Positions 1 to 64,000 of a DNA stretch of 64,000 nucleotides are shown piece after piece; within the stretch, counting starts at the first letter, position 1, and every line of letters starts with the position of its first letter. The translations under genes were made by a program, and so were the position numbers. The notes under the pieces were generated by a model. It saw only the letters and a list, made by a program, of their open reading frames with translations, was not told the DNA's origin and ran no database searches. The DNA comes from an uncultured Bacilli bacterium (GTDB taxonomy: Bacteria > Bacillota_I > Bacilli_A > RFN20 > DUOF01). Location of the stretch: contig CALVUJ010000023.1 in NCBI GenBank assembly GCA_944363575.1, positions 1-64,000 of the forward strand, in the 5' to 3' direction.

Positions 1-31
1 CTTCCTGCTCTTTTACTGCAACATCACTCAT
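1..31 (-). CDS. Start of an unidentified gene (cut by window edge)
   Basis: Only the first ten codons are present, reading MSDVAVKEQE from an ATG at 31-29. A good ribosome binding site (AGGGAGG on the minus strand, around 44-51) precedes it. The rest lies outside the window, so no function can be assigned. It is the downstream neighbour of the two membrane-protein genes on the same strand. Confidence 0.5.
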   Translation of the reverse strand, partial: MSDVAVKEQE

Positions 32-79
32 TTTGCATTATCCTCCCTATTTTATATAATCTCTTAAAAATAAGGAATA

Positions 80-436
80 TTAAATTCTAAGTGGCACTTG
101 TATTTGCCCTGCAGTTATAATGCTTTCTCTAATATCATCTTTTATTTCTTCATAACAAAAAATTTCCTGTTCATTATTATAAAAATTACGAATGTATATT
201 TTTAACATTACTAATAAATTAATTATTCCACGTAAAGAAATTGCACTAGATAAAAATATTATAGAATTGTAATTGCTTTTCCCATAAAGTGAAGGAACGA
301 AACTAGCATCTATTTTTAACCAACAAATTGCTGAATTCATGGCTAAAAGCATGAATATTTGTAATAAATTAGCAATAAAAAAAGGGCAAACAAAATTCAC
401 AAAAAGATACGCAACAAATTTCAATCCTTTCTTCAT
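80..436 (-). CDS. Small hypothetical membrane protein
   Basis: Predicted 118-residue protein with a hydrophobic first segment (about residues 7-32) and another near residues 50-80, followed by a charged C-terminal tail (EIKDDIRESI). I chose the ATG at 436-434 because a GGAG motif lies about 8 bases upstream. A GTG nine bases earlier is the other option. It follows the polymerase-like gene on the same strand by 46 bases, so the two may be co-transcribed. I do not recognise the family and infer only that it is an integral membrane protein. Confidence 0.55.
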   Translation of the reverse strand: MKKGLKFVAYLFVNFVCPFFIANLLQIFMLLAMNSAICWLKIDASFVPSLYGKSNYNSIIFLSSAISLRGIINLLVMLKIYIRNFYNNEQEIFCYEEIKDDIRESIITAGQIQVPLRI

Positions 437-482
437 ACTACTCACTCCGCTAGGAAAATTTTATATAAGACATAAAAAATTG

Positions 483-1610
483 TCAAGAGTTATACAACTC
501 CTGATTAATGTTGCCGGTATTTACATCATTATTCTTTGATGTTTCCTTATTTATACAATAATTATTGTATAAACTCCAAAGACAGAATACAGGAACAATA
601 TTTTGTCCTAAATTTACAAAATTTTCCGTTAGCCCATATACTAAAGCAACTACATAAAGAATTTTCAGTTCTATATTTTCCTCTTTTTTAAATGAAAAAT
701 AATAAAACATACTTACAATTATTAAAAATAAAATTCCATTCCTTATAAGTATATAAACAATTCGATTGTCACACCAAACCGCAGGTGCGTACCCATATAA
801 AAGATGCCATCCCGCATTTTTTAGATGATTATATAATGAACTAGGTCTTGCTGATAATAAATCATTTATTTCTGGCACTTCATGAAGAGCAACAACTAAG
901 ATTAGCACAATTACAGCATATATGAAGTAAGAATATTTAAAAACTTTTTTATTGAAAATAAAAGGAAATAATTTAGGGAATAGTTTGTTAATATCAGCGA
1001 TTATCAAGAAAAAAATCGTACATATAATTCCTGTTCTTGAGTCAGTTAACAAATATAAAGTAATACCAGTTGAGATAGTAAATACATTAAATATTATTTT
1101 ATTTTTATCAAGTAAATATAGAGCCATTAAAGCACCCATATAGTGTCTAAATATAACATTTGGATGGATAAATCCTAAGTGATATCTTATATCTGATGAA
1201 TCTGTTCTTATATAGTGAGCCGTTGGCAATAATCCTAATAAATCTGCACATATTGTAAAAACAATCATACTTATAGAAGCTATTAAATAAATTCTTAAAA
1301 ATGGTTCTTTTTTATCAACAAAAAGGATGGCTACAGTAAGGTAAATTAACACATCGGCGACATCTTTATGATAAAAAAATAATAAAGGGACTAGATACAA
1401 CAAAAACAGTTTTTTTCTTTTTTCTTTAGGGCAGTTATAGAATATATATATAATTGTGTATATTGCCACAATACTAGCTATGACGATGTATAATATTAAG
1501 ATTGGTTTTATTCTTTTAAACATTGTTCCTTCTAAAAAATTAACTCCTAATAAAACTATCATTATAAAGATATCTTTCCACGTTTCTTTTTTTAACAATT
1601 TATCTACCAT
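483..1610 (-). CDS. Polytopic membrane protein, O-antigen-polymerase/Wzy-like
   Basis: About 375 residues, dominated by roughly ten hydrophobic segments. In the middle it carries LGFIHPN...RHYMGAL and then LTDSRTGI. The DSRTG-type loop next to a long extracellular segment is typical of polysaccharide polymerases and ligases of the Wzy/O-antigen ligase type, which join lipid-linked oligosaccharides at the outer face of the membrane. The start is the ATG at 1610 with GAGGAAG 8 bases upstream; an in-frame ATT/GTG-type start further upstream has no such site. No glycosyltransferases are visible next to it, so the polysaccharide role is inference from topology and the motif alone. Confidence 0.55.
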   Translation of the reverse strand: MVDKLLKKETWKDIFIMIVLLGVNFLEGTMFKRIKPILILYIVIASIVAIYTIIYIFYNCPKEKRKKLFLLYLVPLLFFYHKDVADVLIYLTVAILFVDKKEPFLRIYLIASISMIVFTICADLLGLLPTAHYIRTDSSDIRYHLGFIHPNVIFRHYMGALMALYLLDKNKIIFNVFTISTGITLYLLTDSRTGIICTIFFLIIADINKLFPKLFPFIFNKKVFKYSYFIYAVIVLILVVALHEVPEINDLLSARPSSLYNHLKNAGWHLLYGYAPAVWCDNRIVYILIRNGILFLIIVSMFYYFSFKKEENIELKILYVVALVYGLTENFVNLGQNIVPVFCLWSLYNNYCINKETSKNNDVNTGNINQELYNS

Positions 1611-1676
1611 ACTACGCACTTCCTCAATCACTGTTTTTTAGTATATATGTTAATAAACTCTTTTTCAATTATTTTA

Positions 1677-1705
1677 TTAACTTTTATATTATAAATAGGT
1701 ATAAT
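1677..1705 (+). promoter_or_regulatory. Sigma-A-type promoter of rluB
   Basis: A TTAACT (-35, 1677-1682) and a TATAAT (-10, 1700-1705) are separated by 17 bases, ending 18 bases before the rluB start. Recognised by spacing and consensus only. Confidence 0.55.
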
Positions 1706-1723
1706 TGTACTGGTGAGATTATT

Positions 1724-2449
1724 ATGGAAAGACTACAAAAAGTTATTGCAAGAGCTGGAGTTTGTTCACGAAGAAAAGCTGAAGATTTAATTGTAAATGG
1801 CAAGGTTAAAGTAAATGGGGAAGTTGTTACTACTTTAGGAACAGTCGTTAGCGAAAAGGATAAAATATATGTAAATGGTAAACTTTTAAAGGATGAAAGT
1901 AAGGCTTATTATGTATTAAATAAAGCCCGTAATACCATTTCTTCTGTTAGTGATGAAAAGGGCAGAAAAACGGTTCTTGATGGCTTTGATGTAAAGAAAA
2001 GAATTTATCCTGTTGGAAGACTTGATTTTGATACTACTGGCGTTTTACTTTTAACTAACGATGGAGAGTTAGCAAATGGTTTGTTACATCCTTCTAGCAA
2101 TGTTAGCAAAGTGTATATTGCAACAATTGAAGGAAGTATTAGTGAAGATGAAAGGTTAAAATTAGAAGAAGGAGTAATGATTGATAATAAGAAAACTAGC
2201 CCTTGTGAAGTTACAATTAACAAAGTTAACGAAGAGAAAAATAAAACAATTGTTAAGTTAACTATTCATGAAGGAAGAAATCATCAAGTAAAAAAAATGT
2301 TTGAAGCTATAAATAAAAAAGTTTTAAAATTACATAGAGAGGAATTCGCGGGTATTTCTTCTAAAGGGTTATATGAAGGACAGCATCGTAAACTAACTTT
2401 TGAAGAAGTAAAATCATTAAAGAAATTAATAGAAAAAAAAGGCAAATAA
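1724..2449 (+). CDS. rluB: 23S rRNA/16S rRNA pseudouridine synthase, RluB/RsuA family
   Basis: 241 residues, the usual length for this family. An N-terminal S4 RNA-binding domain (MERLQKVIARAG..SRRKAEDLI, residues 1-50) is followed by the catalytic domain with GRLDFDTTGVLLLTNDG near residues 97-113, which contains the conserved catalytic Asp. EGRNHQVKKMF near residue 183 is the second conserved block. The enzyme isomerises a uridine in rRNA; which rRNA site is modified cannot be read from the sequence. It has its own promoter and a GGTGAG ribosome binding site, and it is convergent with the parB operon. It is one of the few genes on this arm that run towards the origin. Confidence 0.9.
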   Translation: MERLQKVIARAGVCSRRKAEDLIVNGKVKVNGEVVTTLGTVVSEKDKIYVNGKLLKDESKAYYVLNKARNTISSVSDEKGRKTVLDGFDVKKRIYPVGRLDFDTTGVLLLTNDGELANGLLHPSSNVSKVYIATIEGSISEDERLKLEEGVMIDNKKTSPCEVTINKVNEEKNKTIVKLTIHEGRNHQVKKMFEAINKKVLKLHREEFAGISSKGLYEGQHRKLTFEEVKSLKKLIEKKGK

Positions 2450-2458
2450 CTGCCTTTT
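2437..2458. terminator. Bidirectional Rho-independent terminator
   Basis: The perfect inverted repeat AAAAGGCA / TGCCTTTT with a 6-base loop overlaps the rluB stop codon. It has A/T tracts on both sides, so it can end both rluB and the convergent parB-side transcript. Confidence 0.7.
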
Positions 2459-2711
2459 ATTCATTTATTATTATTTTGCCAAATATTTTATTTTTCTTTT
2501 TCTTATTTATTAAGATAGAATTTTTACCATGTTTATTATAAACATCAAACCCTAACTTTCCTATATACATAGCAATAATTTCTACAGATACAGGTTCTAT
2601 TTTTAAAATAGTGAGTGCAAACTCTTTTAAACTCATTTTCTTTTTGTCAAATATTTTTTTATCAAACGTTACTTTCTCTCTTTTATAATCAATTTTAAAA
2701 CTAGTTTCCAT
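2457..2711 (-). CDS. Small conserved-looking protein translationally coupled to parB
   Basis: 84 basic residues ([14 protein letters not shown]...), with no signal peptide or membrane segment. Its ATG lies inside the last codons of parB, so the two overlap by 11 bases and are probably translationally coupled. The nearest purine-rich site (GAGG) is only 3 bases before this ATG; a TTG at 2720 is an alternative start. The central LKEFALTILKIEPVSVEIIAM could be a helix-rich fold. I do not recognise the family. Its position suggests a link with chromosome segregation, but that is inference. Confidence 0.5.
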   Translation of the reverse strand: METSFKIDYKREKVTFDKKIFDKKKMSLKEFALTILKIEPVSVEIIAMYIGKLGFDVYNKHGKNSILINKKKKNKIFGKIIINE

Positions 2712-3555
2712 TTTCCTCAAACATTTCCATTATCTTCTTTAAACTATTTTCATCTTTAAAATATATTTTTAATTCTCCATCTTTAATACGCACTCTTGAT
2801 TTTAACTTTTTATTTAAAACAGTAGATACATAATCGTAATAAGGATTACGCACCTTATCTTTTTTACGAACGTTTTTTCTTCCTTGTGCTAAATTAGCAA
2901 GATTTTCTACTTGCCTTGATGTATATCCATATTCAATCGTATCATTAGCTATTTTTAATGCTACAGATTCTTCTAAGTTAACAAGTGGCTTTACTTGCCC
3001 CATTGTTAATGCTCCATTTATAACATATTCTTGAATAACTTCAGGTAAATTAAGTAATCGCATGATGTTAGCTATATATGATCTAGATTTACCTACTTTT
3101 TGCCCAATTTGTTCATGTGTTAGTCCTAAAGTATTCGCTAAATTTTCATATGCTCTTGCTTCTTCAATAACATTTAACCCTTCTCTTTGAACATTCTCTA
3201 TAATGGACATTTCCATCATTTGTTGGTCATTAAATTCCGCAACTAAAGCAGGTACTTTTTTTAATCCTGCTAAAACACTAGCCCTATATCTTCTTTCTCC
3301 TGCTAAAATTTGGTATTTCCCTTGATCTGTTTGTCTTACTAAAATAGGTGATATAACCCCATATGTTTTAATAGAATCTGCTAGTTCCTGCAACTTTACC
3401 TCATCAAATATTTTTCTAGGTTGATATGGGTTAGCTTCAACTAAATCAACATATATATCTTCTCTAACTGATTTTCCTGCTAAATTATTAATTCTTTCTA
3501 CTTCTTTTAATTCTTCTCCTATATCAAACACATTAATTTTATTATAATTTTCCAT
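2701..3555 (-). CDS. parB: Chromosome partitioning protein ParB (Spo0J)
   Basis: 284 residues. The CTP-binding ParB N-terminal domain shows [16 protein letters not shown] (about residues 86-92) and ENVQREGLN (about 118-126). A helix-turn-helix follows ([24 protein letters not shown]), then a C-terminal dimerisation region. It binds parS, loads as a sliding clamp and works with ParA/Soj and condensin on the origin region. It overlaps parA by 14 bases in the same operon and there is a parS-like site at 6954-6969, which supports ParB rather than the paralogue Noc. Confidence 0.93.
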
Positions 3556-4318
3556 AATTAATCACTTCCCTTGCTAAATTTATATATGCTTCGCCTACCG
3601 CACTTGATCTCGCATATTCAATAATTGTTAAATTTTTCTTTTGTGCTTCTATAATCTTACTACTACGTGGAATTGCCGTATGGTATACTACACTATTTTT
3701 AAACAACTGCCTTATTTCTTCTTCTATTTCTTTATTTATTTTATATTTTGAATCATACATATTTAAAACTATACCACTTACTGACAAATTTTTATTAAAA
3801 GAATTTTTTACCCTTCTAATTGAAGCATAAGCTTCTAAAAGACTTTCTTTTGAAAAATATTCACATAGAGATGGGACAATTACCTCATCACTAGCATTTA
3901 ACACATTTACATTTAAACCAATCGCAGGAGGACAATCGATTATTATATAATCGAATCCTTTTCTAACATCTTTAAGTTCATCTTTTAATCGAGAATAACG
4001 ATCGTTTCCTTTGTAAATAGTGGCCATTTCAACATCTGCTCCTGCTAGCAACGGATTCGATGGTAAGAAGTAAAAGTTTCTAAGTTTCAATTCTCTAATT
4101 GCTTCTGTTGCGTGAATCTTGTCTACTAAAACATCATATAAAGTGTTATCTAAAGCGTACCTATCAAATCCTAAACCAATTGTTGCGTTACCTTGCGGAT
4201 CAGCATCTATTAACAATGTTTTCTTGCCCACATAAGCTAATGAGGCTGCTAAATTGATAGCTATAGTTGTCTTCCCCACTCCTCCTTTCTGATTTACAAT
4301 CGCGATTACCTTTGCCAT
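3542..4318 (-). CDS. parA: Chromosome partitioning ATPase ParA (Soj)
   Basis: 258 residues, typical for Soj. The deviant Walker A motif [12 protein letters not shown] sits at residues 11-22, [10 protein letters not shown] follows, and the Walker B region is [10 protein letters not shown] near residue 118. It dimerises on ATP, binds DNA nonspecifically, and is regulated by ParB; in Bacillus it also controls DnaA. A good ribosome binding site (AAAGGAG) precedes the ATG. It lies between rsmG (upstream, 13-base gap) and parB (overlapping), the classical order. Confidence 0.95.
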
Positions 4319-4331
4319 AATATCATCTCCT

Positions 4332-5036
4332 TTATAGTGGCTTCTTTTTCATTTTATTATATTCACGCGGATATTTTTCTGGAGTGTAATCTAATTTTTG
4401 ATAAATAAGATTATATCTTTTCCCAAAACTCATTGGTAAGATTACTTTTTGTTTTTCTATTAAATCTAATTTTAATTCTTTACAAGCATTATCACATTCG
4501 ATAGCTTCTTCTTTAGCTAGAGGTCCTTTCATCGCAATAAACTTCCCTCCAACTTTAACTAATGGCGATGATAATTCCATCAAAACATTTAAACGTGAAA
4601 CTGCTCTTGCTGTAACATAATCATATTCTTCACGATGCTCCTTGCCATAATCTTCTGCCCTAGCTACAACTACTTCAATATCTTTTAACCCTAATTCTTT
4701 TATTACAAGTTTTACAAAGTCCATTCTCTTGTTCATTGAATCTAATACAGTTACTTTTAACTCAGGAAAAGCTATCTTTAAAGGAATAGAAGGAAAACCT
4801 GCTCCTGCTCCTACATCACATAATGTTTTACCTTTAAAATCATTAACAAATGATAATGTCAAACAATCATAAAAATGTTTTTCATAAACGTCATTTTTTT
4901 GAATAATACTAGTTAAATTTAGTTTCTCATTCCATATTTGTAACAACTCTAAATATTTGTGAAATTGATTCATTTGTTCTTCTGTTAAAATAACATTATT
5001 TTCTTCTAATAAATTTTTAAATTGCTCTTCATTCAT
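4332..5036 (-). CDS. rsmG: 16S rRNA m7G527 methyltransferase RsmG (GidB)
   Basis: 234 residues. The SAM-binding motif [15 protein letters not shown] occurs near residues 75-89, ITARAVSRL-like and MKGPLA blocks follow, and the N-terminal helices carry [10 protein letters not shown], a hallmark of RsmG. It methylates G527 (E. coli numbering) of 16S rRNA. It starts one base after the mnmG stop codon, with GGGAG as the ribosome binding site, so it is co-transcribed with mnmG, parA and parB. Confidence 0.94.
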
Positions 5037-5037
5037 A

Positions 5038-6894
5038 TTAATTACTCCCTTTCCTTTTCAAGTATAACAATAAAATAGATATATCACTAGGATTTACCCC
5101 CGATATTCTAGAAGCTTGTCCAATATTTAATGGCTTAATTTGATTTAATTTTTGCCTTGCTTCTAATGCTAGGTTTTCAATCAAATTATAATTGGTATTT
5201 GTATCTAACTTTAGATATTCCATCTTTTTAAATACTTGAGCTTCTTTTTGCTGTTTAGCAATATACCCTTCATATTTTATTTGTATTTGAACTTCTTCTA
5301 AAACTTCTTTATCATAATTTAAAGAATTAAGTAATTCTTTTATTTCTAGAATATTAACATCTTGTCTCTTTAATAACTCATCTGCCGTAACACTAGTTTC
5401 AATAAAAATATTTTTATTTTCACATAGTTTTTTAGCTACATAATCGCCTCTTTTTATTTTTATTTCTTTTAATTCATCTTTACATCTTTCAATATCTTTT
5501 CTCTTTTTAATAAACTCTTGATATCTTTCTTCACTCACTAATCCCGCTTTATATCCTTGTTCTGTTAGTCTTAAATCTGCATTATCATGTCTTAACAACA
5601 ATCGGTATTCCGCTCTTGAGGTGAGTAATCTATATGGTTCCTTTGTTCCTTTAGTAACTAAATCATCAATCATTACTCCAATATAAGCTTCATCTCTTCC
5701 TAAAATTATCGGTTCTTTATTTCTTATTTTTAAGGATGCATTAAGACCGGCGATTAACCCTTGGGCAGCTGCTTCTTCATATCCTGATGTTCCATTTATT
5801 TGCCCCGCAGTGTATAAATTAGCAATAATTTTATTTTCTAGTGTTGGCCAGATCTGTAAAGAATTAATGGCATCATACTCTATAGCATACGCATATTTTT
5901 TTACTCTTGCGTTTTCAAAGCCTGGCAAAGAATGAATCATTTCTAATTGAACATCTTCTGGCATAGAGGTTGAAAAACCTTGTAAATAAACAGTATCTAA
6001 AGAAAGTGATTCCGGTTCGATGAATAGTTGATGTTGTTCTTTTTCATTAAAACGCACTATTTTATCTTCGATTGAAGGGCAATAACGTGGCCCCACACCT
6101 TCTACTACACCTCCATACATCGCCGATTTTTCTAAATTACTTTCAATTATTTTTTTCGTTTTATCCGTTGTATGTATCAAGTAACACATTTCTTGATCTT
6201 CTAATTTTTTATACTCTGATGTTGTGTATGAAAAAGCTAATTCTTCATCCGTTCCTGGTTGCTCTTCCATTTTACTAAAATCAACACTATCACGATATAT
6301 CCTAGGAGGAGTACCCGTTTTAAGTCTTAAAATTTCAATTCCTAATTCTTTTAAATGATTAGACAAACCGTAAGCACCTTTTTCTCCATCTGGTCCTTGT
6401 TTTTTACTATTATGCCCTATTAATATTTTAGCTTCTAAATAAGTTCCTGTTGTTAATATAACGGCTTTAGAATAGTATTCTTTTTCATTAACAATTACAC
6501 CTTTGCAAACTTTATCTTCTACTATTAACTTAGTAGCACACCCTTCTACTACCTCAACATTTTTATCTTCTAAGATAATATCTCTCATCATATCTTTATA
6601 ATCTAATTTATCACTTTGCGCCCTCAAGCATCTAACTCCTGGGCCTTTCGCCGTATTAAGCATTTTCATTTGTAAATAGGTTTTATCTGCAGTAATAGCC
6701 ATTTGTCCTCCTAAAGCATCAATCTCTCTTACTACAACACCTTTCGCAGGGCCTCCAATTGATGGGTTACAAGGCATACTAGCAATGTTGTTAATGTTTA
6801 AAGTAACAAGCAAAACTTTTAGACCAGTTCTTGAACAGGCTAACGTTGCTTCTACTCCCGCATGTCCTCCTCCAACAACAATTACATCGTACAT
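5038..6894 (-). CDS. mnmG: tRNA uridine-34 carboxymethylaminomethylation enzyme MnmG (GidA)
   Basis: About 618 residues, full length. The FAD-binding Rossmann motif VVGGGHAGVEA is at the N terminus. CNPSIGGPAKG, GTYLEAKI, KTGTPPR and TAGQINGTSGYEEAAAQG are the family blocks, and the C-terminal helical MnmE-binding domain ends in ISGVNPSDISILLLYLK. With MnmE it installs cmnm5U at the wobble position of tRNAs. I chose the ATG at 6894 because AGAGGTG lies 6 bases upstream; the GTG at 6903 is part of that binding site. Its usual neighbour mnmE is about 32 kb away in this genome. Confidence 0.95.
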   Translation of the reverse strand: MYDVIVVGGGHAGVEATLACSRTGLKVLLVTLNINNIASMPCNPSIGGPAKGVVVREIDALGGQMAITADKTYLQMKMLNTAKGPGVRCLRAQSDKLDYKDMMRDIILEDKNVEVVEGCATKLIVEDKVCKGVIVNEKEYYSKAVILTTGTYLEAKILIGHNSKKQGPDGEKGAYGLSNHLKELGIEILRLKTGTPPRIYRDSVDFSKMEEQPGTDEELAFSYTTSEYKKLEDQEMCYLIHTTDKTKKIIESNLEKSAMYGGVVEGVGPRYCPSIEDKIVRFNEKEQHQLFIEPESLSLDTVYLQGFSTSMPEDVQLEMIHSLPGFENARVKKYAYAIEYDAINSLQIWPTLENKIIANLYTAGQINGTSGYEEAAAQGLIAGLNASLKIRNKEPIILGRDEAYIGVMIDDLVTKGTKEPYRLLTSRAEYRLLLRHDNADLRLTEQGYKAGLVSEERYQEFIKKRKDIERCKDELKEIKIKRGDYVAKKLCENKNIFIETSVTADELLKRQDVNILEIKELLNSLNYDKEVLEEVQIQIKYEGYIAKQQKEAQVFKKMEYLKLDTNTNYNLIENLALEARQKLNQIKPLNIGQASRISGVNPSDISILLLYLKRKGSN

Positions 6895-6953
6895 CTTTTT
6901 CACCTCTTACATTTTGATTATATACTCTAAATTTAAGGGTGTCAATTAATTGA

Positions 6954-6969
6954 AGTTTCACATGAAACA
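6954..6969. promoter_or_regulatory. parS-like ParB binding site
   Basis: AGTTTCACATGAAACA matches the parS consensus TGTTTCACGTGAAACA at 14 of 16 positions. The outer arms GTTTCA/TGAAAC are perfect inverted repeats. It lies in the 5' leader of the mnmG-rsmG-parA-parB operon, the type of location where parS occurs in Firmicutes, and could also expose the operon to ParB control. Confidence 0.75.
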
Positions 6970-6986
6970 AAATTTATTTTTTATAT

Positions 6987-7016
6987 AAAAAAAGGAGAAA
7001 CTTATACGTTTTCTCC
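6987..7016 (-). terminator. Rho-independent terminator of the alpha/beta hydrolase gene
   Basis: The stem GGAGAAA (6994-7000) / TTTCTCC (7010-7016) has a 9-base loop. In minus-strand orientation it is followed by seven T residues (6987-6993). It lies right after the stop codon of the upstream gene. Confidence 0.75.
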
Positions 7017-7024
7017 ATAAAATG

Positions 7025-8110
7025 TTATTCTTTTAATTCAGTGTTTAGCCTTAATTCATCTTCTGGCTCTTCTTCTTCCAAGTTACTAGAAGACCAACTA
7101 CTTACATGCTCTACTGGTGTTTTTATTTGCTCAATTTGCTTTTTATCGTTAGGTTTATAATTTATTGTATATGTAGGCTCGCTACTATGAAGAATATTTT
7201 CATCAATCCAATTTGCTATATCCCTAGCAACTTCTTCCTTATTCCACTCTAATAAAACATCATGTCTAGAATTAGGATAAATCTTCGTACTTACATTTTC
7301 AAAATTCTTATGATCATAATATCTTGCTAGTGCTTCCACCTTTTTCCCACGCATCGTAATGTAATCTTCTTTACCACCTAGCAAAAGAATCGGTGTAGAA
7401 CGATTAACATCTTTTAATTTAACTAGGTAAGGAGTACTAACGATGTATTTGTATTGATAATAGTAATATGCTATTGTACAAACATAGCCAGATAAAGGAT
7501 CTTCAATAAAACGATCTACTTCTTCAGGAACACTATTTAGCCAATCATACTTTGTTCTATTTGGTCTATAGTGATAATTTAAAAATCTTGTCTTTCTTTT
7601 GAAAGTACCCTTACTCATATTATTATCATATAACAAAACCTTTTTTAACCAAACAGTGAAAAATACCCACCAATCTCTACGTGATGGCATCCCACAAGAA
7701 GAAATAATTACACCATCTACAGAATTCTCAAACTTACCCATCATATATTGAGCCATCGTTCCTCCGTAATCATGCCCTAATAAAATAACAGGCTTATTAG
7801 GATGTGTCCTTTTAATGACATCCACTAAATAATAAGCATTATACGTTGATAAATGAAAATCATCTTTTTTCCATTTTCCCAAATCTTCTTTTTTATCTAA
7901 AACAGTTAACCCGTGTCCTATATGATCAATTGCATACATAGCATACCCATGTCTTGCTAACTCATTACCAAAAGATTCGTATCTTCCTCCATGTCCTTCC
8001 GCTCCATGCAAAACCAAAACAACACCTTTTACATCATTAAAATTTTCTGGCAAGCAAACATGGTAAAAAAAACTTTTTAAATTTGGTCCTACACCTCTAA
8101 TTGTCTTCAT
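7025..8110 (-). CDS. Alpha/beta hydrolase, monoacylglycerol-lipase-like, with Asp nucleophile position
   Basis: 361 residues. The N-terminal half is a clear alpha/beta-hydrolase: VLVLHGAEGHGGRY (oxyanion region, residues 31-44), AIDHIGHG (60-67) and the nucleophile elbow LLGHDYGG (110-117). The acid (GGKEDY, about 270) and His (NSRHDVLLE, about 306) follow. Lysophospholipase/MGL relatives normally have Ser in GHSxGG, but here the residue is Asp 114, as in epoxide hydrolases and haloalkane dehalogenases. The last about 55 residues are acidic and low-complexity (LEEEEPEDELRLN). The ATG at 8110 has GAGGTG upstream. There is no signal peptide, so it is probably cytosolic. The substrate is unknown. 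Confidence 0.75.
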   Translation of the reverse strand: MKTIRGVGPNLKSFFYHVCLPENFNDVKGVVLVLHGAEGHGGRYESFGNELARHGYAMYAIDHIGHGLTVLDKKEDLGKWKKDDFHLSTYNAYYLVDVIKRTHPNKPVILLGHDYGGTMAQYMMGKFENSVDGVIISSCGMPSRRDWWVFFTVWLKKVLLYDNNMSKGTFKRKTRFLNYHYRPNRTKYDWLNSVPEEVDRFIEDPLSGYVCTIAYYYYQYKYIVSTPYLVKLKDVNRSTPILLLGGKEDYITMRGKKVEALARYYDHKNFENVSTKIYPNSRHDVLLEWNKEEVARDIANWIDENILHSSEPTYTINYKPNDKKQIEQIKTPVEHVSSWSSSNLEEEEPEDELRLNTELKE

Positions 8111-8211
8111 CAAAAAAAACACCTCACTAACGCTATTTTTATCTTAACACATTAAAATTGTTTTTTCAATTTATATTTATTAAGCCTATCTTAAAAAATT
8201 ATTGTTTAAAC

Positions 8212-8240
8212 AAAAAAAGCACTAAATCAGTGCTTTTTGT
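8212..8240 (-). terminator. Terminator of the lipoprotein gene
   Basis: The stem AAAAAGCACT (8214-8223) / AGTGCTTTTT (8229-8238) has a 5-base loop. A and T tracts on both flanks make it usable from either strand; it sits just downstream of the minus-strand lipoprotein gene. Confidence 0.75.
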
Positions 8241-8260
8241 TATTCTTTTACTAGCTGAAT

Positions 8261-9769
8261 TTACTCTGTTGTCTCTGGAACAACATAAGTATAAACAACT
8301 TTATAAATTCTTTGATCTTCACATTGTATGCTAGTTACACCAGTTCCTTGTTCTACTCCATCTACTGTTATTGTTGTCCAAGGAGTACCTGTTTGATACT
8401 CAGTTTCAAAAGTATAAGTAGGACTTGTAGCTATATCTACTATCGTTGTTCCGCTATAAATAATTGATTCAGAACCACTTGTTTCCGTATTTTTTTCTAC
8501 TATAACTAAAGCTTTACCTTGAGTTGGTACTACTTTAGCATATAGCCTAACATCATATGAAGGTGCCTTTGTTTCTCCACTAATCACAAATTCTTTAGTC
8601 ATTTCTTCGTCATAATAAAACTTAATCGTTACATCCTCAGTTTGAAGACCTAAAGAGTTATAAAAATTAGTGGTTAATGAACTAATACTATCTTCATAGC
8701 TATACCCATAACTTCGACCTTCTTCCTCATCAAGAATATCTGAATGGATACTATAACCCATGTATTTTTGACTTGCTACTTCATCTTCAAACAATGCTAA
8801 TTCAGCAGCAGTAAGTTTGATATCTTCTTTATATACTTTAGTCATAGATTGTTCCGCAACTATAACCATATTCGTTTTTGCAGTAATATTTTTTCCTGAG
8901 CTAGGGTCTAATACTTGTGTATCAAATGTCATATTTGAAGACATTGTAATTTTTTCAAAGCCTTCTTCTGTAAAATATGCTTTAGCTTCTATTTCTAAAC
9001 CTGAAACTGTCATAAAACTTTCTGTGCTATTACCCTGAGAAGCAAAAACCATATTCACACTAAATACCCATTTCTCTCCTTCTTTAGAAAAAGCTAAGGT
9101 TTTTTGAACCCCAGGAACTTCAGATTCTGTTCCATAAATACTCTCCACCATTTCACCAAGTTCAAAATAAATTAACAAATCTTCCATTTTCTCAACTTCA
9201 TCTATGCTATTCTCTGGAATTCCTGATAAATAACTACTATCCCAAATCGTTCCATCAAAGAATACTTCTTTTCCATGCTCTGGAGATACAAAGTATACGT
9301 CTTCAAATGGATATCCATCATTTTCATGATGCTCATATAATTTGTAAACATCCCCCTCTTTAACAATTTGATAATAACCTGTTAACTCCTCAACATCTTG
9401 AACAGTCTCGTACTTTCTTTCAGTAAGTTCTCCTGTTTCTATATCTATTGTTGTTATTGTACGTTGCTCTTCTTGTTGTGTAAGATCTTCAATTGAATCT
9501 CCTTCTTCAAGAAATCCACTAATTTCATCTTCAGTAAGTTTCCTGTCCCCTTCATAATAACTAATAGTAGTTGTCATTTTTGACTTTTGTTCAACTGTTT
9601 TGTCCCCATTATACGTTTCTGTTGCTTTGCCTGCTTTCTTTATTTCGGTTAGCCCCATCTCGTTAAGTTCTTTTTGAGTAGGTTCTTTGTCACAACTACA
9701 AGCTACAGAAAAGAACATACATGGAAGCACCAAAGCAGCCATCATCAATCCTTTTAAAAACTTTTTCAT
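8261..9769 (-). CDS. Large secreted lipoprotein of unknown function
   Basis: 502 residues. It begins with a lipoprotein signal (MKKFLKG...LVLPCMFFSVAC) and the lipid-modified Cys is probably the one in VAC-SC. The lipobox has Ser instead of Leu at -3, which is unusual. The mature part is acidic and rich in Thr, Glu and Tyr, with beta-type segments such as KTNMVIVAEQSMTK. It ends in Ig-like strands (TYTFETEYQTG...KVVYTYVVPETTE). I chose the ATG at 9769 because GGAGC lies just upstream and the signal peptide starts there; the reading frame is open for 30 more codons but without a binding site. No known domain is recognised. It sits divergently from spoVT. Confidence 0.75.
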   Translation of the reverse strand: MKKFLKGLMMAALVLPCMFFSVACSCDKEPTQKELNEMGLTEIKKAGKATETYNGDKTVEQKSKMTTTISYYEGDRKLTEDEISGFLEEGDSIEDLTQQEEQRTITTIDIETGELTERKYETVQDVEELTGYYQIVKEGDVYKLYEHHENDGYPFEDVYFVSPEHGKEVFFDGTIWDSSYLSGIPENSIDEVEKMEDLLIYFELGEMVESIYGTESEVPGVQKTLAFSKEGEKWVFSVNMVFASQGNSTESFMTVSGLEIEAKAYFTEEGFEKITMSSNMTFDTQVLDPSSGKNITAKTNMVIVAEQSMTKVYKEDIKLTAAELALFEDEVASQKYMGYSIHSDILDEEEGRSYGYSYEDSISSLTTNFYNSLGLQTEDVTIKFYYDEEMTKEFVISGETKAPSYDVRLYAKVVPTQGKALVIVEKNTETSGSESIIYSGTTIVDIATSPTYTFETEYQTGTPWTTITVDGVEQGTGVTSIQCEDQRIYKVVYTYVVPETTE

Positions 9770-9834
9770 AATTTTGCTCCTTTCATTTTTATATAATAAT
9801 GTTACCAAAAAATAAAATTCTTTTAAAGATTTTG

Positions 9835-9848
9835 GCATAATATTATGC
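9835..9848. repeat. Perfect 14-bp palindrome between the lipoprotein gene and spoVT
   Basis: GCATAATATTATGC is a perfect inverted repeat in the divergent intergenic region, 64 bases before the spoVT start. CATATTA (9848-9854) next to it fits the sigma-G -10 pattern CATxHTA, but no convincing -35 is present. It could be an operator for the AbrB-type regulator. Low certainty. Confidence 0.35.
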
Positions 9849-9911
9849 ATATTAATCAATGTTTGAATTAAAAAAATTTTTTTAAGAATAATATTAACGA
9901 GGAGATTTTAA

Positions 9912-10394
9912 ATGAAGCAAACAGGAATCACGCGTAAACTAGATGAACTTGGAAGGATTGTTATTCCTAAAGAAATTAGAGAAACTTATAAAATAGAAGA
10001 AGGAGATCATGTTGAGTTTTTTCTTGATAATAACGAAATCGTTATTAAAAAGCCTTCTTCAATTAATGGATTAGATGATGAAATATATAAACTTTTTCAA
10101 GCTTATAACTTAAGATTTCACCACTCTATTGCTATTGTAGAAAACAGCAACATATTAATAAGTTATGGAAAGGACACTAATAAAATAAGTGATTCCTTAA
10201 CAGATATAAACATTTATGAATATAACACGAAAAGTCTTTCTCGTTATAAGCATAAAGAAAACAATTTTGTAATTGCAAATATAGAAAATAATAAATTTTT
10301 AATTGTGTATGAACATAAAGTTTTTAGTTCTACTGATTCTTCTATTTTAAATTTTGTTTTAGATTATTTAGTAAAACTATTAAAGAAGGAATAA
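9912..10394 (+). CDS. spoVT: AbrB-family stage V sporulation regulator SpoVT
   Basis: 160 residues. The N-terminal swapped-hairpin AbrB domain TGITRKLDELGRIVIPKEIR (residues 4-23) is nearly identical in pattern to SpoVT/AbrB. The remaining about 100 residues form a GAF-like C-terminal domain, diverged but of the right length, which separates SpoVT from the shorter AbrB. In Bacillus SpoVT tunes sigma-G regulon expression in the forespore. Binding site GAGGAG precedes the ATG. It is followed by yabP-yabQ-divIC, the same neighbours as in Bacillus, where mfd also lies nearby. Confidence 0.85.
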   Translation: MKQTGITRKLDELGRIVIPKEIRETYKIEEGDHVEFFLDNNEIVIKKPSSINGLDDEIYKLFQAYNLRFHHSIAIVENSNILISYGKDTNKISDSLTDINIYEYNTKSLSRYKHKENNFVIANIENNKFLIVYEHKVFSSTDSSILNFVLDYLVKLLKKE

Positions 10395-10433
10395 TTTTTA
10401 TCTTTTTTCATATTTTTTAGTAGGGGTGAAAAT

Positions 10434-10730
10434 ATGGAAAATCAAGTTATAAATATTAATAGTAATTTAAAACATGATTTAAATTTAGTAGGTCGTAAGG
10501 AGTTAGTTGTTACTGGAGTAAAAGGTATTGATAGTTTTGATAGTGAAGAGTTTTTAATTGAAACTAATTTAGGCTTTTTGCACATTAAAGGATCTGGGTT
10601 AACTTTAGATAAAATGGATAATGATTCTAATGAGTTAATAATTAAAGGGCAATTTAACTCTTTATCTTATGTTAGCGGCCAAAAAGGAAAAGAAAGCAAA
10701 GGGAATTTCCTAAAAAAGATTTTTAAATGA
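10434..10730 (+). CDS. yabP: Sporulation protein YabP
   Basis: 98 residues. The pattern HDLNLVGRKELVVTGVKGID followed by SFDSEEFLIET and GFLHIKGSGL closely resembles Bacillus YabP, including the terminal FLKKIFK. YabP belongs to a family required for normal spore formation in Bacillus; its biochemical role is unresolved. It has a GGGGTG ribosome binding site and overlaps yabQ by a few bases, with divIC next, exactly as in the Bacillus yabP-yabQ-divIC cluster. Confidence 0.88.
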   Translation: MENQVININSNLKHDLNLVGRKELVVTGVKGIDSFDSEEFLIETNLGFLHIKGSGLTLDKMDNDSNELIIKGQFNSLSYVSGQKGKESKGNFLKKIFK

Positions 10731-11113
10731 TGGAGTTAGAAGTACAATTCCAAGTTTTTTTTATGAGTATCTTATTTGGAATGTACTTTCTTTGTTTTTG
10801 GCAGTTTTTAAATCGTATTTTTTTATATAAATACGTTATTAGATTTTTCTTTGAACTTCTTTTCTTTGTTTTTAACTTTCTTTTTTATTATTTTTTACTA
10901 TTTAAGTTAAATGGTGGCATTTTTAACATTTATCTTTTAATTGGGGTCTTTATTGGCTTTTTTATCCATCATAAATTTTACGCTAGTAAATTTTTAGCTT
11001 TCTATGAATTTATTTTATGTAAAATAACTGCTATAATAAAGAAAATTAAGCCGAGGTGGAAAAAACATGGAAAGAACAAAAAAAGAAAAAAGTTTAAAAA
11101 AGTTATTGAATAG
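10727..11113 (+). CDS. yabQ: Spore cortex biosynthesis protein YabQ
   Basis: 128 residues with an N-terminal hydrophobic region of about four membrane segments (residues 5-80) and a very basic tail (KKHGKNKKRKKFKK). Length, topology and location between yabP and divIC identify it as YabQ, a membrane protein needed for cortex formation in Bacillus. There is no separate ribosome binding site; the ATGATG overlaps the yabP stop, indicating translational coupling. Its end overlaps divIC by 47 bases. Confidence 0.8.
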   Translation: MMELEVQFQVFFMSILFGMYFLCFWQFLNRIFLYKYVIRFFFELLFFVFNFLFYYFLLFKLNGGIFNIYLLIGVFIGFFIHHKFYASKFLAFYEFILCKITAIIKKIKPRWKKHGKNKKRKKFKKVIE

Positions 11114-11363
11114 ATCTTTTTCATATCTTATTTTATTCGCAGGAATTTTCTCTTTATGCTATTCCATAAAAGTAATTACTGAATATGTTTCAATAAAAAA
11201 AGAAAATGCCGAATTACAGGAAACTCTAGATTCCCTTAGAAAAGAAAATGATCGATTAGAAATAACCAACAGCAAATTAAAAGATAAAGATTATTTTTCT
11301 GTGTATGTTGAAGGCAAGTATCAATATTCTTCATCTAGCGATTCGATTGTACCAATAAATTAA
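11067..11363 (+). CDS. divIC: Septum formation protein DivIC/FtsB family
   Basis: 98 residues. A short cytosolic basic N-terminus is followed by one membrane segment (FSYLILFAGIFSLCYSIKVI, residues 18-37). An extracellular coiled coil (KKENAELQETLDSLRKENDRL) and a small C-terminal region ending YVEGKYQYSSSS come next. This is the bitopic DivIC/FtsB architecture, part of the FtsL-DivIB-DivIC complex that activates septal peptidoglycan synthesis. Binding site GAGGTGG lies within the end of yabQ. A terminator follows. Confidence 0.88.
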   Translation: MERTKKEKSLKKLLNRSFSYLILFAGIFSLCYSIKVITEYVSIKKENAELQETLDSLRKENDRLEITNSKLKDKDYFSVYVEGKYQYSSSSDSIVPIN

Positions 11364-11371
11364 TGACAAAA

Positions 11372-11399
11372 GGTATTGCTTTAAGTAATATCTTTTTTT
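11372..11399 (+). terminator. Terminator of the spoVT/yabP/yabQ/divIC unit
   Basis: GGTATTGC (11372-11379) pairs with GTAATATC (11385-11392) using two G-T pairs and a 5-base loop, then a run of seven T. It separates the sporulation/division unit from tmk. Confidence 0.7.
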
Positions 11400-11404
11400 A
11401 TTTA

Positions 11405-11413
11405 TGTTATAAT
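11405..11413 (+). promoter_or_regulatory. Extended -10 promoter of tmk-holB-ricT-rsmI
   Basis: TGT-TATAAT (11405-11413) is an extended -10 element, placed 18 bases before the tmk start. No good -35 is seen, which is consistent with an extended -10 promoter. Confidence 0.55.
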
Positions 11414-11430
11414 TTGTGTGGGTGATATAT

Positions 11431-12066
11431 GTGAGTTATTTTATTACGTTTGAAGGAATTGATGGAAGTGGTAAAAGTTCAACTATTAAACTTTTGATAG
11501 AAAAGTTAAACAAGGATGGTTATCAAGCAATATCTACTAGAGAGCCTGGTGGTAGTGTTATTGCTGAGCAAGTTAGAAACGTTATTTTAGATGTTAATAA
11601 CACGAACATGGATTATATGACTGAGATGCTTTTATTTGCAGCTTGTAGGAGTCAACATTTAAAAGATATTGTTATTCCAAACTTAGAAAAAGGGAATATT
11701 GTTATTTGTGATCGCTTTGTTGATAGTTCATATGTTTATCAAGGGATTGCTAGAAATATTGGATTAGATTCTGTTATGGCTATTAATGATCTTGTTATTA
11801 AAGATTGTAAGCCTGATTTAACGATTTATATTGATATTGAACCAGAAACAGGTTTGCAACGAATAAACAAAAATAATCGTAATAAAGATCGTTTGGATTT
11901 AGAATCATTGGAGTTTTTAACGAAAGTTAGAAATGGATATTTGAAAATAGCAGAAATGTTTAAAGAGCGTATTGTAGTGGTAAATGGCGATCAGCCTTTA
12001 GAAAAAGTTGTAGATGATGCTTATGAAATTATTGTATCTTTTTTAAAAGGAAAAAATAATGCTTGA
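11431..12066 (+). CDS. tmk: Thymidylate kinase
   Basis: About 211 residues. Walker A FEGIDGSGKSST (near residue 6) and the TREPGGS block that follows define dTMP kinase, as does DRFVDSSYVYQG near residue 95. It phosphorylates dTMP to dTDP. I chose the GTG at 11431 (VSYFITFEG) because GGGTGA lies 5 bases before it. Two further in-frame GTG codons at 11416 and 11422 lie in the leader and precede that site. It overlaps holB by 8 bases. Confidence 0.93.
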   Translation: MSYFITFEGIDGSGKSSTIKLLIEKLNKDGYQAISTREPGGSVIAEQVRNVILDVNNTNMDYMTEMLLFAACRSQHLKDIVIPNLEKGNIVICDRFVDSSYVYQGIARNIGLDSVMAINDLVIKDCKPDLTIYIDIEPETGLQRINKNNRNKDRLDLESLEFLTKVRNGYLKIAEMFKERIVVVNGDQPLEKVVDDAYEIIVSFLKGKNNA

Positions 12067-13021
12067 ATATCTTAAAGAATATCAAATAGTAGCATATCAT
12101 ACACTTTTAAACTGCAAAAAAAACGATCGTTTACCACAAGCAATACTTTTAAATGGATATAAAGATACTCCTCTTTTAGATATAGCTAAATATATTGCAA
12201 AAACAATTATTTGTGAGCAAGAAATAGCCTGCGAAGAATGTTTAGATTGTTTGAGAATTGAAAACGAGAGTTATGCTGATCTTATTGTGATAGATGGCAC
12301 TAATCAAACTATAAAAAAAGAATATATTGAAAATATCCAAGAAAGGTTTTCTTTATCTGCTTTAGAAAATAAAGGAAAAAAAATTTATATTATTAATAAA
12401 ATTGAAAATGCTACTAGTGAAGCAATCAATTCGTTACTTAAATTTTTAGAAGAACCTACAAGCGATATATATGCGATTATTACCACTGCAAATATAAACA
12501 ACGTTTTACCAACAATTATTTCTAGATGCATGAATATTCATTTAAAAAAAACACCTAAACATCAACTTGTTGTGGAAGCAACTAAAAAGAATATTCCTGT
12601 TGAAGATGCTTTAATACTTTCTAATTTTATAGGCAGTGTTGACTCTATTATTGATACTTATGAAAATAGTTCTTATCTATCAATTAAAGATGTAATCATT
12701 GAATTTTTAAATGAAATGAATGAAGGGAAAGATTTATTGTACTTTTCACAATTAGAAATTAGCGATGTGGTAAAAGATAAAAATGATTTCTTATTATTTT
12801 TAGAATTATTAGAAATAGCTTTTATTGATATTATGAATTATAAAAATAATAAAGATTTAAATTATCAAGAAGAAAAAGAATTGATTAGCTCTTTAGCTAA
12901 TAGAATTCAAAAAATAGAAGAAAAATTAAGCACAATTATGTTGTTTAAAGGTTGTGCAATGATAAATGCAAATGTAAAATTATTGTTAGATAATTTAATT
13001 ATTAAAATAGAAAGGAACTAA
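12059..13021 (+). CDS. holB: DNA polymerase III delta-prime subunit
   Basis: 320 residues. The N-terminal AAA+ fold has a degenerate P-loop (LLNGYKDTPLLDIAKYI), as expected for the non-ATP-hydrolysing delta-prime. A zinc-type Cys cluster (CEQEIACEECLDC, residues 53-65), KIENATSEAINSLLKFLEEP and the SRC motif IISRCMNIHL follow. It is part of the clamp loader that places DnaN on DNA. It is located between tmk and ricT, the conserved Bacillus order, and is translationally coupled to tmk. Confidence 0.9.
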   Translation: MLEYLKEYQIVAYHTLLNCKKNDRLPQAILLNGYKDTPLLDIAKYIAKTIICEQEIACEECLDCLRIENESYADLIVIDGTNQTIKKEYIENIQERFSLSALENKGKKIYIINKIENATSEAINSLLKFLEEPTSDIYAIITTANINNVLPTIISRCMNIHLKKTPKHQLVVEATKKNIPVEDALILSNFIGSVDSIIDTYENSSYLSIKDVIIEFLNEMNEGKDLLYFSQLEISDVVKDKNDFLLFLELLEIAFIDIMNYKNNKDLNYQEEKELISSLANRIQKIEEKLSTIMLFKGCAMINANVKLLLDNLIIKIERN

Positions 13022-13024
13022 TGT

Positions 13025-13852
13025 ATGAATAACGAAGGATATTTTGTAGGAATTATATGTGATTCTAGTAAAGGAAAGAAATATTATTATACTTCTGATA
13101 ATTCGTTTAAAATCAACGATGCTGTAGTCATTGAGACTTCATTAGGAATAGAGATTGGTTTTATTGTAACTGATTTGATTAAAGAAAGTGAATCTACCCT
13201 ATATAGCGATAATTCTTTAACGATTATTAGAAAAGCAAGTGAAGAAGATTTAAAGACTTATGAAAATAATAAATTAGAAACTATAAAAGCGATTAAACTT
13301 TTTAATGAAAATGTTTCTAAACTTAAATTAGATATGAAACTAATTAATGCTATTTATACTTTAGATAAAGCCAAAATTCTTTTTAGTTATGTTTCTGAAG
13401 AAAGAGTAGATTTTAGAGAGTTATTAAAAGAATTATCTTCGGTATTAAAATGTCGTATTGAACTAAGACAAATAGGATCTAGAGATCGTTCTAAATTAGT
13501 TGGAGGCATAGGGATATGTGGGCTTCCTTTATGCTGTTCTTCTTTTTTAAATGAATTTGAAGGAATTAGTATTAACATGGCTAAGAATCAATATCTAGCT
13601 CTTAATATTCAAAAAATTTCTGGGCAATGTAACAAATTACTTTGTTGTTTAAAATATGAAGATGCAGACTACACAAAGTTAAAAGAAGATGTTCCTAAAC
13701 TTGGGCAAAAGTTTACTTATGAAAATAAATTGTGCAAAGTCACTTCTTTAAACTTGTTATCTTCGATAGCAAGAATAGAAAGTGAAGATAAAGATTTAAT
13801 ACTTAATGTAAGTATTGATGAGTTAAAGAAAATGATTAGGAAAGGTAATTAA
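13025..13852 (+). CDS. ricT: PSP1-domain protein RicT (YaaT)
   Basis: 275 residues with the PSP1 C-terminal region. The cysteine blocks CGLPLCCSSF (about 160-169) and SGQCNKLLCCLKYE (about 198-211) are the iron-sulfur ligands seen in RicT. In Bacillus it forms the Y-complex with RicA and RicF, which directs RNase Y processing and influences sporulation and competence. The start is the ATG at 13025; the ATG at 13021 runs into a stop after three codons. It is co-transcribed with holB and rsmI. Confidence 0.88.
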   Translation: MNNEGYFVGIICDSSKGKKYYYTSDNSFKINDAVVIETSLGIEIGFIVTDLIKESESTLYSDNSLTIIRKASEEDLKTYENNKLETIKAIKLFNENVSKLKLDMKLINAIYTLDKAKILFSYVSEERVDFRELLKELSSVLKCRIELRQIGSRDRSKLVGGIGICGLPLCCSSFLNEFEGISINMAKNQYLALNIQKISGQCNKLLCCLKYEDADYTKLKEDVPKLGQKFTYENKLCKVTSLNLLSSIARIESEDKDLILNVSIDELKKMIRKGN

Positions 13853-13853
13853 A

Positions 13854-14696
13854 ATGGTTTCGCAAACATTCACGAATGGTAAAGCTATTTTATATTTAGT
13901 AGCTACTCCGATAGGTAATCTTGAAGAGATGACTTTTCGTAGTATAAATATTTTAAAAGAAGTTGCGGTAATTGCTTGTGAAGATACTAGAAACACTAAA
14001 ACATTAACTAATTATTATAATATTAATACACCTTTAATAAGTTATCATGAGCATAATGAAAAGATGATGTGTGAAAAATTAATAAACATTTTAAAAGAAG
14101 GTAAAAATATTGCTTTAGTTAGTGATGCTGGGTATCCTCTTATTTCTGATCCTGGTTCTATTCTTGTTAGCGAAGTTTTAAAAGCTGGTTTTAACGTTAC
14201 CACTATATCTGGATCTTGTGCTTTTCTTAATGCTTTAGTAGCCTCAAACATGGATTTATCTTCTTTTACTTTTATTGGATTCTTAGAAGCAAAAAGTAAT
14301 GCTAGAAAGAAGAAACTTTTAGAGTTAAAAGAAAGAAAAGAAACTTTAATTTTTTATGAATCTGTTCATCGTATTGAAGAAACTTTAAAAGATATGTTAG
14401 AAACTTTGGGAAATCGTGAAATAACTTTAGCAAGAGAATTAACCAAAAAATTTGAAGAATACACTAGAGGCTCAATTTCCGAAGTTTTATCTTCCTTAAA
14501 CGAATTTAGTAAAGGTGAGTTTGTAATCGTGGTTCAAGGTAATAAAGAAAAAGAAAAAGTAGATGACTCTCTACTTTTAAAAGAAATTGATGAACTAGTA
14601 AATAAAGGTGAAAGAAGTAAAACAGCGATTGAAATAATCGCTAATAAATATAATGTAAAGAAAAATTATGTTTATAATTTATATATAAAAAGATAA
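13854..14696 (+). CDS. rsmI: 16S rRNA ribose methyltransferase RsmI
   Basis: 280 residues. LVATPIGNLEEMTFRSINIL, CEDTRN, SYHEHNE, ALVSDAGYPLISDPG and FIGFL form the complete set of family blocks. It belongs to the tetrapyrrole methylase superfamily and methylates C1402 of 16S rRNA at the 2'-O. It follows ricT by one base. It ends exactly one base before the stop codon of the convergent mfd gene, with no space for a separate terminator. Confidence 0.93.
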   Translation: MVSQTFTNGKAILYLVATPIGNLEEMTFRSINILKEVAVIACEDTRNTKTLTNYYNINTPLISYHEHNEKMMCEKLINILKEGKNIALVSDAGYPLISDPGSILVSEVLKAGFNVTTISGSCAFLNALVASNMDLSSFTFIGFLEAKSNARKKKLLELKERKETLIFYESVHRIEETLKDMLETLGNREITLARELTKKFEEYTRGSISEVLSSLNEFSKGEFVIVVQGNKEKEKVDDSLLLKEIDELVNKGERSKTAIEIIANKYNVKKNYVYNLYIKR

Positions 14697-17600
14697 TTAT
14701 ATTTTAGATAAAATTTCATTTATATAATATATCCATTTATCATTAACTTTTTTTATTCTTATTTTTATCTGTTCTTTTCTAAAACTTAAAGTAATGTTTT
14801 TATAATCTAAAACATTAACTATATCAAACAATTTAATTCCTATTCCATCTTTTTTAGATAACTCTTTAGCAAGATAAATATCTATGTATTCTTTAGTATC
14901 ACTTATTTTTTCTACTTTATCGTGCGAAGATAAAATATCCATTCTTTTCTTTTCTATTAAAAGAAGCACATTGTTAGGCATTTTCCCATATATATCTTTA
15001 ATATCATTTTCTACTTCTTCAAGTTGTTTTAAATCAGTTGTTTTTTCTAGTTTTTTATATAAATCAATTTTATTTCCATCTACTCCTGCATATTCAAGAG
15101 GAATATATCCATCTATTTGTATATTATTAATATTTTTATTTTCTTCTTTTTTAAGTCCTTTTTCTTCTTCAATAGCATCTTTTAATAAATCTAAATATAA
15201 ATCAATACCAATATTTTCAATAAAGCCTGATTGGCTAGCCCCTAGAATATCTCCTGCTCCTCTAATAGAAAGATCTCTTAAGGCTATTTTGTAACCACTT
15301 CCAAGCTCTGTAAACTCTTTAATAGCACGTAGTCTATTGGTAGCCACTTCACTCACTTGTTTATTAGGGGTAAATAACAAGTAGGCATAGGCTAGTTTAT
15401 CGCTTCTTCCAACCCTTCCTTTTATTTGATATAATTGCGATAAACCAAAATGATCGGCATTTTCAATAATAATCGTATTAGCATTAGGTATATCAATACC
15501 TGTTTCAATAATGGTTGTGCATACTAAAACATTTATTTTATTATTATAAAAATCATATGTTACTTGCTCAATATCTTCTTTACTCATCTTTCCATGTATA
15601 ATACCAACTTTAGCACCCATTATTTCTTTTTCTATTTGGTAAGCAATACTATTAATGTTGCTTGTTCTATTATGTAAATAAAAAACTTGTCCGTTTCTTC
15701 CTAATTCTCTTTCAATTATTTCTTTTATAATTTTAGGATTTTTTTCCATTACATATGTTTGAATGGGCATTCTTTTTTCAGGAGGAGATTGTATTTGAAC
15801 TAAACTTCTTAAGCCAATTAAGGACATTTGCATAGTTCGAGGAATAGGGGTTGCACTTAAAGTTAAAACATCAATAGAATTTTTTAATTCTTTTATTTTT
15901 TCTTTATGTTCTACCCCAAATCGCTGCTCTTCATCCACAATTAATAACCCTAAATCTTGAAAGATTACATCACTAGATAAAATACGATGCGTACCTATCA
16001 ATAAATCTATTTTCCCTTCTTTTAAATCTTGGATTATTTTCTTTTGTTCTTTTTCACTTTTAAAACGATTTAATAATTCTACACGAACATTAAAGTTTTT
16101 AAATCTATCTAGAGCATTTGCGTAATGTTGGCTTGATAGGAGAGTCGTTGGGCATAAGAAGGCTACTTGTTTAGCATCTTTTATAGCTTTAAAAGCTGCT
16201 ATAAAGGCTACTTCTGTTTTTCCAAACCCTACATCTCCGCATAATAACATATCCATTGGAATACTCTTTTCCATTTCTTTTTTGACATTTTTAATAGCAG
16301 TTTCTTGATCTTTTGTATGCACATAAGGAAAATCATTTTCAAACATTATTTGTAAATCATCATCTTTAGAAAAAGAATATCCTATTTTTTTAGTTCTTTC
16401 ATCATATAGTTTTATTAAGTTAATGGCTAAATCTTTTACTTTATTTTTAATTCTTTCTTTAGTTTTTTCCCAATCTCCGCTTCCAAGTTTATTTAAGGTT
16501 GGCACCTTTCCTTCTCTAGCAGAATATTTCCTAACAAGGGAAAACTGCTCTAAAGGGACATATAAAACTTCATTATTTTTATATTCGATATGTAAATAAT
16601 CTTTAGATATTTTACCTGTTTTTATTGTTTCTAATCCTTTATATCTTCCTATTCCATAATTTTCATGAACAAGATAATCTCCTACTACTAAATCTTCATA
16701 CCCACTTATAGCTTGTGAACTTTTAAATTTTGTGAAATACTTGCCTGTTGTTATTTTTTGTAAAAATAACTCACGAGAAGTAAAAACAACTATTTTCTCA
16801 TCATCTAAAGCAAATCCTTCTATTAAATCTTCTTCAATTATTTTTATTTTAGTTTTATCAATTTCATATTCATCAAACCATAATTTCAAATTATTTATTT
16901 GATGCTTATTAGTTAAATAAATTCTAATTTCATATTTTAAATCTAAATAATTATTAATTAATTTAGTAGCCATTTTTGAACTGCCATTGCAATTTATTAA
17001 AGGAGTTAAATAAAAGTACTTGTCGCTTTCTTTGGTCATAAAGTCATTGAATAAAATGTTTTTCTTGTTTTTAGCAAGTAATGTTGCTAAATCATGATAT
17101 AAGGAAAGGTTAGGTAAGATTTTGTTTTGCTCTACTAGTTCACTTTGATATTCGTAAGTTTCTTTAATTAGCAAATCGTAATTATTATCAATAGAGGTTT
17201 TATCCATAAGAACGCATATATCCGCACCAAAATAATCATTTAAAGAGTCATAATTATTAATTAATGAATAGTATTTATAAAGTGATGTGTCATATGTGTT
17301 TGTTTCTAACTTTTCAAGATCATTATAAACATTTTCTTTTAATTTTTCATATTCTTCTTCGCTTAATAAATGTTGTTGTTTTTCTAATTCATTAATTAAA
17401 ATTTCTTTACTTTTTAATTGATTATCAATAATTAATTCGCTAGCTGGTAAAATAGAAACATGATTTTCTGTTTTAATTGTTGTTTGCTTTTCCAAATCAA
17501 AGTAACGAATGCTTTCTATTTCATTATCAAAAAATTCAATACGAACAGGATTATCATAGTTAATACTAAAAAAATCTAATACACCTCCTCTTGAAGAATA

Positions 17601-18101
17601 TTCAAGAGTATTACATACTTTATTTACTTTTTTATAGCCATTTTTTTGCAATATTTTTTCTAATTCGCTTTTTTCAATTGCTTGCCCTACTAGTAATCTT
17701 TGAACTTGATTTTTAAATGTTTCTTTGGGTGGTAAATATCTTAAGAAAGCACTCGTATGCGTTATTAAAATACTAGGCTTTTCTTTTAAAGCTTCATTTA
17801 AAGCATATATTCTATTTGCTAGTAATTCCTTGGATTCAGCAATAGCTTCTATTCTTATAGTTTCATCCGCAAAATAAGTTATTACATTTTCATTTTCTAA
17901 AAGATTGCTTAAATATTCATATAGTAATGATGCCGTGTGCAAACTATTACACACGACTAAATATTTCTTTTTATTTTTTAAATACCCGCTTGCTAATAAA
18001 AGAGCTTTTTTGAAGATAGAATCACAAACATAATTTCCTTTTTCTTGAATAAAAGATTTTACGATATCTTTATTTTCAAATAATTTTAAAATTTCTTTCA
18101 T
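14697..18101 (-). CDS. mfd: Transcription-repair coupling factor Mfd
   Basis: 1134 residues, near the family's usual length. The N-terminal UvrB-like module includes YSSRGGVLDFFSI. The RNA polymerase interaction domain follows (YLVHENYGIGRYKGL). The SF2 translocase comes next, with GDVGFGKTEVAF (Walker A), DEEQRFGV (DEEQ box) and LTLSATPIPRTM, then IETGIDIPNANTIII and QIKGRVGRSD. The C-terminal D7 domain is last. It removes stalled RNA polymerase and recruits UvrA. Its start overlaps the pth stop by four bases (ATGA), so the two form one operon. Confidence 0.95.
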   Translation of the reverse strand: MKEILKLFENKDIVKSFIQEKGNYVCDSIFKKALLLASGYLKNKKKYLVVCNSLHTASLLYEYLSNLLENENVITYFADETIRIEAIAESKELLANRIYALNEALKEKPSILITHTSAFLRYLPPKETFKNQVQRLLVGQAIEKSELEKILQKNGYKKVNKVCNTLEYSSRGGVLDFFSINYDNPVRIEFFDNEIESIRYFDLEKQTTIKTENHVSILPASELIIDNQLKSKEILINELEKQQHLLSEEEYEKLKENVYNDLEKLETNTYDTSLYKYYSLINNYDSLNDYFGADICVLMDKTSIDNNYDLLIKETYEYQSELVEQNKILPNLSLYHDLATLLAKNKKNILFNDFMTKESDKYFYLTPLINCNGSSKMATKLINNYLDLKYEIRIYLTNKHQINNLKLWFDEYEIDKTKIKIIEEDLIEGFALDDEKIVVFTSRELFLQKITTGKYFTKFKSSQAISGYEDLVVGDYLVHENYGIGRYKGLETIKTGKISKDYLHIEYKNNEVLYVPLEQFSLVRKYSAREGKVPTLNKLGSGDWEKTKERIKNKVKDLAINLIKLYDERTKKIGYSFSKDDDLQIMFENDFPYVHTKDQETAIKNVKKEMEKSIPMDMLLCGDVGFGKTEVAFIAAFKAIKDAKQVAFLCPTTLLSSQHYANALDRFKNFNVRVELLNRFKSEKEQKKIIQDLKEGKIDLLIGTHRILSSDVIFQDLGLLIVDEEQRFGVEHKEKIKELKNSIDVLTLSATPIPRTMQMSLIGLRSLVQIQSPPEKRMPIQTYVMEKNPKIIKEIIERELGRNGQVFYLHNRTSNINSIAYQIEKEIMGAKVGIIHGKMSKEDIEQVTYDFYNNKINVLVCTTIIETGIDIPNANTIIIENADHFGLSQLYQIKGRVGRSDKLAYAYLLFTPNKQVSEVATNRLRAIKEFTELGSGYKIALRDLSIRGAGDILGASQSGFIENIGIDLYLDLLKDAIEEEKGLKKEENKNINNIQIDGYIPLEYAGVDGNKIDLYKKLEKTTDLKQLEEVENDIKDIYGKMPNNVLLLIEKKRMDILSSHDKVEKISDTKEYIDIYLAKELSKKDGIGIKLFDIVNVLDYKNITLSFRKEQIKIRIKKVNDKWIYYINEILSKI

Positions 18102-18655
18102 TGGTTATATATACTCATTATTTTATTAAAACTATATTTAGTAAAATCTTCTATAATATTACTTATGATTTCTATCTTCTCTTCAATAATCTTTTTTTCT
18201 TCTTCATTAAACTTACCTAAAACATAATTTATTACATCATGCTCTTTATCTTTAGAAATACCTACTCTTACTCTTTTAAAATCAGAGGTTTTAAGATTCT
18301 CGATAATATTTTTTATACCATTATGTCCTCCTGAACTACCTTTTTCTCTTATTCTTATAACTCCTACATCTAAATCCATATCATCATAAATTACTAACAT
18401 ATCATTTATATCTATTTTAAAATACTTAAGAAAATCTCTAACGCATTCTCCTGATAAATTAACGTAGGTTTGAGGCTTTAGTAAAATTACTTTTTCATCA
18501 TTTATACTTACTTCGCTATATAATCCCTTAAACTTCTTTTTATCAATAATGATATTATTTTTTTTAGCATAATAATCTAATGACATAAAACCTATGTTAT
18601 GTCTTGTATTTTGATACTCTTTTCCATAATTACCTAAACCTACGATTAATTTCAT
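18098..18655 (-). CDS. pth: Peptidyl-tRNA hydrolase
   Basis: 185 residues. KLIVGLGNYGKEYQNTRHNIGF contains the catalytic His, and KPQTYVNLSG, DDMDLDVG and GSSGGHNGIKNII follow. It hydrolyses prematurely released peptidyl-tRNA. The ATG at 18655 has AAGGAG 7 bases upstream; the open frame continues further without a better start. It forms an operon with mfd, as in Bacillus (there with fin between them, which is absent here). Confidence 0.95.
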   Translation of the reverse strand: MKLIVGLGNYGKEYQNTRHNIGFMSLDYYAKKNNIIIDKKKFKGLYSEVSINDEKVILLKPQTYVNLSGECVRDFLKYFKIDINDMLVIYDDMDLDVGVIRIREKGSSGGHNGIKNIIENLKTSDFKRVRVGISKDKEHDVINYVLGKFNEEEKKIIEEKIEIISNIIEDFTKYSFNKIMSIYNQ

Positions 18656-18674
18656 ATTTTTTCTCCTTTCATGC

Positions 18675-18695
18675 AAAAAGCACTTTAAAGTGCTT
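18675..18695 (-). terminator. Terminator of the giant surface protein gene
   Basis: AAGCACTTT/AAAGTGCTT is a perfect 18-base inverted repeat (18678-18695) with a short T run on the minus-strand 3' side. It lies between the giant gene's stop codon and the pth start. Confidence 0.75.
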
Positions 18696-18703
18696 ATTTG
18701 CCA

Positions 18704-21700
18704 TTATTTCAATACTTTTACTTTCTTCTTGAAGACTACTACTTTAAGTCCTATAAAGATTAAACCTGCTGAAGAGATAAATATTAAGGACCATCCTAAT
18801 GGATCTTTAGTAAAGAAGTTTTCACCAATTTCAAATCCAAGTTGTTCTTTTGCAACATTTTTGTTTACAATAATTGCATATACGAAGCCACCAGCTTGAT
18901 TAATTTGATTTTTATGCTCATCTGAAATAGTAATTATTACATTTTTATTTTGATTAATATATTTAGCAGTTCCATCATCTATTAAAATATATGCACTTTT
19001 ATCAAGTGATTTGTAACAAAGTACTCCTTGAGCACATTCTGGATTGCTACCATAATAATTAGTAGGAGTGGCAAAAACAATTACATCATCCTTTTTAAAT
19101 TCATAGCCTTCTCCTCCATTTAGAGCAATATTATCTACTGGGAATAAGTATTGTTTATTTGGTACTAATTTAACATTATCCAAGCAGATGCTATCACTCT
19201 TGTTAATGGTTAACTTGTGAGTAATGGAGTTACCCGCTAAGTCCGTAAAGTTAAAGACATATTCGCCTGTTTCATTTAAAACGGTTCGTTTTTGATATGG
19301 CTTGCCATTTAGTGTCACTTTAATGATTGGTGCCACTAGTTCATTTTTAGGTTCATCCCAAGTAATGAATGTATCTTCTGTGATGATATCATTTATAACG
19401 TTAAGTTTATTGTTAACATAGATGTAATATTTTGGTGCTTGCCTATAAATTATGAAGTGTCTTTCTAAACCTTCATTTCCTACCGCATCTACTGGTTTTA
19501 CTTCATAATATCCTTCATCAATTATTTCTAGACTACTTGATGTTTGGGTTATCCATTCATCATATGTCCCATCCGCTTTCATCTTACGATACATAAAGTA
19601 ATTTCCTTCATTGTTATCAACTGATTCCACAAGTACCTTATCAGCATTCGTGTACCCTTTTTCTGATAATCCATAAGTAACATATTCATTTGAAACAGTT
19701 ACTTTAATTTTTGGTTTTTCATTATCAATTGTTATATATTTTATTTCTCTACCAGTAGTAATGTTACCAACTTCATCTCGTGCTATTATCATATAAGAAC
19801 CCGTTTCTGATAAAGTATAATTAGAAGTGAAAGATTCTACTACTGGAGTTACACTACAACTATATGTATTATCACCATATTCATCTACTCCTGTCACAAC
19901 ACATTGATTGTAAATAGTACCCTCTCCATTAGAATCAATTAAGATTCTTACTTCACCTTTATAAAAACCATAAAGCTCTTCTTGATTTCCTTCAACTGTA
20001 ATATTTGGTGCAATCTTATCAATAGTAAACTCTAACTCTGTTGCTAAATTTTCATATATATATCCATCTACTCCCTTTATAGAAACAACATATTTATATC
20101 TTGTTTCATAACTTTCAGAAACAACAGTTGGATCTCTTAGAACTATTTCTTGATACCCACTTCCTGTGAACTTATAAACCTTTATATTATATATATCACA
20201 ATTTGAAGTTACTGATTCAAAATAACAAATCAATTTAGCATTATTCTTTATTTTCTTTCCTGGCGTAACTATAGAATCTTGAATAATAACTCCATTATCA
20301 TCTAACTCATGCACTTCAATTTCTGGTAAGACAACCATAATGGTAAATGAAATCTTATTTGCTATCGTTGTATTCCCTGCATAATCTTCAAACCAAAAAC
20401 TATATCTTGTACTCTTTTTATCTTGTATTTTAAAAGTATATTCTTTGTTATCTTTAGAGAACCCTGTGTTATTTCCATTACAAGGTAATTCGCTTTCATC
20501 AATATCAGGAGTATTTTCATCATCTATGTACTCACATTCAAATTCTAACTTTATCAATGGCTCTCTCCATTTAATTGTTATCTCTGCATTAGTATACTCA
20601 TTGTTATTTTCAAAGCCCACAGAACCAGATGGTAATCTAACAACAAAATCACTTATGTCATAATTAGGTAATGTTTTATCAATATCAAATAGATAATAAG
20701 TTATTGTCTCATATATTGAACTTACCTCTTGTTTCTTAGTCTGATATGCTATCACATTATCTACATATGCTTTGATGTTTTGACATTCCTCTTTCAAACT
20801 ATTATCTTCACTATTAATACACATAGCACTAATTCTTTCTGATTCCCTATTTATAATCTCTACTTTATACTTTCCTTCATCTACATAAGTTAAAATAGAA
20901 TTAGTATATGTTCCCTCTACGAATTGTGGTTCTACTTTGTTATTTTCATTTTCTCCACAAAGACTAATATTGCTATTATTCATTTCTTTAGTATTACAAA
21001 CAATCTCAAAACCACTTTCATTTTGTTTATATAGAAGAATATAATTATCTTCATTATTCCAAGATACCTTTAATGAATCATTTGCCGTCATCCTATATTC
21101 TTCATCCATATTAGGAGTTATATACTTATAAGATCCATTGTAATTAGCACTTAAATCTACTGGATTATAAATAAACTTTAATTCATTAGTATTACCATGA
21201 TCATCTTTTAAACTTATATAAAAGAATCCAAATAACTTTTTACTACTATCAATTACTGCTGTATAACTATTTTTTCCATCTATTGGGCCAGTATTTAAAC
21301 ATCCATTTGAACCTGCAACGCAAAGTAATGCTTCCTTAATATCACCTGTTTGATCTTCTAAATAATTACTACCATCATTACTATACTTTATAACTATTTC
21401 TTCCGTTTTTATTTTAGTAAGTTCAGAATCTTCAAGTATCAATGTTACCGTTTGATCTTTTCCTTCACCTGAATATGTAATATCTATACTAGGTGCTGTT
21501 TGGCTACGAGACACTTCTATATATGTTTTATTTCCTGCTCTATCGTAAATTTCTATTATAGTGAATGCTTCTTCTGCAAGTGGTATTTCAAAGTAGTAAC
21601 TACCACTATCACTATCTAACACTATATAATCGTTAATATTGTGATATACCCCATTTATTACTAATCGCAAGTAAGAATATACTTCATTTTCATTTTTGTG

Positions 21701-24700
21701 TATTTCATATTTTTTCATGAAGTCATTTTCACTTTCACCATTGTTTTTAATAATAAGGCTGTATTGTTCAACATTTGTTTTTACATTTCCAAAGCCATCT
21801 GTATTAATTAGATTGGTTGAGTTAATGGTCTCATTTTCTTTTGAGTAAATTGCTATCGGGTCAGCATTATCGACATATACAGCATAATATGTAGAGTTAT
21901 AATGGGAAATATTAGATGATCCACCTTCTGTTTTATAATTAATATATTCTACCCCTGTATCTATTTCTTCAAATATATAATATTGCCCTGTGTTTAAATC
22001 TATTGTACTACTACTTGTATATTCCGTGCTACTAGCACCATTATAAGCTGTTATTTTAGAGGTATCTGCTGTATTTTCTCCCTTTATTTCAAGGGTTATT
22101 TTTTTGTCGTTTACATTTGTTATTTTTACGTTTACTTTAATACATTTAACCTCGTCTGATTCAGTACAAGTTTCCACAACTGTTTTAGTTGTACCTTCTA
22201 TTTTTAAATATATAAACTTATACATATCTTCATTAGTAAGGCAATTTTCAGATACTGATGAATCACAAGCCTTTTGCATTATTGCCGAATCTCCAAATAA
22301 TAGGTTGCCACTAAATGTCGGAAATATAATAGCATCAAATAAATTTGTAGCCATTTCTTCATTTGCCATGTCCTTATTGGTTTTATTGTCTGTACCAACA
22401 AAACATGTTGTAGTAATACTACCTTGGCCCGCCGGATTATAATAGCTATAACTAAACCCTTGCCCGTTATTACAATTATTATCTTCTTGAGCATCTATAT
22501 GTTTTGCATAAATTGTTGTTAAAAACATTTTTGCCTCTGCTCTTGTTGCAAATGCATAGAAAAAATCATTATTTAATCCTGAACCCAAAATATTATATGA
22601 ATTGCCAGTTAAATCTTGAGTTATGCTAGTTATATAATTCATATTCCCAGAATTTATAACACCACTAGGTACACTAAACCAATAATTAGCTCCGGTCGCA
22701 GATATTTGTTCTTTATTGTATGTTGGTGCGGTGTTGTCTATCGTAAATGATGATGAATTTTCTTGAGTACCCGACCCTGTTATTCTTCCTGTTTCATTTC
22801 CTGCCTTGTCAACAGCTTTTATTTGATACTCCCCATCTTCTCTAAAACGAAGTATAATTGAAGTAACAAGATAAACATTATCTTCTTCATATGTAGCACC
22901 TGGCTCATATGCGACCAGATTCCCATCTACATCTAGTTTATAATAAGTGTTATAAAAATATTTAGTTTCGGCTTCAGGTACTTTTGTATATTTTATTTCA
23001 TATATCGTCTCGTCTTTACCATTTTTTATCGAGTATATAATGGAATCTCCTCCTGTTTCTAGTGTTGGATTTCCTGTTAGAAGATTTTCACATAGAGAAT
23101 ATACTTCATCACCACCCGTTTTTATACAATAAAATTGTGCTTCTTCACTAGTCGACACTTCATAATATAGTTTTCCATTATCATCTACTAATGCATTAAT
23201 GTAAAATGCAGGTTTTGTTAAATCAATAATATAACTATACTCTACATAATTATACTTCAATGTCATAATATCATCCACTGTACCATCTATGTTGATAGAT
23301 GATTTTATATAACTTCCCTTATCATGGAAATATATTTTGTATACACCCGCATTTTTATCATTTGTCACACTAAAATTATTGGTTATATTTTCTACACTTA
23401 AAGTAAGATTACTATTACTTCCGCTAAATATTTCTGTAGGTAACTCACAAGTAACACTACCGTCTGAACATGTGTATCTGTAATATACTGCCTCATATTC
23501 ATTATCAACACTTATAGTTATCTTATTATGAGCACCATAAATCTCTTCTTTACTCTTTATCTCATCATTGACTTTTAATATTGGTGCCGTTGTATCTGTG
23601 ATATATACAGTCTTATAAATAGTATCACTAACATTACCAGACCTATCTATTACACGATATTCTATTTTATATACTCCTACTTTATCATTTACAATTACTT
23701 CTTGTTCTTCCCAATAACTAGCATTTGTTAATAATGAAGGATAATAATTAGAATCATCTATAATATAACAATAGTCCCCTATGCATGTTCCACTATTTCC
23801 TTTTAGGATATAGTCTGTTGGTTTCTTAATCAAAATATAATATTTTGTATTAGAATCTTTTGTTGACCCATCACTTACTATTGTAAACACACCATTATTT
23901 AAAGTATAATTACCAAATGTTATATTATGGTTAAATTTATAATACTTAATTTCATACCTAAATGTGTTATCTACAAGAGAAGAAACACCTATTTCATTTA
24001 TTTTATTATTAATGTTATCTATTGATGTAGTTTCGTTTTTAAATCCACCAGTTATATAATCTGAATCATATCCATCTGATGGTGAAGAACTATCACCATA
24101 TTTTGCTTCAATATATTCATCTTCTTCAACACCCTCATTAAAGTCAATGGTAGGTTTTTCTCTATCTATAAATAAATGATTTATTTTAAGACTGTTTCCT
24201 GAAAAATCATAAACCGTTATATTGTAATTAACATAGTATTCTCCTTCTTTTTCATATACTAGACTAAAACTCTTTTTATCTTCTCTATAATCAAATTCTG
24301 TATTATGGAAAGAGCAGTCTCTTATTTGATTTAAATTTGAATCATAATAAGTGCATTCTACTTTGTAAATAGGTTCACTAAACTCTATTACGATATTCTC
24401 TTTAGTTATGTAGTTTCCTTCTAAATCAACAGTTTCGGCTTTATAATATGTTGTTCCATCCTCTTTAGTTAATCCATCTTCTACTTTTTCATAAACTGTT
24501 ACGCCAACATAATAACGATCGTCAATAGTGTCATCTGAACAAGCAACTTCTGTATACCCCTCTCCGTTATATGTGTAGTATTTATTGTCATTATTACATG
24601 ATAAACCCTCTTTATTAACAACTTTATAATATTTCGTAACCTGTACATAATTATTTAACGTAGTACCTCCACTCTCATCTTTTTCGTATTTTATTGAATA

Positions 24701-27700
24701 ACCATTAGTTATTTCTGGGCCTATCTCATCTGTTACTCGAATAACCGTCTCTAAATAATTTGATGCTGTGTTGCCAGCACCATCCTTTGCCCTAAAAATA
24801 ATTGGCCTTCCTAACTCAGATGCTAATCCAAAAGCAAATCTAACTTCTTCATTTGCACTATTTTTTGCTATTTGCCAAATACGATTATCTAAAACAGCAT
24901 CTTTTTCAGTATTATCTTGTAGTGTTATCTTTCTTACCAAACTAGATGTTTCCTCTTCGCTCTTATATACAAAATTATAATACGTAATACTATTTCCATC
25001 AAAACTATTTAATTTAACGCGATTATCAGAAACCATTACACAATTCCCGTTATTTACACTAATACATGAATTCTTTAATGTTAAAGCAGGTAAATACTTT
25101 CCTGAATCACTAGCATAGTTATTAGTTTCATAATAGTAACTAGTGTATTGCGTATTATCAATAGCACTCTTATCTTCCACTAAAGTATAGTCACTAGATG
25201 AATAAGTAAAATATTGATCTTCACTTGTAAAGTGTCCAGAATTCATATACTTTAGATAAAGTAAACATTGATGATTTGCACCACATGCCATTTCATCAGT
25301 GTATGTGTTATATGTTGCGGTATTCGTATACATATCTTGAATAGATACTTCTACGTACGTAGATCCACTCATATAATAATAGGAGATATTTGGGTTAATA
25401 TATTCATTATTGTATACTCTTATGTATTTTCCTTTTGTATAAATGTTTGTCTCTCCATCCTTTGCTGCTTGTAAATCATTTGCACTACCAAACATTGTAT
25501 ACACTCTTTTGTATAAGTTGACATTTGGTTCAACATATGTGCCATTATCAACTATTGAATATGTTCCGTTAATGTTTCTTATATAGTTGTTATAGGCTAC
25601 TCTCATTGCTTCAAAACTTTCAATTACTATTTTATTATCCATTCCTGCTTTTTCTGGAGTATCTTTACATATCACTTTACCAGATATTAAAGTTTCACTA
25701 TCTGAGCAATCAAAGATTCCTAAAGAACTATCAGCAGGAGTAGATAACATTTTGTCCATATCATCAGTACTAACACCTGCTCCAAAATTAGTAATTGGAG
25801 TATATGAAGAATCATAGTAAATATATGGATTTTGGTTATCAAATTCAAAATCCTGTTTCAAATTTACCTCATTTCCAAAATAATCTCTAATTGTTAAATC
25901 TAATGTTTGTAGACCTGTTAATCTTTCTTCTTCATTGAAAGTAATAACAAAGGAAACAGTAACGCCATCTTCATTTACCAAGCAAACAATAGGGTCATCA
26001 ACATCTCCACTTATAATACATTTATTCTCATTTGTATTATCTCTAGCAATTCCGATAGATACTGTTTTTTCATTTATTGAGTATATGATTGTAAGCATAT
26101 TGTCATCTCTATCTGTTAAAAAACTTCTTTCTTGGATAGTTAATTTAATATTTACATATTGTTGGTATTCACCTAAAGGCTTATCATTAATATCTTTTAT
26201 TTCTACTACTGATGGTGCTGTTTTATCAATTGTAAATTTGTATACCGTTTCATTGCCTACTGCATCTAAGAAAACTATTGTATAATCACCACTATCACTA
26301 AATTCAATATAATTGCCACCAAACGAGTATTCTTTAGAATACGAAAAAGCATTATAAACATCTCCATCATTAATTTTAAACACAAGCAGTCTATTTATTG
26401 AACCTTGGTTTTGGCCACTCGCATCTTTATAGAAAAGCATTTCGTTCGTAAGCAATAATCTCATATTGTAACTTCCTATATTAGTTAATGTTACAAAATC
26501 TGGATTTTCACCAGTATTTGTATATTGATCTTGAGCTTTTATACCATTACATTCTCGATCTTCATCACATGTTAACTCAAAATCTATTTTAGGGCTAACA
26601 GTATCAATCGTGAAAGAGTGTTCTACTGGAAGTGCAACATAATCGTAACTTTCTCCTTCTATTTGTACCTCTACAAGAATTTCGCTATGTACACGGTAGG
26701 TTCCATCTTGAGTAAAGGCCACATATAAATAATCACCTTCTCTTCCTACAACATAAATTCCTTCTGTAGCTAATTCTTCAGCTGCATCATTAATAGTAGG
26801 ATTAGTATCGGTACTTGCATACCCACTTGTAGTAGCTTTTAGTTGTTTTGTACATTCAGGTAAATTACCTACCGAAACATTCACTCCATACAATACAAAC
26901 ATACATGATAAATTTGTAGTCTCATTATTGCGATAATTTCCTACGTTATTTAGGTATGTTGCTCGGCTTAGTTGAATAACACTAAATGCATTGATTTTTA
27001 ATTTAATGTAAATAAATTGATTGGTGAAGAACATTCCTCCATCAAAACCATTTCTTAACTCACTTGGTATCATATCTTCATAAGCATATGTATCTGGAAC
27101 CCTTGCTAGAAAAACATTTCCTGTATTTGTACCCACTTCTAGTTTTGGCAGTTTTGAAGTGATTGTCTCTATACTTTCTATGTGACTTTCATCAGCATTT
27201 ATATAAATATCTGATTCTGCTTTTTCTAGCCCTATTCCACCATAAGTTTCAGAAATATTATTAAAAGTATCACCTAGAGTTATTTTATACAATCCTTTGG
27301 ATATATTAAATATCTGGTTCTCTCCTTCTTTAAGAACATAGTTGTTTTCCTCATCCATCTCGTAAACAGGTATACTTAACCCTCCAGTTGTTGTATTATC
27401 AAGGTTAGTTTTTGTAAGTATAAATGGTAAACTAATTGAATATGTAATTTCTGGTATATACTCATCATCTGCTTCTGCTTTTTTTAACTCTGCTTCATTT
27501 ATAGCTGTTAGTATTTCAATGTAATTCATAATAGCCTCACTTATTGTAGTAGTATCCGCACATTTGTCACATGCTTCACTTTTTGTGTATGCTATTACTA
27601 AACTATCTATTTCATTTTTATCATAAAAATCAATTACTAATGTAAAACTTTCAGATTCATTGTCAATGACACTAACAGTAGGTTTCGCTTTACCTATTTG

Positions 27701-30700
27701 CAAATAAGCATCTATTTTATTTCCTGTTCTATCATACACATGAATTTCATATATATTATTTGGTTTTTCTGAATCATGTTCAAATGTTCTTTTTATGTAT
27801 TCATCAATATTTTCAAGGCAACTACTGCTATTTATAAGGCTGTTACACGTTAGATAATATTTTTTTCCTTCAATCATAGTATAGGCATAAGGATCAATAT
27901 CTAAAATGCTAGTTATATCCATTGTCGTAGATATTTTTAATGGATTATCTTTACTTATAGAGGTTATAATCTCTCCTGTTGGACCACTTACTAGAGAATA
28001 TTTTACTATAGGTGCTGTTCTATCTATTATAAATGTTGCTTCTGCTCCACATTTTCTAGTTTCTTCATTTAAATAATTAGAGCAGTATCGTATTGTATAT
28101 TTTCCTTCATCTATATATGTACCGTTTGTTGCAAAAGATACTAACGTTGCAGTATCAAACGTTTTATATGATGTTGATGCCGTGCTACTGAACTCATAAT
28201 TATCAATTGCATAGTAATCAACTACTAGATAAATATTAGCAGGAACGTTTATAGAAAAGTTTTGCATATATTTAATCGTTGTCATTTCTTCTTTAAAATA
28301 TTCCGTTGAAGGTAATGAAACATTTCCTTGATATCTATTATTACTTTCACTAACAAAATAATTATATTCCTCAACAATTAAAGTAGCAACTTCTTTTATC
28401 CTACTTAAGCTAGCAAAAGCAAATCCTGTATATTGGGTACAATTACCACTAAGTTCTCCATTTAATGTTCGACATTCTCCATTAGAAAATTTCAAATCAA
28501 TGTAATATACAAAATAATAGTTTAAATTAGATAGTCTAGCAGTTTCTCCTCTAAAAGCCGTTATTCCACTTGAAATATAGTTATATTTTCCTTTTACTAA
28601 TGCTATTCTTGCAAACTCTTGTAAAATAGCGAATTCTTGTGCTTTTTCTATGCTTTGGAAGGCTGCCGTTGTTAATTGTGGTTCTCCTTCTAATTTTATA
28701 TAGTTTGATGATGTGTAGGTATTTGTTCTTTCATCGATAACAAAGTTTCCTTCGGCATTTAATATATAATATGTTGTTCCAGGTTCTTTCAACTGATTAT
28801 TTTCTACTGGATAATAATATTCTTCCCATAACTCTTTTCTAGTCGCTCCTGCAACATTATCTCCAATTTGTTGCACTCTTGAATATAAATACCATTTATC
28901 AATTCCCATTTCTTCAATAACAATATCTTCAGGTATAAGACCTTCTGTTATGTCGACATTTCTTCCTAAGATAAAGGTCATTCCTAACGCATTTTCAAAT
29001 CGATGATATGTAGAATATTGCGTAATAATAGTGGAATCAAGAGTTACTGTTGATGGAAAGCCAACCTTTTGACTTCCATATATTAAATGATATTCTTCTA
29101 ATATATTTTCTCCTGTACACACTTGGCTGCCATCATTACATATTACTGTGTTTTGAACAATGTTTAAATTCTCATAGTTAGCTAATTCCGTAGTATCAAC
29201 AATCACTAATAAAGAATCTTGTCCTCCTTTATTTTCTGTCACTATTGCTTCTATGCTATTTGATTGAGTTGTTCCTACAAACAAATAATGAATCTCGCCA
29301 TCTGCTTCTTTTTTTACAATTACATCTTGTATTTCTACCCCTAGATTTCCAGCAATAGTATATTCACTTATTTGAATAGTGCTTTCTTCAATCGTTATGA
29401 CAGAATAATAACCTGCACTTGCTCTATTACCTGCTGCAACGAAAGAGTTACCTTCTATATTTTTAATAGATAATAAATTATCTTCTGATGATGTACCACT
29501 TAATTTAATGTCTACGATTATAAATTCTCCACTCATAAATACATATAAAGAATCTTCAACCCCTGAATTATAATTTATACTGCTACCATTAACTCTATCT
29601 ATTCTTGATTGACCAACAACCAAATAATTTGATCCATATTGAATAATATCGTTAAAACTTGTAATTGTTGTAGTCGCACCATTATTATTTAAATAAAGAT
29701 ATGGGTCTTGATTAGTGCATTCAAAGGCCTCAACAGAACAAACTGTGATAAGTCCTCCTTCTGCACCAGCATAATTTTGTATGTTTGTGCTTCCTACTGC
29801 TACTAATTTACTAATAGAACCATCACTAATAGTTATTAACGAATTATATTGAGAATTTATAGTTCCTGTTGGAGTAGCGATTTGCTCACTTACAAGTTCG
29901 TTTCCATTTATTGTTAATCTAACTATTTTACCTATTCTTACATTATTTTCTTCTTTATATCCTACACCTAACAAATAATTTCCAGAAATAACCATTTTTT
30001 TAACATTAGTCATTTCACTTATTTCTGCAATGGTTCCTGTGGTAGAACTTATGGTTCCAGTAACATATTCATCTTCAATTCCTGATTGCTCCATAAGTTG
30101 AATTAATTTGACAAAGCCTACTACTGCACTAGTACTATTAGTGTACTCTCCTGCAATATAGTAACGCTTGCTTGATGAATAAATTATATCATTAATCTTC
30201 GCATTTTCTATCTCATACTGCCACAAATATTCCCCACGCAAGTTGAACGCAACAATATACCCTTTTGTGCCAAGATTTCCTACGGCTAGGTAACCATGAG
30301 ATCCTGCTATCACTTTATTAAAAGCATCATTTTCTGCTGAACTTGCTTCTTCATTTGCACCTAACCATATTCTTCTAGAATCATTTAAATTGTATGGCAA
30401 AACCCTAATGTTTCTTGTGATAGAAACAGAAGGATCACTCGTTAAGTAGTATTTTATTTTATAAAATCCAGCATTTCTAACAGCATCATTTGCAATTCCT
30501 ATTCCTGAATTACTTGTTTCTAATGCTGTTCCATTATTTATTTGCACACTTACATTTGTTTCGCTAACCCCGTCACAGATTACCATTACTCCACTATCTG
30601 TCCATCCTGAACTCGTGTTTAAAACAAGATACTCATTTCCATCATTTAATGAGATGCTACAAGTTTGTGCTTTAATGTTTTCTCCTTCACAAAAAACAAA

Positions 30701-30763
30701 AAAAGAAAACATTAATAACAACGAAAAAAATGTTCTCTTTATTAATTTATTAATAAAATGCAT
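18704..30763 (-). CDS. Giant secreted, membrane-anchored surface protein with Ig-like repeats
   Basis: 4019 residues. The N terminus is a signal peptide (KLIKRTFFSLLLMFSFFVFC, cut probably near KAQ). Residues about 140-560 contain repeated strands of the type GYIVAFN...YIAGEY, suggesting a beta-propeller-like region. From about 915 onward there are at least twelve Ig-like repeats. They are marked by [IV]D-x-x-[AKLN]P (IDRTAPIV, IDKTAPSVV, IDREKPTIDF, IDNTAPTY, IDKIAPNITV, IDNEKPKIKV) and by D-x-A/S-GN before the next domain. Tyr-rich hairpin modules interrupt them. Residues about 3991-4011 are a membrane segment (GWSLIFISSAGLIFIGLKVV) followed by KKKVKVLK. There is no LPXTG motif. About 58 Cys occur, mostly in close pairs. 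The likely role is adhesion or cell-surface architecture, by inference from domains; partners are unknown. Confidence 0.85.
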   Translation of the reverse strand: MHFINKLIKRTFFSLLLMFSFFVFCEGENIKAQTCSISLNDGNEYLVLNTSSGWTDSGVMVICDGVSETNVSVQINNGTALETSNSGIGIANDAVRNAGFYKIKYYLTSDPSVSITRNIRVLPYNLNDSRRIWLGANEEASSAENDAFNKVIAGSHGYLAVGNLGTKGYIVAFNLRGEYLWQYEIENAKINDIIYSSSKRYYIAGEYTNSTSAVVGFVKLIQLMEQSGIEDEYVTGTISSTTGTIAEISEMTNVKKMVISGNYLLGVGYKEENNVRIGKIVRLTINGNELVSEQIATPTGTINSQYNSLITISDGSISKLVAVGSTNIQNYAGAEGGLITVCSVEAFECTNQDPYLYLNNNGATTTITSFNDIIQYGSNYLVVGQSRIDRVNGSSINYNSGVEDSLYVFMSGEFIIVDIKLSGTSSEDNLLSIKNIEGNSFVAAGNRASAGYYSVITIEESTIQISEYTIAGNLGVEIQDVIVKKEADGEIHYLFVGTTQSNSIEAIVTENKGGQDSLLVIVDTTELANYENLNIVQNTVICNDGSQVCTGENILEEYHLIYGSQKVGFPSTVTLDSTIITQYSTYHRFENALGMTFILGRNVDITEGLIPEDIVIEEMGIDKWYLYSRVQQIGDNVAGATRKELWEEYYYPVENNQLKEPGTTYYILNAEGNFVIDERTNTYTSSNYIKLEGEPQLTTAAFQSIEKAQEFAILQEFARIALVKGKYNYISSGITAFRGETARLSNLNYYFVYYIDLKFSNGECRTLNGELSGNCTQYTGFAFASLSRIKEVATLIVEEYNYFVSESNNRYQGNVSLPSTEYFKEEMTTIKYMQNFSINVPANIYLVVDYYAIDNYEFSSTASTSYKTFDTATLVSFATNGTYIDEGKYTIRYCSNYLNEETRKCGAEATFIIDRTAPIVKYSLVSGPTGEIITSISKDNPLKISTTMDITSILDIDPYAYTMIEGKKYYLTCNSLINSSSCLENIDEYIKRTFEHDSEKPNNIYEIHVYDRTGNKIDAYLQIGKAKPTVSVIDNESESFTLVIDFYDKNEIDSLVIAYTKSEACDKCADTTTISEAIMNYIEILTAINEAELKKAEADDEYIPEITYSISLPFILTKTNLDNTTTGGLSIPVYEMDEENNYVLKEGENQIFNISKGLYKITLGDTFNNISETYGGIGLEKAESDIYINADESHIESIETITSKLPKLEVGTNTGNVFLARVPDTYAYEDMIPSELRNGFDGGMFFTNQFIYIKLKINAFSVIQLSRATYLNNVGNYRNNETTNLSCMFVLYGVNVSVGNLPECTKQLKATTSGYASTDTNPTINDAAEELATEGIYVVGREGDYLYVAFTQDGTYRVHSEILVEVQIEGESYDYVALPVEHSFTIDTVSPKIDFELTCDEDRECNGIKAQDQYTNTGENPDFVTLTNIGSYNMRLLLTNEMLFYKDASGQNQGSINRLLVFKINDGDVYNAFSYSKEYSFGGNYIEFSDSGDYTIVFLDAVGNETVYKFTIDKTAPSVVEIKDINDKPLGEYQQYVNIKLTIQERSFLTDRDDNMLTIIYSINEKTVSIGIARDNTNENKCIISGDVDDPIVCLVNEDGVTVSFVITFNEEERLTGLQTLDLTIRDYFGNEVNLKQDFEFDNQNPYIYYDSSYTPITNFGAGVSTDDMDKMLSTPADSSLGIFDCSDSETLISGKVICKDTPEKAGMDNKIVIESFEAMRVAYNNYIRNINGTYSIVDNGTYVEPNVNLYKRVYTMFGSANDLQAAKDGETNIYTKGKYIRVYNNEYINPNISYYYMSGSTYVEVSIQDMYTNTATYNTYTDEMACGANHQCLLYLKYMNSGHFTSEDQYFTYSSSDYTLVEDKSAIDNTQYTSYYYETNNYASDSGKYLPALTLKNSCISVNNGNCVMVSDNRVKLNSFDGNSITYYNFVYKSEEETSSLVRKITLQDNTEKDAVLDNRIWQIAKNSANEEVRFAFGLASELGRPIIFRAKDGAGNTASNYLETVIRVTDEIGPEITNGYSIKYEKDESGGTTLNNYVQVTKYYKVVNKEGLSCNNDNKYYTYNGEGYTEVACSDDTIDDRYYVGVTVYEKVEDGLTKEDGTTYYKAETVDLEGNYITKENIVIEFSEPIYKVECTYYDSNLNQIRDCSFHNTEFDYREDKKSFSLVYEKEGEYYVNYNITVYDFSGNSLKINHLFIDREKPTIDFNEGVEEDEYIEAKYGDSSSPSDGYDSDYITGGFKNETTSIDNINNKINEIGVSSLVDNTFRYEIKYYKFNHNITFGNYTLNNGVFTIVSDGSTKDSNTKYYILIKKPTDYILKGNSGTCIGDYCYIIDDSNYYPSLLTNASYWEEQEVIVNDKVGVYKIEYRVIDRSGNVSDTIYKTVYITDTTAPILKVNDEIKSKEEIYGAHNKITISVDNEYEAVYYRYTCSDGSVTCELPTEIFSGSNSNLTLSVENITNNFSVTNDKNAGVYKIYFHDKGSYIKSSINIDGTVDDIMTLKYNYVEYSYIIDLTKPAFYINALVDDNGKLYYEVSTSEEAQFYCIKTGGDEVYSLCENLLTGNPTLETGGDSIIYSIKNGKDETIYEIKYTKVPEAETKYFYNTYYKLDVDGNLVAYEPGATYEEDNVYLVTSIILRFREDGEYQIKAVDKAGNETGRITGSGTQENSSSFTIDNTAPTYNKEQISATGANYWFSVPSGVINSGNMNYITSITQDLTGNSYNILGSGLNNDFFYAFATRAEAKMFLTTIYAKHIDAQEDNNCNNGQGFSYSYYNPAGQGSITTTCFVGTDNKTNKDMANEEMATNLFDAIIFPTFSGNLLFGDSAIMQKACDSSVSENCLTNEDMYKFIYLKIEGTTKTVVETCTESDEVKCIKVNVKITNVNDKKITLEIKGENTADTSKITAYNGASSTEYTSSSTIDLNTGQYYIFEEIDTGVEYINYKTEGGSSNISHYNSTYYAVYVDNADPIAIYSKENETINSTNLINTDGFGNVKTNVEQYSLIIKNNGESENDFMKKYEIHKNENEVYSYLRLVINGVYHNINDYIVLDSDSGSYYFEIPLAEEAFTIIEIYDRAGNKTYIEVSRSQTAPSIDITYSGEGKDQTVTLILEDSELTKIKTEEIVIKYSNDGSNYLEDQTGDIKEALLCVAGSNGCLNTGPIDGKNSYTAVIDSSKKLFGFFYISLKDDHGNTNELKFIYNPVDLSANYNGSYKYITPNMDEEYRMTANDSLKVSWNNEDNYILLYKQNESGFEIVCNTKEMNNSNISLCGENENNKVEPQFVEGTYTNSILTYVDEGKYKVEIINRESERISAMCINSEDNSLKEECQNIKAYVDNVIAYQTKKQEVSSIYETITYYLFDIDKTLPNYDISDFVVRLPSGSVGFENNNEYTNAEITIKWREPLIKLEFECEYIDDENTPDIDESELPCNGNNTGFSKDNKEYTFKIQDKKSTRYSFWFEDYAGNTTIANKISFTIMVVLPEIEVHELDDNGVIIQDSIVTPGKKIKNNAKLICYFESVTSNCDIYNIKVYKFTGSGYQEIVLRDPTVVSESYETRYKYVVSIKGVDGYIYENLATELEFTIDKIAPNITVEGNQEELYGFYKGEVRILIDSNGEGTIYNQCVVTGVDEYGDNTYSCSVTPVVESFTSNYTLSETGSYMIIARDEVGNITTGREIKYITIDNEKPKIKVTVSNEYVTYGLSEKGYTNADKVLVESVDNNEGNYFMYRKMKADGTYDEWITQTSSSLEIIDEGYYEVKPVDAVGNEGLERHFIIYRQAPKYYIYVNNKLNVINDIITEDTFITWDEPKNELVAPIIKVTLNGKPYQKRTVLNETGEYVFNFTDLAGNSITHKLTINKSDSICLDNVKLVPNKQYLFPVDNIALNGGEGYEFKKDDVIVFATPTNYYGSNPECAQGVLCYKSLDKSAYILIDDGTAKYINQNKNVIITISDEHKNQINQAGGFVYAIIVNKNVAKEQLGFEIGENFFTKDPLGWSLIFISSAGLIFIGLKVVVFKKKVKVLK

Positions 30764-30791
30764 ACTACCACGCCTTTCAATACACGATTTA

Positions 30792-30820
30792 ATTGTAAAT
30801 TAATTAAATTTTTTATTCAA
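30792..30820 (-). promoter_or_regulatory. Promoter of the giant surface protein gene
   Basis: On the minus strand TTGAAT (30815-30820) and TACAAT (30792-30797) are 17 bases apart, 29 bases upstream of the start codon. An AAAGG ribosome binding site lies between. Confidence 0.6.
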
Positions 30821-30853
30821 TAATTACGGCCATATAATGTTTATAAATAGTGA

Positions 30854-30883
30854 TTGACTTTCTTTTTCTTGCTAATTTATAAT
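30854..30883 (+). promoter_or_regulatory. Promoter of the frameshifted gene
   Basis: TTGACT (30854-30859) and TATAAT (30878-30883) are separated by 18 bases. An AAGGTGG ribosome binding site (30891-30897) and an ATG at 30903 follow. It is divergent from the promoter of the giant gene. Confidence 0.65.
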
Positions 30884-30902
30884 TACTTGTAAGGTGGTTA
30901 CG

Positions 30903-31527
30903 ATGTATTTAAGCGAAAAAGAGAGATTGAAAATGATTGAAAAAGCGCTTTTTTCTAACGGGTTAACCTTTAAAAATATGTCTTTTTTATTTAATAGAAA
31001 AATGTTCAATTCTTCAATTTTATTAAATGAAAGAAAGTTTGGATCTTTAACAAATGAAAGTGTTGCTTCTTGTTTTATTCCAACTAAGGAGAACATTGCT
31101 GTTGAAAATATTGTTGGACTACAATATTGACTCAATTAAAATTAATAATGATTTTTTATTTAAAAATAATCGTTTTGCTATTAGCAATAAATTTTGGGGG
31201 ATTAAAAATATTCCCTATTCTGATATAGAATTTATTGATAAGAAAATAAGTTCAATTTCTTTTCCTAAATTAAGTTTTGATTATTTTTTATCCGGAGATT
31301 TTGAACGCAAAAAGTTTTCTTTAAAATTTAATTGTTTTGATTATGGGAATATTGTGGTTAATAGAGAAAAGTTAAACAAGTTTATTGATGATAATGAAGA
31401 AATCTTAACTTTTAGTAATTTTTTTAATGAAATGAGTTTTAAAAATTTATCTTTTGGGGATGCTAAAAACATTATTAGTACAATGGCTAAATTAGATAAT
31501 TTGATTCTAAATAAGAGAAAATTATAA
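30903..31527 (+). pseudogene. Frameshifted gene of unknown function
   Basis: An open frame starts at the ATG 30903 (MYLSEKERLKMIEKAL) with a strong promoter and binding site. It stops at 31128-31130 after ENIVGLQY. A second frame (offset by one base, open from 31054) continues to 31527 as NIDSIKINNDFLFKNNRFAISNK... and ends in KLDNLILNKRKL. The second frame has no ribosome binding site at its first ATG (31054). Its composition is protein-like only from about 31125 on. The simplest reading is one gene of about 205 residues broken near 31080-31130 by an indel, a sequencing error or programmed frameshifting. I do not recognise the product; it appears soluble and basic. It ends one base before the convergent folD stop. 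Confidence 0.5.
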
Positions 31528-32370
31528 TTATTGTTTTCTTTTAATAAAAGATTGTACTGTTTGAGTTAGTAATGATGAAATAGTCATTGGTCCCACTCCT
31601 CCTGGAACTGGAGTATATGCACTTGCTATTTTTTCTATTCCTTCTAAATCAACATCTCCTATATTATTAGGATTATATCCTGCATCGATGATTACCGCTC
31701 CTTCTTTTATCCATTCTTTTTTTACAAATTTTGGTTTTCCTACACAAGCTACTACTATGTCAGCTTTTTTTACTAGTTTATCAATATTTTGTGTTTTGCT
31801 ATGAGCAATAGTAACCGTAGCATTTTTGTTTAGAAGCATCATGGCCATTGGTTTGCCTAAAATAGCACTTCTTCCTATAACAAGTGCTTCTTTTCCTTCT
31901 ACATCAATATGATAATGCTCTAATAGTTTCATTATTCCTAAAGGTGTTGCACTAGCATACGATTCTTCTCCCATTGCTAAAGCACCAAAGCTTGCACTAG
32001 TTACACCATCTACATCTTTATTTTTATCAATAGCATTAAAACATTTCCTTTCATCTATATGCTTAGGAACAGGATGTTGCAATAATATACCGTCTATATT
32101 ATCATCATTATTTAATTTATCAATAAGTTTTAAAACTTGTTCTGTTGTTGTCTCTTGTTTTAATTCAAATAGTAGGCAATTAACACCAATTCTTTCACAG
32201 GTAATTTCTTTCATTCTTACATATGTTTTACTAGCACTATCATCGCCAATAATAATAGTTGCTAATCCTGCTTTTTTTCCTTTTTCAACATACATTTTTA
32301 AGGTTATCTCTCTTATCTCTTGTTCTATTTTTTCAGCTAATTCTTTTCCGTTTAAAACTATTGCTTCCAT
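31528..32370 (-). CDS. folD: Bifunctional methylenetetrahydrofolate dehydrogenase/cyclohydrolase FolD
   Basis: 280 residues. YVRMKEI carries the catalytic Lys, QHPVPKHID and DVDG form the folate site, and GRSAILGKPMAMMLL is the NADP-binding motif. YTPVPGGVGPMTISSLL is near the C terminus. It interconverts methylene-, methenyl- and formyl-tetrahydrofolate. It overlaps the dus gene by 13 bases and is the last gene of a clpC-like-dus-folD unit. Confidence 0.95.
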   Translation of the reverse strand: MEAIVLNGKELAEKIEQEIREITLKMYVEKGKKAGLATIIIGDDSASKTYVRMKEITCERIGVNCLLFELKQETTTEQVLKLIDKLNNDDNIDGILLQHPVPKHIDERKCFNAIDKNKDVDGVTSASFGALAMGEESYASATPLGIMKLLEHYHIDVEGKEALVIGRSAILGKPMAMMLLNKNATVTIAHSKTQNIDKLVKKADIVVACVGKPKFVKKEWIKEGAVIIDAGYNPNNIGDVDLEGIEKIASAYTPVPGGVGPMTISSLLTQTVQSFIKRKQ

Positions 32371-33350
32371 TTTTCTTCCTCCAATTCTTTTTCATAATTA
32401 TATATTAATTTTGCAAATTCTATATATGTTTCTACTTTATTAATTTTATTTTTTAATGAAATAGAATTGGGCATTCCTTTTAGATAATAGCAAGTTAACG
32501 TTCTCATTTGCTTAATAGCTTTTTTTTCTCCCTCTATTTCACACATTTCTTTAGCATGTCTTAAACATAACTCTAACTTTTCAAAATATGTAGGATCTTT
32601 TAATCTTTCTTTTGTTTGTAAATAATGATTTATTTGCGTGAATAGCCATGGGTTTCCAATCGCTCCCCTTCCTATCATAATCGCATCACATTTAGTGTAT
32701 TCAAGCATTGCAATAGCATCATCTATTGTTTTAATGTCGCCATTACCAATAATGGGAATACTAACTATTTCTTTGGCTTTTTTGATGTATTCTAGTTGAG
32801 GTTTTCCTCTATATAATTGACTTCTTGTCCTTGCATGTATGCAAATAGCTTGTACACCTGCTTTTTCTAGCATTTTTACTGTTTCTAAGACATTAATATT
32901 GCTCTCATCATAGCCTAATCTAATTTTCGCAGTAACGGGTTTTGTACTTGCTTTTACGATTGCTTCTATTTTATCTTTTGTATCTTCTAAATCTTTTAAC
33001 CAATAGCTCCCTGCTTTTGATTTTAAAACTTTTAATACAGGACAACCCATGTTTATATCTAAAATATCTGCTTCTGTTTCATTTATGATTTTTACTGCTT
33101 TTACTAGATATTCTTTTTCCCCTCCAAATAATTGAATAGCAACTGGATGCTCTTTTTTATCTAGTTTTATCATTTCATAAGTATTGGCACTTTGAAAACA
33201 CAGTGCCTTATCACTTATCATCTCTGTATAGACTAAACTTGCCCCATATTCTCTAGCAATCTTACGGTATACTAAGTTAGTTATTCCCGCCATTGGAGCA
33301 CAAATAACTTTTCCTTTTATTTCTACATTTCCTATTTTCAAAACCCTCAC
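32358..33350 (-). CDS. dusB: tRNA dihydrouridine synthase, DusB type
   Basis: 330 residues. The FMN-dependent TIM barrel shows APMAGITNLVYRKIAREYGA and EMISDKA. NMGCPVLKVLKSKAG contains the catalytic Cys, then CIHARTRSQLYRG and NGDIKT, and IGRGAIGNPWLF. It reduces uridine to dihydrouridine in the D-loop of tRNAs. The start is uncertain. The frame opens with GTG at 33350, but the only purine-rich site (GTGAGGG) overlaps that codon and lies just before a TTG seven bases on. Confidence 0.9.
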   Translation of the reverse strand: MRVLKIGNVEIKGKVICAPMAGITNLVYRKIAREYGASLVYTEMISDKALCFQSANTYEMIKLDKKEHPVAIQLFGGEKEYLVKAVKIINETEADILDINMGCPVLKVLKSKAGSYWLKDLEDTKDKIEAIVKASTKPVTAKIRLGYDESNINVLETVKMLEKAGVQAICIHARTRSQLYRGKPQLEYIKKAKEIVSIPIIGNGDIKTIDDAIAMLEYTKCDAIMIGRGAIGNPWLFTQINHYLQTKERLKDPTYFEKLELCLRHAKEMCEIEGEKKAIKQMRTLTCYYLKGMPNSISLKNKINKVETYIEFAKLIYNYEKELEEEKWKQ

Positions 33351-33370
33351 CGAGATTATTTTAACATTAT

Positions 33371-35437
33371 TTAAAAAACTTCACTCTTCTTTTCTAATAG
33401 TTTTGCAATATTTTTTTTAATTTCTCTTTTAATGTAACGAGCACCGTATTTTTTTATTTCTTCTTTATTTAACATTTCTTGTAGGAATAATTCCTGATTA
33501 ATTTCAAAATTAATTTTATGATGATACTCTTTTAAATAATCAGAAGTAAGTTCTTTAACGCTATTTTCATCTAAACTATTAAAGCAAATAATTTCATCAA
33601 TTCTATTAATAAATTCTGGTGTAAAATGTTTGTTTATTTCTTTTATAACTTCGTTTTCACTATTGATTAAAGGAAGAAAGCCCATATTTTTGTTATTGTT
33701 GCTTCCTATATTAGAGGTCATGATTATAAGTGAATTGGTAAAGTCTATCTTCCTTTTTTTGGCATCGTAAAAATAGCCTTCATCAAAAATATTTAAGAAA
33801 ATGTTTAAAATATCTTTATGTGCTTTTTCAATTTCATCTAAGATAATGACAATGTGTGGATTTTTCCTTATTTTATCAATTAAAAGTGTTTGGTTCTCAT
33901 GCCCAACGTAACCTGGTGGAGATCCTATTAATTTAGATATGGTATGTGCTTCTTTGAATTCAGACATATCTATTTTTATATACGATTCTTCACTTCCAAA
34001 ATAATACTTTGCTATTTGTTTGGCTGTTTCTGTTTTTCCTACTCCGCTTGGTCCTGCAAAGAAATATACTCCTAATGGTTTATTATCTTCTATTAGGCCT
34101 TTTTCAATATAAGATAGTTGATTAATTATCTTTTCTAAAGCTTGATTTTGTCCTTTTATTTTGCTATTTAAAACTTGTTTTAAATGATCTTTTAAAATGC
34201 TTTTATTAATTTCAACATTATATAAATTTTCAATTGTTTTAATAATTGTTTTTTCATTTAATTCAGATTCATTTTCTTTTTTTGCTTGTACGCATCCACA
34301 ATCTAAAACATCTATTGCTTTATCTGGGAAATACCTATCAACAATATATTTTTTAGCTAATAAAACTATTTTTTGACATATCTCATCACTTATTTTTATC
34401 TTATGATACTCTTCGTAGTCCTTTTTTATTCCTTTTAATATCTCATAGGTTTTTTCGGCATTTGGCTCCTCTAATTTAATAAGTTGAAATCTTCTTTCTA
34501 TAGCCTTTTCTTTTTCAATTAATTTTATATATTCATCGTAAGTTGTAGCGCCTATACATCTTAAATCTCCCCTTGCTAAGTATGGTTTAAGAATATTTGA
34601 TGCATCTATAGCACCTTCTGCTCCACCTGCTCCTATAATATTGTGTATCTCATCTATAAAGATAATTGCGTTTGGTTCTTCTTTGATTTTTTTTACGATT
34701 TTTTTTAATTTTTCTTCAAATTCTCCACGATACTTAGTTCCTGCGACAATTGATGGGATATCTAATTCATACACTATTTTATTTTTTAATTCATCAATAA
34801 CCTCACCTTTTACTATTTTATAAGCAAGGTATTCTACTAGAGCACTTTTCCCTACTCCCGGTTCTCCCACTAATAATACATTAGGTTTTTGCTTTCTTAA
34901 AAGGGTGCTTGTAATTAACTCCAATTCTTGTTCCCTAGTGTACACTATCGTAGGTCTTTTTAACATTTCTTTATTTAGATTTGTTAACTCATCTATATTA
35001 TCTAGAATACTAATTTTAGTTACTTTTAAGGCGTCTTTTACAACTTTAAAATCAAAATTATGCTTTTCTAACAATTCATTTGATAAACATTCTTCTTGAG
35101 AAAATAAAGCATTTGCTAAAACTTCTACACTTACTTTTTCCTCATTTAATTTTTTAGAATTTTTAATGGCCGTTTCTAATATTTCTTTAAATGATGTGCT
35201 GTATTCCATATAAAAAGGTAAACTATCTTTTTTTTCAAAAATAGTTAGTAATTCTTTTTTTATCATTTCATAAGTTATATTTTGATTTTCTAATATTTTC
35301 TTTACTTTTGTATCTTTTATTTTTAAAAATGATAATAGTAAATGCTCGCTTCCTACACTGGTATGGCCAAAGTCAAAAGCTATAGACTCCGCAACCGCAA
35401 TTACTTTTTGAGCCTTCTCAGAAAAGTTATTAATCAT
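33371..35437 (-). CDS. ClpC-like AAA+ unfoldase, short form
   Basis: 688 residues, about 120 shorter than ClpC. The N-terminal Clp_N repeat (FSEKAQKVIAVAESIAFDFGHTS) covers about residues 1-140. The first AAA domain has GEPGVGKS and FIDEIHNIIGAGG. The second has GPSGVGKTETAK and ILDEIEKAH, then TSNIGS and a C-terminal D2-small domain. The middle domain between them is short and no UVR-type coiled coil is evident. NKNMGFLP looks like the ClpP-docking loop. It probably unfolds substrates for ClpP; adaptor contacts via the M domain may differ. AGGAGG precedes the ATG. Confidence 0.85.
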   Translation of the reverse strand: MINNFSEKAQKVIAVAESIAFDFGHTSVGSEHLLLSFLKIKDTKVKKILENQNITYEMIKKELLTIFEKKDSLPFYMEYSTSFKEILETAIKNSKKLNEEKVSVEVLANALFSQEECLSNELLEKHNFDFKVVKDALKVTKISILDNIDELTNLNKEMLKRPTIVYTREQELELITSTLLRKQKPNVLLVGEPGVGKSALVEYLAYKIVKGEVIDELKNKIVYELDIPSIVAGTKYRGEFEEKLKKIVKKIKEEPNAIIFIDEIHNIIGAGGAEGAIDASNILKPYLARGDLRCIGATTYDEYIKLIEKEKAIERRFQLIKLEEPNAEKTYEILKGIKKDYEEYHKIKISDEICQKIVLLAKKYIVDRYFPDKAIDVLDCGCVQAKKENESELNEKTIIKTIENLYNVEINKSILKDHLKQVLNSKIKGQNQALEKIINQLSYIEKGLIEDNKPLGVYFFAGPSGVGKTETAKQIAKYYFGSEESYIKIDMSEFKEAHTISKLIGSPPGYVGHENQTLLIDKIRKNPHIVIILDEIEKAHKDILNIFLNIFDEGYFYDAKKRKIDFTNSLIIMTSNIGSNNNKNMGFLPLINSENEVIKEINKHFTPEFINRIDEIICFNSLDENSVKELTSDYLKEYHHKINFEINQELFLQEMLNKEEIKKYGARYIKREIKKNIAKLLEKKSEVF

Positions 35438-35515
35438 ACTATTCCTCCTACTTTTAAATTTATGTTTATTACACTTTTAATTATGTGCTTATATTTTAAA
35501 CATAAACAAAAAGTT

Positions 35516-36250
35516 TTATTGGTATAACTTTCTTGCTACTCCTTTCGTGTCTATTCCTCCCAAACCTACGCCTTTAGAAACCGTTTTTTTTAAAACTTCT
35601 TCAACATCTATATAATTTCCTACATGGGATTTAGCAACATTTATGGCTATATATACAGGGTCTAACACATTGATATTTTGCCTAGTAGGAGAAGAAGCAA
35701 AGTTAGCTCCACTCTCAATTAGAGCTTCATAATATGATTGACATGCTCCTGCAAAAATAACTAAAGCATCTTTATCTGCTTGATATATACGTGCTTTTTT
35801 TACTGTTTGAATAAAATATTTGCTATTTTCAAATTGTTCTTTATTATCGACAACTTTATAGTTATCATGTCCTGTAATAATTAAAATGTCTGGTTTGTGT
35901 TTAACTAATAAATTAGTGATTTGGTTTGGCATCTCTTTTTCGCTCATATAGTAGCCTTGTGCTGGTATATCATATTTTATATATATATCTAAGCATTTTT
36001 TCAAATAATTTTCATCTCCATCTAAATGCAAAACACACCCATTTATGAGTTTAGAATTGCGTGAAAACTCTAATTCAATTTGTTCTTGAACAGTTTCTTT
36101 TTCATATAATTTTAAATCGCTTAAAGGAGCATCTGCACTTAACCTTACGCATTCTCCTTTTAAAAAAGCTACATTGTTTTCTATTTTTACAATTTTAAAA
36201 ACTACATCATGATTATATTTATACCTAGTTACTAAATCTCCTGTTTTCAT
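35516..36250 (-). CDS. yabG: Sporulation-specific cysteine protease YabG
   Basis: 244 residues. The pattern GDLVTRYKYNHDVVFKI, LHLDGDENYLKKCLDIY, KPDILIITGHDNY, VIFAGACQSYYEALIESGAN and FASSPTRQNI matches Bacillus YabG throughout, including the GHD and GACQS blocks thought to carry the catalytic His/Cys pair. YabG processes spore coat proteins. It is close to the Bacillus context tatD-rnmV-rsmA-yabG, but here an MBL hydrolase gene is inserted after rsmA. It is shorter than the Bacillus protein by about 45 residues, mainly in the linker after residue 55. Confidence 0.9.
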   Translation of the reverse strand: MKTGDLVTRYKYNHDVVFKIVKIENNVAFLKGECVRLSADAPLSDLKLYEKETVQEQIELEFSRNSKLINGCVLHLDGDENYLKKCLDIYIKYDIPAQGYYMSEKEMPNQITNLLVKHKPDILIITGHDNYKVVDNKEQFENSKYFIQTVKKARIYQADKDALVIFAGACQSYYEALIESGANFASSPTRQNINVLDPVYIAINVAKSHVGNYIDVEEVLKKTVSKGVGLGGIDTKGVARKLYQ

Positions 36251-36294
36251 ACTAACACCTCATATTAATTTATGAAATGAAATTTTATTAGTTA

Positions 36295-36972
36295 CTATTT
36301 TAGATACTTTGGCACTTTATAATGATCTCGTTTTATTTTTTTTAGTAATTCCATGCTTTGAATATGCATTAAGATTAATTTTTCTTTTGGTAATTGTTTT
36401 AGTTGCTTGTATTCAATGTGAACAGGTGAATTTTCTCCTACTTCAGTATATATTTTTGTGATGTTTTTATCTTCTATTTTTTCTTTTATATAATTTATAT
36501 CGTTAGAGTCTGATGTATATAAAATCATTTGATTATCTTTTTCAAATATGATGCTGTAACATTCTAAAAGAGGGGTGTGTGTTGTTGTTTTTAATTTATA
36601 ATTAAAAGAAAATGGAAAATTGTTATTTTCAATGAATTGATAATTATCTTTTTTTACTCCAGTTAAATCAAGTATTGTGCATAAGTTCTTGGTAAAGGTT
36701 TCGCTGTTTTTTATAATGTTTGTTTGAATATTTAAAATAGAATAAGTGTATTGTAAAAAAGTTGGTAGTCCTCCAACATGATCACCATGTAAATGAGTTA
36801 TTATGATATATATTTCTTTTATATCTTTTAATATATGATGTTTTATTATTTTATAAAAAGAATCTAAGCCCATATCTATAAATAATATTTTATCTTTTTC
36901 TTTAATGTAAGCACAATTGCTTCCTAATTTAGGGTTAAAAGCTCCTCCAATTCCTATAAAATCAAGTTTCAT
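36295..36972 (-). CDS. MBL-fold metallohydrolase
   Basis: 225 residues. The metallo-beta-lactamase zinc motif THLHGDHVGG lies near residue 58, with GIGGAFNPKLGSNC upstream as the fold's first strand-turn. ILYTSDSNDI and a late LILMHIQS follow. The layout resembles RNase Z-like or UlaG-like hydrolases, but no RNase Z exosite is obvious. Substrate unknown. It starts right after rsmA (the rsmA stop is at 36973) and precedes yabG, so it belongs to the tatD-rnmV-rsmA operon. It is not part of that cluster in Bacillus. Confidence 0.75.
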   Translation of the reverse strand: MKLDFIGIGGAFNPKLGSNCAYIKEKDKILFIDMGLDSFYKIIKHHILKDIKEIYIIITHLHGDHVGGLPTFLQYTYSILNIQTNIIKNSETFTKNLCTILDLTGVKKDNYQFIENNNFPFSFNYKLKTTTHTPLLECYSIIFEKDNQMILYTSDSNDINYIKEKIEDKNITKIYTEVGENSPVHIEYKQLKQLPKEKLILMHIQSMELLKKIKRDHYKVPKYLK

Positions 36973-37797
36973 TTATTTACTCCTTTCAATAATATCTTTT
37001 AATTGTTTAATTGTTATTTCATCAATTCTTACTGTTTCTTTTATATCTAGTTGTTTAAATATTTCTTTTATTTTTTCTTTATCGTATGGCAAGGTGTTTA
37101 ATAAAGTTTTTCTTTTACCTTTAAAGCATTCTTTGATTATTTTATAAAAATAATCATCTAAAAGATATTTATCATTATTAATATTAATTTTTAAGACAAT
37201 AGAATCTACTTTTGGTCTTGGTTCAAAATCGTTTTTTGATACATGCATAATCGTGTTTACTGTACAATAGTTATCAATTAACACTTTTAAATAACTTTCT
37301 ATTTTATCTTCTTTTTTTAATAGTTTCTTGCCCACTTCTTTTTGCATCATAGTAACTATTTTGGTTATTTTTTTGTTTTTTAAGGAAATTATTTTTTCTA
37401 AGATATCACTAGTAATATAGTATGGTAGATTAGAGATGATTATTACTTCTTGATACTTTGAATATTGTTCTATAAGGTTGTTTAAATCTATTTTTAGGAA
37501 ATCTTCATTAATAATTTTTAAGTTTTCTTGATTAGTAAAATTTTCTTGTAAGACTTTAATCATCTTCTTATCTATTTCAATGGCTATTACTTGTTTTGAA
37601 ATGTTTAAAAGTTCTTGTGTTAAAGCCCCTAAACCAGGTCCTATTTCAATAACTAAACTATTAGGAGTAATCTCTGATTGACTAACAATCTTTTTAATTG
37701 TTTCATAGTTTATTAAGAAGTTTTGGCCAAATTTCTTATTAGCTATTAGATTATGTTTTTTTAATAATTCAAAAGTTTCTTTTTTACTAGCTATCAT
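36973..37797 (-). CDS. rsmA: 16S rRNA dimethyladenosine transferase RsmA (KsgA)
   Basis: 274 residues. KKFGQNFLIN and IEIGPGLGALTQELL (SAM motif) lie near the N terminus. NLPYYITSDIL (motif IV, catalytic NLPY) follows, and PRPKVDSIVL is further on. It dimethylates the two adjacent adenosines of the 16S 3' stem-loop. It overlaps rnmV by four bases (ATGA). Confidence 0.94.
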   Translation of the reverse strand: MIASKKETFELLKKHNLIANKKFGQNFLINYETIKKIVSQSEITPNSLVIEIGPGLGALTQELLNISKQVIAIEIDKKMIKVLQENFTNQENLKIINEDFLKIDLNNLIEQYSKYQEVIIISNLPYYITSDILEKIISLKNKKITKIVTMMQKEVGKKLLKKEDKIESYLKVLIDNYCTVNTIMHVSKNDFEPRPKVDSIVLKININNDKYLLDDYFYKIIKECFKGKRKTLLNTLPYDKEKIKEIFKQLDIKETVRIDEITIKQLKDIIERSK

Positions 37798-38321
37798 TTT
37801 ATGATCTCCTTTATTTGTTCTATTTTTAGACCAAACATGTTTACTCTTTTGAGAAAGGTTTTAGCATTGCACCATCCTAAATGATAATACTCACACACTT
37901 TATTTCTTTTTTCTTTAGAATCTTTTTTGCCTATCAACCCTAAGTCATACAAATCACTTTCTTTAATATTAGTGGTGTTTTGTTTTTTATAAGTTACTAC
38001 ATTTTGTAATGCTCTTATTATTTCTTGTTTAGAGGCTTCTGCGACACCTAGTTTTTTTCCTTTAATAGCTTTACTTCTTTCAACATAAGCGTGTTTGCAA
38101 TCCCCTATATATTCCGTAATTATATTTCTAATTCTTAATCCTGGATAATCTGGATCAGTTAAAATGATTACTCCTTGATGCTTGTTTGCCTCTTTGATGT
38201 ACTCCAGTGTTTCATGTGAAACTTCACTACCATTAGTAATAACAATATCGGCATCTAAGAAACTTTTTAAGAAGGTTAAATCTGTTTTACCTTCTACTAC
38301 AATTAACTCTTTTATTTTCAT
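37794..38321 (-). CDS. rnmV: Ribonuclease M5
   Basis: 175 residues. The N-terminal TOPRIM domain has VVEGKTDLTFLKSF (catalytic Glu) and ILTDPDYPGLRIRNII (acidic cluster). The C-terminal domain includes YDLGLIG and CEYYHLGWCNAKTFLKR, the conserved M5 C-terminal block. It matures 5S rRNA. It overlaps tatD upstream by four bases and rsmA downstream by four. Confidence 0.93.
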   Translation of the reverse strand: MKIKELIVVEGKTDLTFLKSFLDADIVITNGSEVSHETLEYIKEANKHQGVIILTDPDYPGLRIRNIITEYIGDCKHAYVERSKAIKGKKLGVAEASKQEIIRALQNVVTYKKQNTTNIKESDLYDLGLIGKKDSKEKRNKVCEYYHLGWCNAKTFLKRVNMFGLKIEQIKEIIK

Positions 38322-39085
38322 TTTTTTATACCAAATACTTTACAAGCATTACGATATGTAATGTCTGCGACCATCTCTTCTTCTATATTTTTTATTTTAG
38401 CCATTTCTTTTGCTACTAAAGAAATATATTTTGGCTCGTTTCTTTCCCCACGATATGGATGAGGAGTTAAATAAGGCGCATCTGTTTCAATAAGTAACTT
38501 TTCTAACTCTACTTCTTTTACCACTTCTTTATTTTGTTTGGCATTTAAAAAAGTAAGGGCTCCTCCAAAAGCTAAATATAAATTAAGTTTTAAGTATTCT
38601 TGTGCTAAATCCAAAGAATAACTATAACAATGCATAATTCCTGTTTTATATAGTTTTTTATTGTTTTTTAAAATTTCTAGTGTATCATTACCTGCATCGC
38701 GTGAATGTACAATAATAGGCAACTTGTGTTTCTTGGCTAGTTTTAATTGTTTTATAAACATTTCTTGTTGCTCTTGCTTGTTATCTTTATCCCAATGATA
38801 ATCAAGCCCTATTTCGCCAATAGCCACTACTTTAGGATTACTTAAAAGTTTTTCTATTTGCTTTAAATCATCGTTATTCATCTTTTTTATTTCACTTGGA
38901 TGAATTCCCACTGCAGCGTAAACAAAAGAACAACTATTAGCAATTTCAATAGCCTTTTTAGAACTTTCTAAATCATACCCTATTACTACCATTTTACTAA
39001 CGTTATTTTTTAAAGCATTTATAATTATCTGCGCAAAATTTTCATACTGCTCTGAATTCAAATGAACATGTGTATCAAAATACAT
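38318..39085 (-). CDS. tatD: TatD-family metal-dependent hydrolase
   Basis: 255 residues. YFDTHVHLN, GIHPSE, IGEIGLDYHWD, VHSRDAGNDTLEIL, HCYSYSLDLA and IETDAPYLTPHPYRG form the complete TatD metal site. Family members act as 3'-5' DNases or RNases. It starts eight bases after the mnmE stop, with a weak GGG-containing site. Confidence 0.93.
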   Translation of the reverse strand: MYFDTHVHLNSEQYENFAQIIINALKNNVSKMVVIGYDLESSKKAIEIANSCSFVYAAVGIHPSEIKKMNNDDLKQIEKLLSNPKVVAIGEIGLDYHWDKDNKQEQQEMFIKQLKLAKKHKLPIIVHSRDAGNDTLEILKNNKKLYKTGIMHCYSYSLDLAQEYLKLNLYLAFGGALTFLNAKQNKEVVKEVELEKLLIETDAPYLTPHPYRGERNEPKYISLVAKEMAKIKNIEEEMVADITYRNACKVFGIKK

Positions 39086-39092
39086 TTTATCC

Positions 39093-40421
39093 CTACTTTC
39101 CTAAACAAAATCTAGAAAATATTTCTTCACTTAAATCTGTCTTGCTTCTATTTCCTAAAATATCATTTATATTATTTAAAGCGTTCATTAAATCAATAGA
39201 TACCAAATCAATTGGTGTATTTTTTTCAACTTCTTTTAAACCATTTTCAATATTTTTTAAACTCGCTTCTAGTAGCCCTATTTGTCTAGAGTTTGTTAAT
39301 AAAGGTTTATTCTCATAATTATAGGAATATCCTATTTGTTTTTTTATCTCTTCAATTAGATTGCTAATTTCATTATTTTTAGCACTTATTTTAATTCCTT
39401 CTATTTTATTTTCTTTATTTAATTCTGTTTTATTTACTACTGTTATAACTTTTTTATTTTTTACTAATTCTTTTAATTTATAATCTTCTTCATCTAACTC
39501 TCTTGAAGCATCTAAAACTAGAAGAATTAAATCAGCTTCTTCAATTATTTTTAGAGTTTTTTCTATCCCTATTTTTTCAATGTTATCAGCATCTTTTCTT
39601 ATACCTGCAGTATCTAATAAATTTAGTTTTAATCCATCTAAGTTAACTTGACCCTCTACAATATCTCTAGTAGTTCCTGCAATATCCGTTACAATGGCTT
39701 TATCTTCTTTTAGTAAGGAATTTAATAAACTTGATTTACCTACATTTGGTTTTCCAATAATAGCTACTTTTATACCATCTTTAATTAATTTCCCTGTTTT
39801 GGCATCTTTTAAAATATCTTTGATATTAGTTCTTAATTCTAGTAATTTTAATTTTGCACTTTCTTTAGTTACTATTTCAGCATCATCATATTCAGGATAA
39901 TCAATATTAACTTCAATATTAGAAATAATACTTAATAATTTTTCTTTTACTTCATTAATCATATTTGAAGTTTTTCCTTTAAGAGAAAGAACGGCTAGTT
40001 TGCTTTCTTCTTCACTAGTAGATCTTATCATATCATTAATAGCTTCTGCTTGTATTAAATCCATTTTCCCATTTAAGTATGCTCTTTTAGAAAATTCCCC
40101 TCGTTGTGCTAATCTTGCACCATATTTAATACATGTTTGAATTATTTTGTTAATGATAAATAAACCTCCATGGCAATTTATCTCAAAAGAGTTTTCTCCA
40201 GTGAATGAACGTGGCTCTACAAAGGTTGTTATTAATACTTCATCTATTATTTCATCGTCATTTACAATATTACCAAAATATGTTTTATGCCCTTCTATTT
40301 TTATTTTTTTATCAAATATTTTATCTAGTAAAATAAAACATTCTTCCCCACTTACTCTAATAACACCTATTGCTGATTCTAAAGGTGCCGTGGCTAGTGC
40401 TACAATAGTATCATTAATCAT
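39093..40421 (-). CDS. mnmE: tRNA modification GTPase MnmE (TrmE)
   Basis: 442 residues. The N-terminal tetrahydrofolate-binding domain is followed by the helical domain. The G domain carries IGKPNVGKSSLLNSLL, DTAGI and NKTEL. The C-terminal FCLGK contains the catalytic Cys. It is the partner of MnmG in cmnm5U synthesis, yet mnmG lies about 32 kb away, unlike the usual adjacency. Confidence 0.95.
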   Translation of the reverse strand: MINDTIVALATAPLESAIGVIRVSGEECFILLDKIFDKKIKIEGHKTYFGNIVNDDEIIDEVLITTFVEPRSFTGENSFEINCHGGLFIINKIIQTCIKYGARLAQRGEFSKRAYLNGKMDLIQAEAINDMIRSTSEEESKLAVLSLKGKTSNMINEVKEKLLSIISNIEVNIDYPEYDDAEIVTKESAKLKLLELRTNIKDILKDAKTGKLIKDGIKVAIIGKPNVGKSSLLNSLLKEDKAIVTDIAGTTRDIVEGQVNLDGLKLNLLDTAGIRKDADNIEKIGIEKTLKIIEEADLILLVLDASRELDEEDYKLKELVKNKKVITVVNKTELNKENKIEGIKISAKNNEISNLIEEIKKQIGYSYNYENKPLLTNSRQIGLLEASLKNIENGLKEVEKNTPIDLVSIDLMNALNNINDILGNRSKTDLSEEIFSRFCLGK

Positions 40422-40458
40422 TTTATCATTCCTTTTCTACAACATTATAACGTAGATT

Positions 40459-40490
40459 AAAAGATATTTAGATTGCTCTAAATATCTTTT
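40459..40490 (-). terminator. Terminator between jag and mnmE
   Basis: A perfect 14-bp stem AAAAGATATTTAGA / TCTAAATATCTTTT with a TTGC loop overlaps the jag stop codon. The T run after it on the minus strand is only four long, so it may be partial and allow readthrough into mnmE. Confidence 0.7.
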
Positions 40491-41079
40491 ATTCTTCTAC
40501 ATAATAAATAGTTAACCTTCGATCTTTTCCTTGCCCAACACTTTCTGTTTTAATATTGTGATAATTAGTTAGAGCTCCATGAATAATTCTTCTTTCATCA
40601 CTAGGCATTGGTTTTAATGTTATCTTTCCTTTTGTTTGTTGCACTTCTTTAGCATACTTTCTAGCCATTTGAATTAACTTTTCATATTTTTCTTCTTTAT
40701 ATTCACCGATATCTAGTAAGATTTTATAATGCTTGTTATAACGATTATGTATGGCTACTCTTACTAACTCATTTAATGATTGAAGAGTTCTTCCACCTTT
40801 ACCAATTAAAACAGCATCATGATCTGTTTTAATGTTAATGTTTATTACTTCTCCTTCATATTTAGATGTTAATTCAACGTTTAGATTCATGTTGTTTAGA
40901 ATTTTTGTTAAATACTCTTTTACATAATCTACTACATCTGCCACAAAATAAGCTTCTATTTCTACTTCGTTTTCTGTTTCACTTATAATTCTATACTGTA
41001 AATATTTGATATCTACATTTTCAGCGTCTGCTGCCTTGTCTAGTGCTTCGTTCAAATCTTTCCCTTTATATAAACTCAT
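40489..41079 (-). CDS. khpB: RNA-binding protein KhpB (Jag/EloR)
   Basis: About 196 residues with the three-domain Jag arrangement: N-terminal Jag_N region (MSLYKGKDLNEALDKAAD), central KH-II domain (HDAVLIGKGGRTLQSLNELV) and C-terminal R3H domain (MPSDERRIIHGAL). It is linked to cell elongation in cocci and co-occurs with YidC. The ATG at 41079 has GAGGTGG 5 bases upstream. It lies 20 bases after yidC in the usual rnpA-yidC-jag order. Confidence 0.92.
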   Translation of the reverse strand: MSLYKGKDLNEALDKAADAENVDIKYLQYRIISETENEVEIEAYFVADVVDYVKEYLTKILNNMNLNVELTSKYEGEVININIKTDHDAVLIGKGGRTLQSLNELVRVAIHNRYNKHYKILLDIGEYKEEKYEKLIQMARKYAKEVQQTKGKITLKPMPSDERRIIHGALTNYHNIKTESVGQGKDRRLTIYYVEE

Positions 41080-41098
41080 TTCTACCACCTCTACTTCT

Positions 41099-42220
41099 TT
41101 ATTGTATAACTTTTGCTTTCTTTTTTCTATTACCTATATTACTTAATTTTTCTTTTACCTTTGGATTTTGAAAAATAAATGTTTGAATAATACTGAAAAG
41201 AGCTCCTATTGTCCAATATATTGCTAGAGCAGATGGTAGCAAGAAACCTGAAATAATAATCATTATTAACATTATATTTGTCATCATAGACATTTCTTTA
41301 TTAGCTTTGTTTATTTGATCTTTATTCTTATAATTAGCTTGCCTTTTTCTGATTATGTTTGGTAATTTCATGGATAGAACCTGACCTGCTGTCATTATGA
41401 CGAATAAAATGATGGCTGCTATGTTTAAATTAAAGACTTGACTACTTACGGCTTCTCCTAGATTTAATCCTAAAAATGTTCCTGTTCTTATTACTAGTGT
41501 TTGGCTAATTGCAGACCATACAGATAAGAATACTGGTATAGATACTAGAGTTGGTATCAAACTAGAGAAAGGATTTATACCATTTTTTTGGTATATATCC
41601 ATTACTTTCATTGATAATCTATTCTTTTCTGCTTGTGATAAGTTAGGATCTTTTAACTTATTAGATATTTCAGCAATTTCACCTTGAATACTTTGTAATT
41701 TTTGGTTTTGAATTTGGCTTTTAAAAGTCAAAAGCAACATTACTGTTCTTATTATGATTGTTGTTATTACAATTGCTAATACTTTTCCTAAACCTGTTGA
41801 ACCAAATAGATTTGTAAAAGTAATTAGTAACCATGATATAGGGAAGACTATTAAGCCTTCTAATAATCCTTCTTTAAAAGCTGATCCCCAATTTTTTTTA
41901 GAAATCGTTGCCCCGCTTATAGGATCTTCCATTTCTTCAGTTGTTAAACAAGCTTTGGGATGGCTGTTGTATTCTGCTTCTATTTGCTTTTCAATATTTT
42001 GGTTAATATATTCATTAATAGCTGCTTCATCCGTAATGTTTTCAGCAATTGCTTGTTCTCTTAATTTTACTTTATATTCTTCATCGCTATTCCATTTAGT
42101 TTCTATTCCGCTTTTTATAGCATCTAAATCTTCTTGACTACACATAGATGATGTACAACTACATCCACTTATAATTAAAATAGAGAAAAATAGAATTACT
42201 ATTAATTTTAATTTTTTCAT
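41099..42220 (-). CDS. yidC: Membrane insertase YidC/SpoIIIJ, lipoprotein form
   Basis: 373 residues. The lipoprotein signal (ILFFSILIISGC) is followed by about 90 extracellular residues containing further Cys (CSCTSSMCSQ, PKACLT). The 60KD_IMP core has transmembrane blocks near LEGLIVFPISWLLITF, LAIVITTIIIRTVMLLLTF, NPFSSLIPTLVSIPVFLSVW and near the C terminus. It inserts membrane proteins with or without Sec. The extracellular stretch is longer than in Bacillus SpoIIIJ. It overlaps rnpA by four bases. Confidence 0.93.
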   Translation of the reverse strand: MKKLKLIVILFFSILIISGCSCTSSMCSQEDLDAIKSGIETKWNSDEEYKVKLREQAIAENITDEAAINEYINQNIEKQIEAEYNSHPKACLTTEEMEDPISGATISKKNWGSAFKEGLLEGLIVFPISWLLITFTNLFGSTGLGKVLAIVITTIIIRTVMLLLTFKSQIQNQKLQSIQGEIAEISNKLKDPNLSQAEKNRLSMKVMDIYQKNGINPFSSLIPTLVSIPVFLSVWSAISQTLVIRTGTFLGLNLGEAVSSQVFNLNIAAIILFVIMTAGQVLSMKLPNIIRKRQANYKNKDQINKANKEMSMMTNIMLIMIIISGFLLPSALAIYWTIGALFSIIQTFIFQNPKVKEKLSNIGNRKKKAKVIQ

Positions 42221-42555
42221 TTTTTTTCCCCTTTCTTAGTTTTTATTAATAATTCTTGTAAGATTTTTTTATTTTCAATAAAACTATTATCTAAATATTT
42301 ATTTCTAACAATAATTATTAAATCCTTTTCTTCAAAAACATTTACTAACTCTTTAAGCATTTCATTTATTTGTCTTTTTATTTTGTGTCTTACAACTGAA
42401 TTTCCTATTTTGGAACTAACACTTATTCCTATACGAAGATGCTTTTCTTTATTTTCTTTATAATAGACTACAAGTTCTTTGCTCGCTACACTTTTTTTAC
42501 TATCTAATACTTGTTTAAAATCTTTATTTTTTAATAATCTATTTATTTTTTTCAT
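42217..42555 (-). CDS. rnpA: Ribonuclease P protein component
   Basis: 112 residues. MKKINRLLKNKDFKQVLD at the N-terminus and RIGISVSSKIGNSVVRHKIKRQINE (RNR-type helix) define RnpA. It assists RNase P RNA in tRNA 5' maturation. No Shine-Dalgarno sequence is visible upstream of the ATG; the region is the T-tract of the terminator after rpmH. Confidence 0.92.
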   Translation of the reverse strand: MKKINRLLKNKDFKQVLDSKKSVASKELVVYYKENKEKHLRIGISVSSKIGNSVVRHKIKRQINEMLKELVNVFEEKDLIIIVRNKYLDNSFIENKKILQELLIKTKKGEKK

Positions 42556-42562
42556 TTTATTT

Positions 42563-42590
42563 AAAAAAAAGCTACTTACTAGTAGCTTTT
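42563..42590 (-). terminator. Hairpin between rpmH and rnpA
   Basis: AAAAGCTACT (42567-42576) / AGTAGCTTTT (42581-42590), followed on the minus strand by T residues, lies between the rpmH stop and the rnpA start. It probably attenuates readthrough so that L34 is made in excess of RnpA. Confidence 0.7.
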
Positions 42591-42593
42591 CCT

Positions 42594-42728
42594 TTAAGCA
42601 GAAAGAACTTGTCTTCCCTTGCTTCTTCTTCTAGCAAGAACTTTACGTCCATTCTTTGTTGACATTCTTTCTCTAAAACCATGTACTTTTGAATGTTTTC
42701 TTTTACTAGGTTGATATGTTCTTTTCAT
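42594..42728 (-). CDS. rpmH: Ribosomal protein L34
   Basis: 44 residues of basic L34 sequence: it begins [18 protein letters not shown] and ends [12 protein letters not shown]. This is an essentially universal L34. GAGGTG precedes the ATG. It is the first gene left of the origin, followed by rnpA-yidC-jag. Confidence 0.95.
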
Positions 42729-43119
42729 TCTTACACCTCCATTAGATAATACATATAGCGATAAAATTATAATTTTTTTTATTATTTAAGTCAATTATTT
42801 TGTTATAGTATTTATTCACAAAAAATGTTAATAAATTAACTTTATTAGTGGATAAATCTATTTTTTTCTTACATATTGTAAGACAAATAAATGTTTATAA
42901 ATTTTTTATTTGTGGAAAATAAATAACATTTTTTTCAACTGTTAATAAATTTTTTATTTTAAACAAAAAAATTAACAATTTATTTTGTGGAAAAATAGTA
43001 TTTTATTTAGAATTTGTAGGTATAATATATGTGGATATGTTTGTGGAAAGTAAATTTATTAATTTTTTTTCCACAATATGTGTTATATTTATTCTTGTCA
43101 TGGGGAGAGAGGTTATTTT
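42729..43119. other. Origin region upstream of dnaA (oriC part 1)
   Basis: 391 non-coding, very AT-rich bases between rpmH and dnaA. Near-consensus DnaA boxes (consensus TTATCCACA, one mismatch each) lie at 42812-42820 (TTATTCACA), 42847-42855, 42911-42919, 42986-42994, 43030-43038 (the last four on the reverse strand) and 43067-43075 (TTTTCCACA). A weaker copy is at 43042-43050. No perfect box is present here. The dnaA -10 TATAAT at 43021-43026 is overlapped by or next to boxes, suggesting autoregulation. Confidence 0.8.
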
Positions 43120-44475
43120 ATGAATGTTTCAAAATTAAACAATATTTGGGGAGAAGTATTGTTATCTTTAAAAAACAAATTACAAGACAATAATATTTTT
43201 AACACTTTTTTTCAGGATTCTAAGCTTTATGAAATAAAAGATGATAATGCTTATATCAGTGTTAAAACTAAATTTGCTAAGGAACTTTTAGAATCTAGGT
43301 ATTTAACAATTATTGAAATGACTCTAGAGGAAGTTTGTAAAACAAACTATACTTGTTTTATTACAATTGAGAATGATGCTTCTAAAACGGATGACTTTGT
43401 TGAAATAAAAAACGATAAAAATTACTTTGTTTCAAATTTGAACAATAACTATACTTTTGAGAATTTTGTTGTTGGTCCTTCTAATCAGGAAGCTCAGAGT
43501 GCTGCTTTAACAGTAGCTTTAGAACCTGGCAAATTTTACAATCCCTTATTTATTTATGGTAAAAGTGGTATAGGTAAGACTCATTTGTTACATGCTATTG
43601 GCAATTATATTCGTTTTAAATCTGCTCAAGAAACTAAAGTTTATTATATTTCTAGTGCTGATTTCTTAGATGACTATGTAAATGCTATTAGAGATAACAC
43701 CATTAACGAATTAAAAGAAAGTTTTAAAAATATGGATGTTTTATTAATAGATGATATTCAATTTTTATCAGGAAAAGATAAAACTAATGAGATGTTTTTC
43801 CATATTTTTAATCATCTTATTAATAATCGTAAGCAAATCGTTATTACTAGTGATAGATCTCCTAATGAGTTAAAAGGATTAGAAGAGCGTCTAGTAAGTA
43901 GATTTTCTAGTGGTTTAAGTGTTTGTGTTCAAAATCCTGAATATGAAACTTCTTTAGAGATTCTAAAGAAAAAGATTGAAAATCAAAATATTAGTTCTAA
44001 GACGATAAAAGAAGATGTATTAAGCTATATTGCTTTAAAATATTCTAAGGATATTAGGCAATTAGAAGGGGCTTTAAATAGATTAGTTTTTTATGTTGAA
44101 TCTTTTAAGAAACAAACAAAAGTTATTGATTTAGATATTGCTCAAGAGGCTTTAAAAGGTTTGGTTATTAACCAAAATAATAATGTTAATGCTTTAACTA
44201 TTGATAAAATAAAGATGGCTGTTGCTGATTACTATAAAATATCTACTTCACAATTATCAGCAAGTATCAGAGTTAGTAATATTTCTAATGCTAGACATAT
44301 TGCTATGTATCTTTGTAGGAGTTTGTTGGATGTTCCTTTTATTAAAATTGGTGAAGAATTTGGAGGTAGGGATCATTCAACGGTGATAAATGCGTGTGAA
44401 AAAGTGGAAAAATTGTTAAAAAATGATCCTAATTTTAAACAAGCTGTAGATGATATAAAAATATTATTAAAATAG
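43120..44475 (+). CDS. dnaA: Chromosomal replication initiator DnaA
   Basis: About 451 residues. Domain I (NNIWGEVLLSLKNKL) comes first. After a divergent linker, the AAA+ domain has GKSGIGKTHLLHA (Walker A), LIDDIQFLSGK (Walker B) and ERLVSRFSSGLSV. Domain IV carries the signature GGRDHSTVINACEK. The start is the ATG at 43120 (MNVSKLNN) with AGAGAGG 7 bases upstream; an upstream ATG at 43078 lies before the binding site. The gene follows the origin as in Bacillus. Confidence 0.96.
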   Translation: MNVSKLNNIWGEVLLSLKNKLQDNNIFNTFFQDSKLYEIKDDNAYISVKTKFAKELLESRYLTIIEMTLEEVCKTNYTCFITIENDASKTDDFVEIKNDKNYFVSNLNNNYTFENFVVGPSNQEAQSAALTVALEPGKFYNPLFIYGKSGIGKTHLLHAIGNYIRFKSAQETKVYYISSADFLDDYVNAIRDNTINELKESFKNMDVLLIDDIQFLSGKDKTNEMFFHIFNHLINNRKQIVITSDRSPNELKGLEERLVSRFSSGLSVCVQNPEYETSLEILKKKIENQNISSKTIKEDVLSYIALKYSKDIRQLEGALNRLVFYVESFKKQTKVIDLDIAQEALKGLVINQNNNVNALTIDKIKMAVADYYKISTSQLSASIRVSNISNARHIAMYLCRSLLDVPFIKIGEEFGGRDHSTVINACEKVEKLLKNDPNFKQAVDDIKILLK

Positions 44476-44604
44476 TTAAAAAATAAGGATTTTTATATAA
44501 TAAAAGGAAACAAATATGTTATAATTTAAAAGGATTGAAAATGGTGTTTTCAACATTATCCACACATCTAATTAAAATAAATATATAAAGGAGGAAATAT
44601 AATA
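44476..44604. other. dnaA-dnaN spacer with a perfect DnaA box and dnaN promoter (oriC part 2)
   Basis: 129 AT-rich bases. A perfect DnaA box TTATCCACA lies at 44556-44564, the only exact copy I found near the origin. An extended -10 (TG-T-TATAAT, ending 44525) precedes dnaN. In Bacillus the unwinding element lies in this spacer, so this is the likely melting region here by analogy. Confidence 0.65.
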
Positions 44605-45729
44605 ATGAGATTTATAATTTCAAGAAATAGTTTAGTGAATGCTTTAAATATTGTTTCAAAGGCTGTAACCAATAAAACACCAATTGCTGTTTTGACAGGT
44701 ATTAAGTTTGATTTATCTAATGAGGGGTTAACTTTGATAGGTAGTGATACGGATTTATCTATATCTACTTTTATTAAAACGGAAGAAGGAGATAATAAAA
44801 TTATTACTATATTTGAAACTGGTAGTTGTGTATTGAATGCTAAATATGTTACAGATATTATGAGAAAATTAGAAGGAGAAAGAGTAGAAATAGAATTAGT
44901 TGATGGTAATCTTGTTAGGATTGTTGATCAAAAATCTAATTTTAATTTAAATAGTATTAATGTTAGTGAATTTCCATTTATTGATTTTAGTTTTGATAAC
45001 AATATTATTAAATTAAAGGGCGATGTTTTAAAGCAAATTATTTCACAAACAAAGTTCGCTACTAGTCAAAAAGAAACAAGACCAATTCTTACTGGTGTTA
45101 ACTTTAAAGTTGATGGCAATGTGTTAGAGACTGTTGCAACTGATACTTATAGATTAGCTAAGAAACAGACTATTATAGGAGATACCGCTTATTTTAATGT
45201 AACGATACCTGCTAGGAATTTAGATGAAATTTCTAAAATAATTGATGGTGGAGAAGAAGTTATTGTTAATTTCTTTGAGAAGAAAGTTATGTTTAAGATA
45301 AATGAAACGATTATATCTAGTAGAGTTATAAGTGGTATTTATCCAGATACTAGTAAATTAATTCCTGATATGTTTGAAAATACTTTGGATACTTTAACAA
45401 ATGAATTTGTTTCTGCTATTGATAGGGCAAGTTTACTATCTAGTGATCGTAATAATATTGTTAAATTAAGTTTAAATAAAGAGAAAGTTGAGATTTCTTC
45501 TAGAAGTCAAGAGGTTGGTTCTGTTGTTGAAAAAATAGCTAATTATGAATATGTAGGAAATAAGTTTGATATATCATTTAGTGCTCAGTATATTATTGAT
45601 GCTATTAAGGCTATTGGTAGTAATGATATAGAATTATGCTTTAATGGGGAAATGAAACCATTTATTGTTAAAAATAAAGAAGATAATTCGGTTATTCAAT
45701 TAGTTTTACCAGTTAGAACTTATCAATAA
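44605..45729 (+). CDS. dnaN: DNA polymerase III sliding clamp (beta)
   Basis: 374 residues with three clamp domains. Blocks include MRFIISRNSLVNALNIVSKA at the start and SQKETRPILTGVNF in the middle, then VVEKIANYEYVGNKFDISF and the terminal LVLPVRTYQ. It is the processivity clamp for replication. AAAGGAGG precedes the ATG. A terminator follows. Confidence 0.95.
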   Translation: MRFIISRNSLVNALNIVSKAVTNKTPIAVLTGIKFDLSNEGLTLIGSDTDLSISTFIKTEEGDNKIITIFETGSCVLNAKYVTDIMRKLEGERVEIELVDGNLVRIVDQKSNFNLNSINVSEFPFIDFSFDNNIIKLKGDVLKQIISQTKFATSQKETRPILTGVNFKVDGNVLETVATDTYRLAKKQTIIGDTAYFNVTIPARNLDEISKIIDGGEEVIVNFFEKKVMFKINETIISSRVISGIYPDTSKLIPDMFENTLDTLTNEFVSAIDRASLLSSDRNNIVKLSLNKEKVEISSRSQEVGSVVEKIANYEYVGNKFDISFSAQYIIDAIKAIGSNDIELCFNGEMKPFIVKNKEDNSVIQLVLPVRTYQ

Positions 45730-45740
45730 TTTATTTTAAT

Positions 45741-45776
45741 AAAAAGCTCTATTTTTTTACAAAATGGAGTTTTTTT
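45741..45776 (+). terminator. Terminator of dnaA-dnaN
   Basis: The stem CTCTATTTT / AAAATGGAG (one G-T pair, a bulged G below) is flanked by A and T runs, with TTTTTT after it. Confidence 0.6.
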
Positions 45777-45778
45777 AA

Positions 45779-45807
45779 TTTACATTTAAATGTTATTAGG
45801 TTATAAT
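45779..45807 (+). promoter_or_regulatory. Promoter of rpsF-ssb-rpsR
   Basis: TTTACA (45779-45784) and TATAAT (45802-45807) are separated by exactly 17 bases, giving a leader of about 70 bases before rpsF. Confidence 0.65.
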
Positions 45808-45812
45808 AGCAA

Positions 45813-45882
45813 AGCATGGGTGAAGGACATGCATCTTCTCTGCTGGGAAACTGGCTGAAATTAGACCAAAGGGGGGTAAAAA
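45813..45882 (+). promoter_or_regulatory. Structured 5' leader of rpsF
   Basis: About 70 G-rich bases in an AT-rich genome. GCATG...CATGC and GAAG...CTTC can pair, and GCTGGGAAACTGGC is locally structured. It ends in a very strong AAAGGGGGG ribosome binding site. Leaders of rpsF often bind S6:S18 for autogenous control; this one is a candidate, but I could not identify the hallmark CCG bulge. Confidence 0.35.
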
Positions 45883-46173
45883 ATGAGAAAATATGAGATT
45901 ATGTATATTTTAAACTCTAATTTAGATGAAGCTACTAGAAAGAGTACGATTGAAGGTTTAAATAAAATTTTAACTGATAATGGTGCTAAAATTAGTGATG
46001 TTAATGAATGGGGTAATCGTGAGTTAGCATATGAGATTAAAAAGCAAACTAGAGGTTATTATGTTGTTACAACTTTAACTAGTGATGATTCTAAGGCAGT
46101 TAGTGAGTTTGATCGTTTATCAAAAATAAATACTAGTGTATTGCGTCATATGATTGTTAAATTAGATAATTAG
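45883..46173 (+). CDS. rpsF: Ribosomal protein S6
   Basis: 96 residues of S6 sequence: MRKYEIMYILNSNLDE at the start, NEWGNRELAYEIKKQTRGYY in the centre, RLSKINTSVLRHMIVK at the end. It binds 16S rRNA with S18, encoded two genes downstream in the same operon. Confidence 0.95.
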   Translation: MRKYEIMYILNSNLDEATRKSTIEGLNKILTDNGAKISDVNEWGNRELAYEIKKQTRGYYVVTTLTSDDSKAVSEFDRLSKINTSVLRHMIVKLDN

Positions 46174-46183
46174 GAGAATACGT

Positions 46184-46636
46184 ATGTTAAATAGAGTAAT
46201 TTTGATTGGAAGAACAACAAGAGATGTAGATTTTCGCCGAACAGCTAATGGAACACCTGTTGCTACCTTCACACTAGCATTAGATAACAGGTATGTTTTA
46301 AGAGATGGAAAGCCAACAACAGATTTTATTAATTGTGTTGCTTGGAATAAGACAGCGGAAACAATGGATAAGTATGTAAAAAAAGGCATGTTAATAGCTG
46401 TTGAAGGAAGACTTCAAACGAGAAATTATGAAAATAAAGATGGCATTAAAGTTTATATCACTGAGGTTGTTTGTGATAATATGAGAATGTTAGAAAATAA
46501 AAATAGTAATAATAGTACTTATCTTGATGAATATGAACCAAATGTTGGATATCAAAAAGATGAGGAAAAAGAAGAGATTAAAGATAATTCTAGTGATATA
46601 GAATTTAATATATCTGAAGATGATTTACCATTTTAG
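46184..46636 (+). CDS. ssb: Single-stranded DNA-binding protein
   Basis: 150 residues. The OB fold runs from [20 protein letters not shown] through [21 protein letters not shown] to [15 protein letters not shown]. An acidic linker leads to the C-terminal tail EDDLPF, which contacts partner proteins. It is placed between rpsF and rpsR as in Bacillus. Confidence 0.95.
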
Positions 46637-46650
46637 AAAGGAGAAAAAGT

Positions 46651-46878
46651 ATGGCTTTTAAAAAACAAAAGACTAAGAAGAAAGTTTGTTTCTTTACTAA
46701 GAATAAGATAACTTATATTGATTATAAAGATGTAGAGTTATTAAAAAGATTTGTAAGTGCGAATGGGAAAATTATTCCACGTAGGGTTACAGGTACTAGT
46801 GCTAAATATCAAAGAATGTTAGCAGTAGCAATAAAAAGAGCTAGAGAAATGGCTTTGTTACCATTTGTAGTTGAATAA
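46651..46878 (+). CDS. rpsR: Ribosomal protein S18
   Basis: 75 residues with a basic N-terminus, then [22 protein letters not shown] and the conserved [18 protein letters not shown]. It is preceded by an AGAAAGGAG binding site and followed by a terminator. Confidence 0.95.
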
Positions 46879-46906
46879 GATTAGTAGAAATACTAATCTT
46901 TTTTTA
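46877..46906 (+). terminator. Terminator of rpsF-ssb-rpsR
   Basis: A perfect 10-bp stem AAGATTAGTA / TACTAATCTT with a GAAA loop, then TTTTT. It overlaps the rpsR stop. Confidence 0.85.
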
Positions 46907-46936
46907 TATTTTATTTAAAATATAAAACAAAAAGGT

Positions 46937-46942
46937 TATAAT
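46937..46942 (+). promoter_or_regulatory. -10 element of the gdpP-rplI-dnaB unit
   Basis: GGTTATAATAG repeats the context of the rpsF -10. TATAAT lies at 46937-46942; the -35 is weak (TTTAAA at 46914-46919). Confidence 0.45.
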
Positions 46943-46964
46943 AGAATGGTGAAGAGGGATAATA

Positions 46965-48956
46965 ATGAAAAATTTATTTAATAAGGAAAAAAATAAAATA
47001 ATTATCTTAATTATTTTTCAATTTGCCATTAGTATTTTATCTTTAATAAATTATTCTTTTAAAAATCCAATAATTAATGTGGATGATGAAATTTTATATA
47101 CCATTTTGGTGGTTGTAATTATTTTTTCTAATATTTTTTATTTTGTTTCTTTTTATACTAAGATTGATAAAAAAAATACAATTAATAATATTAAAGTTAA
47201 TTCATTGCTTTTAAATAATTTAAAAGAAATTGATACTTTTGGGGAGATTGGAATTATTTTTTATGATGAATTTTTTGAAGTTATTTGGATTAATGAATTT
47301 TTAGAGAGTAGGAATATTGATATAATTGGGAAAAATATTATTAATTACGATAATAATTTTTGTTTGATTGTAGAAGATAAAAAGGAAAATGTTAAGATTA
47401 CGATTAATAATCGTGTTTATGATTGTATATGCTTAAAAGAATTAAAAATGATTATTATGAAGGATGTTAATCAGTATGAAAATTTATTAACTTCTTATAA
47501 TAATGAGGCACCAGTTATTTTTAATATATCTATTGATAATTATAGTGATGTGTTGTCTGTTTTGGGTGATACTAAGGCTAGTGAGTTGGAGGCTCGTGTG
47601 AGAACTATTATTAATGAATGGTCTATTAATAATCGTATATTTTTGAAAAAAATTAGAAATGATTTATATATTGCTTTGATGCAAGAAAGTACATATCAAG
47701 TTATTTTAAGGGATAGGTTTTCTTTAGTTGAGGAAATAAAGAAAGTTCATGAGGAAGATAATAATTTTACTATTTCTATTGGTGTTGGTAGAGGTATTAA
47801 TGATTTTATTAAGTTATCAGAATTATCTTCAAGTGCACTTGATGTGGCTTTATCTAGAGGTGGAGATCAAAGTGTTGTTAATACATATGGTAAGAATATG
47901 GAGTTTTATGGTGGGGGTAGTGAATCTAAGAGTAAAAGACATAAAGTTAAGGTTAAGGTTGTTTCTAAGTCTTTGACTGCGTTAGTTCAATCTTCGGATA
48001 GTGTATATATCATGGGGCATATTTCTGCTGATTTTGATGCTATTGGGGCTTGTTTAGGGATGTATTCAATTACTAAGCAATTTAATAAAAAAGTGAAAAT
48101 AATTTATGATGATAAATTAGTGGAATTAAAGGCTAGGATAGCATTTAGAGAATCGTTTGATAAAGAAGAAATTGATGAAATGATTATAAAACCAAATAAA
48201 GTTTTAGAAGAGATAAATGAGAATAGTTTGTTGTTAATAGTTGATTTTTCAAATCCTGAATTAGCTATGAGTACAAAAGTGTTTGATAAGGCAGAAAAAG
48301 TAGCTATTATCGATCATCATCGTCCTGGGGATAAGCTAATATCTCAAATATTTTCATATCAAGAGAGTGCAGCATCATCTACTTGTGAAATGGTTAGTGA
48401 AATTATTAGATATTCAGAAAATAAAATCAGAATTACTCCTGAAGTTGCAACTTTTATGTTAACAGGGATATTACTTGATACTAATAACTATAAGACAAGA
48501 ACTGGTGCTAGAACATACGAAGCTTCGATGATTTTAAAAGAATATGGAGCGGATAATACTTTAGCTACGGAGTTTTTGAAAGAAGAATATGAAGAATATT
48601 TGTTAAAAACGAAAATTATGGCTAACTCTGAGACTCCTTATTATGGAGTAGTTGTTTGTGTTTCTAGTGAGGGAGATATTGTTAGTAGGGCAATGTTAGC
48701 TAAGGTTGGGCAGGAAGTTTTGGATGTTAAAGAGATAAAAGCTTGTTTTGTGTTAGGAAAAATTAGTGAGACAGCGGTCGGAATAAGTGCTAGAAGTGAT
48801 GGAACAATTAATGTTCAAAAGATTATGGAAAGTATGGGTGGTGGAGGACATTTTAGTAGTGCGGCGACACAAATGGAAAATGTTTCTGTTGAGGAAACTA
48901 AAAAATTATTGTACTCTAAATTAGAAAGTTTTGTTGGTGATACAAGAATAGAATAA
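46965..48956 (+). CDS. gdpP: Cyclic-di-AMP phosphodiesterase GdpP
   Basis: 663 residues. Two N-terminal membrane segments (residues about 10-65) come first, followed by a degenerate PAS-like and then a degenerate GGDEF region (FTISIGVGRGINDFIKLSELS). The DHH domain has SADFDAIGACLGM, IDHHRPGD (residues about 449-456) and AASSTCEMVSE. The DHHA1 domain has MGGGGHFSSAATQ. It hydrolyses c-di-AMP, which controls potassium and turgor in Bacilli. It is the first gene of gdpP-rplI-dnaB, the conserved order. Confidence 0.92.
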   Translation: MKNLFNKEKNKIIILIIFQFAISILSLINYSFKNPIINVDDEILYTILVVVIIFSNIFYFVSFYTKIDKKNTINNIKVNSLLLNNLKEIDTFGEIGIIFYDEFFEVIWINEFLESRNIDIIGKNIINYDNNFCLIVEDKKENVKITINNRVYDCICLKELKMIIMKDVNQYENLLTSYNNEAPVIFNISIDNYSDVLSVLGDTKASELEARVRTIINEWSINNRIFLKKIRNDLYIALMQESTYQVILRDRFSLVEEIKKVHEEDNNFTISIGVGRGINDFIKLSELSSSALDVALSRGGDQSVVNTYGKNMEFYGGGSESKSKRHKVKVKVVSKSLTALVQSSDSVYIMGHISADFDAIGACLGMYSITKQFNKKVKIIYDDKLVELKARIAFRESFDKEEIDEMIIKPNKVLEEINENSLLLIVDFSNPELAMSTKVFDKAEKVAIIDHHRPGDKLISQIFSYQESAASSTCEMVSEIIRYSENKIRITPEVATFMLTGILLDTNNYKTRTGARTYEASMILKEYGADNTLATEFLKEEYEEYLLKTKIMANSETPYYGVVVCVSSEGDIVSRAMLAKVGQEVLDVKEIKACFVLGKISETAVGISARSDGTINVQKIMESMGGGGHFSSAATQMENVSVEETKKLLYSKLESFVGDTRIE

Positions 48957-48970
48957 AGGAGGATATTAAG

Positions 48971-49417
48971 ATGAAGGTTATTTTATTAGAGGATGTTAAA
49001 AAAGTTGGAAAAAAAGGTAGTATTGTTAATGTTAGTGATGGATATGGGATGAATTATTTGATTCCTAAAAAATTAGCAGTATTGGCTACGAAGACTAGTT
49101 TAGATATAAAGAAAAAAGAAGATGATGATAAAGCAAAAGAAGAAGAGGTAAAGAAAGAAAAGGCTTTAGAGCTTAAAGAGCAATTAAAGGATTTAGTGTT
49201 AGAGCTTAGTGTTAGTATAGGAAAAGAAGGAAAGTTATTTGGAGCTATATCTTCTAAGGAAATAGTAGATGAGTATAAGAAAGTTTATAATATTGAATTA
49301 GATAAAAGAAAGTTTGTTGATTTTAATCCAATTACAGCGTTAGGTTATACGAAAATAGAGATAGAGTTATATAAAGATGTGATAGGTGTTATTACGGTGC
49401 ATGTTAGTCAAAAATAG
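48971..49417 (+). CDS. rplI: Ribosomal protein L9
   Basis: 148 residues. MKVILLEDVKKVGKKGSIVNV and GYGMNYLIPKKLAVLAT form the N-domain. A long helix (KKKEDDDKAKEEEVKKEKALELK) follows, then the C-domain with KLFGAISSKEIVDEY. It has an AGGAGG binding site. Confidence 0.94.
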   Translation: MKVILLEDVKKVGKKGSIVNVSDGYGMNYLIPKKLAVLATKTSLDIKKKEDDDKAKEEEVKKEKALELKEQLKDLVLELSVSIGKEGKLFGAISSKEIVDEYKKVYNIELDKRKFVDFNPITALGYTKIEIELYKDVIGVITVHVSQK

Positions 49418-49430
49418 GAGTTGATGAAAA

Positions 49431-50795
49431 ATGAAGAAAGTTCCATATTCAGTTGAAGCAGAGAGAGAAGTTTTAGGGAGTATGCTTATTTCTAAGGAAG
49501 CTTTATTGAATAGTGTAGTTAGGTTATCTAGTGAGGATTTTTATGTTTCTGATCATAAACTTATTTTTAATACTATTAAGAGTATGTATGATCGGGGAGT
49601 TTCAATTGATCCTGTTTTTGTTGTGGAACAACTGATGTTAAATAATGATATTAATCAATTAGAAGATAAAAATGTTGTAATGAATCTAGTGGAAGGGGTT
49701 GTTGCTCCTTCAAATATAGAGGCACATATTAGGATTTTACAAGATAAGACTACTTTAAGGAGATTGGTTGGATTAGCTAATGAAGTAGTTAATAAATGGG
49801 ATAAAGAAGGAATTGAAGATATTAGTGATTATGTTGAGAATGTAGAAAGTGAAATGTTATCTATTACTCGTTCAAGAAATGTTGGGGAATTTCAAACAAC
49901 AGAAGAAGTAATTAAAGTTTTAAAAGAAAAATTATATGGAAATAGTGGCAATAAAATGAATTTAACGGGTGTTACTAGTGGCTTTACTGATATAGATAAT
50001 ATTACGCATGGATTTCAAAAGGGAGATTTAATTATTTTGGCAGCAAGACCTTCTATGGGGAAAACAGCATTAGCACTTAATTTTTTGATGAATGCTGCTA
50101 TTAAGCAGAATTTAACAGTAGCTATGTTTTCGGTAGAAATGCCAGCAGAACAGTTAATGCAAAGAATGCTTAGTGCGTTATCTGGAGTTAATGGTGATAA
50201 GATTAGAGGATTAAATTTGAGTGATAAGGATTGGACAAAGATTGATATTGCAGCTAATCAATTAAGTAAGGCTAAAATTTTTGTAGATGATACTTCCAGT
50301 ATCAAATTGGGTGATTTATTAGTTAAGGCAAGGAAGTTAAAATCATTACATGATGATTTATCTTTAGTAGTAGTTGATTATCTTCAAATTGTTAAGGGTT
50401 CAGAAAAATCTAGAAAAGAAGGAAGACAACAAGAAGTTACGGAGATATCTAGGGGATTAAAAGAAATGGCTAGGGAGTTAGGTGTGCCTGTCATTGCTTT
50501 ATCTCAATTATCTCGTGATTCAGAAAAAAGAGATAATAAAAGACCTATGCTTTCTGATTTAAGAGAATCAGGTGCCATAGAGCAAGATGCTGATTTAGTT
50601 ATGTTTATTTATAGAGAAGATTATTTTGATAATCAGAAAAAAGATAAAAATAAAGAAGAAGAGAAGAAAGATAATAGTAGTAGTATTGCAGAAGTTTCAA
50701 TATCTAAACATCGTAATGGTGCGACTGGTGTTGTTAAATTGGTTTTCTTAAAAGAATATGGGTTATTTTCTAATTATGCAAAGGTAGAAGAGTAA
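49431..50795 (+). CDS. dnaB: Replicative DNA helicase (DnaB family, Bacillus DnaC)
   Basis: 454 residues. N-terminal PYSVEAEREVLGSMLI is typical, and the RecA-like core has LAARPSMGKTALALN (Walker A), LVVVDYLQIVKGS (Walker B) and SQLSRDSEKR. DLRESGAIEQDADLVMFIYR follows, then the C-terminal KHRNGATGVVKL. A Glu/Lys-rich insertion (KKDKNKEEEKKDNSSS) lies before the last strands. It unwinds DNA at the fork. It follows rplI by 13 bases. Confidence 0.95.
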   Translation: MKKVPYSVEAEREVLGSMLISKEALLNSVVRLSSEDFYVSDHKLIFNTIKSMYDRGVSIDPVFVVEQLMLNNDINQLEDKNVVMNLVEGVVAPSNIEAHIRILQDKTTLRRLVGLANEVVNKWDKEGIEDISDYVENVESEMLSITRSRNVGEFQTTEEVIKVLKEKLYGNSGNKMNLTGVTSGFTDIDNITHGFQKGDLIILAARPSMGKTALALNFLMNAAIKQNLTVAMFSVEMPAEQLMQRMLSALSGVNGDKIRGLNLSDKDWTKIDIAANQLSKAKIFVDDTSSIKLGDLLVKARKLKSLHDDLSLVVVDYLQIVKGSEKSRKEGRQQEVTEISRGLKEMARELGVPVIALSQLSRDSEKRDNKRPMLSDLRESGAIEQDADLVMFIYREDYFDNQKKDKNKEEEKKDNSSSIAEVSISKHRNGATGVVKLVFLKEYGLFSNYAKVEE

Positions 50796-50796
50796 A

Positions 50797-51561
50797 ATGA
50801 AGTTTATTATATTGGCTAGTGGATCTAAAGGTAATTCTACTTTATTAATTAGTAATAGAGGAGATTTATTATTAATTGATGTAGGAATTTCTTATAAAGA
50901 AATAAAAGAAAAAATGGGAAAATATGGGTATGATATAAAAGATGTTAAAAGTATTTTAATTACTCATGAGCATGTTGATCATATTAAATCTATTGCAAGT
51001 TTCCCTGAAGTTAAAAAATATGCTTTAGAGGGTATTAGTGTTGTTGATGGTTGCTTAAAAAAATATGAAGAGCAGGAAGTCGAGGGCTTTTATGTTAGAG
51101 CATTACCATTATCACATGATGTAAAGTGTGGTGGTTTTGTAATTAGGGATGGTAACGAACAATTAGTATACATTACCGATACAGGGTATTTTAATCATAA
51201 AAATGAACAGTATATTAAAAATGCGGATTATTATATTTTTGAAAGTAATCATAATGTTGAGATGTTAATGGAGACTAAGAGGCCTTTTTATATAAAAAGT
51301 AGAATATTGGGTGATGAAGGGCATTTAAATAATGAGACTGCTAGTGATTTGTTATGTGATGTTATAGGTGATAAAACAAAGCAAATTTATTTAGCACATT
51401 TATCTTTAGAAGCTAATACTAAGGAGTTAGCTTTAAATACTTTTTATAGAGTAGTTAAAGAAAGAGAGATAGATATTAGTAAAATAGTAGTTAGAACAGC
51501 AGATCAATATATGGAAATAGCAGGGGGAGAATATTATGAAGAAACTCTTGTTAGTGGTTAG
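50797..51561 (+). CDS. walJ: MBL-fold exonuclease-like protein WalJ (YycJ)
   Basis: 254 residues. LASGSKGNSTLLIS and LIDVGIS lead to ITHEHVDHIKS (HxHxDH motif, near residue 57). LSHDVKCGGFVI, VYITDTGYF and EGHLNNETASDLL complete the YycJ pattern. In Bacillus it belongs to the walRK operon; here no walRK genes are present, but the walJ-htrA-rlmH tail is preserved. Its final 26 bases overlap the next gene. Confidence 0.88.
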   Translation: MKFIILASGSKGNSTLLISNRGDLLLIDVGISYKEIKEKMGKYGYDIKDVKSILITHEHVDHIKSIASFPEVKKYALEGISVVDGCLKKYEEQEVEGFYVRALPLSHDVKCGGFVIRDGNEQLVYITDTGYFNHKNEQYIKNADYYIFESNHNVEMLMETKRPFYIKSRILGDEGHLNNETASDLLCDVIGDKTKQIYLAHLSLEANTKELALNTFYRVVKEREIDISKIVVRTADQYMEIAGGEYYEETLVSG

Positions 51562-52507
51562 TTTATTGCTGCCATTTTGTTTTAGTTTTTTAGATGTAGA
51601 TGAAGCAAACATAGTAAATGTTTCTAATGATGATTGTGGGACTTATGGGAGTAGTGTTATGGTTATAAATAATTATAATGTTTTTGAGAGCAGTGGGTTT
51701 ATTTATGATATAGATGAAAATTATACTTATATTGTAACTAGTTCAAACATTGTTAATGATACGAATAATTTTGGTGTTATTTTTGAGGATAATAGTTATT
51801 TATCGGCGATTATTTTAGGGTATGATTTAAATGATGGGATAGCGGTGCTTAGGACTAGTAAAAAGGATAATGTAAAAGAAGTTTGTTTAGCAGATAGTAG
51901 TTATTTGATAAAAGGGCAAGCTAATTATTTGTATGGGTATTTAGATAAAGACATAGAATATTTTAATAAAGGGTTTATAAATTCTGTGGGGTATTTATTT
52001 AATGTTGATAGTTATAGAAATATTTATCGAAATGTAGTGGGTGTAGAATGGAATGATAGGTTAATTGGTATTGGGACTTTTGATGGTTTTAATAGATTAA
52101 CTGGTATAGTTGTTGGTTATGATCAAAAATTGCAAGGGAGTAGTTTTGTTTTAGAGAGTGATAAAATAAAAAAAATTGTGGATTCTATTATAAAAACTAG
52201 GAAATATGATGCAAATTATATAAAATATAAAATAGATAATTTGAGCAATTTGGGATTATCTTTGAGAAAAAGCTATGGTATTAACGATAATGTAAAAAAA
52301 GGAGTAGCAGTGATTACTTTTAAACCATTTAATTATGTGTTTGGTGGATTAAATCAAGGTATGGTGATTGTGGCTGTTAATGGGGTAGAAGTAGATAGTG
52401 TTTATGAATTTGATAAGCAATTATTGAGATATGAGAAGAAGCAAAAAGTTTGTTTAAAGGTTATTAAAAAGAATGGTAAAGAAGCTTACTATTATGTGAA
52501 AATATAA
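51536..52507 (+). CDS. Inactive HtrA-like protein with PDZ domain (pseudoprotease)
   Basis: 323 residues. A signal peptide (MKKLLLVVSLLLPFCFSF) is followed by a trypsin-like fold aligned with HtrA: YTYIVTSSNIVND replaces the TNAHVV block, so the catalytic His is Asn 71. LNDGIAVL keeps an Asp-like position. The NSGG block is missing: the corresponding GVEWNDRLIGIGT region has no catalytic Ser. A C-terminal PDZ-like domain (GMVIVAVNGVEVDSVYEFD) remains. GGGGGAG precedes the ATG. It sits directly before the active HtrA, suggesting a partner or regulator; this is inference. Confidence 0.75.
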   Translation: MKKLLLVVSLLLPFCFSFLDVDEANIVNVSNDDCGTYGSSVMVINNYNVFESSGFIYDIDENYTYIVTSSNIVNDTNNFGVIFEDNSYLSAIILGYDLNDGIAVLRTSKKDNVKEVCLADSSYLIKGQANYLYGYLDKDIEYFNKGFINSVGYLFNVDSYRNIYRNVVGVEWNDRLIGIGTFDGFNRLTGIVVGYDQKLQGSSFVLESDKIKKIVDSIIKTRKYDANYIKYKIDNLSNLGLSLRKSYGINDNVKKGVAVITFKPFNYVFGGLNQGMVIVAVNGVEVDSVYEFDKQLLRYEKKQKVCLKVIKKNGKEAYYYVKI

Positions 52508-52519
52508 GGAGGAATAGAT

Positions 52520-53626
52520 ATGAAGAAAGTTAGAGTTTTGGGTTATTTGTTGCTAGTTATGGTGTTATTGGTAGGGTGTTCATGTTCTAATGATCAATGT
52601 AAATGTCCTGGTGATGATGGGAATGCTAGTGAAGAGTATAAGCAAGAGATAACAGATTATAGCGAATTAATCGAAGCAACGGCAAGAAGTGTAGTAATGA
52701 TTAAAGTTCAAAATCAAGATAGTAAGCAGGTTATTGCTACTGGTAGTGGGGTGGTAGCTTTTGAAACTGGTACTTGTATTAATAGCAACTATATTAATCA
52801 AAAGTGTGCTTATATAATAACAAATGCACATGTTGTAAATAAATTAACTAGTGGTTATGAAGTTGAGGTTATGTTTTCTACTAGTGATGGATTTATGAGC
52901 GGGGAAAGTGAAATTGCTATGCTTGTTGGAAAGGATTATTATGAAGATGTAGCGGTTTTAGAAATACTAAAAAGTGAGAAGTATTCGTTAGCAACAATTG
53001 GTGATTCTAGTAGTATTAATCGTGGTGATTTTGTGTATACAATTGGTTCTCCTTTAGGTAAATTTAACTATACGACAGCAGGTAATATTTCAAGTTATAA
53101 TGTTCCTATTGAGATTGATAATAGTAGAGTAGGTAAAGAAACAACAGTATATGCTATTTTAACAGATGCTCCTATCAATGAAGGTAATAGTGGTGGGGGA
53201 TTATTTGATAAAGATGGTAAACTTATTGGGATAACAACTTTAAAGTATGATGATACAACTGGAATGTATGGATCATTACCAATTAATTATTTTATGAAAG
53301 TAGCAAACTATTTATTAGTTAACAACACAAACTATGTTAGGCCTACATTAAATCTAACATTATTATCTATTCCAGAATTAGGTTCAAGTAAGGAAACGTA
53401 TGGGATTTCAGATTATGTAAAGACTGGAGTGTATATTCAAGCTTCTTTGGAGGGTAATGTAGAAAGTGGAACGGTTATTAAAAAAGTTAATGGAGTAAGT
53501 GTCGATGATGAAGCACAGTATTTTGTAGAGTTATTAAAGTATAATATAGGAGATAGTGTTACTCTTGAGGTTGTTAATAAAGATGGTCTTAATGTTAGGA
53601 CGGTAACTGCTGTTTTACATGCATGA
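52520..53626 (+). CDS. HtrA/DegP-type serine protease, lipoprotein
   Basis: 368 residues. The lipoprotein signal ends LLVGC-SC at Cys 20, followed by a Cys-rich start (CSCSNDQCKC). The complete triad is present: His 104 (ITNAHVV), Asp 143 (YYEDVAVL) and Ser 224 (NEGNSGGGLF). A PDZ domain follows (ESGTVIKKVNGVSVDDE, about 315-331). An insertion with Cys 86 and Cys 96 lies between the first strands. It is anchored outside the membrane and degrades or senses misfolded proteins by family knowledge. It overlaps rlmH by four bases. Confidence 0.9.
   Translation: MKKVRVLGYLLLVMVLLVGCSCSNDQCKCPGDDGNASEEYKQEITDYSELIEATARSVVMIKVQNQDSKQVIATGSGVVAFETGTCINSNYINQKCAYIITNAHVVNKLTSGYEVEVMFSTSDGFMSGESEIAMLVGKDYYEDVAVLEILKSEKYSLATIGDSSSINRGDFVYTIGSPLGKFNYTTAGNISSYNVPIEIDNSRVGKETTVYAILTDAPINEGNSGGGLFDKDGKLIGITTLKYDDTTGMYGSLPINYFMKVANYLLVNNTNYVRPTLNLTLLSIPELGSSKETYGISDYVKTGVYIQASLEGNVESGTVIKKVNGVSVDDEAQYFVELLKYNIGDSVTLEVVNKDGLNVRTVTAVLHA

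Positions 53627-64000: not shown

Follow-up and report, generated by a model that had tools for sequence, protein, structure and literature searches.

The stretch of DNA analysed here, hereafter the window, is 64,000 nucleotides long and belongs to an uncultured Bacilli bacterium (contig CALVUJ010000023.1). The window was found to contain a single 12 kb gene on the reverse strand, encoding a surface protein of 4019 amino acids. The sequence-only reading of this DNA had claimed such a gene, and both the ORF listing and the translation showed it to be intact and without interruption. The downstream neighbours of the giant gene were pth and mfd, and upstream of it, beyond a small ORF on the opposite strand, the genes folD, dihydrouridine synthase, Clp ATPase and yabG were present. 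Its earlier placement between pth and folD was right, save for this ORF of 157 aa (31054-31527, plus strand), which matched no Pfam family and had no counterpart between folD and the giant in a relative, where that gap is short. The ORFs at 43078 and 44605 had the lengths and order of dnaA and dnaN at the same place in a relative. An Rfam search located a T-box leader at 62058-62258, which precedes the ORF at 62302, and a small SRP RNA gene at 63608-63704. The features of the giant gene, all on the minus strand, were as follows.

18675..18695 (-): weak terminator candidate, a short hairpin with a T run behind it, past the stop codon (sequence, folding)
18704..30763 (-): ORF of the giant surface protein, 4019 aa (ORF listing and translation; orthologues at this place in relatives)
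18707..18730 (-): basic cytoplasmic tail KKKVKVLK (translation; the basic tail is conserved)
18731..18796 (-): C-terminal membrane segment, residues 3990-4011 (hydropathy)
18800..19186 (-): conserved juxtamembrane domain, residues 3860-3988 (alignment)
19184..28261 (-): Ig-like stalk, residues 835-3860, at least 16 domains (iterated HMM; likeness to SiiE BIg50-52; cysteine statistics)
29186..30352 (-): N-terminal head, residues 138-526, seven weak blade-like repeats (leave-one-out repeat test)
30668..30763 (-): signal peptide of residues 1-32, with cleavage predicted behind IKA (sequence; orthologue alignment)
30792..30820 (-): candidate sigma-A promoter TTGAAT-17-TACAAT (scan)

The gene had been credited with its own promoter and its own terminator. 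The promoter candidate TTGAAT-17-TACAAT was located upstream of the gene, but its 9 of 12 consensus matches are a level common by chance here. The bases before the start codon, GAAAGGCGTGGTAGTATGCAT, resembled those of the relative, GAAAGGCAGTGGGGTATATGCAT. The anatomy described earlier (signal peptide, head, Ig stalk and membrane segment) stood. The short hairpin with its T run at 18695-18675 was weak, was undetected by the terminator scanner and had no counterpart in two orthologues, where the gap from the giant gene to pth was about 14-21 nt and contained no hairpin. In the two relatives at any rate, transcription is likely to run on into pth-mfd.

A full-length orthologue of about 4430 aa was found on JAFWYE010000006 of Bacilli bacterium RGIG6178, a sheep rectum MAG, in the gene order folD-giant-pth-mfd, which matches the window. 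The two proteins were about 27% identical overall, with 27% over the head and a similar value over most of the stalk. DUOF01000035, from a third genus, contained the last 920 residues of another orthologue directly before pth-mfd, the gene being cut by the contig end. Homologues at this locus that were short and unrelated to adhesion had been named as grounds against the earlier claim, and the homologues found were long. In G003, the fourth genus of this family, other genes and no giant preceded pth, and no giant gene was found at about 24 loci of other families in which the upstream pth flank was readable; on these counts, the idea of a giant next to pth across the whole order was given up. 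When 279 genomes of the order were searched for the head, only that of the window and one relative contained it. As judged from these assemblies, the giant gene beside pth is confined to three of the four genera of one family. From this distribution at the locus and the divergence among relatives, the gene is best seen as an old, fast-diverging resident of that family.

The N-terminus of the giant protein, MHFINKLIKRTFFSLLLMFSFFVFCEGENIKAQT, contained a basic n-region, a hydrophobic core and an IKA-type cleavage site, and the orthologue contained IKAASDC at the equivalent site in the alignment, in agreement with the signal peptide proposed earlier. At the other end, residues 3990-4011 had the highest hydropathy in the entire protein and were followed by the basic tail, as had also been proposed; a segment that did not span the membrane, the other named ground for giving up the claim, is contradicted by this strong hydrophobicity. 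In the C-terminal alignment, DP[LI]GW followed by a hydrophobic stretch was kept in three genera, and Cys3860 and Cys3910 of the juxtamembrane domain were invariant across three genera. A motif search of the giant protein found no LPXTG, as stated before, and sortase (PF04203) had no match in its own genome (91% complete) or in three other genomes of the family. Penicillin-binding proteins were found in these genomes and sortase was not; the cell therefore has a wall, and no anchor other than the membrane segment is visible, so the earlier idea of anchoring by the membrane segment rather than by a sortase holds up. In an order-wide search, the penicillin-binding transpeptidase family PF00905 had no match in 6 of 13 genomes, in several other families of the order; its absence there and its retention in the family of the giant suggest a loss of the cell wall within the order.

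The head contained seven YLxVGxx...GxIVxLxxxG segments, which recurred 43-62 residues apart between residues 138 and 526. In a leave-one-out comparison with shuffles, for which the repeat anchors were picked by eye, six of the seven segments ranked in the top 6% or better and three in the top 1%. AlphaFold modelling of the head with a two-sequence alignment gave a pLDDT of 35, with a strand pattern in this low-confidence model. The blade profile had no match in the PDB, and profile library searches of the head gave none. A seven-bladed beta-propeller is a possible fold, which the repeats fit with moderate support, and we treat it as a lead. The sequence-only reading had called the propeller probable; seven weak repeats, six of which beat shuffles, speak for it, but the word was too generous because no library or PDB match was found and the model was uninformative.

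The stalk was found to hold most of the cysteine pairs described below. An iterated profile, seeded with the DxxGN...IDxxxP hairpin, detected 16 Ig-like domains in the giant protein, 17 in the orthologue and 4 in the partial orthologue, with 2 false matches in 20 shuffled copies (0.1 per copy); the earlier count of at least twelve Ig repeats was thus confirmed. The DxxGN hairpin was conserved in the stalk domains. The best PDB match of a profile built from the domains of this protein family was BIg50-52 of SiiE (2yn3), with an E-value of 1.8e-7 that is the sum over three weak domains; on addition of paralogue domains, the E-value for 2yn3 was 3e-9. Single members of the wider domain set matched Pfam Bact_surface_Ig-like and Big_13. 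The full-length giant protein matched no Pfam family and no PDB sequence because the repeats are very divergent, and NCBIfam gave one sub-threshold OmpL47 match for it. An AlphaFold model of one Ig domain, made from a 38-row alignment, had a mean pLDDT of 58 and was too poor to show the fold, and every Foldseek match of this low-confidence model had an E-value of 4 or worse. No off-diagonal match was found in a self-BLAST of the giant protein and no tandem DNA repeats were found in its gene, on which grounds a recent expansion of the repeats was rejected.

The giant protein contained 58 cysteines (1.4%), 56 of which were located within 25 residues of another cysteine, as against 29.7 expected and a maximum of 44 in 5000 random placements. 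The same was seen in the orthologue (38 of 49 cysteines; 20.6 expected), whereas 34 other genes of the window contained 66 close cysteines vs. 65.2 expected, which is no excess. When the two orthologues were compared, 12 pairs were kept (a class inflated somewhat by the preference of the aligner for Cys-Cys columns), 14 were lost whole and 2 were split, where about 13.9 splits were expected. None of 20000 permutations, in which cysteines evolved singly, reached so few splits; with strict columns the test was weaker (p 0.006 and 0.002). This suggests that the pairs form about 28 short-range disulfides, which in our reading mostly link adjacent strands within the first half of an Ig domain. The close cysteine pairing is new here; this pairing and the restriction of the gene at this locus to one lineage were missed in the first reading.

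The DsbA families PF01323 and PF13462 and the VKOR family PF07884 had no match in the genome of the window (91% complete) or in the family genomes; control profiles matched in these searches, which covered DsbA and VKOR only. The genome did contain two exported lipoproteins with thioredoxin domains, one with a CYGC motif and the other with CGGC plus CSDC, and relatives of these were found in genomes G001 and G002. The CYGC protein is encoded in a cluster of three exported lipoproteins (L063 1306-3129; G000:C9), together with a 245-aa protein of unknown kind and a 189-aa protein containing a TGATxS motif as in FMN-binding proteins; the cluster looks like an extracytoplasmic redox group. The other protein, with its two thioredoxin domains, is 341 aa long (L064 886-1911; G000:C24). 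These exported thioredoxin-like lipoproteins are candidate disulfide catalysts and could equally be reductases. As no DsbA or VKOR was found, the route to the disulfides is a proposed one, and the presumed gut niche is anaerobic, which counts against the disulfide reading. The wider proposal is that disulfides, about one to each Ig domain, are the main stabiliser of the giant stalks of this family, and that exported thioredoxin-like lipoproteins form them without DsbA or VKOR. Such a route of oxidative folding, in a small-genome Firmicutes lineage that is presumably anaerobic, would be undescribed, and we regard the proposal as speculative.

The reading that we prefer, with a probability of roughly 0.6, is that the gene encodes a Sec-exported surface adhesin, in which a head is carried on a disulfide-stiffened Ig stalk and anchored by the membrane segment. 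The product would be exported by Sec, and the head, possibly a seven-bladed propeller, would be held off the cell by the stalk with its 16 or more Ig-like domains. The C-terminal membrane segment and the positive stop-transfer tail, not a sortase, would retain the protein on the cell. About 28 short-range disulfides, probably formed by the exported thioredoxin-like lipoproteins, would stiffen the stalk and protect it from proteases, and the head would bind a ligand on the gut surface, on fibre or on neighbouring cells. Of this, the export signal, the Ig repeats, the membrane segment, the conservation of the locus and the pairing of the cysteines can be read directly from the sequences. We infer adhesion from the architecture and from the likeness of the repeats to the BIg domains of SiiE; attachment, which had been suggested before as a benefit of the gene, is the most likely function and our best guess rather than a result.

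A passive coat or spacer, in which a long fibrous layer shields the cell from phage, bile or proteases and the head has no receptor function, would agree with the fast divergence noted above, which is about as great over the head as over most of the stalk, and with the profile searches, in which no known binding domain was found in the giant protein. Moreover, G003 has a different and far more regular Ig giant elsewhere, as if bulk alone mattered. However, head and juxtamembrane part are conserved in length and plan from genus to genus, which a pure spacer need not be, and in known giants the N-terminal heads of such a layout are usually binding modules (PMC12863079, PMC10619420). We therefore consider a mere coat unlikely.

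Propeller-like heads and Ig spacers can be found in glycan-handling proteins, and the head could be an enzyme or a module that captures substrates (e.g., by binding glycans for a cell-bound uptake system); the Ig domains would then serve as a spacer, like those of surface glycan-binding proteins. Very weak profile matches to the surface glycan-binding protein 6e57 (E 0.06) and to the chitinase Fn3 1k85 are in line with this, but no catalytic family was matched in the profile searches, and the adjoining genes are housekeeping only, with no transport or enzyme genes alongside, which makes such a head improbable. That the paired cysteines bind metal, or result from duplication of the repeats, and do not form disulfides would fit the failure to detect DsbA or VKOR but is very doubtful, because metal knuckles are unlikely with a pair spacing that varies from 3 to 28 (mostly 6-15), one CxxC pair only and 0.6% histidine, the stalk domains are too divergent for a recent duplication, and pairs were gained and lost as units between the orthologues.

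Besides the adhesin candidate, other Ig-repeat proteins were found. The same genome contained a second giant Ig-repeat surface protein of at least 2606 aa, cut by the contig end (L020 6956-14776; G000:C25), with a C-terminal membrane segment, a mixed charged tail and only 12 cysteines, 10 of them paired. The C-terminal end of a third Ig-repeat protein (L062 1781-3295; G000:C10) adjoined a cytoplasmic thioredoxin gene and had a sub-threshold match to an Internalin K domain. The regular Ig giant of G003 (L019 7225-13842; G003:C8) was at least 2205 aa long and lay at a locus other than pth; all 50 of its 50 cysteines were paired, in a CNGxW...SCT pattern. Weak matches to Ig proteins of 1600-1900 aa in G010 and G012 were rejected: these proteins are encoded on a mobile element and are not orthologous. 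Nearly identical mobile-element-like segments were present in two different families of the order (L022 and L023), each carrying an Ig-repeat surface protein of 1600-1900 aa, and the copy number of a 288-aa repeat differed between them.

A giant Ig-stalk surface protein is an ordinary kind of object, and the present one is an unusual version of it: it is membrane-anchored without a sortase, it is found at its locus in one small family, and it apparently contains about 28 disulfides without the usual oxidases. Firmicutes, above all the aerobes, are described as largely excluding cysteine from their exported proteins (PMC9974433, PMC6606811). Here a reduced-genome Bacilli lineage, in which no oxidase was recognised, devotes about 1% of its genome to a single surface protein that has about 28 apparent disulfides. 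Two questions are thereby made testable, namely by what means such cells make disulfides, and whether these bonds can take the place of calcium or of ester and isopeptide bonds in stiffening giant Ig stalks. The protein is also a concrete candidate for the attachment of uncultured small-genome gut bacteria.

Compared with known systems, the giant protein shares a signal peptide, an N-terminal head, an Ig stalk and a hydrophobic C-terminus with a basic tail with the MSCRAMM-type adhesins, whereas those are anchored by LPXTG and sortase; the giant has no LPXTG, and no sortase was detected in its family's genomes. Surface proteins of several thousand residues are likewise found in small-genome Bacilli as Giant1-5 of Apilactobacillus kunkeei (PMC12863079), which shows that such bacteria do retain giant surface protein genes. 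These also contain an N-terminal head and a long Asn-rich stalk, but Giant1-4 have beta-solenoid heads, helical stalks occur in three of the five, and the C-terminal domains belong to the SH3b-like DUF5776 type. The giant adhesin of Mobiluncus mulieris is likewise a single chain of many Ig-like domains that is covalently stabilised, there by ester and isopeptide bonds and some disulfides (PMC10619420). Mobiluncus is an actinobacterium, from a phylum with dedicated disulfide machinery (PMC9974433). The ester-bond motif HxDxxDxxQ of cross-linked adhesins such as Cpe0147 and that of Mobiluncus had no match in the three orthologues of our study, in which the cysteine pairs are the main candidate cross-link. 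The closest likeness in the domain profiles was to SiiE of Salmonella enterica (PMC5466336; PDB 2yn3/2yn5), also a very long bacterial Ig chain and a stiff stalk for first contact. SiiE is exported by type 1 secretion, whereas the giant here bears a Sec signal peptide and, at its C-terminus, a membrane segment, and its gene lies among housekeeping genes; and the stalk of SiiE is stiffened by calcium ions (PMC5466336), whereas paired cysteines would take that part in the giant described here.
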